From Pseudoalteromonas holothuriae (GTDB taxonomy: Bacteria; Pseudomonadota; Gammaproteobacteria; Enterobacterales; Alteromonadaceae): a stretch of 64,000 nucleotides of DNA. Position 1 is the first letter of the stretch. Every line of letters starts with the position of its first letter. The stretch lies in the NCBI RefSeq assembly GCF_945859825.1, contig NZ_CAMAPC010000002.1, positions 124,001 to 188,000 of the forward strand, in the 5' to 3' direction. Positions 1 to 64,000 of the stretch are shown here, piece by piece. Made by a program: the position numbers and the translations under genes. Below the pieces are notes generated by a model. That model was given only the letters and a program-made list of their open reading frames with translations, ran no database searches and was not told the DNA's origin.

Positions 1-65
1 CTGAGTTAATATCAATTACCGATGATGATTTTAAATTTCATAGCGGTGCGCCAGAACACGCGTAA
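1..65 (+). CDS. C-terminal end of an unidentified gene (partial)
   Basis: An open frame enters from the left edge (first whole codon at base 3) and stops at TAA 63-65. It encodes about 20 residues ending HSGAPEHA. It converges on lpxH, whose stop lies about 50 bp away. Too little is present to name the product. It could also be chance reading, but the uninterrupted frame and the acidic, charged tail are typical of a real C-terminus. Confidence 0.45.
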   Translation, partial: ELISITDDDFKFHSGAPEHA

Positions 66-113
66 TTATTGTTAAGTGACCACTTACTTTACTGTGTGGT
101 AGTTATTGTTCTA

Positions 114-848
114 CTACGCAGGCGCATCTTTGACTAGGGTGTGCTCGCCGTGCTCATTCACGACTAAGTACGAACCCTGACTGTACCAATCACCCAACAC
201 AGTCCGAGTTAGTGTTTTGTTGTTATGTTTATAATGATGTACATCTGGGCGATGAGTATGGCCGTGGATCATATGTTCAACTTGATTTTGTTCAAACATT
301 GCTATGACTGCGCTTTGCGTTACGTCCAAAATATCAGTTGTTTGGTTCATTTGCTTGGCTTTACTTTTGGCGCGGCCGTTGCGTGCAATATTGCGCCGAA
401 CACTCAGTGGTAAAGATAGAATAAGCCTAGGCCACCACCAGCCTCTGCTTTTTTTACGAAACTTTTGGTAGGCTATGTCTTGTGTACACATTTCATCGCC
501 ATGCAGAATGACAGTCGATGCCCCATATAGGTCAATTACTTGTTGTTCAGGGAGCAGCTCGAATCCAGCTTGTTTGGCGTAACGTGTACCAAGCAAGAAG
601 TCGCGATTACCATGAATAAAAAATACCTTAACCCCTACCTGTGACACTGCGTTTAATTTATTGGCTACCTCAATCGCCAACGGACTTTGTTCATCATCAC
701 CTATCCAAACTTCAAAAAAGTCACCCAAAATATAGAGTGCATCCACATCTGCATTGATGTGTTGTGATAAAAAATTGAAGAAAGCTTGTGTAATTTTTGG
801 GTGTTCTTCGCTTAGGTGTAAGTCAGAAATGAAGTAGGTTTTGCGCAT
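114..848 (-). CDS. lpxH: UDP-2,3-diacylglucosamine diphosphatase LpxH
   Basis: This enzyme hydrolyses UDP-2,3-diacylglucosamine to lipid X in lipid A synthesis, at the inner face of the cytoplasmic membrane. The 244-residue protein has the full calcineurin-like metallophosphatase motif set: D9 and H11 (SDLHL), G42-D43 (GDFFEVW), H79-GNRD, H116-GD and H195-GHTH. These residues bind the two metal ions. The length matches the family (about 240). It lies 70 bp downstream of ppiB on the same strand, as in many gammaproteobacteria, so the two are probably co-transcribed. Confidence 0.96.
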   Translation of the reverse strand: MRKTYFISDLHLSEEHPKITQAFFNFLSQHINADVDALYILGDFFEVWIGDDEQSPLAIEVANKLNAVSQVGVKVFFIHGNRDFLLGTRYAKQAGFELLPEQQVIDLYGASTVILHGDEMCTQDIAYQKFRKKSRGWWWPRLILSLPLSVRRNIARNGRAKSKAKQMNQTTDILDVTQSAVIAMFEQNQVEHMIHGHTHRPDVHHYKHNNKTLTRTVLGDWYSQGSYLVVNEHGEHTLVKDAPA

Positions 849-918
849 GGGTCTTCTTTTTTAATAAAGCGGACAAGCAGCCCGCTTAAGTTTATTACCT
901 AACCCGAGTTCAGGTTAT

Positions 919-1413
919 TTATTCAGTAATTGTTACTTTTTCAAGGGTTACGTCTTCAAGTGGCACATCTTGGTGAAAACCTGAAGAGCCAGTGGCAACC
1001 GCTTTAATTTTATTCACTACGTCCATGCCTTCAACAACTTCAGCGAATACGCAGTAACCCCAGCCTTGTGACGTTTCACTGCTGAAGTTCAAGAAATCAT
1101 TGTCATTTACGTTAATAAAAAACTGCGCTGTTGCTGAGTGTGGATCAGGCGTGCGCGCCATTGCTAAAGTACCTACTTTATTGCTCAAGCCGTTGTTGGC
1201 TTCATTTTCAATAGGAGATTGAACTGACTTTTGTTCCATACCAGGTGCAAAACCGCCACCTTGAACCATAAAGCCGTCGATAACACGGTGAAAAATAGTG
1301 CCATCATAAAAACCAGACTTTGCGTAGTTTAAAAAATTTTCAACTGTTTTAGGTGCATCTTCAGCAAATAATTTAATGCTGATTTCACCAAAGTTAGTGT
1401 GTAGAACAACCAT
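919..1413 (-). CDS. ppiB: peptidyl-prolyl cis-trans isomerase B (cyclophilin)
   Basis: Cytoplasmic cyclophilin that isomerises Xaa-Pro bonds during protein folding. It has 164 residues, the usual length of PpiB, and lacks a signal peptide. The catalytic region [14 protein letters not shown] starts at residue 41 with the active Arg at R43, and QFFIN follows at 97-101. It is divergent from cysS and upstream of lpxH. The ppiB/lpxH/cysS neighbourhood is common in related bacteria. A second, exported cyclophilin is encoded at 62070-62849. Confidence 0.96.
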
Positions 1414-1615
1414 CTCGGCTTCCTAATCTTTAGAATATATAAAGTGAGTATTCTATAGTACAAATATAGTCACTGACAATTCTCCGAGAGATTTATTCTT
1501 ATTGAATAAAAAACATCCAAATAAAAGAAGATAGCCATAAATTGGGTATAGAGCAGTAGCGGGGCAAGTGTTATCATTGTGTTTCATGTCTTTTTTTGTT
1601 TAGGAATAACACTAC

Positions 1616-2995
1616 ATGTTGCAGATTTACAACACACTTACTCGCCAAAAAGCGCCTTTTAAACCATTAGTCGAAGGTAAAGTCGACATGTATGTGTGTG
1701 GTATCACCATTTATGACTTCTGCCATGTGGGGCATGCGCGCACTTATGTTTCATTTGATGTGATGAATCGCTACTTGCGCTATTTAGGTTACGACGTGAC
1801 CTATGTGCGTAATATTACCGATGTTGATGATAAAATAATCAAACGTGCTGCTGAAAATAAAGAAGAGATCAACGATTTAACTGTACGTATGACTCAAGCT
1901 ATGCATGACGATTTTGCTGCTTTAAATATTCTGTCGGCTGATATCGAGCCAACAGTGACAGGTCACATGGATGAGATCATCGCAATGATCGAAACTTTAA
2001 TTACAAAAGGCCACGCTTATGTAGCAGATAGTGGTGATGTGTTATTTGATGTGTCTACGTTTGAACAATATGGCCAACTTTCTCAGCAAGATTTAGATAT
2101 GCTACAAGCGGGTGCGCGAGTTGAAGTGGCGCAAGATAAAGACGATCCCCTCGATTTTGTACTTTGGAAAAAAGCCAAAGCAGGTGAACCTGCTTGGCAA
2201 TCGCCTTGGGGTGATGGGCGTCCTGGTTGGCATATAGAATGTAGCGCTATGAGCTCAAAGCATTTAGGTGAATTTTTTGATATTCATGGTGGTGGCTCTG
2301 ATTTGCAGTTCCCACACCATGAAAATGAGATTGCGCAATCATGCTGTGCTAACAATGGTAAGTATGTGAATACTTGGATCCACACTGGTATGGTTCAGGT
2401 AAATAAAGAGAAAATGTCTAAATCACTGGGTAACTTTTTCACTGTACGTGAAGTGCTGAAGCAATATGATAGTGAAACGGTACGTTACTTTTTGATTAAT
2501 GGTCACTATCGCAGCCAATTAAATTATTCGCAAGATAACTTAGACCAAGCGCGTTCGTCACTTGAAAGAATTTATACTGCATTGCGTGGTGTAGCACCTG
2601 TTGCCGTATCACTTGAGGGTAATGAGTACGTGAAACGCTTTGAAGTGGCAATGAATGATGACTTTAACACGCCAGAAGCGTTACCGATAATATTTGAACT
2701 TGCCAAAGAAGTAAACTTGTTTAAAGACAAAGATACTAAAACAGCAGGTGAATTGGCGTTTGTTTTAGTTCAGCTTGCTGGCGTACTGGGTATTGCGCAG
2801 CAAGAGCCTGAGCGTTTTTTGCAAGGTGAGCAAGATAATGATGAAGTGGCTAAAATTGAAGCATTAATTGTTAAACGCAATGACGCGCGCGCGAGTAAAG
2901 ATTGGGCTGCGGCCGATGAAGCGCGTGATGCGCTCAATGAGATGGGTGTGATACTTGAAGACAGCGCCGGTAAAACGACTTGGCGCAAGGCTTAG
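1616..2995 (+). CDS. cysS: cysteinyl-tRNA synthetase
   Basis: Class I aminoacyl-tRNA synthetase that charges tRNA-Cys. It is 459 residues long, close to the 461 of E. coli. The ATP-binding HIGH-type motif is HVGH at 37-40 and the KMSKS loop is at 266-270. The zinc site that selects cysteine is visible as C28, C209, H234 and E238. The start ATG follows TAGGAATAA. A strong intrinsic terminator lies 40 bp after the stop, so the gene is probably a single transcription unit. Confidence 0.98.
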
Positions 2996-3034
2996 CATTG
3001 GTCTAATTAAATTAGTTGCAGATTTTAATGAAAG

Positions 3035-3063
3035 CGCCACACTGAGTCAGTGTGGCGTTTTTT
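3035..3063 (+). terminator. intrinsic terminator after cysS
   Basis: Arms CGCCACACTGA (3035-3045) and TCAGTGTGGCG (3047-3057) are perfectly complementary, giving a GC-rich stem with a tight loop. They are followed by a run of six T (3058-3063). It lies between cysS and the mscS-like gene on the same strand. Confidence 0.9.
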
Positions 3064-3077
3064 ATGAGGAAAAATAA

Positions 3078-3944
3078 ATGGATATGAGTTGGCTAAATAG
3101 AGAACTTTTTAAAATGGGAGAATTTACTTTGCTGGTGGGTGAAGTGTTGTCATTTTTTATTGTTTTGCTCATAACATTTATTATTTCACGTATTTTGAGA
3201 GCTGCATTTGGCCGTGTGGCAAAGCGTCAAGGTGTGATAGAGAATACCTCAGCTTATGTTATAGGGCGTTTAATACACTATGTTGTTTTGTTTATTGGTT
3301 TCATTGTTGCGCTCACATCATTAGGCATGGAGATGACGGAACTGGCTTTAGTTGCTAGTGCGCTAGGTGTTGGTATTGGACTTGGTCTGCAAGGGTTGGT
3401 CAATAATTTTGTATCTGGTTTGGTGCTATTACTTGAAAAAACAGTGAAAGTTGGTGATTTTGTTGAGCTGTCAAATGGTGTAGTCGGACAGGTTATGGCC
3501 ATATACATGCGAGCAACGTTGATTAGAACGAATGACAATGTTGATATATTGATCCCCAATGCAGAGCTTGTTTCAGGGTTGGTAACTAATTGGACGTTAG
3601 CTGAGAAGGTCAGGCGTTTTCGTATTCCCTTTTCTGTGGCTTATGGCAGTGATAAAGAGCAGGTTAAGCTTGCTGTGTTAGAAGCAGCGGATAAAGTACC
3701 TTATACGTTGAGTAGCTTTGGTCGAGAACCAACAGTATGGATGACAGGGTTTGGTGATAGCAGCTTAAACTTTACGTTAGGTGTTTGGGTGCAACCCGAG
3801 CAAGTAAAGCGTCCAACAGCACTGGTATCAGACTATTTATGGGCAATTGATGATGCGTTTCGTAAGTATGATATTGAGATCCCATTCCCACAACGAGATA
3901 TACATATCCGCACACCCTCATCAAAAGTAAATTATGTTGAATAA
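3078..3944 (+). CDS. small-conductance mechanosensitive channel (MscS family)
   Basis: Inner-membrane channel that releases solutes when membrane tension rises. It has 288 residues, near E. coli MscS (286). Hydrophobic segments lie at about 17-38, 64-84 and 90-118. The third contains the Gly/Ala-rich pore helix ALGVGIGLGLQGLVNNFVSG. This is followed by the beta domain (KTVKVGDFVEL) and a C-terminal domain ending near IPFPQRDIHI, both typical of the family. The RBS GAGGAAAAATA precedes ATG 3078. A paralogue lies at 4335-5162 in the opposite orientation. Confidence 0.93.
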   Translation: MDMSWLNRELFKMGEFTLLVGEVLSFFIVLLITFIISRILRAAFGRVAKRQGVIENTSAYVIGRLIHYVVLFIGFIVALTSLGMEMTELALVASALGVGIGLGLQGLVNNFVSGLVLLLEKTVKVGDFVELSNGVVGQVMAIYMRATLIRTNDNVDILIPNAELVSGLVTNWTLAEKVRRFRIPFSVAYGSDKEQVKLAVLEAADKVPYTLSSFGREPTVWMTGFGDSSLNFTLGVWVQPEQVKRPTALVSDYLWAIDDAFRKYDIEIPFPQRDIHIRTPSSKVNYVE

Positions 3945-4108
3945 CGGCATAATTAAAATAAAAACTTCTATTTTTTAGTCATGCTAAGTCAAACGTAGTT
4001 GAATGTATTGTAACTGTTTTTTTATTTATTAACCTGATTATAAAGGGTTTATTATATTTTTAATGTAACTATATGTTTTGAAGGTGATCTATGGAATCAT
4101 GATTAATT

Positions 4109-4136
4109 TTGCATAAAATGAAATTAGCATTATAGT
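4109..4136 (+). promoter_or_regulatory. predicted sigma-70-type promoter in mscS intergenic region
   Basis: TTGCAT (4109-4114) and TATAGT (4131-4136) are separated by 16 bp. The match to the housekeeping consensus is reasonable but is read by eye in AT-rich DNA. Transcription from here would start near 4143 and end at the terminator at 4307-4328. Confidence 0.4.
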
Positions 4137-4142
4137 TAAATT

Positions 4143-4328
4143 AGTGTAATTATTTTTAGCCATTAAACTTATGGCTGATAGTGAAGTAACGTTTTATTTT
4201 GATGATTCAACTGTTTTGCTACATGATGTCAAATAGTGGTGCAGTGCTGGCGTATTGGCAAAGACATGTGTTAATTGACTGAATCTAGATAAATTCCCAA
4301 CCTATTAGGCACCGTAAGGTGCCTTTTC
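4143..4328 (+). ncRNA. candidate small RNA (promoter-hairpin-terminator unit)
   Basis: Inferred from three parts: a promoter-like pair at 4109-4136, an AGCCAT/ATGGCT hairpin at 4158-4176, and an intrinsic terminator at 4307-4328. The predicted transcript is about 185 nt and would be independent of mscS. It might instead encode the 21-residue peptide starting MADSEV (4171-4236), or simply be a long mscS 3' untranslated region. No known RNA family is recognised. Confidence 0.3.
4307..4328 (+). terminator. intrinsic terminator
   Basis: AGGCACC (4307-4313), loop GTAA and GGTGCCT (4318-4324) form a 7-bp stem followed by TTTTCTTTT. The T-run is on the plus-strand side only, so it serves plus-strand transcription. 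It sits 360 bp after the mscS stop and just before the end of the convergent gene at 4335. Confidence 0.8.
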
Positions 4329-4334
4329 TTTTGG

Positions 4335-5162
4335 TTAATGTTCTTTGTTAATAGTAACCACACGTTGCGGGAATGGAATATCGATATTGGCTGCTTTTAT
4401 TGCGTTGTATACTTGCTTGTTAATTGCAAGCTTAGTTTCAATGATTTGTGTTGTTGGTACCCAGTAACGATAGCTTATAATAACGGCACTGTCTGCAAAC
4501 TGTTCTATACCGACTTGTGGCTGGGGGCTTTTGGCGACTCTTTCATTGGCTATAATAACGTTTGTTATTTCGTCAATTGCGCTGTTGCTGTTGCTGTGAT
4601 ATGCAATACCAATTTCACCTTTAACTAACGAATATTCAAAAGAATTATGTAGAATTTCTCCAATTATATGTTTATTAGGAATGGTTATTTCTACTTTTTC
4701 TTCATTAACCAAAATGGTGTGGCCAAGCTCAATGATTTTAACTTGCCCGCTTACGCCTTTGATTTGAATGGTATCCCCTACGATAAAAGGGCGAGTTGCA
4801 ATAATAGCTAAGCCTGAACCATAGTTAGATAACATGCCTTGCAATGCTAAACCGGCTCCCAATGATGCCGCACCAATTGCTGCAACAAATGGTGTTACAC
4901 TTATGCCGACTTTACCTAATGCGATGATCACAAACATCACAATCAGTAACACTTTTACAAGGTTGCTGATAAAGTTAGTCAAGGTGACATCGACCTTATG
5001 GCGCAACAGAAGTGCTTCAACCATTTTAGAGAGTCGATTTGAAACCCAAAGACCAATTAGTAAAATAAGTAACGCACCTACAACTTGCATACTATAGGTA
5101 ACTAGGTAGTCTCTGAGCAGATTAAAGTAGTGTTCAAACTGTTCAATTTCTTGCTCAATCAA
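4335..5162 (-). CDS. MscS-family mechanosensitive channel, TTG start
   Basis: Second MscS-type channel, about 275 residues. Hydrophobic segments near residues 25-42 and 60-85 precede the pore helix AAIGAASLGAGLALQG and the beta domain (RPFIVGDTIQIKG). The protein ends near IPFPQRVVTI as in other MscS proteins. The longer frame to 5315 would overlap lrgB and begins with non-family, Cys/His-rich sequence. I therefore place the start at TTG 5162, preceded by AAGGA seven bases upstream and 14 bp after the lrgB stop. It is the last gene of a crotonase-lrgA-lrgB-mscS run. Confidence 0.88.
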   Translation of the reverse strand: MIEQEIEQFEHYFNLLRDYLVTYSMQVVGALLILLIGLWVSNRLSKMVEALLLRHKVDVTLTNFISNLVKVLLIVMFVIIALGKVGISVTPFVAAIGAASLGAGLALQGMLSNYGSGLAIIATRPFIVGDTIQIKGVSGQVKIIELGHTILVNEEKVEITIPNKHIIGEILHNSFEYSLVKGEIGIAYHSNSNSAIDEITNVIIANERVAKSPQPQVGIEQFADSAVIISYRYWVPTTQIIETKLAINKQVYNAIKAANIDIPFPQRVVTINKEH

Positions 5163-5176
5163 AATATTGTCCTTGT

Positions 5177-5884
5177 TTATAATACGGATAGCCAAGTGTA
5201 AAATGGCGGGACCCAAACAGCGGTGGTCACTGCACTTATGGTCATGGCTGCGGATGCATATGCACCTGCTGTTGGGTGGTATTCTATCGCACTTGCTGTG
5301 CCAATTGCATGGCAAGAAACACCGAGTGCAATCCCCATTACTTTTGGGTGCGTTATATTTAATAGTCTGAGCAGTGATATGCCAAATATACCACCAAACA
5401 TCCCTACTAAGATTACCATAACAGCTGCAATGGCATTTATTCCACCCAACTCAGCACTGATTAAAATTGTAATTGGGGTAGTGACAGATAAAGCAGCCAG
5501 TGAGGCGCTTAATTGTTCGTGTACTGAGAATACCTCACAGAGTGTAAATGCAAGCAAAGTTGCACTGGTAACACCAATAAAGCTACATACGAGTATGTGT
5601 AAAAAGTAAAACTTAATATCATGAAATTGCAAATATAAAGGGTAGGCGAGTGCGACAACCGCAATTTCTAAAAAAAAGTGCAGTGGTTTTGCGGCTATAA
5701 AAAATGTTTGATAGTCAACATCGAGCACCAGTAGTAAAGTACTTATAAGCGCAATACATAATAGTAAAGGGTTTAACAATGGTGACAATTTGATGCGCGA
5801 TAGACCTCGAAAGGCAAAAAATAAACAGCAGATTAAAATAACAACCAATAGTGAATTAATCATCTTTGAGCCCTTTTTGGGCAA
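5177..5884 (-). CDS. lrgB: LrgB/CidB-family membrane protein
   Basis: Integral membrane protein of the LrgB family, partner of LrgA. Members are described as antiholin-like or as transporters of small carboxylates such as pyruvate. It has 235 residues and about six hydrophobic segments. The family region ELGGINAIAAVMVILVGMFG and the GVSCHAIGTASAIE stretch in the C-terminal half are present. The start overlaps the end of lrgA by 29 bp, and an mscS-like gene follows 14 bp later. Function in this organism is inferred only. Confidence 0.9.
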   Translation of the reverse strand: MPKKGSKMINSLLVVILICCLFFAFRGLSRIKLSPLLNPLLLCIALISTLLLVLDVDYQTFFIAAKPLHFFLEIAVVALAYPLYLQFHDIKFYFLHILVCSFIGVTSATLLAFTLCEVFSVHEQLSASLAALSVTTPITILISAELGGINAIAAVMVILVGMFGGIFGISLLRLLNITHPKVMGIALGVSCHAIGTASAIEYHPTAGAYASAAMTISAVTTAVWVPPFYTWLSVL

Positions 5885-6212
5885 CGATAGCGACTAAACA
5901 GATACCAATTGTAGGCACTACAATTAAAATGCTCAGCAATAACGGCCATTGCAAAATAAGCAGTGGTGTGTGTTGCACTATTCCGACCCCTGCTGGGATA
6001 AAAAACAGGGCCATGTATTTTAAAATTGGCTCGCATGCAGGTGTTAGCCAGTTTGGCTGTATCATTTTACTACTAAGCAATATTAACATAAATATCATTG
6101 CGACAAGCGGTGCAGGAAGTGGAACTTGCCACCATAATGTCATCAATTTAGCGCTGTATAAACACGCTAATAATAGACTAAGCGCCACAAAAAACTTTAA
6201 TATAGCAACCAA
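5856..6212 (-). CDS. lrgA: LrgA/CidA-family membrane protein, TTG start
   Basis: Small holin-like membrane protein, about 118 residues with four hydrophobic segments. The family stretch PLPAPLVAMIFMLILL and the later FFIPAGVGIVQH are present. An upstream ATG at 6362 would add 50 residues that read through the end of the crotonase gene and look unlike LrgA. I therefore choose TTG 6212, which has GGAG seven bases upstream and gives the usual length. It is translationally linked to lrgB downstream. Confidence 0.85.
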   Translation of the reverse strand: MVAILKFFVALSLLLACLYSAKLMTLWWQVPLPAPLVAMIFMLILLSSKMIQPNWLTPACEPILKYMALFFIPAGVGIVQHTPLLILQWPLLLSILIVVPTIGICLVAIVAQKGLKDD

Positions 6213-6300
6213 TAGGCTTCTCCGTCTTTGTTGCCTAACTTGTATCCAATAATAATAAAAGCAGCTTTGAAATAGGTATTCTTTGTTGCCTAGGATTAAT

Positions 6301-7092
6301 TTACCACTTTTTTCTGTCGCTATATGATTTGAGTTCGTCATGAGTTGCGTTGTACATGGCAACTTTGGTATTTTTATTCATCAGCAGTCTAAGTTGCGCA
6401 AATGTTTCTTTTGCTAAGGTTGCTCTAAGGTTTTGTCGGTAGGCAGTTTGGTTGACTCGTTTGATTGCTGAGAGGGTATCAGGAGAGCGTATTAGTAGTT
6501 GAGCTAAGAGTTGTTCGCAGCTTGCTTGTAAGTTGTCACTTACTTCTGTTAATAATCCTAATTCTAAAGCATTACTGCTGTTTATGCTGGTGCCTAAGGT
6601 TGCCAACCTGAGTGCCTTATCATAGCTAAGCAGATGTGGTAGTATCGCACCTGAGCCCATATCAGGACATAACCCCCATTTAGATTCCATAATGGCTAAC
6701 TGTGCTTTGTGGGTTGCAATGCGAAAATCTGCGCCCAACGCAATATGCAAACCGCCACCAAAGCAGTTACCGTCAATAAGAGCGATAACCGGCACGGGCA
6801 AACTATGCCAAGCAAGACAAGCACGTTGTGCTAAGTTTGCGTTGCCTGGCAGCCATTTAAACAGCAGTTTAAAAATAGTTGATGGTTTTTTCATAACGGA
6901 CTTTACGTCTAAACCCGAGCAAAAATTACCACCAGCCCCTTGAATGATCACAGCTCTTAGGTGGCGCTTTTTTTTCAGTTGTTTAACGGTTTTATCAATG
7001 GCAATGAACATCTCAAGTGTAAGCGCATTTTGCTTTTCTGGTCGGTTAAGTGTGATCCATGCCACATTGTCACGATAATCTAAAGAAAGCAT
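6301..7092 (-). CDS. enoyl-CoA hydratase/isomerase (crotonase) family protein
   Basis: Cytoplasmic acyl-CoA enzyme of the crotonase fold, 263 residues. The oxyanion-hole elements are visible: NFCSGLDVK near 52-60 and DGNCFGGGLHIALGADFR near 107-124. MESKWGLCPDMGSG around 138-151 is the region where the catalytic acid usually sits, and here it has Trp-Gly-Leu-Cys-Pro-Asp. The exact reaction cannot be read from the sequence. It heads a minus-strand run with lrgA, lrgB and an mscS-like gene, with about 90 bp to the lrgA start. Confidence 0.9.
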   Translation of the reverse strand: MLSLDYRDNVAWITLNRPEKQNALTLEMFIAIDKTVKQLKKKRHLRAVIIQGAGGNFCSGLDVKSVMKKPSTIFKLLFKWLPGNANLAQRACLAWHSLPVPVIALIDGNCFGGGLHIALGADFRIATHKAQLAIMESKWGLCPDMGSGAILPHLLSYDKALRLATLGTSINSSNALELGLLTEVSDNLQASCEQLLAQLLIRSPDTLSAIKRVNQTAYRQNLRATLAKETFAQLRLLMNKNTKVAMYNATHDELKSYSDRKKW

Positions 7093-7257
7093 TAAAAATC
7101 CTGTTTTGGTTGTTATAACTTTATTTTATTTAGAGTTTATAGACTAATGCTGATAATTTCAGCATAGAAATTAGCTTATTTAGCGAAACGCCATAGCCTT
7201 TGATTTTATGATTTTGCTATCATAGCAATTAATGCATTAATTGTGAGAGCATCAACT

Positions 7258-7581
7258 ATGTCAGCCCGTCTATGTAGTGTTGAAGAAATAACCCATCAAG
7301 CGTATGAAATTTTTCAGCAACTTGCACCTGATAATTTATCAGCCAAAGATATAGAACAGTTTAATTTGCACCATCAAGACTATGGCTTTATTGAAGATAG
7401 TGAGCCTGATGATAGTTGGCAAGACCGTTTGGCGTTGGAGAGTGAGTCAGAGCATTTTGTACAAGTACTGGTCGGAATTGAGTATGAGGATGGCGATGAA
7501 GTACTGGCCAATATTTTGATAAGCCGTGATCTTGATGCTCCTTTTTGTCATGTATTGTGGAAGCAAAGTGAGACAGAGTAA
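7258..7581 (+). CDS. DUF440 (YciU/HI1450) double-stranded-DNA-mimic protein
   Basis: Small acidic protein of about 107 residues, similar to E. coli YciU and Haemophilus HI1450, which are described as DNA mimics. Matching stretches are QAYEIFQQLAPDNLSAKDI near the N-terminus, FVQVLVGIEYEDGDEV in the middle and FCHVLWKQ at the end. Asp and Glu are abundant along its length. I choose ATG 7258, since a GTG 15 bp upstream gives a non-family extension. It is followed 27 bp later by a DUF481 gene. Confidence 0.85.
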   Translation: MSARLCSVEEITHQAYEIFQQLAPDNLSAKDIEQFNLHHQDYGFIEDSEPDDSWQDRLALESESEHFVQVLVGIEYEDGDEVLANILISRDLDAPFCHVLWKQSETE

Positions 7582-7608
7582 GCCTAACATTAAAGTAGTA
7601 GTAAAATT

Positions 7609-8433
7609 GTGCAGCATTTAAAAGTAGTCGCTTGTGCATTAAGCATGCTGTTAGCAAAAAAATGCTATGCTAGCGACCCATTAGAAGATTTTTATAAATA
7701 TGGGGAATTGTCCGATGCAGAAATCCATCAAAAGCATCAAGGCGATTTACTATATGGTGATGTTGAGTTTGGCTTAACGGCAAGTAACGGTAATAAAGAA
7801 AGTACGGCATTTAAGTTAAAAAGCAATGTTTATCAAGATTTTGCGAAATGGAGAAATCACTTTAAACTTGATGCTTTATACCGAGAAGAAAGTGATAATG
7901 ATACGGGGCAAAATGAGGTATCAGCATCTCGCTACTTCGTGTCAGGCCAAGGTAACTATAAAGTAGGGCAAGATAATGCGTCTTTGTTTCTTTATGGTGA
8001 TTATTTAAATGATAAATTTAGCGGTAAAGACTACACCACGACGGCGGCTCTTGGCTATGGTAATCGACTTTATGAAGGGTCAAAAAATACCGTTGATTTT
8101 GATATTGGCCCGGGTTTGTATCTGTCAAAAACGGATAAAGAGACTGAATTGGCACAGGGAAAGCCACGGCTAAAACAAGGCCAGCTTATGCGTATTGCGT
8201 TGCAATGGGAAAGAAATATCTCTAAACGCACACGCTTTAATCAGGATGTGAGCATGGAAGTTTCTTTATCTGGACTCAATGACCGGCTCATTAGTGAAAC
8301 TGCACTTGTTAGCCAAGTATTAGGTGGGGTGTCGTTGAAGATGTCTTATGTCTACCGTTATAATTCACAACCTGAAGAAGATAAGCTAAAAGTAGATACG
8401 GAGCTTGGCGCGACACTAGTTTATAGCTTTTAA
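7609..8433 (+). CDS. DUF481 outer-membrane protein (YdiY-like)
   Basis: 274-residue predicted exported beta-barrel protein of the DUF481 family, whose role is not established. A signal peptide ends near residue 21 (KKCYA). Alternating beta strands follow, with typical phrases GDVEFGLTASNGN near 48-60 and LGYGNRLYEG in the middle, and the protein ends in Phe (LVYSF) as outer-membrane barrels do. GTG is the start, with only a weak RBS. The stop overlaps the next frame, but that gene probably starts at 8445. Confidence 0.85.
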   Translation: MQHLKVVACALSMLLAKKCYASDPLEDFYKYGELSDAEIHQKHQGDLLYGDVEFGLTASNGNKESTAFKLKSNVYQDFAKWRNHFKLDALYREESDNDTGQNEVSASRYFVSGQGNYKVGQDNASLFLYGDYLNDKFSGKDYTTTAALGYGNRLYEGSKNTVDFDIGPGLYLSKTDKETELAQGKPRLKQGQLMRIALQWERNISKRTRFNQDVSMEVSLSGLNDRLISETALVSQVLGGVSLKMSYVYRYNSQPEEDKLKVDTELGATLVYSF

Positions 8434-8444
8434 TGAGGAAATAT

Positions 8445-8885
8445 ATGTACCGTCACACTCAATTTTCGTGGGCAATTATGGCGATTTTAGCTTGGATCGC
8501 GAGTTTTTTAATTTTAGCTACATGGCTGTTAGGCTATAACGTGATGGTACTGGTGTTCGCCATTATTATTGCGATATTGGCAAGCTTATTTTATGGACTT
8601 ACCATTGAAGTTAACAAACAGAAACGAACCCTGAGTTGGTGGTTTGGACCTGGTGTGGTCAAAAAGACGTTGAGCTTTGACGATATAGAAGAGATAAAAG
8701 GCGTGACTAATTCTTTTCGTCATGGCATTGGTATGCGTATTACCAATGATGGCTGGGTTTATTCTGCATCAGGGTTTTCGGCAATTGAAGTGAGTTTACC
8801 TGATGGTATGAAATACCGCTTAGGCACTAATGACAAAGCGCAACTACTTGATGCATTAAGTGAGAAAATTGCAAGCGCTGATTAA
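8445..8885 (+). CDS. hypothetical membrane protein (PH-like)
   Basis: 146-residue protein with two adjacent hydrophobic helices near residues 7-28 and 30-52, then a soluble domain. That domain (KQKRTLSWWFGPGVVKKTLSFDDI onward, split here by family-like strands) resembles the small bacterial PH-like domains next to membrane anchors. This is an impression, not a firm family call. ATG 8445 has GAGGA five bases upstream, better than ATG 8433. It directly follows the DUF481 gene and ends in a hairpin shared with slyD. Confidence 0.7.
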   Translation: MYRHTQFSWAIMAILAWIASFLILATWLLGYNVMVLVFAIIIAILASLFYGLTIEVNKQKRTLSWWFGPGVVKKTLSFDDIEEIKGVTNSFRHGIGMRITNDGWVYSASGFSAIEVSLPDGMKYRLGTNDKAQLLDALSEKIASAD

Positions 8886-8893
8886 GCGCTTGC
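8871..8893. terminator. hairpin between convergent genes
   Basis: GCAAGCGCT (8871-8879) and AGCGCTTGC (8885-8893) form a perfect 9-bp stem with a 5-base loop holding the stop codon of the upstream gene. A T-run follows at 8902-8907. It lies between two convergent genes and could act on both transcripts, although the T-run is slightly distant. Confidence 0.55.
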
Positions 8894-8906
8894 GATAAGT
8901 CATTTT

Positions 8907-9392
8907 TTAGTGGTCATGTCCACAGCCGCCTTCACCATGAACGTGGCCATGTGCAATTTCTTCTTCTGTTGCATCACGCACTTCAAGTACTTCAACATCA
9001 AAATTAAGGGTAATACCAGATAATGGGTGGTTGGCATCAACAATCACTTCTTCATCCTGAATATCAAGGATCATGACCATTTGATCACCATCATCAGTTG
9101 TAGCACGAAATTGCATACCTACTTCAATTTCCATACCATCAAACATAGATGTAGGCACAGCTTGCATTAAGTCGTCGTGGCGCTCTCCGTACCCATTTTT
9201 AGGCTCAACTGTTACGCTGAGTTTGTCACCCGCCTGCTTATCCATTAGTGCATTTTCAAGGCCTGAAATCAAATATCCAGTACCGACGATAAACACCAGT
9301 GGCTCACCATCAAACGAATTATCGATAGTGTTGTTGTCATTATCTAAAACGCTGTAATGCATTCTTACCACTTTATTTGGTGCGATTTTCAT
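8907..9392 (-). CDS. slyD: FKBP-type peptidyl-prolyl isomerase SlyD
   Basis: Cytoplasmic FKBP isomerase and chaperone that also binds nickel and other metals. The 161 residues show the FKBP core (DNSFDGEPLVFIVG), the inserted chaperone flap domain, and a return to the core. The tail HGHVHGEGGCGHDH is a His/Cys metal-binding segment, shorter than that of E. coli SlyD. It is encoded 12 bp after ygfZ on the same strand. Confidence 0.93.
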   Translation of the reverse strand: MKIAPNKVVRMHYSVLDNDNNTIDNSFDGEPLVFIVGTGYLISGLENALMDKQAGDKLSVTVEPKNGYGERHDDLMQAVPTSMFDGMEIEVGMQFRATTDDGDQMVMILDIQDEEVIVDANHPLSGITLNFDVEVLEVRDATEEEIAHGHVHGEGGCGHDH

Positions 9393-9404
9393 AATATATC
9401 CCGC

Positions 9405-10319
9405 TTATTGGTCATCTAGAGAATAGGGTAGAGGTAAAATTGTCAATGCTACCTCAGGTGAGTTTTTTGCACGTAGGTGTGCTGTGCTATCAGTATCATT
9501 GGGCAATATGGTTAAGGCACTATAGGTACTGGTGGCTTCGTTATAAACTTGATGTACAACTTTGCCGGCACGACGCCAGTTATCCCCAAGTTGTAGTTCA
9601 AGATCCGTCTCATCAATTGAGCTTGGTGCTGTTCCTTGCACAATGTACATGGCACGTTTGTTTTTACCTAGGTAACGCATGCGTGCGACGGTTTCTTGAC
9701 CGGTATAACAGCCCTTTTTAAAACTGATACCATCTAATGCTTGGAGATTAATCATTTGTGGCACAAATTCTTCAATATTCTTTTCATTGAGTTGCGGTTC
9801 TCCAGCTAAAATACTGGCCTCAATAAACGCACTGGGATCAGTAATAAGGTCAATATTATCGGGCAAAGTGTAGTCATCATTGATGATTAAGAGCAGCCTT
9901 GTGTTATCTAGCTTTAGTGCTTTGTTATTGCCAAAGTCACACGCAGTGTGTTCATTTTCAAAGCTTAAGCCTAGCGAATCACACACATTATTCAATTGCG
10001 TGCTTTGTATACCGATGATTTTAACGTCCTCGACCAGGTCTATTTCAACTTTTGCGAATACACCATATTTTTTAAGCTCTTTTGATGAAGCATTGATTTC
10101 TGCTTCAGATCCCAAGAGCATATAACTTTGCTGGTGTTTAAAAATACGAAATGCGCCCCAGAGCTTACCCTTTGGGCTACAGTGACCACCCCATAAAAAG
10201 TTTTGCTCAGTGATAAGGTTCATATCTTGGGTTAATTGGCCATGTAAATAACTCAATTGCTCGGAGCCTGTAACAGCAATTAGTTTATAAGGTAAATTAA
10301 CAGCACATGCGAGTGACAT
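9405..10319 (-). CDS. ygfZ: folate-binding protein YgfZ, Fe-S cluster maintenance
   Basis: GcvT-like folate-dependent protein needed for repair or assembly of some iron-sulfur enzymes. It has 304 residues. The signature KGCYTGQE lies at 202-209 with the conserved Cys at C204. The N-terminal domain (LHGQLTQDMN) and the C-terminal barrel are as in E. coli YgfZ (326). It is divergent from sdhE and ygfX, as is usual in this group, and probably co-transcribed with slyD. Confidence 0.94.
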   Translation of the reverse strand: MSLACAVNLPYKLIAVTGSEQLSYLHGQLTQDMNLITEQNFLWGGHCSPKGKLWGAFRIFKHQQSYMLLGSEAEINASSKELKKYGVFAKVEIDLVEDVKIIGIQSTQLNNVCDSLGLSFENEHTACDFGNNKALKLDNTRLLLIINDDYTLPDNIDLITDPSAFIEASILAGEPQLNEKNIEEFVPQMINLQALDGISFKKGCYTGQETVARMRYLGKNKRAMYIVQGTAPSSIDETDLELQLGDNWRRAGKVVHQVYNEATSTYSALTILPNDTDSTAHLRAKNSPEVALTILPLPYSLDDQ

Positions 10320-10510
10320 AATATTAATCCTTAGTATGAGAATGAGCGTAATATTAACTTATATCGGCATGCGCATAAACGCCCATACCAAAAGAAATAT
10401 AGCGATGGAGGCTAACCAGTCGGTTTTCAAGGGAACTCAGGTGTTTCATTTATCAAACTAAGATATAATCAAGTCGCTATACGTCAATAATTATAGATAA
10501 GGGTATGTAA

Positions 10511-10762
10511 ATGGCAGAGCTGTATTCAAAGTCTCGCACAAAGTGGGCATGTCGACGTGGTATGTTGGAGCTAGACGTATTGCTAGGGCCATTTGTCGAT
10601 GATGCATATGATGCGTTGAGTGAGTCAGATAAATTGGTTTTTCAGCGTTTACTTGCTGAAGAGGACCCAGACTTGTTTGCATGGTTTATGGGCCATAAGA
10701 CGTGCTCTGATGCTGAGCTTAACACGATGGTAAAATTGATCCTTGACCGAGTACGCGTATAA
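10511..10762 (+). CDS. sdhE: FAD assembly factor SdhE
   Basis: Small cytoplasmic factor that promotes covalent flavinylation of succinate dehydrogenase and fumarate reductase. The 83-residue protein has the family RGMLELD motif at 16-22 (Arg-Gly needed for activity in the family) and the conserved FLLxEEDPDLFxW-type region in its second half. It overlaps ygfX and is divergent from ygfZ, the standard arrangement. Confidence 0.95.
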   Translation: MAELYSKSRTKWACRRGMLELDVLLGPFVDDAYDALSESDKLVFQRLLAEEDPDLFAWFMGHKTCSDAELNTMVKLILDRVRV

Positions 10763-11174
10763 GTTCACATTCCAAAACAATGTGTTAGATCACAAGCCTT
10801 TTGTGGTCCTATTCACGTGCACGATTTTTATATGTGTTGTGCTATTTCCTAGCGTTTACTTAGGCTTGTTTTCGGTTGTTCTAGGGTTTGTTGGTTTTAA
10901 GTTATGCTTGTGGCAATGCCGCCACAACACTCCCCAGCATGGTGTTATTTTAATAACCCAGTCAGATAACTACATAGAGCTACAAGGGTCGCACTTTATA
11001 CAAGGAAGAGTGGCTGATGCAGAGCTTCTTTTAAATATATTGTGTTTACGTATAGCAGGACAAGCAGGTGCGAAAAGACGAGTATTTATTATTCGAGATG
11101 CGTTGTCGGCACAAGACTGGTCTCGCTTGTGCCGGTGTTGTTTAGGGCGCTTCCCTAAGGGGTCAAAACAGTAG
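10743..11174 (+). CDS. ygfX: YgfX-like inner-membrane protein
   Basis: 143-residue protein with two close hydrophobic helices (about residues 20-37 and 39-56), then a cytoplasmic domain ending [20 protein letters not shown], the region most like E. coli YgfX/CptA. In E. coli this protein has been described as a toxin-like inhibitor of division proteins, a role still debated. The predicted TTG start lies inside the sdhE end (20-bp overlap), implying translational coupling. Its last 20 bases overlap the end of nadB on the other strand. Confidence 0.8.
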
Positions 11175-12750
11175 GCTGTGGTGATTCGTTTTGTTCTGGG
11201 TAATCAATAGTGTAATGCAAACCACGGCTCTCTTTTCGTTCAAGCGCACTGCGAATGATAAGTTCGGCCACTTGTACTAAGTTTCTAAGCTCTAACAGGT
11301 TATTAGAGACTCTAAAATGGGCATAGTACTCATTGATCTCTTGCTGTAATAACTCAACACGGCGCAAGGCTCGCTCTAAACGCTTGGTTGAACGTACTAT
11401 GCCAACGTAATCCCACATAAACAGCCTTAACTCGTGCCAGTTATGGGTGATCACAACTTCTTCATCTGAATCATTAACTTGACTTTCATCCCACTCTGTC
11501 AATTGAGGAGGTGTTGGACTAGTTTTTATTTTTGCTAAAATATCTTTGGCAGCAGCATGAGCAAAAACAATACACTCAAGCAATGAGTTGCTAGCCATGC
11601 GATTGGCACCGTGCAGTCCTGTATAAGCCACTTCACCAATGGCGTATAAATTATCAATGTCGGTTTTACCATTAAAGTTGGTGACAACACCACCACAGGT
11701 GTAATGTGCTGCTGGTACAACAGGGATGGCTTCTTTGGTAATGTCTAAACCAACACTGAGACACTTGGCATAAATAGTCGGAAAGTGCTCAATAATAAAG
11801 TCTTTGTCTTTATGAGATATATCAAGGTAAACACAATTAGCGCCTAGGCGTTTCATTTCATAGTCTATGGCTCGAGCAACGATATCACGAGGGGCAAGTT
11901 CTTCACGTTCGTCAAAATCAGGCATAAAACGAGAACCGTCAGGGCGCTTTAGCAAAGCCCCTTCACCGCGCATGGCCTCAGTGATTAAGAAATTCTGTAA
12001 CTCTGGGTGATATAAGCTGGTAGGGTGAAATTGATTAAATTCCATATTGGCAACTTTACAACCAGCACGCCAAGCCATTGCTATACCATCACCACTTGAT
12101 ACATCTGGGTTAGAAGTGTAGAGGTAAACCTTACTAGCCCCCCCTGTGGCAAGTGCAACAAATTTAGCAGAAATAGTCTCAACACGTGCTTTCTCTCGAT
12201 TGAACACATAAACACCATCAATACGTGTTTGTTTATTATTTTTATTACAGATAAGGTCAATTGCATTATGTTGTTCAAGCAAAGTGATATTGCAGTGGGC
12301 TTGAACTTGGCTTACAAGAGTTGTTTGCACTGCTTGGCCTGTTGCATCGGCAGCATGTAAAATTCGCCTATGGCTGTGCCCTCCTTCGCGAGTAAGGTGA
12401 AATCTTTCTTTACCCTTACTATCAAACTCCATATCAAATGGTACGCCTTGCTCAATTAGCCATTTTAAGCAATTTTTGGCATTGCTTGCTGTGTAGTGAA
12501 CCGCATCTCTATCACACAGGCCTGCACCTGCTGCTAGTGTATCTTCAACGTGGGATTCAATGCTGTCATTTTTTTTATCAAATACCGCGGCAATGCCACC
12601 TTGTGCGTATAGCGTAGAACCTTCTTTAAGGGCACCTTTACTGATTACTGTAACGTGGCAATGATTGGCTAAAGACAACGCCAGACTTAAGCCGGCTGCG
12701 CCGCTTCCGATAACGACAACATCGGTGTGATGGTTTTTATTTGACTTCAT
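11155..12750 (-). CDS. nadB: L-aspartate oxidase
   Basis: FAD enzyme that oxidises L-aspartate to iminoaspartate, the first step of NAD synthesis. With the start at ATG 12750 it has about 531 residues, close to E. coli (540). The dinucleotide fold [15 protein letters not shown] sits at the N-terminus. NQFHPTSLY and HYTCGGV are active-site regions shared with succinate dehydrogenase flavoproteins. The upstream ATG 12801 adds a basic non-family extension. It is divergent from rpoE, as in most relatives. Confidence 0.95.
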
Positions 12751-12923
12751 GTGTTTGGATCTTCGCTTTTTATACACGCTACATACAGCTAGATGCAGCA
12801 TTTTTTGCTATTATACACCTAATTAAGGTAAACCATATGTGCTTTGTATAGGCAAATTTGGCATCGATATGTACGTTTAAGCCATGCTTTTGATTATTAT
12901 TTTAAAAAAAGTATAAAAAAACA

Positions 12924-12950
12924 GAACTTTTTACTCATAGCCTAGTCTGA
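12924..12950 (+). promoter_or_regulatory. sigma-E promoter upstream of rpoE
   Basis: GAACTT (12924-12929) and TCTGA (12946-12950) are separated by exactly 16 bp, matching the known sigma-E consensus GGAACTT-N16-TCTGA closely. It lies 65 bp before the rpoE start, so the operon is probably autoregulated as in E. coli. Confidence 0.85.
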
Positions 12951-13015
12951 GTAGCTGTAAATAATGGCAACGAAACATTAAGTTATAACTATAACAAAGA
13001 GGAGTACCGGCTCGA

Positions 13016-13597
13016 ATGAGCGAGCAGGATTTGGATTTAGAACTGGTTAAGCGGGTACAGCAAGGAGATAAAAACGCCTTCAACCTTTTAGTTGCCAAGT
13101 ATCAAAATAAGGTCGCCGGGCTGATTTCACGTTATGTGTCAAATCATGGTGACGTAGCAGATGTAGCCCAAGAGGCTTTTATCAAGGCGTATCGTGCATT
13201 GCCAAATTTTAGAGGCGAGAGTGCATTTTACACTTGGTTATACCGCATAGCGGTCAACTGCTCAAAAAATTATTTGGTGGCTCAAGGGAGAAAACCCCCA
13301 GCCAATGATGTAGATGCAGAAGAAGCTGAATTTTACGATGGCGCTGAGCAATTGCGCTCTAATGCATCTCCCGAAAATTTATTGCTAAGTGATGAGGTGC
13401 GCTCTGTAATATTTGCCACCATTGATGGTTTACCTGATGACTTAAAAACGGCAATTACCTTAAGAGAGATTGAAGGTATGAGCTACGACGAAATAGCGGT
13501 CGTAATGGATTGTCCAGTTGGTACCGTTCGTTCTCGTATATTTAGGGCACGAGAAGCAATAGATAATAATTTAAACCCACTAATAGGTGAGTCATAA
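13016..13597 (+). CDS. rpoE: RNA polymerase sigma-E factor
   Basis: ECF sigma factor for envelope stress. It is 193 residues, as in E. coli (191). Region 2 carries DVAQEAFIKAYRALPNFRGE with the -10 recognition helix, and region 4 carries TAITLREIEGMSYDEIA followed by the GTVRSRIFRAREAI helix that reads the -35. A sigma-E promoter lies upstream, and rseA begins two bases after the stop. The RBS AAAGAGGAGTACC is strong. Confidence 0.97.
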   Translation: MSEQDLDLELVKRVQQGDKNAFNLLVAKYQNKVAGLISRYVSNHGDVADVAQEAFIKAYRALPNFRGESAFYTWLYRIAVNCSKNYLVAQGRKPPANDVDAEEAEFYDGAEQLRSNASPENLLLSDEVRSVIFATIDGLPDDLKTAITLREIEGMSYDEIAVVMDCPVGTVRSRIFRAREAIDNNLNPLIGES

Positions 13598-13598
13598 C

Positions 13599-14213
13599 AT
13601 GACAAAAGAGAACCTTACAACATCACCGCAAGAGGCAGCATCACGTTTGCTTGATGGCGATTTGCAGCTAGAGCATTCTTCTGAAGGTCAAGTGGACACA
13701 GAAAAGTTTGCGCGCTATGCGCAAATTGGTGATGTAATGCGTGAAGCACAATCAGGTGGTATTAGTATTGATATCACGGCAAGTGTTGCAAGTGCATTAG
13801 AAAATGAGCCTTGTCATAGTATGGCCAATGAAGCGGCAACGCTTGATGAGCAACATGATAATGGCACAAAGGTGGTTAAACTTAGCGCTTGGCGTAAGCC
13901 TTTATCTCAGGTTGCAATAGCAGCAAGTGTGGCGTTGGTTGCGGTACTTGGTGTTAATACTATGCCCCAGCAAAATGGTCCTGCGATTGATGAAATGCCG
14001 GTATTGCAATCACGTCCGTTAGCGGGGGGCGTTGCACCCGTTAGTTTTTCATCGGAGCAACCTGCATTACAAAACGCTGAGCAAGGTCTGCGTGATTTAC
14101 AACAACAACGCATAGGTGCTTTAGTATTAGAGCATCAACGTCAGTCTCGTGTGGCTTATGCATTGCAGCAAAAACAAAAAGCTGCAAATCAACAATCTGA
14201 GGAAAAGAAGTAG
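13599..14213 (+). CDS. rseA: anti-sigma-E factor RseA
   Basis: Inner-membrane protein that holds sigma-E until cleaved by DegS and RseP. It has about 204 residues. The N-terminal sigma-binding domain (EAASRLLDGDL) is followed by a single membrane segment near residues 103-121 (VAIAASVALVAVLGVNT). A periplasmic, Gln-rich C-terminus follows. The start is ATG 13599, two bases after rpoE, with AGGTGA upstream. It is followed by rseB after 4 bp. Confidence 0.93.
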   Translation: MTKENLTTSPQEAASRLLDGDLQLEHSSEGQVDTEKFARYAQIGDVMREAQSGGISIDITASVASALENEPCHSMANEAATLDEQHDNGTKVVKLSAWRKPLSQVAIAASVALVAVLGVNTMPQQNGPAIDEMPVLQSRPLAGGVAPVSFSSEQPALQNAEQGLRDLQQQRIGALVLEHQRQSRVAYALQQKQKAANQQSEEKK

Positions 14214-14217
14214 TTAA

Positions 14218-15168
14218 ATGAGATTACTTGCCTGTATTTTAGGTTTATTTTTGGCAACCACTGTGCATGCCAATGACGTTGTTTCTGCAAAGCAATTGTT
14301 AAAAAATATGGCCACGGCGGTCCATACTAGAAATTTTGATGCCTCCTTTGTGGTCCTAAAAGGCAAAGGTATGGAACCCTATCGCTGGGTTCATGCCAAA
14401 TATCAAGGTAAAGAGTTAGAGTTACTAAGTTTACTTAATGGAGCTGGCCTAGAAATTGTTCGAGTCGATGACTTAGTTACCTATTATGAACCACAGTCTG
14501 CACCATATTCAGTAAAAACAGATTCTATTGCAGGCCCAATTCCAGAAGTTTTATTTAAAGGTGTAGAAGCATTACTTGATCACTATGATTTTGTGTTGGG
14601 TGGAAAAGGTCGAATAGCTGGGCGTCCAGCTCAATTAGTTCGAGTGGAAGCAAAAGATGATACGAAGTACAACTATTGGCTTTGGATAGATACACAATCG
14701 TCACTGTTACTAAAAGCGGCATATGTCAATCAGCAAGGTGAACTGCTGGAGCAGTTACAATTAACACATATTAGTGTGACCCCAGAACCTGCTGAACAGA
14801 TTTTAGAGCTCGCGCAGCGTGAGTTTCCAGCACCTCTACCAGCACTGAAGCTAAACAAAGATGAAACAGTGCAAAGTAACTGGCAGATAGGATGGCTACC
14901 TGAAGGTTTTAAGCTGTTAAAGTCAGATCGCCATAAGTTAGATTTAAATAACGAATTGGCTGACTATTATTTATTTTCAGATGGATTAGTAGACATCTCA
15001 GTATTTGTACAGCGACCATTGCCTGGGCAGCGCCCAAGCGGAGCATTATCTTCTGGGGCAACCACCGTATATGTACATAATTCTGGCGCCTATGATGTCT
15101 CTGTGGTGGGCAATATCCCCGCAGTTACAGCTAAAAATATCGCTGAGTCGGTTAAACGCCCGCTATGA
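14218..15168 (+). CDS. rseB: sigma-E regulatory protein RseB
   Basis: Periplasmic sensor that binds RseA and shields it from proteolysis. It has 316 residues, matching E. coli (318). A signal peptide ends near residue 18 (TTVHA). The two MucB/RseB domains are recognisable, with RNFDASFVVLKG in the first and WLPEGFKLLKSDRH opening the second. The stop overlaps the rseC start by four bases. Confidence 0.94.
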   Translation: MRLLACILGLFLATTVHANDVVSAKQLLKNMATAVHTRNFDASFVVLKGKGMEPYRWVHAKYQGKELELLSLLNGAGLEIVRVDDLVTYYEPQSAPYSVKTDSIAGPIPEVLFKGVEALLDHYDFVLGGKGRIAGRPAQLVRVEAKDDTKYNYWLWIDTQSSLLLKAAYVNQQGELLEQLQLTHISVTPEPAEQILELAQREFPAPLPALKLNKDETVQSNWQIGWLPEGFKLLKSDRHKLDLNNELADYYLFSDGLVDISVFVQRPLPGQRPSGALSSGATTVYVHNSGAYDVSVVGNIPAVTAKNIAESVKRPL

Positions 15169-15614
15169 TTGAACAAACACTCACTGTGGTGTCAGTCTCT
15201 GGCACTACAGCTCATTTACAGGCGCAACAAAAAGTAGCCTGTGAGGGCTGTAATGGTAAATGTGGCTCGCAAGTTTTTAGTAAGCTATTTGGAACTCACA
15301 AGAAAACCTTTCCTATTACGATAGAAGAGTCACTCCAAGTTGGGCAAAAAGTGAAACTGAGTTTAGATGACTCTAAAATTGTTAATCATGCCTTCTACGT
15401 GTATATGTTTCCGCTTATTTTTGCGTTTATTTTTGTATTTATGAGCGCTTTGATATTAAATCTTGGAGAGCCTTGGCAGATATTTGCTGCGCTAATAGGG
15501 GGTTGCTTAGGTATTTTCGTTGCTAGAAAATGTGTTTATTCCCTAAAACATGATGTGAAAGTGGTAAAAATTTACCCAATTAGCATGGCGGTGACGCAAA
15601 TAGATGGTGATTGA
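15165..15614 (+). CDS. rseC: RseC/SoxR-reducing-system family protein
   Basis: 149-residue inner-membrane protein of the RseC family, linked to sigma-E control and to SoxR reduction. The N-terminal Cys cluster C26, C29, C33 (ACEGCNGKCGS) could bind a metal or cluster. Two membrane helices lie at about 72-95 and 100-120. It starts inside the rseB stop and is followed 67 bp later by lepA. Confidence 0.92.
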   Translation: MIEQTLTVVSVSGTTAHLQAQQKVACEGCNGKCGSQVFSKLFGTHKKTFPITIEESLQVGQKVKLSLDDSKIVNHAFYVYMFPLIFAFIFVFMSALILNLGEPWQIFAALIGGCLGIFVARKCVYSLKHDVKVVKIYPISMAVTQIDGD

Positions 15615-15681
15615 GTTAAATAAAAGGTAAAATCTGCACTTTAATCCATTTAGTGACTAATAGAAGTTTAGAATCCAGTAT

Positions 15682-17469
15682 ATGAAGCATATCCGTAACT
15701 TTTCTATCATCGCCCACATTGACCATGGCAAATCAACACTTTCTGACCGCCTAATTCAAGTATGCGGTGGCCTTACAGCCCGAGAAATGCAGCAGCAGGT
15801 TCTGGATTCGATGGACATCGAACGCGAGCGTGGTATCACCATTAAGGCACAAAGTGTAACTTTGAACTACACCGCCAAAGATGGTGAAACTTATATGCTG
15901 AACTTCATCGACACGCCGGGGCATGTTGATTTTACCTATGAAGTATCTCGCTCTTTAGCGGCTTGTGAAGGCGCACTGCTAGTTGTTGACGCAGGTCAAG
16001 GCGTTGAAGCACAAACCTTAGCTAACTGTTACACCGCAATTGAAATGGATTTAGAAGTTATTCCAATTTTGAATAAAATTGACTTGCCACAAGCTGATCC
16101 ATTGCGTGTAGCGGAAGAAATTGAAGACATTGTAGGCATTGATGCTCTTGACGCTGTACAGTGTAGTGCAAAAACAGGTATTGGTATTGACGATGTACTT
16201 GAGAACATCGTACGAGATATACCACCACCAGAGGGCGACCCTGAAGCACCGTTACAAGCGCTTATTATTGACTCTTGGTTTGACCCATATCAAGGTGTTG
16301 TATCACTGGTACGCATCAAGCATGGTGAAATGCGCCAAGGGGATAAAATTAAAATCATGTCAACCGATCAAACCCATATTGCCGATAGAGTGGGTATTTT
16401 TACACCGAAACAAACGAATACCGGTGTTTTAAAAACGGGTGAAGTAGGCTTTATGATTGCGGGTATTAAAGATATCCATGGCGCACCTGTGGGTGACACT
16501 ATCACACAAACTAAAAATGCAGCACCTGAGCGTTTACCTGGTTTCCAAAAAATCAAACCGCAAGTTTATGCTGGTATGTTCCCAATTTCATCAGATGATT
16601 ATGAATCGTTCCGTGACGCGCTGAACAAGCTAAGTCTAAATGATGCTTCGTTGTTTTTTGAACCTGAAAATTCGACCGCGTTAGGTTTTGGCTTCCGCGT
16701 TGGGTTTTTAGGTATGTTACATATGGAGATCATTCAAGAGCGTTTAGAACGTGAATATGACATGGATTTGATCACCACGGCACCTACGGTAATTTATGAA
16801 ATTGAAACTAAAGATGGTTTAATTCAAATTGATAATCCATCTGATTTACCGCCAGTGAACGACATTATAGAAATTCGCGAGCCAGTAGTAGAAGCCAATA
16901 TTTTAGTGCCCCAAGAGTACTTAGGTAATGTTATTACCCTCTGTGTTGAAAAGCGTGGTATGCAAACAAAAATGGCTTATCATGGTAAGCAAGTTGCTGT
17001 GACGTATGAAATTCCTATGGCGGAAGTGGTGATGGACTTTTTCGATAAGTTGAAGTCAACCAGCCGTGGTTTTGCATCTTTGGATTATAATTTTAAGTAT
17101 TTTCAAGCGTCAGATATGGTGCGCGTCGATATTTTAATTAATGGTGATAGAGTTGATGCGTTAGCAATTATCGCTCACCGTGAAGGTGCACAAAGTCGCG
17201 GGCGTCAGTTGGCCGATGCATTAAAAGAGCTTATCCCTCGTCAAATGTTTGACATTGCGATTCAGGCTGCAATTGGTGGTCATGTTATTGCCCGAACAAC
17301 GATTAAGCAGTTACGCAAAAACGTTATTGCAAAGTGTTATGGTGGTGATGTAAGTCGTAAGAAGAAACTACTTCAGAAACAAAAAGAAGGCAAAAAACGT
17401 ATGAAACAATTGGGTAATGTAGAAGTTCCCCAAGATGCGTTTCTTGCCATATTAAAAGTGGGTAAATAA
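15682..17469 (+). CDS. lepA: elongation factor 4 (LepA)
   Basis: Ribosome-bound translational GTPase that aids initiation and back-translocation. It has 595 residues, near E. coli (599). G motifs are visible: AHIDHGKST near 11-19, DTPGH near 77-81 and NKID near 131-134. The family-specific C-terminal domain with [17 protein letters not shown] is present. It sits between rseC and lepB, the conserved order. Confidence 0.98.
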
Positions 17470-17482
17470 CAGGAATTTTTGA

Positions 17483-18421
17483 ATGGCAGGCTATTTTTCT
17501 ATATTTTTGGTGGTATTAACCATAGGCTCAGGCTTAATCTGGCTATTAGACCACTTGGTTTATGCACCCAAGCGCAACGAGCGTATTGCATTGGCACAAG
17601 GCTCTTCAGAGCTGCCATTGGATGAAGACGTTATTGCACAAATTGCACCTGAACCTGCCATTATTGAAGGCGCAAAGTCTATTTTTCCAATGATTGCAGC
17701 GATCACTATTTTTCGCTCATTTATTTTTGAACCGTTTCAAATTCCATCAGGCTCAATGATGCCTACATTACTAGATGGTGATTTTATCTTGGTTCAAAAG
17801 TATGCATATGGCATTAAAGACCCTGTTTGGCGCTCTCAATTGGTCGATGTTGGGGAGCCTCAGCGCGGTGATGTGACGGTATTTAAGTTTCCACTTGATG
17901 AGCGTATCGATTTTATAAAGCGCATTATCGGTTTACCAGGAGATCGTATCGTTTACCGCAATCGTCAACTATATATTAAGCCAAACTGCGCTGAAGGTGA
18001 GCAACAGCAAGGTACTTTAGTTTGTGGTGAGTATAATAAAATAAAGCTTGATATCGTCAATAACGACGAATACAAGCAAGGTTCAATGCCATTGGTACGT
18101 TTGACAGAAAGCTTGCCAGATGTGTCACATGATATACTGATTAACCCTCAGGCTGTTGAGCCTGTGGAGCGTTATCGTCCACAGCAACCGGGTACTAGAA
18201 AAGATGAGTGGATAGTACCAAAAGATAGCTATTTTGCTATGGGTGATAACCGAAATAATAGCCAAGACAGTCGTATGTGGGGATTTGTTCCTAAGGAAAA
18301 CTTGGTAGGTAAAGCTGTCTTTATTTGGATGAGTTTTGATTTTGAAAATGGCCCAGATAGCCTACTTCCAGGCTGGGTTCCAACTGGTGTTCGTTTTGGA
18401 CGCCTAGGTAATATTCAGTAA
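17483..18421 (+). CDS. lepB: signal peptidase I
   Basis: Inner-membrane serine protease that removes signal peptides from exported proteins. It has 312 residues. The N-terminal helix is at 3-25 and a second hydrophobic stretch at 66-84. The catalytic dyad is S91 in PSGSMMPTL and K146 in KRIIGLPGD, the same numbering as I recall for E. coli LepB. The [11 protein letters not shown] box is near the C-terminus. It lies in the lepA-lepB-rnc-era order. Confidence 0.97.
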
Positions 18422-18423
18422 CA

Positions 18424-19101
18424 ATGAAAAGAAACGTAGCAGAACTATACAGTAAGATAGGATATCACTTTAACAATGAGGCATTGCTTGAGCAGGCTAT
18501 GACGCACCGAAGTCATAAAGGCCAGCACAATGAGCGATTAGAGTTTCTTGGTGACTCAATTTTGAGCTTTGTTATCGCCAATGCCTTATATGAACAATTC
18601 CCAAAAGCACGTGAAGGTGATTTAAGCAGGATGCGTTCTACCTTAGTGAGAGGACAAACTTTAGCTGAGTTTGGCGTTGAGTTTAATTTAGGTGACTATT
18701 TAAGGCTTGGCCCTGGTGAGTTAAAAAGTGGTGGTTTTCGCCGTGAGTCGACACTGGCTGATGCCGTTGAGGCCATTATAGGGGCGGTCTTTTTAGACTC
18801 TGGTATTAATACTTGTAGTGACTTGATTTTAGCTTGGTATGCAACGCGCCTAGACGCAATTTCGCCTGGGCTTAATCAAAAAGATCCAAAAACACTATTA
18901 CAAGAATATTTGCAAGCACGTAAATTGCCATTGCCAGGCTACACAGTGATCGATACTAAAGGGCAAGCGCATAACCAAACATTCACGGTTGAATGTATAG
19001 TGGAAGGGATGGAGAGCATAATTTCAGTAGGTAGCTCTCGTCGTAAAGCAGAACAGAAAGCTGCCGAAAAAGCATTGAAGATTTTAAAGAATGACGCTTA
19101 A
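18424..19101 (+). CDS. rnc: ribonuclease III
   Basis: Double-stranded RNA endonuclease for rRNA and mRNA processing. It has 225 residues, as in E. coli (226). The RNase III signature [11 protein letters not shown] near 38-48 holds the catalytic acidic residues, and [10 protein letters not shown] near 113-122 supplies more. A double-stranded RNA-binding domain follows ([11 protein letters not shown] to the end). It overlaps era by 11 bp. Confidence 0.97.
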
Positions 19102-19990
19102 TACACACTGTGGCATGGTTGCCATTGTTGGTCGTCCCAATGTGGGAAAGTCAACGTTATTAAACAAAATTGTTGAGCAAAAAGTGAGTATTACCTCACG
19201 TAAGCCACAAACTACTCGCCATCGTATTATGGGCATACACACTGAAGATAATTACCAAGCAGTATATGTCGACACACCGGGTTTACACATTGAAGAAAAA
19301 CGAGCAATTAACCGCTTAATGAACCGTGCAGCATCAAGCTCAATTGGTGACGTTGAACTGATTATTTTTGTTCTAGAGGGCACACTTTGGAACAATGATG
19401 ATGAAATGGTATTGAATAAGGTCATGCAAAGTGGCCGGCCTGTGCTAGTGGTGATGAATAAGGTTGACCAAGTAAAAGTACAAGAAGATGTACTCAAACA
19501 TATGCAATGGTTATCAGAGCAAGGCGATTTTGTAGGCATAATTCCGGTGTCTGCTAAACAAGAAAAGAATATTGATCTGGTTAAAAAAGAAGTGCGAGCC
19601 CGCTTGCCTGAATCTGAGTTTTATTTCCCAGAAGATTACGTAACCGATCGTTCAATGCGTTTTATTGCCGCAGAAATTGTGCGTGAAAAGCTTATGCGCT
19701 TTATGGGAGATGAGTTACCTTACTCTGTTACTGTTGAGATTGAGCAATTTAAATGGCAAGACAATGGTGTTTGGCAAATCAATGCGTTGATTTTGGTCGA
19801 ACGTGAGTCTCAAAAACGTATGGTCATTGGTAATAAGGGCGAAAAACTCAAGGTTATTGGCCGTGAGGCACGTAAAGATTTAGAAAACATGTTAGAGAAT
19901 AAAGTGTTTTTAGAGCTTTGGGTAAAAGTGAAGTCTGGCTGGGCTGATGATGAGCGTGCACTGCGCAGCTTAGGTTACGGAGAAGACTGA
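19091..19990 (+). CDS. era: GTPase Era
   Basis: Essential GTPase that binds 16S rRNA during small-subunit assembly. It has 299 residues (E. coli 301). GRPNVGKST is the P-loop near 14-22, DTPG near 59-62 and NKVD near 123-126. The C-terminal KH domain includes [17 protein letters not shown]. It overlaps rnc and is followed directly by recO. Confidence 0.97.
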
Positions 19991-20680
19991 TTGCATAACG
20001 ACTTTCGGCAAGTATATTTACTGCATCGACGCGCACATAGCGACTCTCAGTTGATGCTCAATATGCTTGTTGAAGGTGTTGGCCACCTTAGCATGATAGC
20101 CCGTATTAAGGGCAAGCAATCGCTTAAACATAATGCAACTTTAAGACCCTTTACCCCCATCTTGGCCCAATACAGCGGGCGCTACGATTTAAAGTATCTA
20201 AATACCTTTGAACTGGCAAAAAATCCATTACTATTGCAGGGTAAGCAGTTGTACTGTGGTTTTTATTTAAATGAATTAACGTATCGCATTGTGCCACGCA
20301 ATGAACCATTAGAGCAGGTGTTTGAATTATATCAAACGCATTTAAACTCATTGACTGAGCAAGCGGATGTAGAGCCTATATTACGCAGTTATGAGTTTCA
20401 ATTACTCAGTGCGCTTGGTTTTGGCGTGGAGTTTGATATTGATGCTGATGGTGAACAAATCAGCGCAAATTTAAGCTATCAATACATACCAGAGCTTGGT
20501 TTTATGCCAACTGACACACCGCATTATGGTTTTTCAGGTGCTGTGTTGCTGGCTATGGCTGAACACGACTTTGCAAAACCCATCGTCCGCACACCCGCTA
20601 AGCATTTAAGCCGGTACTTATTAAAACCGTTGTTAGGAAACAAGGCTTTAAAGAGCCGAGAATTATTTATATCAAGGTAA
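19991..20680 (+). CDS. recO: DNA repair protein RecO
   Basis: Recombination mediator that loads RecA with RecR. It has 229 residues. The N-terminal OB-fold ([21 protein letters not shown]) and the helical C-terminus ([12 protein letters not shown]) fit the family. The start is TTG immediately after the era stop, implying translational coupling. pdxJ follows after 4 bp, the conserved order. Confidence 0.94.
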
Positions 20681-20684
20681 TGCT

Positions 20685-21419
20685 ATGACAGATATTTTAT
20701 TAGGTATTAACGTTGACCATATTGCGACGCTAAGGCAAGCGCGCGGTACTAGTTATCCAGATCCAGCTCATGCGGCTTGCGTAGCCGAGCATGCAGGTGC
20801 TGATGGTATAACCATTCATTTGCGAGAAGATCGTCGCCATATTCAAGATAGAGATGTATACGTAATGGCTAAAACCATTCAAACACGTATGAACCTTGAA
20901 ATTGCAGTAACTGATGAAATGCTTACTATCGCGCAAGAAGTAAAGCCTGAATATGTGTGTTTAGTGCCAGAGAAACGTGAAGAGTTGACGACCGAAGGTG
21001 GTTTAGACGTTATTGGCAATCAAACTAAAATCACCGAGGCTGTTAAGCTACTTGCCAGCGCGGGTATTAAAGTGAGCTTGTTTATTGATGCAGACAAAGC
21101 GCAAATAGATGCAGCTAAAGCCACTGGCGCCCCCTATATTGAAATTCACACTGGCGCATACGCTGATGCACATAATGATAAAGAACAAGCACAAGAACTT
21201 GAGCGCATTCGTGAAGGTGTGCAATATGCCCATAGTATTGGCATTATTGTCAATGCGGGTCATGGCTTGCACTATCATAATGTGAAGCCGATAGCGCAAA
21301 TGCCAGAAATTTACGAATTAAATATTGGCCATGCTATTATTGCTCGCGCCGCCATTGATGGTCTTGATAAAGCGGTCAGAGATATGAAGCGTTTAATGAT
21401 AGAAGCAAGACAAATATAA
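20685..21419 (+). CDS. pdxJ: pyridoxine 5'-phosphate synthase
   Basis: Final ring-closing enzyme of the DXP-dependent vitamin B6 pathway. It joins 1-deoxyxylulose 5-phosphate with 3-amino-2-oxopropyl phosphate. It has 244 residues (E. coli 243). Family stretches are [16 protein letters not shown] at the start, [13 protein letters not shown] near 40-52, and [12 protein letters not shown] near 186-197. It ends the operon before a clear intrinsic terminator. Confidence 0.97.
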
Positions 21420-21443
21420 CTTCGTCGCAGAAAAGGTATCTTT

Positions 21444-21469
21444 AAAAGGTCGCTTATGTGACCTTTTTT
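21444..21469 (+). terminator. intrinsic terminator after pdxJ
   Basis: AAAAGGTC (21444-21451) pairs with GACCTTTT (21460-21467) across an 8-base loop, followed by further T to 21469. It closes the rpoE-to-pdxJ run 25 bp after the stop. Confidence 0.85.
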
Positions 21470-21503
21470 GTTTAGATATTGACTACTTGATAAAGAGAGC
21501 AAT

Positions 21504-22349
21504 ATGGCACCTTGGCAAATTGATTTTATACAAGGAAAAAAATTATCTGCGCGATATATTCAGGATGCAGAACCTATTGCTTTGTGGTTATTTGAGCAGT
21601 TAGAGTCGTCTAAAATACCCTTTTGCTTTGGTATCAACGGCGCACAAGGCTCCGGTAAATCTACGCTTGCTGCGTATTTAGTGGCATATTTAAACGCTCA
21701 TGGATACCGAGCTGATAACGTATCGTTAGACGATTTTTATTTATCTTCACAAGCGCGACAAACATGTGCTGATAAATATCACCCACTATTGTCAACTCGT
21801 GGCGTGCCAGGCACGCATGATGTAAGGCTTCTTAAGCAAGTATTAAACGAATTCAAACTGCAGTATGGTGTTACTTTGCCCCGCTTTAATAAAGTTACCG
21901 ACAATCCCTATGACGAAACTAAATGGTTGCATCATAAAGTGGCTTTGGATGTACTGATAATTGAAGGTTGGTGTTTAGGGCTTAAACCAGAACCACGAAT
22001 AAGATTGCAATATGCGGTAAATGACTGGGAACGGATAGTTGATTCAGATCGAGTATTTCGTGATCAAGTTAACCAATTTCTTAGTGACGAATATCAATCA
22101 GCCTTTACGTATTTAGATAAACTGATTTATCTTGATATCGAATGCTTTAAGCGAGTTTTTGCATGGCGTTGGCAACAAGAGAGGCAGCTTATAGCAAATA
22201 ATGGTAAAGGTATGGATAAGCAGCAGGTTTATGATTTTATAAAGTATTTTCAAAGGTTAACAGAGTGGGGTTTTGAGTGTTTGCCACACCAATGTGATTT
22301 ACATATAAAGGTAGATAAGCAGCACCGCTTTTATGTGAATGCTTTTTAG
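21504..22349 (+). CDS. P-loop kinase, glycerate 3-kinase-like
   Basis: 281-residue P-loop kinase resembling plant-type D-glycerate 3-kinase and yeast Tda10. The Walker A motif GAQGSGKST is at 46-54. SLDDFYLSSQAR follows, then the family stretch STRGVPGTHDV and IIEGWCLG. The probable reaction is ATP-dependent phosphorylation of glycerate, but the true substrate is inferred from resemblance. It stands between the pdxJ terminator and an acetyltransferase gene. Confidence 0.85.
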   Translation: MAPWQIDFIQGKKLSARYIQDAEPIALWLFEQLESSKIPFCFGINGAQGSGKSTLAAYLVAYLNAHGYRADNVSLDDFYLSSQARQTCADKYHPLLSTRGVPGTHDVRLLKQVLNEFKLQYGVTLPRFNKVTDNPYDETKWLHHKVALDVLIIEGWCLGLKPEPRIRLQYAVNDWERIVDSDRVFRDQVNQFLSDEYQSAFTYLDKLIYLDIECFKRVFAWRWQQERQLIANNGKGMDKQQVYDFIKYFQRLTEWGFECLPHQCDLHIKVDKQHRFYVNAF

Positions 22350-22389
22350 TATAGATATTATTTGAACTTTTGATTTGATAGGGAAAATT

Positions 22390-22926
22390 ATGACGCCAAT
22401 ACTCAACATCAATCACATCCTTATACGCGCACTTCAAATCGATGATTTGGATGCATTTGCACAATATCGTAATTGTGAATCGATAGCTCGATATCAGAGT
22501 TGGGAAAATTACACATTAGAGGATGCGCAAAAGCTCTTACAAAGTACAGATTACAGTACATTTGGTAAAGCTGGAAATTGGTATCAGCTAGCGGTAACTG
22601 ACTCTCAAAGTGAGCAATTATTAGGTGATTTGGCTGTACACTTTATTGATGACCAACAAGTAGAAATTGGCTTCACAATTTCCCCTGAACATCAGGGCTT
22701 AGGTATCGCGTTTCAAAGCGTGCGACAATTATTGAGTTATTTGTTTTTAGAGCGTAACACACACCGGGTTATTGCGATTACTGATGCTGATAACTTGGCT
22801 TCACGTCAACTACTCACTAAATTAGGCTTTAGAAAAGAAGCTCATTTTGTGAAAAATATTTTGTTTAAAGGAAAGTGGGGGGATGAATGCCTGTTCGCGA
22901 TGTTACAAGACGAATATACGGGATAA
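22390..22926 (+). CDS. GNAT-family N-acetyltransferase (RimJ/RimL type)
   Basis: 178-residue acetyl-CoA-dependent acetyltransferase. The N-terminal ILIRALQIDDLDAFAQYR is typical of the RimJ/RimL group. The acetyl-CoA loop is near ISPEHQGLGIAFQSV, and DADNLASRQLLTKLGFRKE is the common C-terminal motif. ATG 22390 follows AGGGAAAATT, better than an upstream TTG. Its substrate is unknown. The stop codon overlaps the left end of a palindromic repeat. Confidence 0.88.
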   Translation: MTPILNINHILIRALQIDDLDAFAQYRNCESIARYQSWENYTLEDAQKLLQSTDYSTFGKAGNWYQLAVTDSQSEQLLGDLAVHFIDDQQVEIGFTISPEHQGLGIAFQSVRQLLSYLFLERNTHRVIAITDADNLASRQLLTKLGFRKEAHFVKNILFKGKWGDECLFAMLQDEYTG

Positions 22927-23087
22927 TACCAATTTTATTAAACATTGATTATTTTAGTGAGTTAAATGACACATTAGCTGTGTTAAAAATAACTTATGTA
23001 CAATAACGACATGCCGAATTTTTTGCTTGGCTACTAAGTTATTTATCTGTCGCTGTATCTGGCCATATATTCAATGCAATTGGTATT
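22925..23087. repeat. MITE-like palindromic repeat, copy 1
   Basis: This 163-bp element is bounded by perfect 10-bp inverted ends, AATACCAATT (22925-22934) and AATTGGTATT (23078-23087). Its interior shares phrases with the copies at 36384, 54257 and 62919, such as GTTAAAAAT followed by ACTTATGTA, and TACTAAGT followed by ATTTA. It has no coding frame. The left end overlaps the stop of the acetyltransferase gene. Confidence 0.8.
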
Positions 23088-23104
23088 AAACCTCATATAA
23101 TTAT

Positions 23105-24616
23105 TTACTTTGCATTGGGCTTGATTATCGCACCCCGTTTAACGACCATAATAGGATGTTTTAAGCTATCTAGATTTTTATATGGATTGTGCTCTAGCAC
23201 TATAAAATCGGCTTGCTTGCCCGCAAGCAATGAGCCAAGCTTATCTTGTAGCTTAAATGCTTTGGCATTGCCATAAGTCATTGCAGTGATGATGTGTTGT
23301 TTACTAAGTCCAGCATTTTGCCATTGCGCCATCTCCCCAAATATAGAAACCGCATGCAAAGTACCCGGGTTGCCTGCATCTGTACCAAATGCGATGTTCA
23401 GCCCAGAGTTGGCCGCTAATTTAAGGTTCGACTTTTGAATATCTTCAAAACGGCTTGAAAACATCCCCCTAAGTTGGCCAATAATAGATTGCTCTCGCTG
23501 CGTTAATTTAGCAATATCTGCTGCTGGCATATCAACCATAGGCACATATTTTAAAAGTAATTGGAACATTTGGTCTGTTTTAGCCGCATTTTGAGTTAAC
23601 TGCATAAAGCTATCAATAATTGCTTTATGTGCATGGGCTTGTTCAAAGTCAGTAAATGATAGCGAACCTTTAAATAAGTCAAAGTAATGGCTATATGCTG
23701 AAAGTGTAGGCATATAGGTTACGTCATGCAGCTTCATTAATGTGATAAGTTCATTGTCGATAGGGTCGGTGATCACACCATGGACTAAAATATTACCGCC
23801 TGCTTTAACTGCCATTTTTGCATTGCGTAGATCTTCAACATGAATAGCCACAACTTTATTGTGCTGATGGGCTAAAGCAATTGCAGGTTGATATAAATCA
23901 TATAGTTGTTCGCTCGATAGCCCTGTTTCTTGAGACCATACAATTTTAATAATGTGGGTATTATATTGCAGCTGCTTTTTCACTAATTCAAGTGCGCTTT
24001 GTGTTGAATTCACCTGAGTGAAGGTATTACCATTAATACTTAACTGAGGAACTGTCATAGGAGAAAGTAAGGTACCTGCAGCGAAAATATTAGGAAAGAC
24101 ACCAGAGCTTGAAACCTGACGATAATGCTTCAGGTATTCTGAGGGACCACCTAAATCAAACACGGTTGTAATCCCTAGTTGTAAGTAACGTTTTAAGATG
24201 TTTGCTGTATTGTCTAATAACCACTGTTGGTCTTGCTGGTATGGGATTAGTTTAGTGGCATCTATAGTGTCAGGCCTGGTAAATGCACCACCAGATTGTG
24301 CTAAGTGAATGTGACCATCAATTAGTCCTGGTATGACCCATTTGCCCTTTAAATTAAATACCTTATAGCCATTAGGGATTGGATTAGAGCTAGGCTGAAG
24401 CTTAATTATGTTACCTTGTTCTACCAAGATAGTGGTATTGGAAAATGCCGCAGACACACCAGGGTTAACAACATTCGCGCCTACAAATGCAATTTTATTA
24501 GGCGAATTTTCATATTCTTCAATCTTAGCCGGACTATGTAAGTTTTGACATGCAGCTATAGTGCAAAACAACAGAGCAAAGCAAAGTATGATGTAGACGT
24601 ATTTGATTAAGTGCAT
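23105..24616 (-). CDS. lipoprotein amidohydrolase (imidazolonepropionase-like)
   Basis: 503-residue metal-dependent hydrolase of the amidohydrolase superfamily. It has a lipoprotein signal with the lipobox TIAAC and acylated Cys C23, so it is probably membrane-anchored and periplasmic. Metal ligands are H102 and H104 (GHIHLAQ), with later His in VVAIHVEDL and ILVHGVI and an Asp in GTDAGNPG. Related proteins include Xaa-Pro dipeptidases and other cyclic-amide hydrolases; the substrate is unknown. AGGAA precedes ATG 24616. It is divergent from a CadC-like regulator. Confidence 0.88.
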   Translation of the reverse strand: MHLIKYVYIILCFALLFCTIAACQNLHSPAKIEEYENSPNKIAFVGANVVNPGVSAAFSNTTILVEQGNIIKLQPSSNPIPNGYKVFNLKGKWVIPGLIDGHIHLAQSGGAFTRPDTIDATKLIPYQQDQQWLLDNTANILKRYLQLGITTVFDLGGPSEYLKHYRQVSSSGVFPNIFAAGTLLSPMTVPQLSINGNTFTQVNSTQSALELVKKQLQYNTHIIKIVWSQETGLSSEQLYDLYQPAIALAHQHNKVVAIHVEDLRNAKMAVKAGGNILVHGVITDPIDNELITLMKLHDVTYMPTLSAYSHYFDLFKGSLSFTDFEQAHAHKAIIDSFMQLTQNAAKTDQMFQLLLKYVPMVDMPAADIAKLTQREQSIIGQLRGMFSSRFEDIQKSNLKLAANSGLNIAFGTDAGNPGTLHAVSIFGEMAQWQNAGLSKQHIITAMTYGNAKAFKLQDKLGSLLAGKQADFIVLEHNPYKNLDSLKHPIMVVKRGAIIKPNAK

Positions 24617-24897
24617 GATATATTCCTGATAATAAAGTTACGTTATGTTTGGGCTTGTTCATATCAATTGCCATATAACGGCGCTTAAATAACGCTATAA
24701 TTTCTCTAAAAATAAATTAAAAGCTATAATTTCAATGTGTTGGAGTTTAAGCTTTAGTGTTGTGAAAATCGTTTTAATGATTCAGTTAATGAGGACTTCG
24801 TGTAGAATGCTTTGCGAAGGCTAATTGCTAAAATCTAATACAAAATGTTTGCTGCTTTGGGCAGGTAGTTAAGTCAGTTAAATTTGAGGAATGTATT

Positions 24898-26385
24898 GTG
24901 TCATCGTCATTTATTGTGTGCGAAATAAATAGAGTAACTGGCGAAGTAAAGCTCAATGGTGCCTCACATGTGCTCAGGCCAAAAACACATGAGTTACTTA
25001 TGTTGTTGGCCCAAAACCCGCATCAAGTATTTTCAAAATCGCAAATTTTAACTCAAGTTTGGCAAGACAGCGTGATAGAAGAACAGGTTGTTTTTCAGTC
25101 AATTAATGAGATAAGAAAAGCATTAGGGCAAGCGGATGTTATTACAACTTACCCAAAGAGAGGGTATAAATGGAATGTTGAACGAACGCAGTTTATTGAC
25201 CCTTTAAGTATTTCGGTTCAGAAGAATAAATATGCCCTTAAGTTAGTCGCCGTTTTATTCACCGTACTTTTAGCTATCACTATTGTATATGTTGCTTCAA
25301 TGAGTAGCTCTAACAGCACGATTGAAACTGATGTAAAAGAGCATAAAGGTATATTAGTGCTGCCATTTCAAATTAATGATTCTTTGCAAGATATGCAATG
25401 GCTCAGGTTTGGTGCTATGGAGGGACTGATTAGCTTAATCTCACCGAATCAGCAGGCAACTGTTTTCCATCTTGAAGATGTAATTGATATTCTTAATCGA
25501 GTCGCAATCGGTGAGCGTAAGAACATTGATAAAATCTTTCAAAGGTCAGGGGCATCTCACATACTCGAAACCTCAATTGGTGGGCAACTGGGAGAGTTAA
25601 ACATTGTTTATACACTCTACACTCGCCATAAACATATTACACAAGTATTACATGCTAAAGATATAAATAGCGCACTACCAAAGTTAGCTAAACTGTTTAA
25701 TCATATGCAGAGCATGACAGCGGCGCCATTGAAACAAGTGAATTTACAATTGCAAAATGAGCTGCTCGCAAACGCAATGCGGTTTTTAGAATCAGGAGAC
25801 TCAGATTCTGCTCTTTCTTTTATAGAAAGCGCATTACTTAATCAACCAAATAACATCTTAGCACTGTATTTTTCAGCAAGAATAAATATGGAGTTAGGCA
25901 ATGCTAATGAGGCGATGTTATCGGTGGATAAAGCATTGCTTGAGTTATCAGAAAATCACCTAGATGGCTATAAGCATAGATTACAGTACTTAAAAGCTGC
26001 AGCATTGCTTAGTTTAGGGAACATACAAGAGGCTGAAAATAATTTAATACAAGCCCAAGTGCTTGCTAAAGACAGCTTTGACTGGCTTTACTATGGGTAT
26101 ACACACTCGATACTAGGATTGATCAGGCAGCATCAGCTACGTTTTGGACAAGCAAATCAGCATTTTAATTTGGCATTACAATATCAGCAAATATTAAAAT
26201 GCCCTATGGGTATAGCACAAGGATATTTAGATTTAGCTGGACTGTTGTTTACTCAACAAAAACGACAACTAGGGCAAGAGTATTTATATGCTGCAAGCAA
26301 GCTCATTGAAGAAAAACAACTGACTAAAGTATTACCATTGTTAAAGCAGGTAGAAAAACAGTCTCAAGATGTCAGCTTACGTTAG
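24898..26385 (+). CDS. CadC/ToxR-like membrane transcription regulator with TPRs
   Basis: 495-residue one-component regulator. An OmpR-type winged helix occupies about 1-97 (RPKTHELLMLLAQNP, YPKRGYKWNV at its end). A single membrane helix follows at 112-134, and then a large periplasmic domain with TPR-like helices from about 285. It likely senses a periplasmic signal. The start is GTG with GAGGAA upstream. It is divergent from the amidohydrolase, a likely but unproven target. Confidence 0.87.
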   Translation: MSSSFIVCEINRVTGEVKLNGASHVLRPKTHELLMLLAQNPHQVFSKSQILTQVWQDSVIEEQVVFQSINEIRKALGQADVITTYPKRGYKWNVERTQFIDPLSISVQKNKYALKLVAVLFTVLLAITIVYVASMSSSNSTIETDVKEHKGILVLPFQINDSLQDMQWLRFGAMEGLISLISPNQQATVFHLEDVIDILNRVAIGERKNIDKIFQRSGASHILETSIGGQLGELNIVYTLYTRHKHITQVLHAKDINSALPKLAKLFNHMQSMTAAPLKQVNLQLQNELLANAMRFLESGDSDSALSFIESALLNQPNNILALYFSARINMELGNANEAMLSVDKALLELSENHLDGYKHRLQYLKAAALLSLGNIQEAENNLIQAQVLAKDSFDWLYYGYTHSILGLIRQHQLRFGQANQHFNLALQYQQILKCPMGIAQGYLDLAGLLFTQQKRQLGQEYLYAASKLIEEKQLTKVLPLLKQVEKQSQDVSLR

Positions 26386-26405
26386 CCTTTTAATTTATAT
26401 GTAAG

Positions 26406-26570
26406 TTAACTTTTCTTTTTATTAGGGAATACCTTTAACCAAAATGCGGCTTCAAAGGTAAAACCTAACATAACAAAAATGAATAACCCCGTGGTACTAC
26501 TGTAAGTGTACGATGCTATAGCAGCGACAATGAGTGCAAAGAGTACTAAAAATCGATATACAGTTTTCAT
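26406..26570 (-). CDS. small hypothetical membrane protein
   Basis: 54-residue protein with two hydrophobic segments (about 5-21 and 26-46) and a basic tail FPNKKKS. ATG 26570 has AGGAAT upstream, unlike the earlier start at 26597. No family is recognised. It ends 21 bp after, and convergent with, the CadC-like regulator gene. Confidence 0.6.
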   Translation of the reverse strand: MKTVYRFLVLFALIVAAIASYTYSSTTGLFIFVMLGFTFEAAFWLKVFPNKKKS

Positions 26571-26813
26571 ATTTATTCCTAATGATGTTAAATACACGAA
26601 TGTTTGTAACCATATAACATATCAGGGTTCGTTGCTATCAACAAAATTGATAGGCAGTAGCTAACACACTATGGGCTTCCTTTACTTTGGCGTAATGTAA
26701 CCGCTTGTGTTTTCAAGCATGAAAAGTCATTCACAAATAGTTATAGGGCCTACATTGAGGCCCATTTATTTTAGTCTGATCTTTCATCAACAATATTTGA
26801 AGTGCTGATAGGC

Positions 26814-27515
26814 TTAACAATGGTGAAATGCTTTTTCTGCAAGTGCTTGCGCCAGCATATCAGAAGCATCAACAAACTCTTTGTGGTATTTATCCAGTGG
26901 TAATAAAGGTAAATCTGTACATGCTAAAATCAATTTATCTGACTGTAGCTGTGCAACGATTTCATCAAATTGAGCAACCGTATCTGGGTGCTCGCCACCA
27001 AGGCGTTTTATATCACTGACTAGTGAGTCCATTGCCGCTGGTTTCGGGGTTTCTAACGGATACTTTTTAGCACTGGGAGCGTAGGGAGAATATTGACCAA
27101 ATTCAATCACTTTACTAATTGATAGTAAAGCGACATTGCCATGTTTCTTAATGTAATTTTCGACTACGTCAACAATAGAGATGAATTCAATATTTAGTTT
27201 GAGCTGGTTAATTTTATCAGAAAAATAATGTAGTACATTACAGGCAATACACACATAATCTACTTGACTGTTTAAGCGTTGCAGTACCTCTTGTAATCTT
27301 TGCCATAAGATAGCCTCGTTGCTTTTTATATCCATCGCTAATCCAAGTTGCGGAATTGAATATACGACAACTTCGGGCGCGCTTAAGTCACCTTGGTAAT
27401 GTTCTTTATATAAAGACTTATTGTGCTTTAAAACCTTCTGCCAGAGGTCAATACCGGCATCGGGGCCTGCACCAGTAATGATGCCGATTCGCCCAGGTGT
27501 GGTAATTTGATTCAT
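26814..27515 (-). CDS. aspartate/glutamate racemase family protein
   Basis: 233-residue cofactor-independent racemase. Both catalytic cysteines are present: C92 in CIACN and C199 in LACTDLP. The N-terminal GRIGIITGAGPDAG fits the family's opening glycine-rich strand. It probably racemises Asp, Glu or a related acidic amino acid. It is the last gene of an operon with an EamA exporter (4-bp overlap), a PLP enzyme, an unknown protein and a TusA-like carrier, which suggests a role in making a specialised small molecule. Confidence 0.88.
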   Translation of the reverse strand: MNQITTPGRIGIITGAGPDAGIDLWQKVLKHNKSLYKEHYQGDLSAPEVVVYSIPQLGLAMDIKSNEAILWQRLQEVLQRLNSQVDYVCIACNVLHYFSDKINQLKLNIEFISIVDVVENYIKKHGNVALLSISKVIEFGQYSPYAPSAKKYPLETPKPAAMDSLVSDIKRLGGEHPDTVAQFDEIVAQLQSDKLILACTDLPLLPLDKYHKEFVDASDMLAQALAEKAFHHC

Positions 27516-28405
27516 TGTTGACTCCTTAGCATGCGTTTTCTTCGCAAGGTCCAGTTATTAATTCTGTTATGGAATGACACCACGAGCAGCCCAGTAAAAA
27601 TGATTACACACGCGGTAGCTGAAGTGTTGGTAACTTGCTCGTTTAATAAAATATAAGAGGTGATAATGCCAAATACTGGAACGAGTAGGTTGAATGGTAC
27701 AACCATATTTGCAGGGTAGCGCTTTAGTAGCCAACCCCACAGTGCAAATGCTAATACAGTACCTAGGAGTGATGTGTAGTAAATCGAAAAGCCGCCCATT
27801 AAACTCATATTTTTAAAAGCGTGCCATTGCCCAGTCTCAAGCATTAAAGACAAGCCTAATAAAGGGATAGGTGGAACTAAACAACCCCAGATCAGCAAAG
27901 CGAGCATATCTACATTACCTGCTCGTTTCATAATTATGCTGCTGGCACCATAAAAAAATGCAGCGCCGAGCACAAGTAAAAACGCACTAATAGAGGTAAA
28001 GCTTTCTTTATCTGTTGCGATTAAAGCTATTCCAGATAAGCCAATGAGCACTCCAAATATTTGTATTTTATTAGGAAACTCTTGTAGAACAAAAGCAGAC
28101 AATATCAATGCAAATAATACTGCTGTTTGCAGCACCAAAGAGGTTAACCCAGAAGGCATGCCCCATTTCATCCCAACATACATAAGGCTGAACATAAGCA
28201 CATAGTTCATGCCAAATAGTAGCAAAAATAATGGACTGACTTTAGGGCGTTTAATAAAAAAGACCAAAGGAATACTCGCGGTTAAAAAGCGCAGCGCAGC
28301 ATTAAAAATAGGCGGAAATCCTTGCATACCAATTTCTATTACCGCAAAAGCGGAGCCCCAAATTAATGTTACAAATATTGCAACTAGTATATGTGGGAAC
28401 TTCAT
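27512..28405 (-). CDS. EamA/DMT-family transporter
   Basis: 297-residue drug/metabolite-type permease with about ten membrane helices in two EamA repeats. Typical openings are LIWGSAFAVIEIGMQGFPP in the first repeat and GAAFFYGASSIIMKRA in the second. Family members export amino acids and metabolites. It overlaps both neighbours by four bases, which ties it to the PLP enzyme and racemase. I infer that it exports the operon's product. Confidence 0.92.
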   Translation of the reverse strand: MKFPHILVAIFVTLIWGSAFAVIEIGMQGFPPIFNAALRFLTASIPLVFFIKRPKVSPLFLLLFGMNYVLMFSLMYVGMKWGMPSGLTSLVLQTAVLFALILSAFVLQEFPNKIQIFGVLIGLSGIALIATDKESFTSISAFLLVLGAAFFYGASSIIMKRAGNVDMLALLIWGCLVPPIPLLGLSLMLETGQWHAFKNMSLMGGFSIYYTSLLGTVLAFALWGWLLKRYPANMVVPFNLLVPVFGIITSYILLNEQVTNTSATACVIIFTGLLVVSFHNRINNWTLRRKRMLRSQQ

Positions 28406-29874
28406 ACCATCGCCTCATGCTGAGTGGGTAGTACAACACCCACTTCAGTTAAATAGTCATTAAAGTAACTGCTTAAGGTTTGATTGATATTAAAATAGCT
28501 CTGAGTATCTTGCTTGAACGTTTTGTGTACAAAGTGGTTGTCTTTAGTACGTTTATATTGAGCCATATAATACGCTTTTTGTTTTATGATAGTGCTTAGG
28601 GCTTCGCTAAGTGTATCTATATCACCCTTGTTGGAATATAAGCCAATACTTGCTCTTACCATTCCTTGATAAAGCGGGAGTTGATCTTCATCTTCAATGT
28701 CCCATAACTCGTCAACGAGGCATTCTCGCACAAATGGGTGGGCGCAAAAGCAATCATTTCGAACTGCTATGGCAAAGTAATCATTTAGTATTAGTGCTAA
28801 CAGTTCATGAGGTAAGCCTCTAATATTAAAGCTTACTGCACCAATTCGCTGCGTTTTAACAGAATCAGCATACACTTTTATGTCATCCAACTGTTTTAAA
28901 GTATTGATTAAATACTGAGTGAGCATGCATTCTTTTTGATAAATGACTGGCATGCCTATTTGCCTTAAAAACTCTAATGTTGTCGCCAACATAAAGATTC
29001 CAGGAATATTTAAGGTGCCTGCGTGCTCTTTATCAAATACCTGTTCAGAGAGGGTGAAATCGAATTTTGAAACTTGTGCAACCATACCTCCCCCATAAAA
29101 CTCAGGTTTTAATTGACTCAGCAACTGGGTTTTTCCTATCAAGACTCCAGGAGAGCCTGGGGCATACGTTTTATGGCCAGAAAACACAAAAAAGTCGATA
29201 CTTCTTTGAGGGTTTTCTTGAGCAAGTTCAATGGGGGCATGTGCTGCTAGCTGAGCGCCATCGACTACAATATACGCACCATACTTATGAGCGATTTCGG
29301 CAATATCATAGATTGGACTGATGTGCCCTGAGACATTACTTGCTGCAGTCACCGCAATATAGTTCAATTGCTGTTGATGCTGCTGGCATAGTAACTCTAT
29401 TTTTTTTAAATCAATGCCTTGAAACTCTCCATCGCTGTCATAAATGTTGATGTGAATTACTTTATTACCATGAGCTCGATGTGGTAAGTCGTTAGAGTGG
29501 TGCTCCATTAAAGATACTAATACCGTTTTTTTGTCGCGACGTAATTCGCTCAGGCCTTTAGCAAGGCGATTCAAAGGCGATGTAGCACCATTACCATGGA
29601 AAATGGCACTGTAACCTTGTTCTGCACCGAAAAATGATAAAATACTTTGGTGAGCCCAAGTTACTACGCCGGAGCTAACTTTTGCACTCAGATGAACTGA
29701 TGAGTGCGTATTAGAATAATATTTTAAGAACGCTTGAGTTGCTTGCTGTGCTGGCAACAATGCTAAAGTTGAAGCGGCTGAGTCTAAATATGTTCGAGGG
29801 AGGTTTTTACCCTGTGCATTAGCACACATAAAATCGGTACCTATAAAGGCTTTTTTAAAACAATTAAACGACAT
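28402..29874 (-). CDS. class V aminotransferase, cysteine-desulfurase-like, with C-terminal extension
   Basis: 490-residue PLP enzyme of the SufS/CsdA type. The cofactor lysine is K235 in SGHKTYAPG, with D205 (VVDGAQ) and EHHSND at 125-130. The sulfur-accepting position is C377 in RNDCFCAHP, next to C375, suggesting true cysteine desulfurase or selenocysteine-lyase chemistry. The family is about 400-420 residues; here about 70 extra residues form a charged tail after the usual end. It overlaps the unknown gene (11 bp) and the EamA gene (4 bp). A TusA-like acceptor is encoded in the same operon. Confidence 0.88.
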   Translation of the reverse strand: MSFNCFKKAFIGTDFMCANAQGKNLPRTYLDSAASTLALLPAQQATQAFLKYYSNTHSSVHLSAKVSSGVVTWAHQSILSFFGAEQGYSAIFHGNGATSPLNRLAKGLSELRRDKKTVLVSLMEHHSNDLPHRAHGNKVIHINIYDSDGEFQGIDLKKIELLCQQHQQQLNYIAVTAASNVSGHISPIYDIAEIAHKYGAYIVVDGAQLAAHAPIELAQENPQRSIDFFVFSGHKTYAPGSPGVLIGKTQLLSQLKPEFYGGGMVAQVSKFDFTLSEQVFDKEHAGTLNIPGIFMLATTLEFLRQIGMPVIYQKECMLTQYLINTLKQLDDIKVYADSVKTQRIGAVSFNIRGLPHELLALILNDYFAIAVRNDCFCAHPFVRECLVDELWDIEDEDQLPLYQGMVRASIGLYSNKGDIDTLSEALSTIIKQKAYYMAQYKRTKDNHFVHKTFKQDTQSYFNINQTLSSYFNDYLTEVGVVLPTQHEAMV

Positions 29875-30664
29875 CAGCTTCTTCCTTGTGCTTTATTTCG
29901 GTAAAATTTTCCTCAAAATAGCTATCATCATCACAAAACAAATTAATGAACGGTTGTGGTAACTCATAAACTTGTTTGGCCACAAATATGCCAAGACGGA
30001 TTCGTTCTATATAGATATCGTTGAATATATTCACAAATAGTAAGTCTGGATTACTTTGTGCGATACGATAAAATAGCGTTGCTAAAATTAGATTGCACTT
30101 GGGGTTACTGCCTTCTTTCATGACCAGTGGTAACCCTTCAGGACCTGTGATTGCATATACGCTTTTACCTACTTCAATACTGCAACTATCAAGGTCGATA
30201 CAACGTACTAAGTCAGGGTCTTCACTCGTTAATTTTTGAAAGCCCTCGGGGTTTTGTTTAATCTTTTGGCGCAATAGTGTGGAAGCCTTATTTCGTGATG
30301 CGCTCTCAAAAATCACCTCCACTGTAGTGACTGGAATTTGAGCGTGCTGCAAAATACTGACATAGTTTTGTGGCAGGGCAAATTGTTGTTTTAGCTGTTC
30401 TCGCTGCTCAGAACTAATACCAATATCATTGACCCATAAGATCAGACGAGCAGTAATCGATTGTTTAACAAGAGCACGGTATACTGCGATACCTAAAGCA
30501 AATGAAAAATGTTCAGCTTCGCCTTCATGAGATAGTTCCGACAATTGGGGGGCAACACAATAGTGACCTGCAAGTATGGCAACCTCTTTATTCGGTTTTG
30601 CTGTTTTGGTCTGAATGATCTTTGCAACTAAAGATGATGGTGCTTGAGGCAAATGGCTTTGCAT
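29864..30664 (-). CDS. unrecognised protein in sulfur-transfer operon
   Basis: 266-residue soluble protein that I cannot assign to a family. It has no signal peptide or membrane segment. Cysteines at 36 (GHYCVAP), 155, 161 (CIDLDSCS), 190 and 244 could serve in sulfur transfer, metal binding or thioester chemistry. It lies between tusA-like (15-bp gap) and the desulfurase-like gene (11-bp overlap), so it is certainly translated with them. It may be the pathway's scaffold or key enzyme, which is inference only. Confidence 0.8.
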   Translation of the reverse strand: MQSHLPQAPSSLVAKIIQTKTAKPNKEVAILAGHYCVAPQLSELSHEGEAEHFSFALGIAVYRALVKQSITARLILWVNDIGISSEQREQLKQQFALPQNYVSILQHAQIPVTTVEVIFESASRNKASTLLRQKIKQNPEGFQKLTSEDPDLVRCIDLDSCSIEVGKSVYAITGPEGLPLVMKEGSNPKCNLILATLFYRIAQSNPDLLFVNIFNDIYIERIRLGIFVAKQVYELPQPFINLFCDDDSYFEENFTEIKHKEEADVV

Positions 30665-30679
30665 AACATATCACTCCAC

Positions 30680-30907
30680 TTATAATTTTTTTATGATATA
30701 AATGTCGTGATCTGTATTTTTTGATTCTTCGATAACTTGACAGCTTCCACGTTGGCAAAAGCGTGCTAAGTCGCTTTTTGTATTTGGATCTGTGATCATT
30801 AGTTTAAGTAAATCTCCTGAAGCCATATTCTTCAGTGCTTTTTTTGTTCTTAATAGCGGGACTGGGCAGGTAAAGCCTTTTAAATCCAACTCCTGTGCTA
30901 TATTCAT
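30680..30907 (-). CDS. TusA-family sulfurtransferase
   Basis: 75-residue SirA/TusA-type sulfur carrier. The CPVP motif at 14-17 puts the persulfide-bearing Cys at C14, followed by LLRTKKAL. TusA receives sulfur from a cysteine desulfurase and hands it on, for example to tRNA or a biosynthetic enzyme. An extra CQRGSC pair lies near 50-55. AAGGAATGAACG precedes the start. It opens the operon that includes a desulfurase-like gene. Confidence 0.92.
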   Translation of the reverse strand: MNIAQELDLKGFTCPVPLLRTKKALKNMASGDLLKLMITDPNTKSDLARFCQRGSCQVIEESKNTDHDIYIIKKL

Positions 30908-31311
30908 CGTTCATTCCTTTTTTAGAATAATAATTTACTCGTGCACTAAACTGTATTACACGACGTGCAGTTCCGGTTGTCAGCGAGGTTGCTGAGCAAC
31001 TTTCATGCGCATGAAAATAAAACATCGCTATCATCTTAGCACTAAAAAATTAACCAATGTGTTTCTTTTTTGTTTCCTTGTTTTTACATTTTACTTTTCC
31101 TCTAATTTTAATGAATATAGATTTACAAAGAGCAGAATTGAACTAAATCATTAAATTCAATGTATTACCTTTTTTAGGGTTATTATTTTTACTATTTATT
31201 TATCAATAAGTAACGATATGTGTAGCGTAAAAGGGTGCGACAATTTGTCACATCTTTAAAAGTACGTGAGCTTCTATAATACGAAGAAAATAATAACAAC
31301 GCTGTCAAAAT
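30908..31311. other. divergent intergenic region with two palindromes
   Basis: 404 bp between the tusA operon and the PepSY/TonB pair. It contains two adjacent inverted repeats (30988-31000 and 31001-31016) and is otherwise AT-rich with no gene. No convincing Fur box was seen by eye. Confidence 0.5.
30988..31016. promoter_or_regulatory. double palindrome, possible operator
   Basis: GTTGCT-G-AGCAAC (30988-31000) abuts the perfect 16-bp palindrome TTTCATGCGCATGAAA (31001-31016). Their position about 80-110 bp upstream of tusA, in a divergent promoter region, fits a regulator binding site. The regulator is unknown, and a hairpin role is the alternative. Confidence 0.5.
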
Positions 31312-32736
31312 ATGCTTAAACTTTTGCTATCCTGGCATAAAAAACTTGCCTTATTTGCTGTCATTCCTTTTATGGTGTGGGCATTAAGTGGTTTACTCCA
31401 CCCTATGATGTTGCACTTTACCAAAACTGAGCGACTCAGTGACCGTGTATCACCTATTGATTACTCAAAACTTGAAAATTATCAGCCAATTAAAGCCGTT
31501 TTGCAGCGAGAGAACATAGCACGCTTGAGTCATGCCAGCCTTGTTGAGTACCAAAATACCTATTATTACCAAGTGGCTTACTTGGAACAAGGACAGCGGA
31601 AAATTGCTTATTTTCCTCTTAGTAAGAGTAAGGTAGCGGCATCGCTTTCAGACCCTCAATATGCAGAATACTTGGCTCATAAATGGGCGTTACAGGGTAC
31701 TATCAGTGTTGAAAAGCTTACTGAATTTGATACAGCGTATGGGGCAATCAATCGTATTTTACCTGTTTATCGTGTATTGCTAGATAATGGTAATCGCCTA
31801 TATATAGACACTCTAGGGCAGAGAATTTCAGCGCATAATACGCAATTACGTGAACAGCTCTCTTATTGGTTTAGAACACTCCACACCTTTAGCTTTATAG
31901 GTGATAAGCATAGTTATATTCGCATTATTCCTATGTTGATTGTGACCGTAACACTATTTTTTATGGGTCTACTGGGCTTAATTGCTTACAGCGTATTATG
32001 GAAAAAGCTCAGCAACAAGCAGGGGAAAGTGGCTAAATTGCACCGAGTATCCGGTTTGGTTTTAAGCTTATGTATGTTGGGTTTTGCATCGAGTAGTTCA
32101 CATATTTTAATCGATAAGTTTTATCCTCAAAAATTTCTTACATTAATACCAGCAAACTCGATTCAAACTGCTCAGATAAATCATGACCCGATATCAGTAC
32201 TAGCGCAAGCGCAAGGCGATAATTTTGTGCTGGTGAGTGTAGGGCAAGGTGTTTATAGTCAAGTTGTGACAAGTGAAAACCGCACTCAGAATTATCAATA
32301 CTGGCAGCAAAATCAAGCGGCTATAAGCAATACTATACTTGCAAAAAGTATCTTGCAAAACCAGTTAAATGTGAGAGGTGAGCTGATTCATAGTCAAAAA
32401 GTTGATAAATTTGGGCCAACTTATGGTTTTATCAATAAACGATTACCCGTTATGCAGCTTCGTTATCAATCACAGCCAGATGTATTGTATAGTATAGAAC
32501 TTAGCTCAGGCTATATTGCTGCTATCGAGAATAGCTGGCAAAAAGCACGGAGTTTGCATTTTGGATACTTACACAAGTATCATTTCTTAAATCCACTTTC
32601 TAAAGAAGTAAGAGATATTATTATCACCCTAATTATCCTGGGCTTGGTATTTAGCGCAGTCATGGGGCTTTGTTTATATTTAGCGCGCCGAAAAAGGCAG
32701 CAGCAAGCTTTACAACGTCGTTTATCAACTATCTAA
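31312..32736 (+). CDS. PepSY-associated inner-membrane protein
   Basis: 474-residue protein of the PepSY_TM type, often paired with siderophore receptors and thought to act as a ferric-chelate reductase. Membrane helices lie at about 10-30, 204-228, 245-262 and 440-462. Histidines at the membrane edges (LSWHKKLALF, RTLHTFSF, KLHRVSGLVL) could bind haem. The gene is followed 25 bp later by a TonB receptor and is divergent from the tusA operon. Confidence 0.85.
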   Translation: MLKLLLSWHKKLALFAVIPFMVWALSGLLHPMMLHFTKTERLSDRVSPIDYSKLENYQPIKAVLQRENIARLSHASLVEYQNTYYYQVAYLEQGQRKIAYFPLSKSKVAASLSDPQYAEYLAHKWALQGTISVEKLTEFDTAYGAINRILPVYRVLLDNGNRLYIDTLGQRISAHNTQLREQLSYWFRTLHTFSFIGDKHSYIRIIPMLIVTVTLFFMGLLGLIAYSVLWKKLSNKQGKVAKLHRVSGLVLSLCMLGFASSSSHILIDKFYPQKFLTLIPANSIQTAQINHDPISVLAQAQGDNFVLVSVGQGVYSQVVTSENRTQNYQYWQQNQAAISNTILAKSILQNQLNVRGELIHSQKVDKFGPTYGFINKRLPVMQLRYQSQPDVLYSIELSSGYIAAIENSWQKARSLHFGYLHKYHFLNPLSKEVRDIIITLIILGLVFSAVMGLCLYLARRKRQQQALQRRLSTI

Positions 32737-32761
32737 TTACAATAAAACTAAAAGGAATATC

Positions 32762-34882
32762 ATGAATCCTCGCTTTTCATACTCTTTGCTCGCCCTTACT
32801 CTGGTGCAAATTTACCCATATCAAGCAAATGCAGAGACCTTAGCAGGCGATAATGTAGAGCGGATCACGGTTACTTCCACACGTACAGCTAAAGCAAATA
32901 CTGATTTACCACTAAGTATTGGCAGTGTCTCATCGCAAACGTTAGCCAATGATAACGCGCAGCACATATCAGATTCACTACAAACGATTTCAGGTGTGTT
33001 ATTGAACCAGTTATCTGGTGGGCAAGGGCATAATGCAGCTATACGCATGCCGATTAATTTTGGCGGCTATACTTTGTATTTACAAGACAATATCCCATTA
33101 CAATCTGCTGCGTTCTATAATCACAACGCGTTATGGTGGGCAAGTAGTAATGCCAGTTTGTCGCGTTTAGAAGTATTAAAAGGAGCTGGTACTAGCTTAT
33201 ATGGATCCGGTGCCGTGGCAGCCACGGTGAATGTTATTTCAGCACCTATAGCAACTAATAGCAATACGCTTTCTTTAACATTTGCAGAGCAGGGGTATAA
33301 GCGTTTTGCAGGCAGCTTTACACAGCTGAATGAGACTAATGATGGTTTTCGTGTATCAGGGGCATACCTTAGTAATGACGGATGGCGTACGCATAGCGCT
33401 GTAAATAAAGCGGAAATTAATTTACTTCATGAAAAACAGCTTGATGACAAGCAGCATTTTAAAACATCTTTAGTTGTTTCTTCTTTAGAACAACAAATGC
33501 TGAATACGTTGACTGAAGCGCAATTTATTCAAGACCCAACGCAGGCCGGTTTACCTGAGGAAGTGTTGCAGATAGACCCTAAGCGTAAAACAGATTACTT
33601 TCGTTTAAGTACAGAATATCGTTTTGATAGTAATGATTTCTACGCATCGGTGATACCCTATGCACGTTATCGAACGAACGATTATATTGCCACATGGCAA
33701 CCTAACATGCCTAAAGTGGAGTCAACCGTCACGTCATTTGGGGTGCTTGCACTTAGCAACTTTATTCACAGTAGTGGTGGAGAAACCACATTAGGTGTTG
33801 ATGTTGAGCACTCATCAGGTGAGGGGTATTCTTTTCAGCCGACTGAACGCACAACCAGTGGCTGGGGTGCTGCGACTTACCCAAAAGACCATGTGTTTTA
33901 TAAAAACGATACTACCTTTATCGGCGTTTCTCCTTATGTTCAGCATTTAGGCTATTTTTCACCGAATTTAAGCTATTCACTGGGTGTTCGCTTTGATCAT
34001 AATAAGTACACGTTTGACAATGCTTTGCCAGTTTATAGTGATGATGGTTTTGGTAATCGGTCGATTGCATCTCGCTCTGATACATTTAAGCATTTAAGTC
34101 CTAAACTGAGCTTAAATTATTTGCTAAATGCACAATCGAGTATTTATAGTCGCTATGCTCAAGCTATTCGCATTCCAACTGCTTCACAATTGTATGACCT
34201 AAAAACCGAACAAAGCAGCGCCCAATTAGGCAGCATTAATGAGGAAACTTCTGATACTTACGAGGTGGGATACAAAGCCAATTTTGATAAATTATCTATC
34301 GAACTTGCTTATTACTTAATGGATGTAAACGACGCTATAGTTACCGCTTATGATGACTTGGGTGCTTCGTATCGTGTGAATGCATCAAGCGTTGAGCACA
34401 CTGGTGCTGAGTTAGGACTCACCTATAATTTTAATAAGGCGTTTTCATTTGCATTAGCATACAGTCAATCTAAACATGAGTTTAAACATTATATTCAAGA
34501 TAAAGGAAGGGTTGACCGAAAAACTCAGCAAATGCTAGAGCAAGACTTATCAGGTAAAAGCCTGCAAATGGCACCTGATTATGTTGCCAATATAAGGTTT
34601 AATTATACCAGCCAAACAATAGCAGGGTTGTTTGTTACAGCAGAGGTACAAAGTATTGGTGACTATTACTTAAATGTTGAAAATACACAGCAATATTCGG
34701 GCTATACCGTAATTAATTTTAAAGCCAATTATGCGTTAACAAATAAGCTGAAGCTGCACGCTCGAGTAAGCAACTTCAACGATAGAAAGTATGCCTTACA
34801 AAATGAAATTCGCTATGGTAGAACGCGTATTCAACCGGGCGCGCCGAGAACACTGTATGTTGGTCTAAAGTACCAATTTTAG
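32762..34882 (+). CDS. TonB-dependent outer-membrane receptor
   Basis: 706-residue receptor. The signal peptide ends at A24 (YQANA). The TonB box region is ERITVTSTR at about 33-41. The plug domain includes ISGVLLNQLSGGQG and the LEVLKGAGTSLYGSGAVAATVNV stretch, split over conserved plug strands. A long beta barrel ends in VGLKYQF. It likely imports an iron or other metal complex with the PepSY protein encoded upstream. AAGGAATATC precedes the ATG. Confidence 0.93.
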   Translation: MNPRFSYSLLALTLVQIYPYQANAETLAGDNVERITVTSTRTAKANTDLPLSIGSVSSQTLANDNAQHISDSLQTISGVLLNQLSGGQGHNAAIRMPINFGGYTLYLQDNIPLQSAAFYNHNALWWASSNASLSRLEVLKGAGTSLYGSGAVAATVNVISAPIATNSNTLSLTFAEQGYKRFAGSFTQLNETNDGFRVSGAYLSNDGWRTHSAVNKAEINLLHEKQLDDKQHFKTSLVVSSLEQQMLNTLTEAQFIQDPTQAGLPEEVLQIDPKRKTDYFRLSTEYRFDSNDFYASVIPYARYRTNDYIATWQPNMPKVESTVTSFGVLALSNFIHSSGGETTLGVDVEHSSGEGYSFQPTERTTSGWGAATYPKDHVFYKNDTTFIGVSPYVQHLGYFSPNLSYSLGVRFDHNKYTFDNALPVYSDDGFGNRSIASRSDTFKHLSPKLSLNYLLNAQSSIYSRYAQAIRIPTASQLYDLKTEQSSAQLGSINEETSDTYEVGYKANFDKLSIELAYYLMDVNDAIVTAYDDLGASYRVNASSVEHTGAELGLTYNFNKAFSFALAYSQSKHEFKHYIQDKGRVDRKTQQMLEQDLSGKSLQMAPDYVANIRFNYTSQTIAGLFVTAEVQSIGDYYLNVENTQQYSGYTVINFKANYALTNKLKLHARVSNFNDRKYALQNEIRYGRTRIQPGAPRTLYVGLKYQF

Positions 34883-34997
34883 CGATGTAAATAGCACGCA
34901 AAGTTAGAAAGGTAGAGGCTCGTATATAGCTGTACCTATCTTTGTGTGTTTTCAGTTCATATAAGGTGGTAAGACTTACATTCTTGAGCTAAATTCC

Positions 34998-35402
34998 TTA
35001 AACGTTTTTTAGGCCAGCCAGCTTTTTTAAAACAGCAAAGGTAACTAACAAATACAACACAGTAGCTATGTGCTTTAAAACCACTTTATTTGGTGCTTGA
35101 GCTTCATAGGCAAGCCAACCATCGGTAAGTGGCATAACGATGCCAAATAAGGCGCACCACATTAAAACAACATAGTGTTTTGAATACAGAAGGTAGCCAA
35201 TAATTAAAGAGATAAAAATTGTCCGTGAGCCATATATTGCTATCCAATCAGCATCAGCGATGGCAAATAACCCTGTTCCCCTTACAGTTGCAAATAAAAT
35301 AGGGTCATAGTATGCAAATACACCATAAAAGGCCTGTAGTAGAATCATTAGTGAAACTAAAATTGCTGCTACTTTTTCTAATTTAGCTGTTTTATTTATC
35401 AT
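34998..35402 (-). CDS. DUF4267-like small membrane protein
   Basis: 134-residue protein with four hydrophobic helices (about 10-28, 58-74, 79-95, 108-126). The segment ADWIAIYGSRTIFISL with later GIVMPLTDGWLAYEA resembles DUF4267 proteins, whose role is unknown. It converges with the TonB receptor gene and is followed upstream by a degraded region. Confidence 0.7.
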   Translation of the reverse strand: MINKTAKLEKVAAILVSLMILLQAFYGVFAYYDPILFATVRGTGLFAIADADWIAIYGSRTIFISLIIGYLLYSKHYVVLMWCALFGIVMPLTDGWLAYEAQAPNKVVLKHIATVLYLLVTFAVLKKLAGLKNV

Positions 35403-35590
35403 ATTTTATTTACTTAATCCTCGGGAGTGTTTAGCGCTTAATTGCTTAAAATATCAAACTGTATAATTAACAAAGTAAATGCCGCAAGCAGATATATCTA
35501 ACAGCTATTGAGACAAGCAACCAATGGTAAAGTGTAAGTTTTGTTGTCTATGATGGACTTTATTGTTAAAAGTCAGCGGTATATCAGAAA

Positions 35591-35818
35591 TTAAAAATCT
35601 TTTCGGAACTTTTCCAGTAAATTGATAACAAACTTAGCTAAGCTTTGCGACGTTGAGCATAAACCTGCCGCAGCAAACTCTGGGTAAACATAATAAGTTT
35701 CTGTTTCAGCGTGCGAATACCTCTTAGCTACACTTTTAACTCCTATTAATTCAGCTCCATAAAGCGCGCATAGGAACTGACTAAAGCTAAATAATTTAAG
35801 TGTGCACAATTTATTCAT
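35591..35818 (-). pseudogene. remnant of a beta-lactamase-like serine hydrolase
   Basis: The 75-codon frame encodes an unrelated-looking first third and then YVYPEFAAAGLCSTSQSLAKF. This matches the conserved YPE-AAAGLW-T-DLA-F stretch of class C beta-lactamase-family esterases. Neither the SxxK nucleophile motif nor the rest of the domain is present on either side, so this is a decayed fragment. Whether it is expressed is unknown. Confidence 0.6.
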
Positions 35819-35914
35819 GCGACTTGTTTTGTTGACGTGTAACGCGCAATTTATCTTGGTTTATTGGGCCATAACTGAGACACTTACACTGTAACTAACA
35901 TTAGGTAAAATAAT

Positions 35915-36154
35915 ATGAAACTTTTAGTCCGCAATCTAGCGCGTACAACGACTGAACACGAAATTCGTGTTTTATTTTCGGCTCACGGTAGCGTAACAGA
36001 ATGCAATCTAGTTTTAGATCAAGAGACTGGTTTATCAAAGGGTTTTGCGTTTGTTGAAATGTCTAATGATAACGAAGCCAAAGCGGCTATCGAAAAGCTA
36101 GACCGCTCTAGCGTTGATAAAAGTAACATTAGGGTCAAGCGCGCACAAAATTAA
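35915..36154 (+). CDS. RRM-domain RNA-binding protein
   Basis: 79-residue single RNA-recognition-motif protein. RNP2 is LLVRNL at 3-8 and RNP1 is KGFAFVEM near 43-50, with aromatic residues able to stack on RNA bases. Such short proteins are common in marine gammaproteobacteria and are often cold-induced. It is monocistronic, with an intrinsic terminator just downstream. Confidence 0.93.
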   Translation: MKLLVRNLARTTTEHEIRVLFSAHGSVTECNLVLDQETGLSKGFAFVEMSNDNEAKAAIEKLDRSSVDKSNIRVKRAQN

Positions 36155-36165
36155 TAGAGTGATAA

Positions 36166-36197
36166 GCCAGTAGTTGCGACTGCTGGCATAATTTTTT
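36166..36197 (+). terminator. intrinsic terminator after RRM gene
   Basis: GCCAGTAG (36166-36173) pairs with CTGCTGGC (36180-36187), one G-T pair included, followed by ATAATTTTTT. It lies 12 bp after the stop. Confidence 0.85.
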
Positions 36198-36383
36198 GTA
36201 TTTCAAGTTATCATTTTATATACACTTCAATTATAAGTGTGCTCTTTTGGACAAGCTCTTGGCATTAAGACGCTTTTTACAACCGTTTCTTCCATCAAGC
36301 TAAAACATCTTTAAAGGCTTTTACTCATCCTAGTCACCCTGTAGTTTGCAGCGCATAATGATATTCCGTTACTAGTGAAATGT

Positions 36384-36526
36384 TTAATACTCATTTTATT
36401 AAAATATTGACCACTCTAGCGAATTAAATGATTGATTAACGGCGTTAAAAATTACTCATGTAGAATAACTACATACCGAGGTTTTTGCCTTGTTATTAAG
36501 CCATTTATTGAATGTAATTAGTATAA
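36384..36526. repeat. MITE-like palindromic repeat, copy 2 (degenerate)
   Basis: About 143 bp, best aligned with copy 3 through CTCTAGCGAATTAAATGA, GGCGTTAAAAATTACTCATG and TGTTATTAAGCCATTTATTG. Its ends are worn: AATTAGTATAA at the right in place of AATTGGTATAA. Confidence 0.7.
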
Positions 36527-36538
36527 CTTAGTCGAGCA

Positions 36539-36887
36539 CTATAATTTATCTAGCTGATATCGCACTAAACCTGTTTCATTGACAATGAATAACCAAGTGT
36601 TGTCACTGTCAGAGAAACGATACTGGTTCATAAGGTTTGTTTGCTCTACATGAGCTAAAAACTTGTTTAAATGTGTTTTCTCAAGAGTAAAGTTTCCCGC
36701 TGATGTATTATTGTCTAAATCATTAACAGCTACTATGTTTGTAGTTGATTTGGGTAAAACATCTGGAAGCCAACCTCTCTCAAACAGTCCGTTTTTTTGC
36801 AGCACTATACGTTGAATATGTACTCGTCACATGATCAGCGCACCCCATAAAATACATAGATGCGATTAGTAAAATTAAATTTTTCAT
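36539..36887 (-). pseudogene. frameshifted small lipoprotein gene
   Basis: The frame from ATG 36887 encodes a lipoprotein signal with lipobox FMGC (Cys at residue 16), then STYSTYSAAKK, and soon stops. From the seven-base A run (36792-36798, minus-strand A) the sense continues in the +1 frame as NGLFERGWLPDVLP to 36539. Removing one A joins the two into a protein of about 115 residues. The YSTY-GW-PD-LP pattern resembles a small family of hypothetical lipoproteins. It is a pseudogene or an assembly error. Confidence 0.75.
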
Positions 36888-37005
36888 GCACTTTCTAAGC
36901 CCTTGAGCAAGTCGCTAATAAAGTTGGCTAGAATAAACGTCGCAGGAGTAAAAGCCAACTGTATTTATACATGTTTTTGATTGCTACTCTTATAATCGGT
37001 TGCTT

Positions 37006-38985
37006 TTAAAACTGATATTCAAAACTGATTGAAGCGGTGCGGCCTCTATTGGCAATACCCTGATCATACATAATAGACTGTGTGCGATATTGTTGGTTAA
37101 ACATATTTTCTAAAGACATAGAGAGCTTTAATTGCGAAGATACTTGCAATGAAGCATTGGCTGAAGTAACAATGTAGCTTTGTTGATTCTTTACGGCTTT
37201 ATTTTGGCCGCGATAAAAGCTATTAAAATTAATATGCCAATTGTCATAGTGATAATCAAAAATAACTGCTCCGGTATTCCTTGCAACATCTATGTCAGAG
37301 CTGTCAGAAAACCAATTCCATAGTATTTTCATAGACAGTTGTTGAGTGAGTTTAACTTGTAACTCAGTCTCGAACCCTTTGGATTGTTGACCATCAATAT
37401 TGGTGAACGAAGGTGAAAAGAAAGGATTGTCTGGGTGTTCTACTGGTGCACCTAATAGAATAAGTTGCTTAAACTTATTTCTAAATGCGGTTATCTCGAA
37501 ATGCCAATTGTCTGCAGTTTTTAACCAAGCGACTTCAACTGTCTCTACCTCTTCAGCATTAAGGTTAATATTACCAAAATCAACATAGTTATTTCGATCA
37601 TATAATTCTAAAAAATTAGGTGCTCTAAATGCCGTTCCATACATCAATTTAACACTGCTTTTTTCTTTTGCTTTCCACACAGCTGCCAAGCGTGGGCTTG
37701 TTGCGCTTCCAAAATCGTTATAGTTATCGTAACGCAAACCGGCTGTAAGCTCCCACTGCTCATTAATTGATAGTTGATCTTGAATATATAAGCTAGCGAT
37801 ATTTCGGGATTTTTTGTCGTTAAAGCTTTGCTCCCCTGTCAAGCGAACAGATTGTTCGTATGGTTCTAATGTAAATAAATCATGAGTCGTGGCAGTATAT
37901 ACGTCATTGATTTTAGCTTGTTCGTAAGAAATACCCGTAGACAGTAGGTGGCTATTGGTTATCTGGTAACGAAAATTAGTTGCAAACTTGGTGTTTTGAG
38001 AACTTAAAAATGGACCACCAATAAAATTTGATGTGAGCGAAAAGCCCGGATTAATTTCTACACCTTTTGGAATAAGTAGCGCTATCGTTTCCCACTTATT
38101 CTGACTGTGAGAAAGCTGCGCATCATAAGTCAGGTTTTTAAACAAAGTACCATGGTACTCAGCGGCTACTGACCACTGTTGGGTTTGCTCTTGATTGATA
38201 TCATTTCCAATCGAACCCAATGGGATAAAGTCGTTTAATTGTCTATTCATATAACGGCCAGTAAAAAGCCATGCATCCAAAGTTTGTTTTAAATAGACAT
38301 CCATACCTTTAATGGGGTCGCGCACATTATCCGTTATCCCATAAATGTCAGTGAGCGGGTAGTTATGTCCTTTATCTTTAAATAAGGATAGGTATACATC
38401 TGTTGTTTGGTTATCTAAAAACGGATGAGAATAAGTTAAATTGGCAGAGATTTTTGCTGGGTGACTTATTGATATGCTTACTTCATTACGCATAGATGTC
38501 GTTATGATGTTAACAACCCCTAAAAATGCATTGCTACCATATAAAGCTGAACCCGGTCCGCGAATAATTTCGATATGATCAACATTACCAAGATCCAATA
38601 ATCGATTGATAATAGAAATTCCACCGGTATATAAGTCATTCACTTTATTGCCATCGATCTGCACTAATACTGACTCAGACAATGCTGTACTTCGTCCTCG
38701 TGCTGAAATTCTATTGGCAGTGCCTTGTTCGATATCTCGCGTGCTTTGAAAGCCAGGTACAAAGTTTAGTAATGTTTGTAAATTTGATATCCCCATCTGT
38801 TTAATTGTCTGACGAGTTATAACGTAAACAGTTGAAGGTGATGAATAGATGCTTTGTTTATTTTTAGTCGCAATCTCAATGGTGACCAGCTCTTCTAGGC
38901 TCAGTGAAAATATGTCATCGCTTTCACCACACCACACTAAAAAAGGGCAGAAGAACAAAATGGAAAATGGCAAGCTTTTGAGCAT
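37006..38985 (-). CDS. TonB-dependent receptor
   Basis: 659-residue outer-membrane receptor. A signal peptide of about 19 residues ends near VWCGE. A Plug domain (LQTLLNFVPGFQSTRDIEQ, RGPGSALYGSNAFLGVVNI) precedes a barrel of long strands ending SFEYQF. The NRISARGRST region and short length fit receptors of the colicin I/vitamin B12 type. Its ligand is unknown. It stands alone between a frameshifted lipoprotein gene and the Tim44-like gene. Confidence 0.92.
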   Translation of the reverse strand: MLKSLPFSILFFCPFLVWCGESDDIFSLSLEELVTIEIATKNKQSIYSSPSTVYVITRQTIKQMGISNLQTLLNFVPGFQSTRDIEQGTANRISARGRSTALSESVLVQIDGNKVNDLYTGGISIINRLLDLGNVDHIEIIRGPGSALYGSNAFLGVVNIITTSMRNEVSISISHPAKISANLTYSHPFLDNQTTDVYLSLFKDKGHNYPLTDIYGITDNVRDPIKGMDVYLKQTLDAWLFTGRYMNRQLNDFIPLGSIGNDINQEQTQQWSVAAEYHGTLFKNLTYDAQLSHSQNKWETIALLIPKGVEINPGFSLTSNFIGGPFLSSQNTKFATNFRYQITNSHLLSTGISYEQAKINDVYTATTHDLFTLEPYEQSVRLTGEQSFNDKKSRNIASLYIQDQLSINEQWELTAGLRYDNYNDFGSATSPRLAAVWKAKEKSSVKLMYGTAFRAPNFLELYDRNNYVDFGNINLNAEEVETVEVAWLKTADNWHFEITAFRNKFKQLILLGAPVEHPDNPFFSPSFTNIDGQQSKGFETELQVKLTQQLSMKILWNWFSDSSDIDVARNTGAVIFDYHYDNWHINFNSFYRGQNKAVKNQQSYIVTSANASLQVSSQLKLSMSLENMFNQQYRTQSIMYDQGIANRGRTASISFEYQF

Positions 38986-39175
38986 TGAACACCTCTAATG
39001 TTGACTCTTAAAATAGAGCCCTCTTACTTTATAGGTGTTTATTAGGTAACTCTCAAGCGCAGTAGATCATAAATAAGCGTAACTAGCGCATTGAAACACG
39101 CAGGCAAGTCGTGAGAATCCCAGCTCTGGATAAGTGAAAGTGACAGTATATTTTTGATATAGAAATTATTATCAC

Positions 39176-39206
39176 AAAAAAGCCGCTAACACTTAGTATC
39201 AGCGGC
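39176..39206 (-). terminator. intrinsic terminator after Tim44-like gene
   Basis: Read on the minus strand, GCCGCT and AGCGGC arms (39201-39206 and 39182-39187) are followed by six T. It lies 28 bp after the stop of the gene at 39234. Confidence 0.8.
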
Positions 39207-39233
39207 GGGTATTAGTGAATGAAAGTGAGGCTT

Positions 39234-40085
39234 TTAGTCGTTGGCTAAATCTTCAATCCCCACAATTAGCCAAGGTGCGTTGCCCTCAGTTTGACGCTCT
39301 AAGTGCCAAATTTCGTTTATTGGTTCTTCTTGCTTATCACCTAAATCGCGATATTTACCTTTAAACTGAATACTGACTTCCCACACCTGTGCTTTTGTAT
39401 CAGCACGAACAAGCTCAGCATCCACAAACATCACTTCGGTAGCCACTTCACCTTTTGTTGCTCGCTCTAGTTTGAATTCTTCAACTAACTCTGGGCTTAG
39501 GTACTCAGCCATGGTGGCAAAGTCTTTATTGTTCCAAGCTTCTTGAAGTGTGTGATAGTGCTGACGTGCGCCTTGTAAAAAGCCATTTGTATCAAAGTCT
39601 TTTGGTAAGTTAAAGGGCACCGATTCTGGTTGGGCAAAGCCGCTTGTTGCTGAGGATTGTGATTGAAATTGCTGTGGCTGGTTAAACTGAGTTGGACTTG
39701 CATGTGGACTTGCGGCCATTTGTGGGTGCTGACGCTTGAGCAGCATACTTTTAACCAGCTTAAAGATTAAAAATGCAGCACCTGCAAGCAGCAACATCTC
39801 TAAAAGTTGAAACCCTTCAAAGTCACCGCCCAGCATAGCGGCAATTAAACCGCCAGCGAGTAATCCACCGAAAATACCAGCCATCATGCCTTTTTTACTC
39901 GACTTAGGTTTGGCCGCTTTTTCGCCGTTAAGGGTCTTGGTATCGGTTTGCGCTTTTTGTTGAGTGGTGCTGGTTTGATGGGTTTTACCAGACTTTTTAC
40001 TACCAAACTTTTTTCTTGCTTCAACATCAAAGCTACTAACAAACAACAACGAGATCAGTGAAAAAAATACAATAAAATTTTTCAT
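39234..40085 (-). CDS. Tim44-like domain protein
   Basis: 283-residue protein. A signal or anchor helix is at 1-22, followed by a basic Ser/Lys/Thr-rich linker and a Gly-rich membrane helix near 66-84 with a second near 93-110. The C-terminal Tim44-like domain (about 165-283; FAT MAEYLSPELVEEF, WEVSIQFKGKYRD) resembles the soluble domain of mitochondrial Tim44. Bacterial members have no established role. It is monocistronic, with a terminator. Confidence 0.87.
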   Translation of the reverse strand: MKNFIVFFSLISLLFVSSFDVEARKKFGSKKSGKTHQTSTTQQKAQTDTKTLNGEKAAKPKSSKKGMMAGIFGGLLAGGLIAAMLGGDFEGFQLLEMLLLAGAAFLIFKLVKSMLLKRQHPQMAASPHASPTQFNQPQQFQSQSSATSGFAQPESVPFNLPKDFDTNGFLQGARQHYHTLQEAWNNKDFATMAEYLSPELVEEFKLERATKGEVATEVMFVDAELVRADTKAQVWEVSIQFKGKYRDLGDKQEEPINEIWHLERQTEGNAPWLIVGIEDLAND

Positions 40086-40177
40086 AACTATCCTATAGAA
40101 CTAAAACTTGGGTAATTGTAATCAAATCATTGAATGAGTTAAATAAAAATAGGCTCGAACAGAGTTTAAGAAGGACG

Positions 40178-40208
40178 AGCGGCACTGCACTAACGTACCG
40201 CTTTTTTT
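40178..40208 (+). terminator. orphan plus-strand terminator
   Basis: AGCGGCAC (40178-40185) pairs with GTACCGCT (40195-40202), one wobble pair included, followed by seven T ending at 40208. No plus-strand gene ends here; both neighbours are on the minus strand. This suggests a short RNA starting in the 130-bp gap, for example from TTGTAA-N17-TTAAAT (40116-40144). Confidence 0.65.
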
Positions 40209-40214
40209 ACATGC

Positions 40215-40931
40215 CTACAGCCAGCGAAGTGCACTGGCAACGTTTTTTTGATATTGCTCAACGGGAGAGCCTAAATCTGCAACTAACACAGTGGCTGCAT
40301 TGCTATCTTGTTCAATAATGCCATTGTAACGATCATCTTTAAATTTACCGTCACTTCCTAGGCTATTTTTACCAGACAGTGGCACAATAAATACAGTCAT
40401 CGGGCCATGTTCAGATTGAAATACCAAGTGCAAACTTTTTTGCCCTTTAAAATTACAAAAAGTGGCATAGGTGATATCACCAGGCAAAGCGTCAAGCTTC
40501 GCGCCAAATAATGAAAGTTTATCATTTACCGTTTGCAGAGTAATTTTAGCATTACTGGCAAATGCAGCTTGCTCGTGATGAACATGTGCCAGCGCGTGCT
40601 CACCAGCGAGTAAGGGCGCTTGTGTAGCGCTCATAAAATATAAGCTTAGCGCAAATGTCGCACTTGCCGCTGTAGCAAATGGCGTTTTATAACGTTTAAA
40701 CCAGCCTTTTTTAACAACCACATTCTGTGCGTCATCGGCTTGTTGGTTGGCTAAAATACGCTCGGCTAAGCCGTCGGGTACTTTTACGTCGAGTGCCTTT
40801 TCTAGCTGTGTGTCAAACGCTTGTAGCTCGTTTAACAAGGCTTGTTGCTCTGCATTATTTGCAGCCTCTATCGCAACTTCCTTATCGTTGGGGTCTGCAA
40901 AAAGGCGGCGACGAAATTCAAGATCATTCAT
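40215..40931 (-). CDS. DUF3379 protein, probable anti-sigma partner
   Basis: 238-residue protein. The N-terminal LEFRRRLFADPND opens the DUF3379 domain, and a membrane helix lies near 91-108. A C-terminal domain ends with SPVEQYQKNVASALRW. The start touches the stop of the ECF sigma gene (1-bp overlap), so it probably regulates that sigma factor from the membrane. This role is inferred from context. Confidence 0.85.
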   Translation of the reverse strand: MNDLEFRRRLFADPNDKEVAIEAANNAEQQALLNELQAFDTQLEKALDVKVPDGLAERILANQQADDAQNVVVKKGWFKRYKTPFATAASATFALSLYFMSATQAPLLAGEHALAHVHHEQAAFASNAKITLQTVNDKLSLFGAKLDALPGDITYATFCNFKGQKSLHLVFQSEHGPMTVFIVPLSGKNSLGSDGKFKDDRYNGIIEQDSNAATVLVADLGSPVEQYQKNVASALRWL

Positions 40932-41446
40932 CAGTTTTGTGCCCCTTTTAATGGTTCTTGGTGTTCGGTTAACGCATCTTTTAGTTGATTGCGAGCCCGA
41001 TATAATCGGGTCATTACGGTGTTCTTGTTTAATTCTAAAATGTCTGCAATTTCCTCCCCCGAGCAGCCCATCACAACTTGTAAAAGCAGAGGCTCGCGGT
41101 ATTCAACTGAGAGTTTGCTAATTTGCCTTTGTATGACTGTTTGCTCCATCGATTCATCTAAACTTGCTGTGGTGTTGTCAATGAGTGTATCGTTTTCTAC
41201 ATCGGCATAATCAAACTGTTTTCTCTCAAATCGTCGTGCATTCTCTCGGCGTACAATTGTTAGTAACCAAGGTTTGGCAGCTTTGTCATCTTGTAATGAA
41301 TCAAGCGAACGCCAAGCCCGTAAAAATGTTTCTTGGACTAGATCTTCAGCAATGCTTGGGTCTTGGCATAGCCAGTAGGCAAAGCGGTAAAGCTCACCAT
41401 GATAAACCTGCACCAAAGCTTCGTAGCGTTTTTGTTTTGTGGTCAT
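40931..41446 (-). CDS. ECF-type RNA polymerase sigma factor
   Basis: 171-residue sigma-70 factor of the extracytoplasmic type. Region 2 contains AEDLVQETFLRAWRSLDS near 34-51. Region 4 contains EPLLLQVVMGCSGEEIADI with NTVMTRLYRARNQLK near the end. It is followed at once by a DUF3379 gene, a common pairing in Alteromonadales. No autoregulatory promoter is obvious. Confidence 0.93.
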   Translation of the reverse strand: MTTKQKRYEALVQVYHGELYRFAYWLCQDPSIAEDLVQETFLRAWRSLDSLQDDKAAKPWLLTIVRRENARRFERKQFDYADVENDTLIDNTTASLDESMEQTVIQRQISKLSVEYREPLLLQVVMGCSGEEIADILELNKNTVMTRLYRARNQLKDALTEHQEPLKGAQN

Positions 41447-41502
41447 GCTAGTAAGACCTTATGGTTGGTGATTTTATTACACCACGATATAAAATAATTT
41501 TT

Positions 41503-41529
41503 ATCTAGCTCAGTATAGCTGAGCTAGAT
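41503..41529 (-). terminator. hairpin at end of the bat operon
   Basis: ATCTAGCTCAG (41503-41513) and CTGAGCTAGAT (41519-41529) form a perfect 11-bp stem with a 5-base loop across the batD stop. On the minus strand it is followed by AAAAATTATTTT, so the T-run is weak. Likely a terminator or 3' stabiliser. Confidence 0.55.
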
Positions 41530-43147
41530 GTGTGTTATTGCCTGTGGCTTGGTTTTTTATAGCCTGAGTCAAAATTTGATATATCTTAGATAAATCAGCA
41601 GATTGATTGCTATTACTATAGAGCGATGCCTGTAGTTTAGCAATCTCACTACTAAGTTCAGGTTCGTTAAATTGAGCAACCCATGCATCAAGCCCTAAAG
41701 TGGGAGACTCCTGACTTGCAAGCGCGCGTAATGCTTGGTAAAAGCTCTGTGCATCTTGTTGCCCCAGTGCTACTTTTAACTTAGCTAACACGTTGTTTGT
41801 AGTGGGCAGAGGGGCCACTTGAGTATTTGACTTCGCAGTTTTTGGCTTGCGTATTAGCCAAATAGCTAAGGTGAGCAACCAAAGCACATATCCTGAACCC
41901 ATTAATAACCAATCTAAACCGGTTTTAGGTTGTGCTATTGGTGGTGTTAGCATATTGGCTAGTGGCTGCTCTACATTTTGCTGCGGTGTTACTTGCGCTT
42001 GAATGGGTAGCGATGTCAATGGTTGATTAGGGTCAGCAACGACGGTAATGGTGCGCTCTGCTAAGGTGGCGTAGTTCACCTTATTAATTACTGTGTTAAA
42101 CCACGGAATTTTCACCTCAGGTAAGGTGTAGGTGCCAGGTGTTTGCGGCACTAATGCATGAGATGACACCAGTTGTGAAATTACTCGCCCATCTCTTGTG
42201 AGTTGGTTTCTATCGCTTTCATCTGGGTAACTGCGAATGCCTATTATTTGCTCAAGCGTTATATCAGGTAATTGTTCTTGGGTTACACCCAGCGCGGTTA
42301 ACGTGATGGTGCGTGTAATTGGGGTGCCTACAGTGACTTGCTCATCAGCTGGTTGCCACTCTTCGCTAAGGTTAACAAGTTCACTGGGCAGCCAAGTACC
42401 TTGGTAATCGTTAGGTATAGGCTTAACTTCAAGATTAATATCATCTGCGATGGCTGATACAGCCATACGGCGGTAGTTTTCACGTACTTGGCCGTTAAAT
42501 ACAGGTGGAGCGATGGTAAACGAGCCACTTTTTTGCGGTTGTAGTAAATATTCACGAGTGATGACCATATAACGACGACCATCTACAACCTCGTAATCTT
42601 CTTTTTGTTTACCCATTTGGGTTACTTGCGCATCGTTTATTTCTGGTGCGGTGAGTTGCCCGTCTAATAGGTCTTTGCCTATATATAGCTTCACAGTGTA
42701 TAAACCTGCTTGCTGAACATACAGGGTACTTGGACTAAGCTGTGCTTTAACAAAAATATCTTTTTGATCTTGTGCATCTTCGCTGCGTGGGACCACTGTG
42801 AGTTCAATTGGCGTTGAGCGTTTGCCAGCAACGTTAAATGCAGGAATAGTAAAAGTACCGGCTTTGCGTGCCAGCACTTGCATTTGCCAAGTCGTTTCGC
42901 TGCTCATACTGCCATTTATGATGCTGGTACGAGAACCAACATTGATTGGGCCTGTGACAAATTGCTGGGTAAGTGCACTGGTATCAGGTTGCTCGCCTGA
43001 CACTTTGCCATCGGCAGTAATGGTTAAAGTAAAGTACTCTCCGACCAATACAGGGTTTTTATTAACACTGGCAGTTAAGTTATCAAAAGCCATAACTGGG
43101 TTTATTAGTAATAAAAGGAATACGGAAACAAACAAACGTATTACCAT
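41510..43147 (-). CDS. batD: BatD family protein
   Basis: 545-residue exported protein of the BatD/BAT aerotolerance family. It has a signal peptide (ending near VMA-F, residue 20) and repeated immunoglobulin-like beta domains in the periplasm. A membrane helix lies near 420-438 (WLLMGSGYVLWLLTLAIWLI), followed by a cytoplasmic tail. It is the last gene of a moxR-bat operon, with its start overlapping batBC by 7 bp. Bat proteins probably form a membrane complex handled by MoxR; the exact function is unsettled. Confidence 0.92.
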   Translation of the reverse strand: MVIRLFVSVFLLLLINPVMAFDNLTASVNKNPVLVGEYFTLTITADGKVSGEQPDTSALTQQFVTGPINVGSRTSIINGSMSSETTWQMQVLARKAGTFTIPAFNVAGKRSTPIELTVVPRSEDAQDQKDIFVKAQLSPSTLYVQQAGLYTVKLYIGKDLLDGQLTAPEINDAQVTQMGKQKEDYEVVDGRRYMVITREYLLQPQKSGSFTIAPPVFNGQVRENYRRMAVSAIADDINLEVKPIPNDYQGTWLPSELVNLSEEWQPADEQVTVGTPITRTITLTALGVTQEQLPDITLEQIIGIRSYPDESDRNQLTRDGRVISQLVSSHALVPQTPGTYTLPEVKIPWFNTVINKVNYATLAERTITVVADPNQPLTSLPIQAQVTPQQNVEQPLANMLTPPIAQPKTGLDWLLMGSGYVLWLLTLAIWLIRKPKTAKSNTQVAPLPTTNNVLAKLKVALGQQDAQSFYQALRALASQESPTLGLDAWVAQFNEPELSSEIAKLQASLYSNSNQSADLSKIYQILTQAIKNQATGNNTHLAQLY

Positions 43148-44982
43148 GATTTTTCAACTCCTTGTGGACGGCGTTGTTGTGCGCGTTGTTGTGCTTTTAA
43201 TTGCATTTTATTGCGTAACAAAATAGCGGGATCATCGGGTACTTTTCTAAGTAATTGGTTAAGTTGCTGTGCTTTTTCTTTCTCTTGTGGAGTTAGAGGC
43301 TTAGCTGATACGGAAGCCGCTTGCGCTTGCTCATCAGTTTGTTGTGCCTGCTGTTGAGCTTGTTGCATTGCCTCTTTTACAGCTTGTGCATCTTTATCTT
43401 GTGATGATTGTTTTGCATCTGTTTGCTTACTTTGTTCGCCTTGCTGCTCATTTTGCATCTCAGGCTGGTTATTTTGGTCACCTTGTTGCTGTTGGTCACC
43501 TTGTTGCTGTTGGTCACCTTGCTGCTGTTGGTCTCCTTGTTGCTGTTGGTCACCTTGCTGCTGTTGGTCGCCTTGCTGCTGTTGGTCGCCTTGCTGCTGT
43601 TGGTCACCTTGTTGCTTTTGCTCATCTTGTTGTTGCCTAAGCTGTTCAATGAGTGCTTTGTTTTGTGCAGCTTGGTCCATATCAGGGCTCATAGCTAATG
43701 CTTTATCGTAAGCGGCTATCGCTTCTTCTAGGTTGCCTTGTTGCGCTAAGGCATTACCATAGTTGTATTGGCCAACTGCTGAGGTGGTATTTTTTAAAAC
43801 TTCAGCTGCTTGCTCATAATCACCTTGCTTATAAAGCGCAGCTCCTTTGAGTGTTGCATTATTGGCTTGGGCAGCTTGCGAAAAGTCTTCGCTTTGGTAT
43901 GCACCCAGCGCGTTTTGGTTGGTATTTTTAAACCAGCTTTGCCAATCTGCAGCTATGGCTTGATCTGTCGGTTGCATAACAAAAATAACAGCCACTAAGG
44001 TTAGGCCTGCACGACGCATTAATACCAATGCCAACGGCAGTAAAATCAGTAAGCCATATTGGCCTGCGTCTATGCGCCAAAGGGCCTCACTTTGTTTCGA
44101 CTCGTTAAGTTCAAGCGCATTCTGAGTGTTTAAATTGGGCGTGAAAGCGGCGATATCTTTGCCACTTGGGCTGTAGCGAACAAGCTGACCACGGTGTCTT
44201 TTTACTAGGCCATCTAAGCGAGCAAAATTAATTTTGGGTACTACGATTTGCCCAGAGCGGTCTTTCAAAAATCCGCCTTCAGGTAGCGCGATAGGCGCGC
44301 CTTGCTCAGTACCAACGCCATAAATACTCAAAGTGTAATTTTTGCCTTTGAGTTCAGCATTAATATCATCAACATCAGCTTGGTCTAGCCCATCGGTTAT
44401 TAAAATAATATCGCCTTGTGTGTATCCTGCTTGTTTGAGTAATGTCACTGACTCGCTAATACCTGCAAGCACATTTGAGCCTTTACTTGGCATGATCTCA
44501 GGGCTCAAGCTTGGCAGTAGGTTTGCTAAGGTGGCAGCATCACTGGTCAATGGCGATACGGTAAAAGCATCGCCAGCATAGGCCACAAGAGCGGTTTCAC
44601 CTTCTTTAAATAACTCAATCATATCTAGCGCTTTAAAGCGCCCTTGGGTTAAGCGATTTGGTGTAATGTCGGTTGAGTACATTGAATACGACATGTCCAT
44701 TAACAGCACGCGGGCTTGCTTTGTTTGATAAACAGGCACTTGCTGCTTTTCAAAACTTGGTCCTGCTATACAAAGAATACCCAATAATAAAAATAAACTG
44801 ATGAGTAGTGGGCTGTGCTGTTTACGTTGTGATTTACCTTCACTGAGCATCACACTGGCTAAATGGGGGGCAATTAACTCACTACGTGTATGCTTTGCAC
44901 GCTTTAAAAACTGTGCCGATGAAATCACCAACCAAGGCACAAGTAGCCACAATAATTCGGGGCGAATAAACATAAATTCCAT
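43141..44982 (-). CDS. BatB-BatC type protein: VWA domain plus TPR and Gln-rich repeat
   Basis: 613-residue protein. Two N-terminal membrane helices flank the region before a VWA domain. The metal site DMSYS (near 95-99) and ITDG follow, and a helix lies near 310-330. TPR-like repeats (YNYGNALAQQGNLEEAI) come next. A tail holds eight QQQGDQ-type repeats and a Lys/Arg-rich C-terminus. The combination equals BatB fused to BatC. It lies 1 bp from batA and overlaps batD, so the proteins are probably assembled together in the membrane. Confidence 0.9.
   Translation of the reverse strand: MEFMFIRPELLWLLVPWLVISSAQFLKRAKHTRSELIAPHLASVMLSEGKSQRKQHSPLLISLFLLLGILCIAGPSFEKQQVPVYQTKQARVLLMDMSYSMYSTDITPNRLTQGRFKALDMIELFKEGETALVAYAGDAFTVSPLTSDAATLANLLPSLSPEIMPSKGSNVLAGISESVTLLKQAGYTQGDIILITDGLDQADVDDINAELKGKNYTLSIYGVGTEQGAPIALPEGGFLKDRSGQIVVPKINFARLDGLVKRHRGQLVRYSPSGKDIAAFTPNLNTQNALELNESKQSEALWRIDAGQYGLLILLPLALVLMRRAGLTLVAVIFVMQPTDQAIAADWQSWFKNTNQNALGAYQSEDFSQAAQANNATLKGAALYKQGDYEQAAEVLKNTTSAVGQYNYGNALAQQGNLEEAIAAYDKALAMSPDMDQAAQNKALIEQLRQQQDEQKQQGDQQQQGDQQQQGDQQQQGDQQQQGDQQQQGDQQQQGDQQQQGDQNNQPEMQNEQQGEQSKQTDAKQSSQDKDAQAVKEAMQQAQQQAQQTDEQAQAASVSAKPLTPQEKEKAQQLNQLLRKVPDDPAILLRNKMQLKAQQRAQQRRPQGVEKSW
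43475..43617 (-). repeat. eight-unit 18-bp tandem repeat inside batBC
   Basis: Eight near-identical 18-bp units, with small synonymous differences such as GTCACC, GTCTCC and GTCGCC on the plus strand. They encode QQQGDQ each time. Length is a multiple of three, so copy-number change would keep the frame. Such arrays can expand or contract by slippage. Confidence 0.9.
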
Positions 44983-44983
44983 G

Positions 44984-45973
44984 CTAATTCTCCTGTTTTA
45001 AGCCACGTAGGACTTTTAATAAAATTGTGAGTGTTATTAGTGCTAGCACGCACAATAGCGGCCAATAAAATAACGCCAGCTGTGGGCGAAATGTTTGCGC
45101 ATCATCAGAAATGGGTTCTAATGCATCAAGTTCTTGATAAATTTGCTGCAAACCTGCCACGTCTTTGGCTCGAAAGTACAATCCACCAGTTTGCTCTGCG
45201 ATGTGTTTTAGTGTTGTTTCATCAATGCTACTCCCACCGCCTACGCCACCCATTCCAAACAGGCTAAAGCCGCTTCGGCCATCCGACCCAACTCCGACGG
45301 TATATACTTTAATACCCTCATCCTTAGCAAGTAGCAGGGCATCTTCAGGGTCAAGATTACCGGCTGTATTTTGCCCATCAGTGAGTAAAATTAAAATACG
45401 GTTACTTTGTTGTTTTTGGCTAAAACGTTTGACTGATAACCCCAGTGCATCACCGATGGCAGTGGCTCGACCGACTAAGCCAATCTGTGCTTCGCTGAGC
45501 ATTTGGCTTACCGTATTTAAGTCACGTGTTAGCGGAGTTTGCAAAAAGGCTGTATCGCCAAATAAAATAAGTCCTAAGCGGTCGCCTTGACGCTGTTCAA
45601 TAAATTCACTCAATACGGCTTTTACTACTGATAGTCTGTCAATCAAGCGGCCTTGATATTCCATATCTTGTTCAGTCATTGAACCTGAAAGGTCAACAGC
45701 TAACATTATGTCGCGACCCTCATTCGGTAAGGCAACTGGGTCGTCTAACCATTTTGGGTTGGCAGCAGCGATGACTAACAGTAGCCAAATTAATCCTTCT
45801 AGCCAGTGAACTGTTCGATTTTGTTGCACCGCTTTTGGGGCAAGTGCAGCAAGGCTGGCAAAACTAGGCATACGCAAACGTGCCGACGCGCTGTGTTGCA
45901 CGGGTTTTATTTTGGCAATGAGCCAAGGCAGCGGCAGCAGCAAAAAGGCCCAAGGCCAACTAAACTCAAACAT
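44984..45973 (-). CDS. batA: BatA-type VWA domain protein
   Basis: 329-residue membrane protein. Hydrophobic helices lie near 5-22 and 58-74 and at the C-terminus (305-322). The VWA domain holds the MIDAS motif DLSGS near 93-97 and ILLTDG near 197-202. It overlaps the DUF4381 gene by 8 bp. In Bacteroides the bat genes were linked to aerotolerance; their mechanism is unclear. Confidence 0.92.
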   Translation of the reverse strand: MFEFSWPWAFLLLPLPWLIAKIKPVQHSASARLRMPSFASLAALAPKAVQQNRTVHWLEGLIWLLLVIAAANPKWLDDPVALPNEGRDIMLAVDLSGSMTEQDMEYQGRLIDRLSVVKAVLSEFIEQRQGDRLGLILFGDTAFLQTPLTRDLNTVSQMLSEAQIGLVGRATAIGDALGLSVKRFSQKQQSNRILILLTDGQNTAGNLDPEDALLLAKDEGIKVYTVGVGSDGRSGFSLFGMGGVGGGSSIDETTLKHIAEQTGGLYFRAKDVAGLQQIYQELDALEPISDDAQTFRPQLALFYWPLLCVLALITLTILLKVLRGLKQEN

Positions 45974-46400
45974 TGATGGCCTCTTTTAATTTAAAGTGCT
46001 TAATTGCGACATGTAGCTTATGAGCTAGCTCATTGTTGGGCTTGGGGCTGTATAAACTATCTAGTTCTTGCGCATTAAATGTTTGCCCACATAGCTGGGT
46101 TAAGCGGCTAGCCCATAGCTGGTTAGAGCTAGCGACTGCACGCGTGCCATAATAATGTTTGGTCAGTCGTTTTAGTAAAATATGTAACTGCTGGGCATCA
46201 TTTTGATGGGCGATACTATGTTTGATGGCTTCTCGCTTTGCACGTTTAAAACGCCACGCTTTGAAGCGCCAAACAAACAGGGTTATCACAATAATCAAAG
46301 ACAGTAATATTACGCCCCACATGGCGATTGATAAAGGCCACCATGATACCTCACTTGGTGGCATAACGTCTTGTAATGCATCTAATGGCGAAGCTTGCAT
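45966..46400 (-). CDS. DUF4381 membrane protein
   Basis: 144-residue protein with one membrane helix near 27-47 (MWGVILLSLIIVITLFVW) and a basic, helical cytoplasmic domain. It matches the DUF4381 proteins always found between DUF58 and VWA genes in moxR operons. The N-terminal PLDALQDVMPPSEVSWWP is typical of the family. It is 11 bp after the DUF58 gene. Confidence 0.88.
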   Translation of the reverse strand: MQASPLDALQDVMPPSEVSWWPLSIAMWGVILLSLIIVITLFVWRFKAWRFKRAKREAIKHSIAHQNDAQQLHILLKRLTKHYYGTRAVASSNQLWASRLTQLCGQTFNAQELDSLYSPKPNNELAHKLHVAIKHFKLKEAINV

Positions 46401-46411
46401 AACTACTACTC

Positions 46412-47374
46412 TTACCTCGTAAGCTGTGTTTCTAAGGGAATTGCCGCACTAAATGATTGCATTGTCATACCTGCGCGTTTTAATCGTGCTAAACGCTTTG
46501 AAAAAGCAGTCGCAGCCTGCTGAGCAAATTTGGCCCGAAACTGTTTATCCATTAACGGTAAAGTCCAAGCACTATCGCCCGCCTCAACAGTTATGGCTTC
46601 TCGATAGGCAGGTAACGCATGCTCGAATGGGTCACTCACTTGGCAGCCAATAATTTCGCAATGACGCGCAAGGCGCTCTAATTGCTTAAAACTGGCGTCA
46701 CTTAAGTGCGTGAAGTCAGAGATCACATAAACTAAGCTGCCGGGCTTGGCTAAATGCGTTAAGCGTTTTAGGTTATCAGCAAAACGGTTTTCTACTAGTT
46801 GTTCATCTAGGCTTTGATCTTTATTGAGCAAGGCTTGCTGATGAATATCGCATAGCTGATGACACAGAGCTAATACACCTTTGTCGCGCGCTGTGGGTTT
46901 TAGTTCATGATGACCGTGTTCGTTAAACACAATACCACCGAGTCTATCACCACGCTGACAAGCAGACCATGCAACTAATGCACTTAAGTGGGCTGCTTGC
47001 ACTGACTTTAGCAATAACTTACTGCCAAACAGCATGCTATTTGATAAATCAGTAAAAACAAATACTGGGCGTTCTTTTTCTTCTTGATAGAGCTTGGTAT
47101 GTGCTTCGCCAGTACGTGCGGTAACGCGCCAATCGATGGCGCGTATATCATCACCATATTGATATTGCCGTACCTCGGCAAATTCCATACCTCGGCCTTT
47201 ATGCGGCGCTAAATATTGCCCTGCTTGCGCGCTTTTAACACGCGAGCGAGGTTTTAGCGACAGCAAGCTGGCTTTGGGCTTGTAATAAAGTAACTCTTTT
47301 AAGCCCAATTGTGCGCCATTGCTATGGCACTGCTCTAACCATGCTTGGGTTGATAACTGGGTCGATTGCATCAT
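46412..47374 (-). CDS. DUF58 domain protein
   Basis: 320-residue protein. The DUF58 core is visible as GRGMEFAEVRQYQYGDDIRAI near 60-80, followed by a VWA-like fold with FVFTDLSNSM (near 107-116) and VISDFTHLSD. Proteins of this family accompany MoxR ATPases. Its start and the moxR stop share one base, so the two are coupled. Confidence 0.93.
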   Translation of the reverse strand: MMQSTQLSTQAWLEQCHSNGAQLGLKELLYYKPKASLLSLKPRSRVKSAQAGQYLAPHKGRGMEFAEVRQYQYGDDIRAIDWRVTARTGEAHTKLYQEEKERPVFVFTDLSNSMLFGSKLLLKSVQAAHLSALVAWSACQRGDRLGGIVFNEHGHHELKPTARDKGVLALCHQLCDIHQQALLNKDQSLDEQLVENRFADNLKRLTHLAKPGSLVYVISDFTHLSDASFKQLERLARHCEIIGCQVSDPFEHALPAYREAITVEAGDSAWTLPLMDKQFRAKFAQQAATAFSKRLARLKRAGMTMQSFSAAIPLETQLTR

Positions 47375-48330
47375 TATGGCACTGGTACTAATTCTACAAT
47401 ACGACTGACTACATCATCTTTGCTGATGCCATCGGCTTGTGCCTCGTAGCTCAGAATAATACGATGACGCAACACATCATGAATAACGGCTTGTATGTCT
47501 TCAGGGGTGACGAACTCACGTTCGTGCAGCCATGCGTGGGCACGCGCACATTTATCAAGTGCAATTGTGGCCCTTGGGCTTGCGCCAAACTCAATCCATG
47601 ATGCAAGTGTATCATCAAGCTTGGTTGCCTCGCGGGTCGCAATAATTAATTGCACGAGGTATTGCTCAAGTGGTTCAGCAAGATGCAGTGAGAGCACACT
47701 CTTACGTGCAGCAAATAAAGTGTTTTGGCTAATCGGTTTAAAGCTCACCACTTCTTGTTCAAGGGCTTCACCTCGGGTTAAGCGTAAAATAGCCAGTTCG
47801 TTTTCTGCTTGCGGGTAGTCGATATTAAGGTGTAGCAAAAAGCGGTCAAGTTGCGCTTCAGGTAATGGGTAAGTCCCTTCTTGCTCGAGTGGGTTTTGTG
47901 TTGCCATAACCATAAATAAATCAGACAGGGGATAAGTGTTTTTACCGACCGTAATTTGTCGCTCTGCCATGGCTTCTAATAATGCAGACTGCACTTTAGC
48001 CGGGGCGCGGTTTATTTCGTCTGCTAAAATCAGATTATGAAACAAAGGGCCTTTTTCAAACACAAATTCACTGGTTTGCTGACGATAAATGTCAGTACCC
48101 GTTACATCTGCAGGGAGCAGGTCAGGCGTGAATTGTACCCGTTGAAAGCTGCCTTCGATGCCTTTGGCCAGTGCATTGACTGCACGAGTTTTGGCAAGAC
48201 CCGGTGGGCCTTCTACTAGCAAGTGGCCATCAGCTAATATAGCAATAAGTAAAGCCTGAGTGAGAGCCGGTTGACCAATAATTTGTGTATCTAGATAGCG
48301 TTTTAATTGTGAAAATTCATTTACTGCCAT
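47374..48330 (-). CDS. MoxR-family AAA+ ATPase
   Basis: 318-residue AAA+ ATPase. Walker A is GPPGLAKTR near 41-49 and Walker B is LADEINRAPAKVQ near 104-116. Sensor 1 ATQNP follows near 149-153. MoxR ATPases act as chaperones for VWA-domain proteins, which here are encoded downstream in the same operon. It is divergent from fadI with a 281-bp gap. Confidence 0.95.
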   Translation of the reverse strand: MAVNEFSQLKRYLDTQIIGQPALTQALLIAILADGHLLVEGPPGLAKTRAVNALAKGIEGSFQRVQFTPDLLPADVTGTDIYRQQTSEFVFEKGPLFHNLILADEINRAPAKVQSALLEAMAERQITVGKNTYPLSDLFMVMATQNPLEQEGTYPLPEAQLDRFLLHLNIDYPQAENELAILRLTRGEALEQEVVSFKPISQNTLFAARKSVLSLHLAEPLEQYLVQLIIATREATKLDDTLASWIEFGASPRATIALDKCARAHAWLHEREFVTPEDIQAVIHDVLRHRIILSYEAQADGISKDDVVSRIVELVPVP

Positions 48331-48577
48331 TGCTTTGTCCTTGTTGTGACAAAATTTTGCTCTAAGTTATATGGATTCTTTGTCTGATCTCAAGTCTAGA
48401 TTGACATTTTAGCGTCATATTAGACATTAGTTTTTTGAATAGTTCCCCAGTTTTTTCAATAACTTTTGCTACTGTATAAAAAAAAGACTAGGGTAAGTAT
48501 GGTTTGCTTCTTTTGTAACCAATTTTGATTTAACTATTGGCATTATGGAAGCGGTTGTTTAGAATCAGGTAAAATTT

Positions 48578-48594
48578 AACAGGTCAGACCTGTC
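48578..48594. promoter_or_regulatory. FadR-type operator upstream of fadI
   Basis: AACAGGTCAGACCTGTC holds a perfect 15-bp palindrome (ACAGGTC-A-GACCTGT, 48579-48593). It closely matches the known FadR consensus AACTGGTCNGACCTGTT. It ends 18 bp before ATG 48612, where a repressor would block transcription, and release would be expected with long-chain acyl-CoA. Confidence 0.8.
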
Positions 48595-48611
48595 AGCGGG
48601 AGAGCATATTA

Positions 48612-49922
48612 ATGTCTGAGCAAAACATTCTAAAAACAACAAAAGGCGACCGTATCGCGATTGTAAGCGGCTTACGAACTCCTTTCGCAAAGCAAGCGAC
48701 GGCGTTTCATCATGTACCAGCACTGGATTTAGGTAAGCTGGTTGTGAATGAAATGCTTGAGCGTTTGAATTTCGATAAAAAAGAAATAGACCAACTCGTT
48801 TTTGGTCAAGTGGTACAAATGCCTGAGGCACCAAATATTGCGCGTGAAATTGTATTAGGAACCGGTATGCCAGCATCTGTGGATGCTTATTCGGTATCAC
48901 GGGCTTGTGCAACGAGTTTTCAAGCCATCGCTAACGTTGCTGAGTCTATCATCGCAGGCTCGGCAACGGTCGGTATTGCTGGTGGCGCTGATTCTTCATC
49001 AGTATTGCCAATTGGTGTGAGTAAAAAGCTCGCAGGTAGCTTGGTTGATTTAACCAAAGCTCGCACACTGGGCCAGCGGTTAAAAATATTCTCCAAATTA
49101 CGCCTTAAAGATTTAATGCCAGTACCACCAGCTGTAGCTGAGTACTCAACAGGGTTATCAATGGGTCAAACCGCCGAGCAAATGGCAAAAACTCATGGCA
49201 TTAGTCGAGCAGATCAAGATGCCATGGCGCATCGTTCGCACTCTTTAGCTGCTAAAGCGTGGGCTGATGGCTTATTAAATGAAGAAGTGATGACGGCGCA
49301 TGTGCCTCCTTATAAATCATTTATTGAGCAAGACAACAACATACGTACCAATTCTTCACTAGAAGGGTATGCGAAGTTGAAGCCCGTGTTTGATAGGGCA
49401 CATGGCTCAGTCACAGCTGCTAATGCTACGCCGTTAACGGATGGTGCCGCTGCAGTGCTAATGATGAGCGAAAGTAAAGCTAAAGCATTAGGATATGACA
49501 TTTTAGGTTATGTACGCAGCTTTGCATTTTCAGCCATTGATGTGCATGAAGATATGCTTATGGGGCCAGCGCATTCTACGCCAATCGCATTAGATAGAGC
49601 GGGTATTACTTTACAAGATTTAGATTTAATTGAAATGCATGAAGCATTTGCAGCACAAGCACTGGCCAATATGAAGATGTTTGGCTCAGATAAGTTTGCT
49701 CAAGAAAAACTAGGCCGATCGAAAGCAGTCGGCGAAATTGATATGGATAAATTTAACGTTAATGGCGGCTCATTAGCATATGGACACCCATTTGCAGCAA
49801 CAGGCGCGCGTTTAATTACGCAAAGCTTGCATGAGTTAAAACGCCGTGGCGGCGGCTTAGCGCTAACAACTGCCTGTGCGGCGGGCGGTTTAGGTGCGGC
49901 CTTTGTATTGGAGAGCGCGTAA
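48612..49922 (+). CDS. fadI: 3-ketoacyl-CoA thiolase FadI
   Basis: Cytosolic thiolase of the second fatty-acid beta-oxidation complex. It has 436 residues, equal to E. coli FadI. The nucleophilic Cys is C99 in [26 protein letters not shown] and TACAAGGLG near the C-terminus bear the remaining catalytic His and Cys. It overlaps fadJ by a single base. A FadR-like operator is just upstream. Confidence 0.97.
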
Positions 49923-52090
49923 TGTCAGTATTTAGTTATGAATTGAACGAAAGAAGAGTGGCTATTGTAACTATCGATGTGCCGGGTGAAAAAATGAATA
50001 CCCTGCGTGATAGTTTTTCTGATGATTTGTTGGCAGTACTCAAACAAGGCCATGACGACAATATTACAGGTATGGTGTTTATCAGCGGCAAAAGCGATAA
50101 CTTTATCGCAGGTGCTGATATTAAAATGTTAGATGATGCAAAAACGCGTGAAGACGCATTAGCGATATCTGAGCTATGCCATCAGGCATTCTTTACATTG
50201 AAAAAGCAGCCTTATCCAACGGTGGCTGCTATTCATGGTGCGGCGTTAGGTGGCGGTTTAGAATTTGCACTTGCGTGTGATTATCGTGTTTGTACAGATA
50301 GCGATATTACTAAACTTGGCCTACCAGAAGTTCAGCTTGGTTTATTACCCGGCGGTGGCGGTACGCAACGCTTACCAAAGCTGGTGGGCATTCAAAAAGC
50401 ATTAGAATGGATGCTTACTGGCAAACAGATACGAGCAAAGCAAGCTAAAAAAACAGGGCTTGTAAATGATTGTGTGCCACACAGTATTCTAGAGCGCGTA
50501 GCTGCAGAGATGGCAACCAAAGGCAAGGCGAAAGTCAGCAAGCCACGTTTGGATAGAATCAGTCAGTTACTAGAATCAAACCCGTTTGGTCGCAATATTA
50601 TTTTTAAAAAAGCACAAGATAATGTGCTTAAGAAAACGGGTGGTCACTATCCAGCGCCACTTAACATTATTAAAGCGGTGCGCGCGTCAGTAGAGCTAGA
50701 TGAGCTTAAAGCTTATAAAACGGAAGCCGAAGGCTTTGCTGATTTGGTGATGACAGACGTATCAAAAGCACTACGTGGTATTTTCTTTGCCACCACGCAA
50801 ATGAAAAAAGAGTACAAAAATGATGATGTTGCAGCCATTGAACGCACCGCAGTACTGGGCGGTGGATTAATGGGCGCGGGTATTGCGCATGTGAGTGCCG
50901 TAAAAGCGGGTGCGTTAGTGCGTATTAAAGATGTTGCGCATCAAGGCGTTAATAATGCCATGAACTACAGCTACAAGATTTTATCAAAGCGTGAAAAGCG
51001 TCGTATCATGAGTAAAGCACAGCTGCAACAAGCCATGAATCGTATTACAGGCTGTACAGACTATTCAGCTTTTAAGCATGTTGATATGGTCATTGAAGCG
51101 GTATTTGAAGATTTAAAACTCAAGCAAAGCATGGTGGCCGATATTGAGCAAAATTGTCAACAAAACACTATTTTTGCAAGTAATACCTCTTCGTTACCGA
51201 TTGCACAAATTGCTGAGCAAGCAAAACGTCCTGAAAATGTCATTGGCTTGCATTATTTCTCACCAGTAGAAAAAATGCCGTTGGTAGAGATCATTCCACA
51301 TGATGGCACGTCAGAGCAAACTATTGCACGTACGGTAAACTTTGCGCGTAAGCAAGGTAAAACACCAATAGTGGTAAAAGACAAAGCCGGTTTTTATGTT
51401 AACCGTATTTTAGCGCCTTACGTCAACGAAGCTGCAAACCTATTATTAGCCGGTGAACCAATTGAAAAAATTGACCAAGCGCTGGTTGAATTTGGCTTCC
51501 CAGTAGGCCCATTGGCTTTGTTGGATGAAGTAGGGATTGATATTGGCTCTAAAATTGCGCCAATTCTAGAAAAAGAGCTGGGCGAGCGTTTTAAAGCGCC
51601 GAATGCGTTTGACCGCTTAATTGATGCAAAGCGCCTAGGTCGTAAAACTGGCCGTGGTTTTTACTCTTACGAGAAAAAGGGTAAAAAAGTGGACGAGTCA
51701 GTGTATGAGCTGTTGGGTATCACCACCAGTCCGCGCTTGAATAAGCAAGAAATTGCCAGTCGTTGTGTAGCACAAATGCTTAACGAAGCGGCACGTTGTT
51801 TAGATGAAGGCATTATTGCCAATGCTCGCGATGGTGATATTGGCGCAATATTCGGCATTGGCTTCCCACCGTTCTTAGGCGGGCCATTCAGTTATATGGA
51901 TAAGCGTGGTATGAGTAAAGTATGTTCTGAGTTATCAACGTATGCGACGGATAATCCCGTATTTACGCCAGCCGAGAGTTTAATGAATATGGCGGAAAAA
52001 GGCGCTAAATTCTATGACACGCCTAAGGCTGAGCTAAGCGAAGTAGCGAAGGAAGAAGCGCCAAAAGCTGAGCAAACTGAGACACCATAA
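49922..52090 (+). CDS. fadJ: fatty-acid oxidation complex alpha subunit FadJ
   Basis: 722-residue bifunctional enoyl-CoA hydratase and 3-hydroxyacyl-CoA dehydrogenase. The N-terminal crotonase domain has GGGLEFALACDYR and GLPEVQLGLLPGGGGTQRL, the latter containing the catalytic Glu. The Rossmann domain begins VLGGGLMGAGIAH near 312-324, and the dehydrogenase His lies in GLHYFSPVEKMP. The pair with fadI is canonical. An intrinsic terminator follows. Confidence 0.97.
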   Translation: MSVFSYELNERRVAIVTIDVPGEKMNTLRDSFSDDLLAVLKQGHDDNITGMVFISGKSDNFIAGADIKMLDDAKTREDALAISELCHQAFFTLKKQPYPTVAAIHGAALGGGLEFALACDYRVCTDSDITKLGLPEVQLGLLPGGGGTQRLPKLVGIQKALEWMLTGKQIRAKQAKKTGLVNDCVPHSILERVAAEMATKGKAKVSKPRLDRISQLLESNPFGRNIIFKKAQDNVLKKTGGHYPAPLNIIKAVRASVELDELKAYKTEAEGFADLVMTDVSKALRGIFFATTQMKKEYKNDDVAAIERTAVLGGGLMGAGIAHVSAVKAGALVRIKDVAHQGVNNAMNYSYKILSKREKRRIMSKAQLQQAMNRITGCTDYSAFKHVDMVIEAVFEDLKLKQSMVADIEQNCQQNTIFASNTSSLPIAQIAEQAKRPENVIGLHYFSPVEKMPLVEIIPHDGTSEQTIARTVNFARKQGKTPIVVKDKAGFYVNRILAPYVNEAANLLLAGEPIEKIDQALVEFGFPVGPLALLDEVGIDIGSKIAPILEKELGERFKAPNAFDRLIDAKRLGRKTGRGFYSYEKKGKKVDESVYELLGITTSPRLNKQEIASRCVAQMLNEAARCLDEGIIANARDGDIGAIFGIGFPPFLGGPFSYMDKRGMSKVCSELSTYATDNPVFTPAESLMNMAEKGAKFYDTPKAELSEVAKEEAPKAEQTETP

Positions 52091-52125
52091 AGCAAAAAGT
52101 GTGTTTAGAATTGCATTGTAATGAG

Positions 52126-52148
52126 CGCACCGTTTGGTGCGTTTTTTT
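52126..52148 (+). terminator. intrinsic terminator after fadJ
   Basis: CGCACC (52126-52131) and GGTGCG (52136-52141) form a GC-rich stem with a GTTT loop, followed by seven T (52142-52148). Confidence 0.88.
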
Positions 52149-52253
52149 ATCTAGGCTATGAACATGCGCTATTAGTACAACGCATTTTTACTTCTTTGGC
52201 AAAAGTACGTACAATCTGCGGCCATTAAGTAACATATGGCCTGTTTGTAGTTC

Positions 52254-52796
52254 ATGCACAACACTTGTGACCTTATTGACATCTTTAATCAACAATTCTT
52301 TGCGGACCATAACACGCGTCTTGTAAAGGGAAATGATGAACCTATATACCAGCCTGCGAACGCGGATTGTGCTTATCATCAAGTGGTATTTGCTCATGGC
52401 TTTTATGCCAGTGCGCTGCATGAAATAGCACATTGGCTTGTGGCAGGTAAAAGACGACGCGCACTTGAAGACTATGGCTATTGGTATTGCCCTGACGGGC
52501 GAGATAAAGCCAAACAACATGAATTTGAAGCTGTAGAGGTGAAGCCTCAAGCCATTGAGTGGGCGTTAAGTGTTGCCGCAGGGTTTGATTTTAATGTATC
52601 TATTGATAATTTAAATGGCGAACAGACCTGTCGATTTAACTTTCAAAAGCGCGTATATGAGCAACTAATGCAGTTACTTGAAAATGGCTTTAATCAGCGT
52701 ACTACACAGTTATTACGAGCGCTGAGTGAGCTTTATAATACCCCATGGCCGTTATCAAAAACGCAATTTATCTGGCATTGTCCAAAGGAGCTTTAG
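52254..52796 (+). CDS. epmC: elongation factor P hydroxylase EpmC
   Basis: 180-residue enzyme (YfcM) that hydroxylates the beta-lysylated residue of elongation factor P. The metal motif HEIAHW is near 62-67, in SALHEIAHWLVAGKRRR. Further conserved stretches are YGYWYCPDGRD and EFEAVEVKPQA. ATG 52254 gives the usual length. It is followed directly by an ATP-NAD-kinase-like gene and then yfcL, partly as in other gammaproteobacteria. Confidence 0.92.
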   Translation: MHNTCDLIDIFNQQFFADHNTRLVKGNDEPIYQPANADCAYHQVVFAHGFYASALHEIAHWLVAGKRRRALEDYGYWYCPDGRDKAKQHEFEAVEVKPQAIEWALSVAAGFDFNVSIDNLNGEQTCRFNFQKRVYEQLMQLLENGFNQRTTQLLRALSELYNTPWPLSKTQFIWHCPKEL

Positions 52797-53924
52797 ATGC
52801 AGTTTAAACTTGGTTTAATCATTAACCCTGTTGCAGGGCTGGGCGGCAGTGTGGCGTTAAAAGGCAGTGATGGGGAACAAACGGCAGAACAAGCACTTGC
52901 GCTTGGGGCAACACCCAAAGCCAATGCAAGAACGAGATTAGCACTTGAGCAATTATTAGCATATCAAAGCCAAATCGATGTATTTACAGTGAATGGCGAA
53001 ATGGGCGAAAATACTGCCAAAGCACTGGGGTTTAATACTCAAGTTGTTTATCAAAGCGCACAACCTACAAGAGCACAAGACACAGAAGCAGCCGCTAGAA
53101 AACTGCTTGAACACAATGTTGATATGATTTTATTTGCAGGTGGAGATGGTACTGCTCGTAATATTTGCGCGGCAGTGGATGACAGCATACCAGTGCTTGG
53201 AGTACCTGCTGGATGCAAAATTCACTCTGGTGTTTATGCTATAACGCCCAAAGCAGCGGGCCGAGTAGTTGAAATGCTGGTGACGGGTGAGCTTGTTACG
53301 TTATCTGATGCAGACGTCATGGATATTGATGAAGCGGCATTTCGCCAAGGTACTGTGCGCGCTAAACGTTATGGTGAAATGCAAGTGCCTTGTGAGTTGC
53401 GTTATGTGCAAAGTGTAAAAAATGGCGGCAAAGAAACGAATGAGTTAGTACTTGCTGATATTGCTGCTTACGTTATCAGTGAAATGGATGAGCAGACCCA
53501 ATACATTATGGGTTCTGGCTCAACCGTGGCTGCAATTATGGAAGAGCTAGGGTTAGAGAATACCTTATTGGGGGTTGATTTGATCCAAGATCATGAGTTG
53601 CTTGAGCAGGATATGACTGCCCAGCAGCTACTATCGCGCCTGAACGAGGTGCCGACAAAACTAGTGATCACGTTAATTGGTGGTCAAGGGCATATATTTG
53701 GCCGTGGCAACCAGCAACTGAGCCCTGAACTGATAAAAAAAATCGGTAAAGAAAATATTATTGTGGTTGCAACCAAAACTAAGCTGCAAGCACTTAATGG
53801 TCGCCCACTAATTGCTGATACAGGCGATGAGCAGTTAGATAAGGCGCTAAGCGGTTACATTAATGTGGTGACTGGCTTTAACGATCATATTATGTATGCA
53901 CTTGGCCACCCAGATTTAAATTAG
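52797..53924 (+). CDS. ATP-NAD kinase family protein
   Basis: 375-residue protein with an NAD-kinase-type fold. GLIINPVAGLGGSV opens the chain and FAGGDGTARNIC (GGDGT motif) is near 115-126. A long C-terminal domain includes IMGSGSTVAAIMEELG and LIGGQGHIFGRGNQQL. It is of the AcoX-like long NAD-kinase group, whose substrate is uncertain. It starts one base after epmC and precedes yfcL by 9 bp, a probable operon. Confidence 0.9.
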   Translation: MQFKLGLIINPVAGLGGSVALKGSDGEQTAEQALALGATPKANARTRLALEQLLAYQSQIDVFTVNGEMGENTAKALGFNTQVVYQSAQPTRAQDTEAAARKLLEHNVDMILFAGGDGTARNICAAVDDSIPVLGVPAGCKIHSGVYAITPKAAGRVVEMLVTGELVTLSDADVMDIDEAAFRQGTVRAKRYGEMQVPCELRYVQSVKNGGKETNELVLADIAAYVISEMDEQTQYIMGSGSTVAAIMEELGLENTLLGVDLIQDHELLEQDMTAQQLLSRLNEVPTKLVITLIGGQGHIFGRGNQQLSPELIKKIGKENIIVVATKTKLQALNGRPLIADTGDEQLDKALSGYINVVTGFNDHIMYALGHPDLN

Positions 53925-53933
53925 GAGACAGTT

Positions 53934-54212
53934 ATGTCATTTCAAGAATATATAGATGCTGCGCAGCATTTTTTCGATACTTTAGTTGAGCGAGCGTCAG
54001 ATGACGAGCTATTTGCTGGTGGTTATTTACGAGGTCACTTTGATTTAGCGGTGGGTTACGCACAAGTTTCAGGTGAAGAAATAAGCGCGCAAGAGCTCAA
54101 CGAGCATGTTGAAAAAAGTTTAGTAAAAGCTTATCGAAGTGGTGAGCTTAATGAAGATGATAAAGCCCATGTTGTGGAAATTTGGGAGCAGGTAAAAGCA
54201 TTAAAGGCTTAA
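53934..54212 (+). CDS. yfcL: YfcL family protein
   Basis: 92-residue protein of the YfcL family (unknown function). The typical opening is FQEYIDAAQHFFDTLVERASDDELFAGGY, split over the first 35 residues, and the chain is mostly helical and acidic. It follows the NAD-kinase-like gene with a TAGGAGAC RBS. The epmC/yfcL neighbourhood is shared with E. coli yfcM/yfcL. Confidence 0.87.
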   Translation: MSFQEYIDAAQHFFDTLVERASDDELFAGGYLRGHFDLAVGYAQVSGEEISAQELNEHVEKSLVKAYRSGELNEDDKAHVVEIWEQVKALKA

Positions 54213-54256
54213 TTGACTAGAACTTTGAAACTGTGCTTATTCCCGTTACAGGGAAG

Positions 54257-54412
54257 TTATACCAATTGTAGATCATTCTAGCGAGCTAAATGACTCATTA
54301 ACTGCGTTAAAAATTACTTATGTAGAATAATTACATACTGAAATTTTTGTCTGGTTACTAAGTCATTTACCTGTTCAATATCTTGGTAATTTATTTAGTA
54401 CAATTGGTATAA
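54257..54412. repeat. MITE-like palindromic repeat, copy 3 (best preserved)
   Basis: 156 bp with perfect 14-bp ends, TTATACCAATTGTA (54257-54270) and TACAATTGGTATAA (54399-54412). Nested pairs TAAATGACT (54287-54295)/AGTCATTTA (54361-54369) and TATGTA/TACATA near the centre make the element largely self-complementary. It has no coding capacity. It lies between yfcL and the Nramp-like gene. Confidence 0.88.
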
Positions 54413-54431
54413 TATTCACAACACCTCATTT

Positions 54432-55661
54432 TTAAAACCGCCAATACAAAAACAGCAGAGTAAAACCAAACAGGTAGGTTAGGCCAAGCCAGCTTAATAC
54501 CTTTATAAAACCTTGTGGTTGTGCGTTTATTACCTGCATTAATCTATAATTAAACCAAGCAAAAATTGGGGTTGTAACAAATGCTAATGTCATAGCAAAG
54601 GTTAACATCTCTTTTAAATTAGCTTTAAAAAACAATACCACACTCATTCCCATGATAGCCTGTAATAATATCAGGGCTGACAAAGTATATTTGGGCATTG
54701 ATTTTAGTGTTAATCGCAAAGATTCATTGAGCGTTCGCGCATACCCATCCAGCACGGTTAGCGTAGTGCCAAACATGCATAAAAAGGCAATGGCAGCAAC
54801 TAAAGAGTGAGACCATGGTCCGATGGTATGTGTATACATGCTGATAAGCTGTTGACTAAAAGCAATTCCCGCCAGCTCTATTTTTGTGTTACTGCCATAT
54901 TGAATGAGTACGCCAAGAGAAAAGAATACCACAGCAAGCACAACAGTCAGTCCATAGCCTAAGTTGAAGTCAAACAAACCTTGTTTAAGGCTAAGCGCAG
55001 ATGTGCGAGCTTTGGCCTTGAGCCATAAAGAATTAATCGCAGATATTTCTATCGGCGCAGGCATCCAGCCCATCAAGATGACTAAAAACCCTAACATAGC
55101 CAGTTGGAATGGCTCAGGTGGGTTTATTGGTGGTGGGTTTGCAGCGCCTTGTGCAATGGCAATACAAAGAGCCGCCACAGTTGAGAAGGTAAGTGTTGCC
55201 ATTATCCACTTGCTAGCACGGTCTAGCATTTTGTAATGCCCGAACAATAAAATGCTTAAGCATAGTGCTAATATTGCAAAGCACAGCACGGTAATATCGA
55301 CTTTCCAAGGTAGGGCATAATGCAGTAAGCTGGCTGTGAGTAATAAAACTCCTGCAGTATTTACAATTGCCGCAATGATATTGAGCAGTAAAAAAGTTGC
55401 AAATACGCTGATACCTTGTTGTTTATACCCTGCAACTAAGCTTTGTTTGCTCAGTAGAGTGTATTGAACGGCAAATCGAAAAAAGGGGTATTTAAGTAAG
55501 TTAACCGCGACGATAAGCCATAACAACTGCCAACCAAATATCGCACCAGCTTGCGTAGCAGCAACCAGGTGAGATCCGCCAATTGCGGCGGTAGCCATTA
55601 AAATACCCGGCCCTAATGTTGATCCAAATGTATTAAGTTTGTTCTTTAACGCCAACAACAC
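54432..55661 (-). CDS. Nramp-family transporter relative, atypical metal site
   Basis: 409-residue membrane protein with about eleven helices, related to Nramp divalent metal transporters. The helix-1 metal motif, normally DPGN, is here GPGI (near 17-20, followed by LMATAAIGGSHLVAATQAGA). Helix 6, normally MPH, reads MPAPIE near 201-206. The key metal ligands are thus absent, so the substrate may not be a transition metal. It is monocistronic and downstream of the palindromic repeat. Confidence 0.85.
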   Translation of the reverse strand: MLLALKNKLNTFGSTLGPGILMATAAIGGSHLVAATQAGAIFGWQLLWLIVAVNLLKYPFFRFAVQYTLLSKQSLVAGYKQQGISVFATFLLLNIIAAIVNTAGVLLLTASLLHYALPWKVDITVLCFAILALCLSILLFGHYKMLDRASKWIMATLTFSTVAALCIAIAQGAANPPPINPPEPFQLAMLGFLVILMGWMPAPIEISAINSLWLKAKARTSALSLKQGLFDFNLGYGLTVVLAVVFFSLGVLIQYGSNTKIELAGIAFSQQLISMYTHTIGPWSHSLVAAIAFLCMFGTTLTVLDGYARTLNESLRLTLKSMPKYTLSALILLQAIMGMSVVLFFKANLKEMLTFAMTLAFVTTPIFAWFNYRLMQVINAQPQGFIKVLSWLGLTYLFGFTLLFLYWRF

Positions 55662-55764
55662 AAGTATTCCTTTATATTTTTTATGTCATAGTAGCGTTAA
55701 CATACTTAAAACCAAATAAAAACTTACATCAACAACGGTTTCATACAAAGTCAAAGGCAGTCAT

Positions 55765-56616
55765 TTAACCAAATCGCTCTTGAAAGTAATCTTGGGTATC
55801 TTCAACAATGTCTTGATAATCATCTTCATCAATTTCTAGCACATTGAGTACATCATTTTTTACATATGGCCAATCATGAGTAGCAATAAAACGCTTTTGA
55901 GAGTGTACTAAGTTTTCTGCCATTTTTAGCGTTGCATAACTTAGTAGTGACTCTTGGTCGTGCTGCTCCTGTAAAAACTCGGTATCGTGATGGCGTAAAA
56001 TCAGTTTGCAAATGGGTTTGGGTAAGTGCCAGCTAGAGGCTAAATAAAAACCTACAACTGTATGATTAGTATTATATGCTTTTCCTTCAAGGGCAATTAA
56101 AGGTGAACTATTGTTGTTTGCTTCGCTTATTACATTCACATAATCTGGGTATTTTGCCGCCATAGCGACAATACCAGCATCATGAAATAAGCCAAGCATA
56201 TGTAAGTTTTCTGACGGCACTTTAGATTTTATTCTTTTGCTAATTAATGTTGATACAGCCGCTATTTCAGTTGAAGTGTCCCAAAACCGCTCTAGGCTAA
56301 TGCAGCAGGTTGTTTGGTCGAATGCTTGTTGCAATAAACAGCTGGTAACGAGCTGTGTGATGCTATCTAAACCTAAAAACATCACCGCTTGCTTAATGTC
56401 AGTAACGGTACGCGACATGCCATATGTTGGCGAGTTGATCACTTTTAAAACGGCTGCAGAGGTAGACAAGTCTGTAGCAATGAGCTGGGCAATATGATTT
56501 AGCTCAGGTTCAGGTTGATCAATTGCACTTTGCAACTTTTCTAACAGCTCTGGCTTTGGTGGGAGGTTAAAGCCACTTTTAATGTCTTTGATTACATTAT
56601 CGTCGATATTGATCAT
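55765..56616 (-). CDS. HDOD domain protein
   Basis: 283-residue signalling protein with an HDOD domain over about 15-210. Typical stretches are LIATDLSTSAAVLKVINSP, MFLGLDSITQLV and LHMLGLFHDAGIVAMAAKYP. HDOD proteins occur in signalling and regulation, but catalysis is usually not shown. ATG 56616 has a perfect AAGGAG RBS; the upstream ATG 56658 does not. It is divergent from the AbgT-like gene. Confidence 0.92.
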   Translation of the reverse strand: MINIDDNVIKDIKSGFNLPPKPELLEKLQSAIDQPEPELNHIAQLIATDLSTSAAVLKVINSPTYGMSRTVTDIKQAVMFLGLDSITQLVTSCLLQQAFDQTTCCISLERFWDTSTEIAAVSTLISKRIKSKVPSENLHMLGLFHDAGIVAMAAKYPDYVNVISEANNNSSPLIALEGKAYNTNHTVVGFYLASSWHLPKPICKLILRHHDTEFLQEQHDQESLLSYATLKMAENLVHSQKRFIATHDWPYVKNDVLNVLEIDEDDYQDIVEDTQDYFQERFG

Positions 56617-56777
56617 AGTTATCTCCTTCAGCATGGCATAAAGATAAGCATAGACCAAATGAGAAGGATGTATTGAATCGACTATGTTAAATTAGTGTAT
56701 ATACAGTTCAACTGATTTATTGCGGTTATGGCTAGATTTAAGGTAAAGTTAGCTGAATTTTTTACTAAGGAACAAAT

Positions 56778-58331
56778 ATGGACTCACAAGCGAATAGTGA
56801 TGTAAATAATGGCGCAGTGGCTCGTTTTTTAAACTTTATCGAACGGGTAGGCAATAAATTACCAGACCCAGCGATGATTTTTCTATTTTCAATGTTATTG
56901 ATTTGGGTATTGTCTTGGATTTTTTCAAGTACTCAGTTTGAGTCAATAGACCCAAGAACAGGCCAAGCGATTGTAGTGCATAACCTATTAAGTGGTGATG
57001 CATTAGCAGGCTTTTTAGCGTCTATGGTTAAAACATTTACAGGCTTTGCACCACTAGGGGTGGTGCTAGTAGCCATGTTAGGTGTTGGTGTTGCTGAGCA
57101 TTCTGGCTATATTAATGCTGGGCTAAAGCTGATGCTCAAGCGTACGCCACAATCTTTACTTACGCCTTCTATTATTTTGGTCGCTATTGTTAGCCACACT
57201 GCAACCGATGCAGGCTACGTGCTTGTTATTCCAATTGCAGGGGTTATTTACTATGCAATGGGGCGTCATCCATTAGCAGGTATTGCAGCAGCGTTTGCGG
57301 GCGTAAGTGGCGGGTTTAGTGCAAACTTTATTCCTGGGGGAATTGACCCATTACTACAAAGTTTTACACAAAGTGCGGCACACATTATAGACCCTCAAAT
57401 GTCTATCAACCCATTGAACAATTGGTTTTTCACATCGGCCTCTAGTATATTTATCGTTCTGTTAGGTTGGTATATAACAGATAAAATTATCGAACCGCGT
57501 TTGAAAAATACGCCAGTTGATGGTGATACCGAAAGTTTACCTGAGTTTCATGAAGTGACCGGCAATGAACGCAAAGCGTTTTATGCGGCCTCGAGTGTAA
57601 TGATAGCAGGCATTGCTTTGCTTGCTTATGCTGCCAGTGGTGAAGATTCAGCCCTGCGAAGCTCATCAGGCTCATTGACTGATTTTAGCGCGCCTTTAAT
57701 GCAGTCAATTGTGCCTTTGATTTTTCTGCTATTTTGGATACCAGGTATGGTGTTTGGCTTTATGGTTGGCACATTCAAGTCTTCAAAAGATATGATTGAT
57801 GCTATGAGTAAATCAATGGGTAGCATGGCATATTATATTGTGATGGCGTTTTTCTGTGCGTTATTCATTGCTGCATTTAGTCAATCTAATTTAGGTGCTT
57901 TGTTGGCGATAGAAGGTGCAGAGGTGCTTAAATCACTCGCTCTACCTAGTGGTATTACGGTAGTGGGCATTATTTTCTTAACGGCTTTTGTTAATTTATT
58001 TGTTGGTTCGAGTTCGGCAAAATGGGCATTATTAGGACCGATTTTTGTGCCGATGTTAATGCAGCTAGGGATCTCTCCAGATTTAAGCCAAGCGGCTTAT
58101 CGGGTAGGTGATTCAAGCTCAAACATTATTACCCCACTTATGCCATATTTTCCTTTAGTGGTGGTGTACTGCCAAAAATATGTTAAGGGCACGGGGATTG
58201 GTACTTTAATTGCGATAATGCTTCCTTATTCAATTGCCTTTTTAATAGGGTGGAGCTTATTTTTACTTGCCTATTGGGGTTTAGGTATTCCACTTGGTTT
58301 ACAATCTAGTTATGAATATCTAGGTATGTAA
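56778..58331 (+). CDS. AbgT-family transporter
   Basis: 517-residue inner-membrane transporter with about 12-13 hydrophobic segments. Family stretches are GNKLPDPAMIFLFSMLLIW at the start, AFAGVSGGFSANFIPGGIDP near 175-195 and GSSSAKWALLGPIFVPM near 415-431. Characterised members export sulfonamides or import p-aminobenzoyl-glutamate. Its substrate here is unknown. AAGGAACAAAT precedes the start. Confidence 0.95.
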   Translation: MDSQANSDVNNGAVARFLNFIERVGNKLPDPAMIFLFSMLLIWVLSWIFSSTQFESIDPRTGQAIVVHNLLSGDALAGFLASMVKTFTGFAPLGVVLVAMLGVGVAEHSGYINAGLKLMLKRTPQSLLTPSIILVAIVSHTATDAGYVLVIPIAGVIYYAMGRHPLAGIAAAFAGVSGGFSANFIPGGIDPLLQSFTQSAAHIIDPQMSINPLNNWFFTSASSIFIVLLGWYITDKIIEPRLKNTPVDGDTESLPEFHEVTGNERKAFYAASSVMIAGIALLAYAASGEDSALRSSSGSLTDFSAPLMQSIVPLIFLLFWIPGMVFGFMVGTFKSSKDMIDAMSKSMGSMAYYIVMAFFCALFIAAFSQSNLGALLAIEGAEVLKSLALPSGITVVGIIFLTAFVNLFVGSSSAKWALLGPIFVPMLMQLGISPDLSQAAYRVGDSSSNIITPLMPYFPLVVVYCQKYVKGTGIGTLIAIMLPYSIAFLIGWSLFLLAYWGLGIPLGLQSSYEYLGM

Positions 58332-58413
58332 AAAGCGCAATAATTAACTCGTTTTAGCTTCTTAGCAGTGGTATGTTTTGATTACAAATCTATACCATTG
58401 CAAGGAGCTAATT

Positions 58414-58848
58414 GTGCATTACCTTACTTCCAACACGTCTGAAATTCTGCAATATTTTGATACTATTCACTATCATATCAGCCACTCCTATTGGGCTGAG
58501 CATATTCCCAAAGAAACCTTACATAAAGGCATTGAAAACAGTGTTAACTTTGCCGTAATTGATAAGCAACTTGGTTTACAAGCATTTGCTCGGGTGATTA
58601 CCGATAGGGCCACTTTTGGTTATTTGGCAGATGTGTTTGTAGTGCCAGACTATCGAGGCCAAGGTTTAAGTAAGCAACTTATGGAAGCTGTGCAATCACA
58701 TCCTGAGCTACAAGGGTTACGTCGATTTATGCTTGCTACCAAAGATGCACATCAGTTGTATGAGCAATTTGGCTTTCAAGCTGTTACAGACCCAAAGCCG
58801 TTCATGCAAATTGTTGCTGTTGACATGTATGCTAACACGATTAGCTAA
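58414..58848 (+). CDS. GNAT-family N-acetyltransferase
   Basis: 144-residue acetyltransferase. The acetyl-CoA loop is VPDYRGQGLSKQLMEAV near 83-99, and the C-terminal half carries DAHQLYEQFGFQAV. GTG 58414 has AAGGAG six bases upstream, better than TTG 58378. The substrate is unknown. It is encoded between the AbgT transporter and a chemoreceptor. Confidence 0.9.
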   Translation: MHYLTSNTSEILQYFDTIHYHISHSYWAEHIPKETLHKGIENSVNFAVIDKQLGLQAFARVITDRATFGYLADVFVVPDYRGQGLSKQLMEAVQSHPELQGLRRFMLATKDAHQLYEQFGFQAVTDPKPFMQIVAVDMYANTIS

Positions 58849-58962
58849 GTGCTTTGTATTATGTTGTTCATAATCTAACTGTATAAATTAAGTGCTTTTT
58901 TTATAATCTCCGCTAGATTTTATAGTGTGTAGAGTTTTTTGCATTAAATTAAGGACGGTAGT

Positions 58963-61299
58963 GTGCGTATAAAAAGTAAAATTGTATTAAATGTAGCAGC
59001 GATAGTTGCAGCCGCGGTGATTATATCGGCGGGGCTGCTAACAGTGTTAGCGCAGTCAGAAGCGCATATGGCACTACATGAGCAGTTACAGAACCGTTTG
59101 GTGAGTGCCAGAGACGCGAAAAAAGAGCAAGTAACAGATTATTTTGACATGATGCAACAGCAGCTTAAAACACTGGCATCTTCCATTATGACGATTCGTG
59201 CCACAAATGCGTTTCAAGACGGGTTTGTGCAGTATCAAAAGCAGTTTTCACATACCGCTGGGTCGCAAATAGATTCAGCACTGGGTGAGTTCTACCAACA
59301 ACAGTTTGGTGCAACCTACCGTGCTCTAAATGATAATAAAAACATTGATACTCAACAACTACTTACTGAATTATCGCCCAATGCTCGGGCAATGCAATAC
59401 ACTTATATTGCGAACAACCGCCACCCTCTCGGTAGTAAAAGTGAGTTATTTGATGCCCAAGATGGCTCCGATTATGCACAGGCACACATCAAGTATCATG
59501 CTTCTTACAAGCAATTGTTAGAAGCATTTGGTTACTATGACATTTTTATTGTTGATGCACAAAGTGCGAATGTAATTTACTCTGTATTTAAGGAGCTCGA
59601 TTTTGCGACATCTTTGCAAAGCGGTCCTTACAGTGATTCTGGCATAGGTCTGGCGTTTAAGGCGGCCATGCAATCGGGTAAGGGTGAAGTGTCATTAATC
59701 GACTTTAAACCATACACACCTTCTTACGAAGCCCCAGCAGCATTTTTGTCTACGCCAATTTTTGAGCAAGATAAGCGAATAGGTGTTTTGATATTCCAAG
59801 CGCCAGTAGATAATATAAACAACATAATGAACTATGATCAGCAATGGCAGCAGCGCGGTTTAGGTGCCACAGGCGAAACTTTTTTAATCGGTGAAGATCG
59901 CCTAATGCGCTCGCAAAGTCGGTTGTTTTTAGAAAATAAACCTCAGTATTTGGCGATGCTTGAGCAGCAAGGTGTACCTAACAAAGTCATTAGCCAAATT
60001 GATGCCAAAGACTCTACGTTAGGGCTGGCTGCGGTTGCCACCACGGCGGTAGAAAAAGCATTGCTTGGGGAGGTTGGCTTTTTACAAGGTAATAACTATT
60101 TAAATGACGCCGTAGTTTCAGCGTACGCACCCATCGAGTTGCTGGGGTTACAGTGGGCCATTGTCAGCGAAATTAGTACCCGTGAAGGGTTTGCAGACAG
60201 CGACAAATTAATTGGCACCATGCTCAGTGCTGCGGTTGCATTAAGTGTTGTTTTGATATTGATTGGGCTCGTTATAGCATGGTTTTTAGGGGGCTACCTT
60301 GCAAAACCAGTATTAGCGATTAATGACTTTGTGATGCAAGTTGCAAATACGCTAGATTTATCGCAGCGGGCCAATTTACGCTTTAATAAAGCCGATAATG
60401 ATGAAATTGCGCAAGTGGGCCATTCGTTAAATGTAATGATGAAAAGCATTAACGAGGCAATGTGTGAAGTGGCAGACTCATCTACCAATTTAGACCGCTC
60501 AGTGACGGCATTACGCAAAAACTTTAATCGGGTTGCCAGTCAATCTTCTGAGCAATCAAGCATGACTTTACAGTTATCAGCGGCGATTGAGCAGATGGCT
60601 CACTCATCTGAGTCCTTAGCGCAATCGGCTGAGAATTCTAATAGTGCAACACACACTGCTGTTGAACAAGTTGCTCAGGGTAAAGCGAATGTTGAAGAGA
60701 ATGTAAAAAATAATAATCAGCTTAAAAACATTATTACAGCCACATCGAACGAGGTTGATAAAGTGGCGCAGGATAGCGCTGATATAGGCTCAGTACTGGA
60801 GGTAATTAAGGGCATTGCAGAACAAACTAATTTGCTAGCTCTTAACGCTGCTATTGAGGCTGCGCGTGCGGGTGAACAAGGTCGTGGCTTTGCTGTAGTA
60901 GCTGATGAAGTTCGTGCCTTGGCGCAAAAAACTCAAGACTCCACAACTGAAATTCACAATATTATTGAGGCGTTGCAAGGGGGGTCAAAGAAAACAGTGA
61001 GTTCAATGCAAAGAGCATTATCGAGTGTTGATCAAACGTTTAGCACAACTGAGCATGTAACGCGTTCGTTTGAACATATTAATGAGCAAGTGTTAGCGAT
61101 TGAGAGCTATAACTCTGAGGTAGCAACGTCAACATCGGAGCAAAGTTCGGTAGCCAAAGATATGGCACATCAAGTATCAAGTATTAGTGATTTAGCTGGA
61201 CATAACAGCGAAAGTATCCAAACTGCATCAGGATGTTGTGATGAAGTTGAGTTAGAGTACCATCGTTTGCAAGCTTTGGTAGGGCGTTTTAAGCTCTAG
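58963..61299 (+). CDS. methyl-accepting chemotaxis protein
   Basis: 778-residue chemoreceptor. The first membrane helix is at about 7-29, followed by a large periplasmic sensor (30-410) that looks like a dCache-type domain. The second helix is near 412-440, followed by a HAMP region. The signalling hairpin carries [20 protein letters not shown] with [13 protein letters not shown], identical to the family tip. It lacks an obvious CheR-docking pentapeptide. The start is GTG. Confidence 0.96.
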
Positions 61300-61323
61300 A
61301 CATAGAGTGTTTCGACTAGAGCT
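61292..61323. other. inverted repeat at end of chemoreceptor gene
   Basis: AGCTCTAG (61292-61299) and CTAGAGCT (61316-61323) are perfect 8-bp arms. The left arm includes the stop codon. No T-run follows, so it is probably an RNA 3'-end hairpin and not a classic terminator. Confidence 0.45.
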
Positions 61324-61504
61324 ATGGATCTTTGAGGTATGAATTTTGTTCAGATTAAAGGCTTTCATTACGCGAAATGAGCAATGTAGCATAATAGTCT
61401 ATGTCAGTTGCGAATGACAAAGTAGTGGAATCCTTTGGTTGAAGTCTTTGGGCAGCGCCATTCGGGCATTTTTTCTACGTTATCATCTGGCTTGCATAGA
61501 GTAA

Positions 61505-61732
61505 CTATGCGACGTAAGTTCGCCTGAACTGGGAGAGTCGACAACTGGTATTTGCCCATGTGACATAAGATAAAGTAATCCCCCCAATGCCAATATTAAT
61601 AGGCAAAAACAAAATGCCAGCACCAACTGCCGTACCGAATAAGCTCAGTATCCAATGCATATCATGTTTAGCCCAGTTACTTATATTTGCAGTAGGCATA
61701 TTTGCTGAGGAAATATCAGGAGAGTGACTCAT
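61505..61732 (-). pseudogene. truncated amino-acid permease (HAAAP family) remnant
   Basis: The first 50 codons read like the N-terminus of a serine/threonine or tryptophan permease of the hydroxy/aromatic amino acid family ([20 protein letters not shown], then [12 protein letters not shown]). After GIGG the sequence loses similarity and stops at 61505. The rest of the roughly 420-residue protein is absent. Probably a deletion remnant; any product would hold one membrane helix. Confidence 0.7.
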
Positions 61733-62069
61733 ACCTATTTATCCTAAGTTATTAAATAATTGCGCGGCATGATAAAGCATGTAGGGGAGCATTCATGGGC
61801 AAATAGGTGCTTATGGTCAATGGTAGCTGGATATTTTCAGCTGTCTGGCTGTAAATTACATGGGATTGTAGTCAGAGGCGGCTCAAACCAAGGTGGGAAT
61901 TTACATAATGAAGAAGCCTAATAATGCAAATAACTCGGTGATCATACTGATAATAAATGTTATCAAATGTTACTTCCTATCGAGGTGACTGAGTTGTTGA
62001 GTTATAATCAACAACTCAATTTAATAAAACAATAAGTTAACATAGCTGCTTTATAGGTAGAAAGTATAA
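61733..62069. other. intergenic region with two inverted repeats
   Basis: 337 bp between the permease remnant and the cyclophilin gene. It holds TGATAA/TTATCA (61948-61965) and an 11-bp perfect hairpin (61990-62018), and no gene. Confidence 0.5.
61990..62018. promoter_or_regulatory. 11-bp inverted repeat upstream of cyclophilin gene
   Basis: TGAGTTGTTGA (61990-62000), loop GTTATAA, TCAACAACTCA (62008-62018), followed by an AT-rich stretch and then ATG 62070. It could be a regulator site or an RNA hairpin in the leader. Function unknown. Confidence 0.4.
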
Positions 62070-62849
62070 ATGAAAATAAAAATGAACATCACATGTATGG
62101 CACTGACCACTGCACTTTTGAGCAGCACAATTGCTCATGCCACTATTGTAGAATTTCAAACCACTCAAGGTACCTTCAAAGTAAACTTGTTTGATGAAAC
62201 GACCCCTAAAACGGTAGAAAATTTTTTAAGCTATGTTAATAGTGAGGGTTATCAAAACTCGGTGATCCACCGTGTAGAGACAGACTTTGTAGTCCAAGGT
62301 GGTGGATTTTACTACAATGGTAAAATACCGCTTAATGCGATAACAACTAATTCACCTGTTGCCAATGAGCCAGAGTTATCAAATGTGCGCGGCACTATTG
62401 CGATGGCAAAACTTAGCGGTCAACAAAACAGTGCTACAAATCAATGGTTCTTTAACTTGAGCGATAACAGTGCAAATTTAGATGTGCAAAATGGTGGCTT
62501 TAGTGTGTTTGGTCAGGTGATTGATAGTGGTATGGAAGTTGTTGATAAGATTTCTAAAATCCCGTTGTGTGGTAGTACGCCGTTGGTTGACTTTACTGCT
62601 GCACAGTGTGCAGATGAAGGCACCGAACCTGCAGGTAATAACTTTATCACTATAAACGCCATTACTGTCATTGATGACGACCCAGCCTCTGCTCAAATGT
62701 TAACACCTGTATTGAATACCTTGATTGATAACGTTATAGCACCAGAGCCTGAGCCAGAAACGGCGCCAAGTAAACCTGCCTCTTCCGGCGGGTCTTTGTT
62801 TGCATCTTTAATGTTATTAGCCGGGGTTTTAATATTCAGAAAGTATTAA
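62070..62849 (+). CDS. exported cyclophilin with GlyGly-CTERM anchor
   Basis: 259-residue protein. A signal peptide ends near residue 24 (IAHA). The cyclophilin domain runs about 25-200, with IHRVETDFVVQGGGF (the R in HR is the usual catalytic Arg) and NQWFFNLSDN. A Pro/Glu-rich linker leads to a C-terminal GlyGly-CTERM-like signal: SSGGS, then a hydrophobic helix and RKY. Such proteins are cut by rhombosortase and attached to the surface. The start may also be the second ATG at 62082. Confidence 0.85.
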   Translation: MKIKMNITCMALTTALLSSTIAHATIVEFQTTQGTFKVNLFDETTPKTVENFLSYVNSEGYQNSVIHRVETDFVVQGGGFYYNGKIPLNAITTNSPVANEPELSNVRGTIAMAKLSGQQNSATNQWFFNLSDNSANLDVQNGGFSVFGQVIDSGMEVVDKISKIPLCGSTPLVDFTAAQCADEGTEPAGNNFITINAITVIDDDPASAQMLTPVLNTLIDNVIAPEPEPETAPSKPASSGGSLFASLMLLAGVLIFRKY

Positions 62850-62887
62850 TCGTTTGATTGTTTGTTATTAGGTAACAGACAATGTAA

Positions 62888-62926
62888 CGCAGCATTAGGC
62901 TTTGCAAAATGCTGCGAATATTTTTT
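62888..62926 (+). terminator. intrinsic terminator after exported cyclophilin
   Basis: CGCAGCATT (62888-62896) and AATGCTGCG (62908-62916) form a 9-bp stem, followed by AATATTTTTT. It lies 39 bp after the stop and runs into the truncated repeat copy 4. Confidence 0.8.
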
Positions 62927-62986
62927 GCCTTGTTACTAAGCCACTTTTCTGTCGCAATATGTGGTCATTTATTTAATACAATTGGG
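62919..62986. repeat. MITE-like repeat, copy 4 (right half only)
   Basis: About 68 bp matching the right part of the family: TTGCCTTGTTACTAAGCCAC and ending in ATACAATTGGGA in place of ATACAATTGGTA. The left half is missing, replaced by the terminator stem of the preceding gene. Confidence 0.6.
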
Positions 62987-63068
62987 AAAGGTGCATGAAC
63001 CAATCGCTGTATACATCAGACTAAACTTTATCCATTACATTTTTATAAAATACATGAATCATTAATAA

Positions 63069-63515
63069 TCAAGCTCTTTTCTCTTTCCTAAACGAATTGG
63101 TTAACATGGGTTTTAAATCTCTTAGCAATAATTGGCCGCTTGTTTCAAAATTAGCTGTCTTAGTTGATTTAAACCAGCCCAAGTGACATAGGAACAAAAG
63201 GGTTTCCTTTGCCTTGCTAACAAATTGCTGTTCAAACTCTTCTTCTGATAATTGAGGTGTATATTGACCTTCACCGCTTAGGGTGCTTGTGGTCGCATTG
63301 GGGTGATTATCACCCGTTATTAACCAGTGTGCATATGCTTTTGTTTTAGGATGTTCAAAAAACTTACTGATAACCGAAAGTGTGGGCTCACGCTCGCCTT
63401 TTTCATACTTACGATAAGATGGTACCGGTATTTCTAACATTTCCGCAAAGTTAATTTGCGATTCATCCACCGAGATCCGTAATTGTTTTAATCTTGTTGC
63501 AAAAGTATTTGACAT
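63069..63515 (-). CDS. XRE-family DNA-binding protein
   Basis: 148-residue predicted regulator. The N-terminal helix-turn-helix is seen in FATRLKQLRISVDESQINF and later VPSYRKYEKGEREPTLSV, residues about 4-45, as in phage-type repressors. The C-terminal half is helical, acidic and unassigned. ATG 63515 is chosen over an upstream TTG (63533). It is divergent from a second XRE gene at the window edge, resembling a prophage or plasmid switch. Confidence 0.82.
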   Translation of the reverse strand: MSNTFATRLKQLRISVDESQINFAEMLEIPVPSYRKYEKGEREPTLSVISKFFEHPKTKAYAHWLITGDNHPNATTSTLSGEGQYTPQLSEEEFEQQFVSKAKETLLFLCHLGWFKSTKTANFETSGQLLLRDLKPMLTNSFRKEKRA

Positions 63516-63533
63516 ATGACCCAATCCGATCAA

Positions 63534-63739
63534 TTATTTTACCAGTTGACCCAGATAGGCTACATGAATTAATTCGACTTGTCTATTTGTGGTATTTAAG
63601 GGGTTGTGAACGCGATGAATTAGGTATTTATTTTCGCATTTTCACTGAGATAGGGCCGTGAAGCGTTTTAATTTTTGCCATCTAGGCAAGCGCATTTTCA
63701 GCGATAAAAACGCTAACCATTACCAGATACGGATATGTA
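63534..63739. other. divergent region between two XRE genes
   Basis: 206 bp. It contains GAATTAATTC (63566-63575), and GCGTTTT and AAAACGC arms flanking a TTGCC/GGCAA stem near 63664-63715. It may hold operators for either regulator. No gene is seen. Confidence 0.4.
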
Positions 63740-64000
63740 ATGAATACGATACGAAGAAATGAAAGCATGCGCAAAGCGCAAACAATGGCTGCAAGGCAAT
63801 ATATACCCGCTACAATCCGCAAGTTGCGACGGGAGATGAAACTAACGCAAGCCCAATTGGGTAAGAGTTTGGTCACTCCGGTTGATCAGGCAACTATTTC
63901 TAATTGGGAGTCGGGGAAAACTGAACTCACAGCATGCCAGCTATTAGATATCATGATGCTGTTTGGCCAGCCTAACTTTCTTTCGTTTATTGAACAGTCC
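63740..64000 (+). CDS. XRE-family regulator, cut by the window edge
   Basis: An open frame of 87 codons runs from ATG 63740 to the window end without a stop. The helix-turn-helix is clear: IRKLRREMKLTQAQLGKSL, then ATISNWESGKTEL, residues about 26-62. The GGATATGTA upstream offers a weak RBS. The C-terminus lies beyond the window. It is divergent from the XRE gene at 63069. Confidence 0.78.
   Translation, partial: MNTIRRNESMRKAQTMAARQYIPATIRKLRREMKLTQAQLGKSLVTPVDQATISNWESGKTELTACQLLDIMMLFGQPNFLSFIEQS

Follow-up and report, generated by a model that had tools for sequence, protein, structure and literature searches.

What does a bacterium make with an operon that places a sulfur carrier, a desulfurase-like enzyme, an exporter and an amino-acid racemase around a protein of no assigned family? 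The question is raised by open reading frame calls on a 64,000-nucleotide stretch of the Pseudoalteromonas holothuriae genome (the window), which define a minus-strand operon at 26814-30907 comprising five genes, for a TusA-like carrier, a protein that we call X, a SufS-like enzyme, an EamA exporter, and a racemase (Table 1). The first junction in transcription order is a 15-bp gap, and the genes then overlap by 11, 4, and 4 bp; this agrees with an earlier interpretation made from the letters alone (the sequence-only reading), whose coordinates we confirm. Its assignments of a TusA-like protein, a SufS-like enzyme with its lysine and cysteine, an EamA exporter, and a racemase with both cysteines are borne out by the Pfam families and by the residues themselves.

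Table 1. Features of the operon and its upstream region (window coordinates).
Feature	Coordinates	Strand	Basis
TusA-like sulfur carrier, 75 aa, CPVP motif	30680..30907	-	PF01206 E 1.5e-19
X, stand-alone, 266 aa, predicted class I aminoacyl-tRNA synthetase-like catalytic fold	29864..30664	-	predicted structure
SufS-like PLP enzyme, 490 aa, RNDCFCAHP loop, C-terminal extension of ~60 residues	28402..29874	-	Aminotran_5 3.1e-71
EamA exporter, 297 aa	27512..28405	-	PF00892 2.4e-33
Asp/Glu-racemase superfamily enzyme, 233 aa, Cys92 and Cys199	26814..27515	-	PF01177 (Asp_Glu_race) 7.2e-9
Perfect 16-bp palindrome TTTCATGCGCATGAAA	31001..31016	.	93 bp upstream of tusA start

Protein X resembles a class I aminoacyl-tRNA synthetase in predicted structure

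The sequence-only reading had left X unrecognised. This still holds for family libraries: no Pfam family scores above its cut-off (the sole row is XPC-binding, E 0.011, 15.8 bits against a cut-off of 26.4), NCBIfam gives no match, and the best solved structures found by sequence have E values of 0.7 and 1.1. It no longer holds for the fold, which is predicted to be like that of the class I aminoacyl-tRNA synthetases (aaRSs). Two models of X were built on tiny alignments, of 2 and 3 rows. With the first, Foldseek ranked an unrelated reverse transcriptase first (probability 0.23), followed by NAD+ synthetase (0.99) and, in third place, arginyl-tRNA synthetase (ArgRS). With the second, ArgRS came first, at TM-scores of about 0.42 to 0.51, closely trailed by NAD+ synthetases and other HUP folds. 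The predicted structure has the HUP/Rossmann catalytic fold of class I aaRSs; the match covers residues 21-250, and a tRNA-binding or anticodon domain is absent. X is thus predicted to be a class I aaRS catalytic fold, nearest to ArgRS, that lacks the tRNA-binding domains.

Sequence methods give no link of X to any aaRS. An hhalign comparison of the X profile, which is thin (Neff 1.7), with E. coli ArgRS and CysRS returned probabilities of 0.5 and 0.1%, and in all three genomes where X was found PF00750 fails to match it even at E <= 1. The three homologues are 266, 259, and 249 residues long and share four invariant cysteines (Cys36, Cys155, Cys161, and Cys190). Read by eye, the region of the HIGH motif is SHEGEAE, SNEGESE, or SHDSDAE in the homologues, as compared with HVGH in E. 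coli ArgRS. The KMSKS loop is also missing: the last strands of X (239-245 and 248-252) are joined by 2 residues, with the C-terminal end soon after, and the other two homologues stop near the same place and show no KMSKS-like string by eye. Because both motifs have been lost in all three sequences, X is unlikely to charge tRNA conventionally. Unlike ArgRS, then, it has no anticodon-binding domain, no HIGH or KMSKS elements, and no sequence-level similarity to that enzyme, and the models suggest that X is a tRNA-charging enzyme pared down and put to another use, which falls outside the protein families searched.

Cys36 and Cys190 fall, by eye, at the places of two zinc-ligand cysteines of CysRS (Cys28 and Cys209). 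At the other two ligand places the window protein would have D and E, the Aquimarina homologue D and D, and that of the third genome, G913, A and N; we do not claim a CysRS-like zinc site because of these last two residues.

Possible amino-acid ligation or thiolation by X

Two groups of enzymes suggest how such a domain might act outside translation. Cyclodipeptide synthases (CDPSs) are linked to TyrRS and TrpRS in PMC2922099, which describes them as small, stand-alone, class I aaRS-like catalytic domains with a GxSxxp signature, in which HIGH has been lost. X is like CDPSs of the AlbC type in being small and stand-alone, in its predicted fold, and in its loss of HIGH. The second precedent is MshC, the cysteine ligase of mycothiol synthesis and thus an amino-acid ligase outside translation, which matches the second model with a Foldseek probability of 0.91. 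MshC retains HIGH, KMSKS, and a zinc site, whereas X lacks the HIGH and KMSKS motifs. X could therefore be CDPS-like or mycothiol-ligase-like, joining amino acids taken from aminoacyl-tRNA or an adenylate, in which case the part of the desulfurase and TusA would be limited to product modification or cysteine management, and a D-residue would come from the racemase. The occurrence of X and the racemase alone in G913 also fits this explanation. We consider it somewhat unlikely, however. X is predicted to lie nearest ArgRS; AGHYC stands where the GxSxxp signature would fall, after strand 1; Pfam, which includes a CDPS family, shows none among the rows at E <= 10 for the two X homologues scanned; and the operon, with its racemase, TusA, desulfurase, and EamA partners, contains neither a second ligase nor a tailoring oxidase. 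Solved CDPSs are absent from the best 50 structural matches listed for X, a depth at which their absence does not count against the explanation.

The fold also brings thiolation into consideration, since YcfA of 6-thioguanine synthesis and the tRNA thiolases both have the HUP fold and are supplied by PLP enzymes. The operon is like the 6-thioguanine cluster, which pairs YcfA with a PLP sulfur donor, in having a HUP-like protein with such a donor nearby, and TusA and the desulfurase adjoin X. YcfA (9kq9_F) ranks eighth for the second model, at a probability of 0.90, and a tRNA thiolase (6scy) ranks 26th for the first, at 0.14. The YcfA match, however, has a TM-score of 0.29, whereas the ArgRS rows reach 0.42 to 0.51, and the PP-loop motif of PP-loop enzymes, SGGxDS, is not seen by eye in the three X sequences. 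The racemase and the amino-acid-type exporter, moreover, have no place in tRNA or nucleotide thiolation, and the presence of the racemase and TusA sets the operon apart from the 6-thioguanine cluster. We consider X very unlikely to be a thiolase of this kind.

Sulfur-transfer and export proteins

The TusA-like protein scores 70.1 bits against the Pfam TusA model (cut-off 28.6) and has the CPxP cysteine, but falls below the cut-off of the NCBIfam TusA equivalog (49.4 against 78). The desulfurase resembles SufS/CsdA and MOCOS-type enzymes in keeping the PLP lysine and the catalytic cysteine: Lys235, in SGHK, and Cys377 are invariant between the window protein and that of Aquimarina, which is 54% identical. 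It differs from them in its C-terminal extension, in its CFCAHP loop, and in scoring below the SufS cut-off (TIGR01979, 246.3 bits against 475.1). Its active-site loop, RNDCFCAHP, is unlike the RxGHHCA loop of SufS, a difference that the sequence-only reading does not mention, and resembles that of MOCOS. A Methylobacterium plasmid protein, 33% identical, shares the CFCAHP loop together with a portion of the extension; no annotated feature beside this match resembles a divergent X. The genome contains further desulfurase-fold genes. The EamA protein, 61% identical in Aquimarina, has the O-acetylserine/cysteine exporter NF008523 as its best curated model, at 157.8 bits, below the cut-off of 472.

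That nearest model is compatible with a role in cysteine and sulfide homeostasis, in which the desulfurase would remove excess cysteine, EamA would export cysteine, D-cysteine or cysteine persulfide would be made or cleared, and X would either synthesize or sense persulfide. Production of cysteine persulfide by CysRS is reported in PMC5660078. Only 1 of 108 genomes of the genus and 1 of 394 of the order is positive, a rarity so extreme that it is unlike a housekeeping function, and homeostasis leaves the occurrence of X and the racemase alone unexplained; we regard it as rather unlikely.

The racemase substrate

The racemase belongs to the same superfamily as the cysteate racemase CuyB and the aspartate racemases and has both catalytic cysteines, which are present in all four sequences aligned. 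It differs from both in scoring far below their cut-offs (78.7 bits against 190 for cysteate racemase and 47.2 against 93.1 for aspartate racemase) and in the place of the PDR motif of aspartate racemase, whose arginine serves the side-chain carboxylate. Here the four sequences read GLA, GKV, GLA, and GLS, in contrast to PDR in the aligned PDB aspartate racemases; none has the arginine, and the Aquimarina protein has a lysine. Given this absence, an acidic amino acid, one of the options in the sequence-only reading, is less sure.

A relative in Ensifer (38% identical) shares its operon with genes for an asparaginase-domain protein and for an aspartate ammonia-lyase, neighbours that argue for aspartate or asparagine and not cysteine; no annotated feature there resembles a divergent X. 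Together with the pairing of X and the racemase in G913, this context would suit an aspartate- or asparagine-related pathway in which the sulfur step is incidental and export and other sulfur needs account for the addition of the remaining three genes. The missing arginine and the close linkage of the genes in both phyla speak against such a pathway, which seems improbable.

The gene set recurs in a second phylum

Gene order is conserved for four of the genes (those for X, the desulfurase, EamA, and the racemase) in Aquimarina sp. RZ0, a member of the Bacteroidota, where a TusA protein 49% identical to ours lies at a contig end. The genes therefore co-occur more than chance would allow, and the set is common, nearly gene for gene, to distantly related bacteria of two phyla. 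The racemase is co-located with X in all three genomes found, and the desulfurase and EamA are in two; the proposal of a single operon with a conserved co-located set thus stands. In G913, whose family and order contain just that one genome among those searched, X and the racemase have no neighbouring TusA or desulfurase gene. The sequence-only reading named rare co-location as an outcome that would count against it. This did not occur: the set is rare, yet not dispersed where it is found. As that reading also supposed, the literature searched contains no described gene set combining an aaRS-like protein, a desulfurase, TusA, and a racemase; the papers it yielded include a review of tRNA sulfur and others that mention 6-thioguanine and YcfA.

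Two queries with X found no match in 72,556 plasmid records, and two scans of viral contigs confirmed none. A phage origin was set aside, as PHROG gave nothing for X of the window or G913 or for the window TusA, and one weak match for the Aquimarina X (E 0.0024). An anti-phage system was likewise rejected; the desulfurase has generic SspA/DndA matches only, and the other four proteins have none.

The divergent PepSY/TonB pair (31312-34882), which the sequence-only reading tentatively linked to the system, is not supported as part of it. Of the 10 neighbouring proteins scanned at loci L002, L004, and L008, none is a PepSY or TonB-dependent protein, the other open reading frames there being inspected by eye; a tblastn search of plasmids with the TonB protein found distant receptors only (best 28.8%). 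We find no evidence for the metallophore product suggested with it.

A proposed model for the pathway

Starting from the operon, a gene set present in two phyla, and desulfurase- and TusA-type proteins that have their key residues, we tentatively favor a horizontally transferred cassette for an orphan pathway whose product, a small amino-acid derivative containing sulfur, is made and then exported, a reading that is quite possible though short of probable. Sulfur transfer, amino-acid stereochemistry, and export, as first proposed, still give the best fit. The whole block would have moved by horizontal transfer. The desulfurase would draw sulfur from cysteine and load TusA, and X would bind an amino acid that is either already activated on tRNA, as for cyclodipeptide synthases, or activated in an altered way. 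The invariant cysteines of X may receive the sulfur, which is then used to make the product; the racemase would set the stereochemistry of substrate or product, and EamA, of the cysteine/O-acetylserine exporter type, would release it. The core is likely to be X and the racemase, the rest being a sulfur-supply and export module that is absent beside X in one lineage. Against this model stand the G913 pair, the Ensifer racemase context, the lack of a sequence link between X and aaRSs, the tiny alignments behind the models, and the Foldseek results.

In a more specific version, which we think doubtful, X would represent another independent instance of a class I aaRS domain turned biosynthetic without its ATP motifs, and the acyl group of an aminoacyl-tRNA (or adenylate) would be attacked by TusA-delivered sulfur to yield an amino thioacid or a related D-amino-acid sulfur compound for export by EamA. 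If true, sulfur would be incorporated by a tRNA-dependent pathway for which the literature searched has no description. If the favored cassette model is right, the X family, which has no entry in the libraries searched, joins the few stripped-down tRNA-charging enzymes reused for small-molecule chemistry, and is tied to persulfide delivery and amino-acid racemization in a compact, exportable pathway.

Base composition and regulatory signals

The operon has a G+C content of 0.393, as compared with 0.405 for the window, and 35% of equal-length window blocks are equally low, so a foreign base composition was rejected. Rfam gives no match at gathering scores in the window or at loci L003 and L008. 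Promoter-like sites number 5, as compared with 16.5 in shuffles, and terminator-like sites 8, as compared with 4.0. The palindrome upstream of tusA is possibly an operator.

The gene set and its families

The window sequence bears out the five open reading frames of the sequence-only reading in strand, order, gap and overlaps, and Pfam assigns TusA, Aminotran_5, EamA and Asp_Glu_race domains within the operon. The remaining protein, which that reading had left unrecognised and which we call X (266 residues), indeed falls below every Pfam family cut-off (XPC-binding, its sole row, scores 15.8 bits where 26.4 are required). NCBIfam, PADLOC and PHROGs list nothing for it, and two sequence searches gave no relative of solved structure (best E values 0.7 and 1.1). 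In a plasmid collection, a 24-kb stretch of the window has matches in two records alone, both from Pseudoalteromonas (76% identity over 14% of the query), and we treat the host as Pseudoalteromonas-like (Gammaproteobacteria). The suggestion that no described pathway contains this set agrees with our search of open-licence full texts, in which we found no paper on it. A 16-bp perfect palindrome upstream of tusA, TTTCATGCGCATGAAA, occurs as a single exact copy within the window and is a possible operator; a gene for a CadC-like regulator (Trans_reg_C plus TPR) is convergent with the operon.

Coordinates of the operon and of features at compared loci
Feature	Location	Position	Strand
Five-gene operon	window	26814-30907	-
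X	window	29864-30664	-
Candidate operator palindrome	window	31001-31016	
CadC-like regulator	window	24898-26385	
PepSY/TonB pair	window	31312-34882	
LysE-type exporter gene	L002, Aquimarina X locus	7602-8228	
50-base palindrome	L003, Aquimarina tusA contig	45-94	
Stretch upstream of tusA	L003	426-1854	
LysR-type regulator gene	L008, G913 X locus	6765-7685	
Racemase-relative operon	L024, Ensifer plasmid	7941-11064	
DUF4395 protein and PLP enzyme	L025, Methylobacterium plasmid	7345-9254	

Distribution and co-location

X was found in three genomes in all: the window's own, Aquimarina sp. RZ0 (Bacteroidota), and G913, a member of the window's class that is the sole genome of its family and order among those searched. 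Positives numbered 1 of 108 genomes in the window's genus, 1/394 in its order, 2/369 in its class and 1/398 in its phylum, with 1/66 in the Aquimarina genome's genus and 1/397 in its family; these sets (1,732 in sum) overlap, so that the distinct genomes are fewer. A peptide-pattern scan of GTDB species genomes, which detects close relatives only, reduced 109 candidate stretches to one relative, that of Aquimarina. Two plasmid queries returned no match to X, and two scans of viral contigs none that was confirmed.

In Aquimarina, the genes for X, desulfurase, EamA and racemase are consecutive, with order and strand as in the window (51%, 54%, 61% and 46% identity, respectively), and are followed by M20 peptidase and dihydroorotate dehydrogenase genes. 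The start of the X frame and the end of its contig are 91 bases apart. The only TusA match genome-wide (E <= 0.001) is on another contig, with its end 200 bases in from the contig start; its gene is directed toward that nearby end and adjoins a 50-base perfect palindrome, which may be an artefact of assembly or mark the end of an insertion element. This arrangement fits a putative fifth gene of the set, parted from X by an assembly break. The tusA contig has no Rfam family at gathering score, and about 1.4 kb upstream of the gene lacks any ORF of at least 60 residues. A gene of the LysE-type amino-acid exporter family, about 3.6 kb downstream of the racemase, is probably unrelated to the set.

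In G913, X is separated by 11 bp from the racemase that follows it (43% and 42% identity to the window proteins). No desulfurase, EamA or TusA was recognised beside the pair (reading by eye, five neighbours scanned), and the desulfurase matches in this genome lie away from X and are of generic strength. A divergent LysR-type gene 297 bp upstream of X is a candidate regulator of the pair.

The racemase is thus co-located with X in three of three genomes, and desulfurase and EamA in two of three. Because gene order is kept across phyla and the genes are absent from nearly all genomes searched, the cassette is best read, from these comparisons, as having been transferred as a unit; the base composition of the operon is not foreign. 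The PepSY/TonB pair, earlier taken as a hint of uptake of the same molecule, has no counterpart at the compared loci, as far as they were scanned or read, and we leave it out of the system.

X as a predicted synthetase-like protein

X is predicted to adopt a class I aminoacyl-tRNA synthetase-like catalytic fold. In a by-eye comparison, the HIGH region, HVGH in E. coli ArgRS (129-132), reads SHEGEAE, SNEGESE and SHDSDAE in the three X proteins. The place equivalent to ArgRS 381-387 (KTRAGGT), the KMSKS-equivalent loop, would fall between the final pair of strands in X; a two-residue link connects these strands, and the protein ends after them. By eye, X appears to lack both catalytic signatures of class I synthetases, and it has no tRNA-binding domain. 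Four cysteines (36, 155, 161 and 190) are invariant in all three proteins, as are the blocks AGHYC, NDIGI, FES, KEG-NPKCNLIL and NIFN-IY-RIR.

Cyclodipeptide synthases are described as class I synthetase domains in a highly derived form, closest to TyrRS/TrpRS, which have lost HIGH and use aminoacyl-tRNA (PMC2922099). Set against that account, X, which is closer to ArgRS in its modelled fold, would be a parallel but separate case.

A proposed route for sulfur

The desulfurase and TusA families have an established role in sulfane sulfur delivery, and by family membership the two proteins would serve that role here. X would accept the sulfur and join it to an amino acid; we regard it as the likely acceptor and coupling enzyme because of its amino-acid-binding type of predicted fold, its lost ATP motifs and its four invariant cysteines. 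The racemase would fix the configuration and EamA would carry the product out. In this scheme the gene set, its co-conservation and the key residues are observed, the fold and motif loss of X are predicted, and the chemistry is inferred at each step. The main objection to a role for sulfur comes from G913, where X and the racemase stand without sulfur genes alongside, although housekeeping sulfur carriers could supply X there. Were sulfur foreign to the chemistry of X, amino-acid coupling of the CDPS or MshC kind would be the better reading.

Active-site residues previously reported as intact are kept in two enzymes of the set: PLP Lys235 and Cys377 in the desulfurase, and both catalytic cysteines in the racemase. 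The Arg of the aspartate racemase PDR motif holds the side-chain carboxylate; the aligned positions read GLA, GKV, GLA and GLS in four racemase sequences (Arg in 0/4), and the Aquimarina enzyme has a Lys there. The closest plasmid relative of the racemase (38%) comes from Ensifer, where its operon also encodes an asparaginase-domain protein together with an aspartate ammonia-lyase and looks like a pathway for D-aspartate or asparagine use. By analogy, this context speaks for aspartate or asparagine, rather than cysteine, as the racemase substrate. The closest model to EamA is an O-acetylserine/cysteine exporter, with a score of 157.8 bits where the cut-off is 472.

The desulfurase has the active-site loop RNDCFCAHP and a C-terminal extension, scores under the cut-off of all 25 best NCBIfam models listed, and has four other matches in the window's genome. 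In a Methylobacterium plasmid protein 33% identical to it, the loop recurs, as does a portion of the extension. On that plasmid, a DUF4395 protein and the CFCAHP-loop PLP enzyme, encoded among copper and heavy-metal genes, are possibly a separate sulfur-transfer pair.
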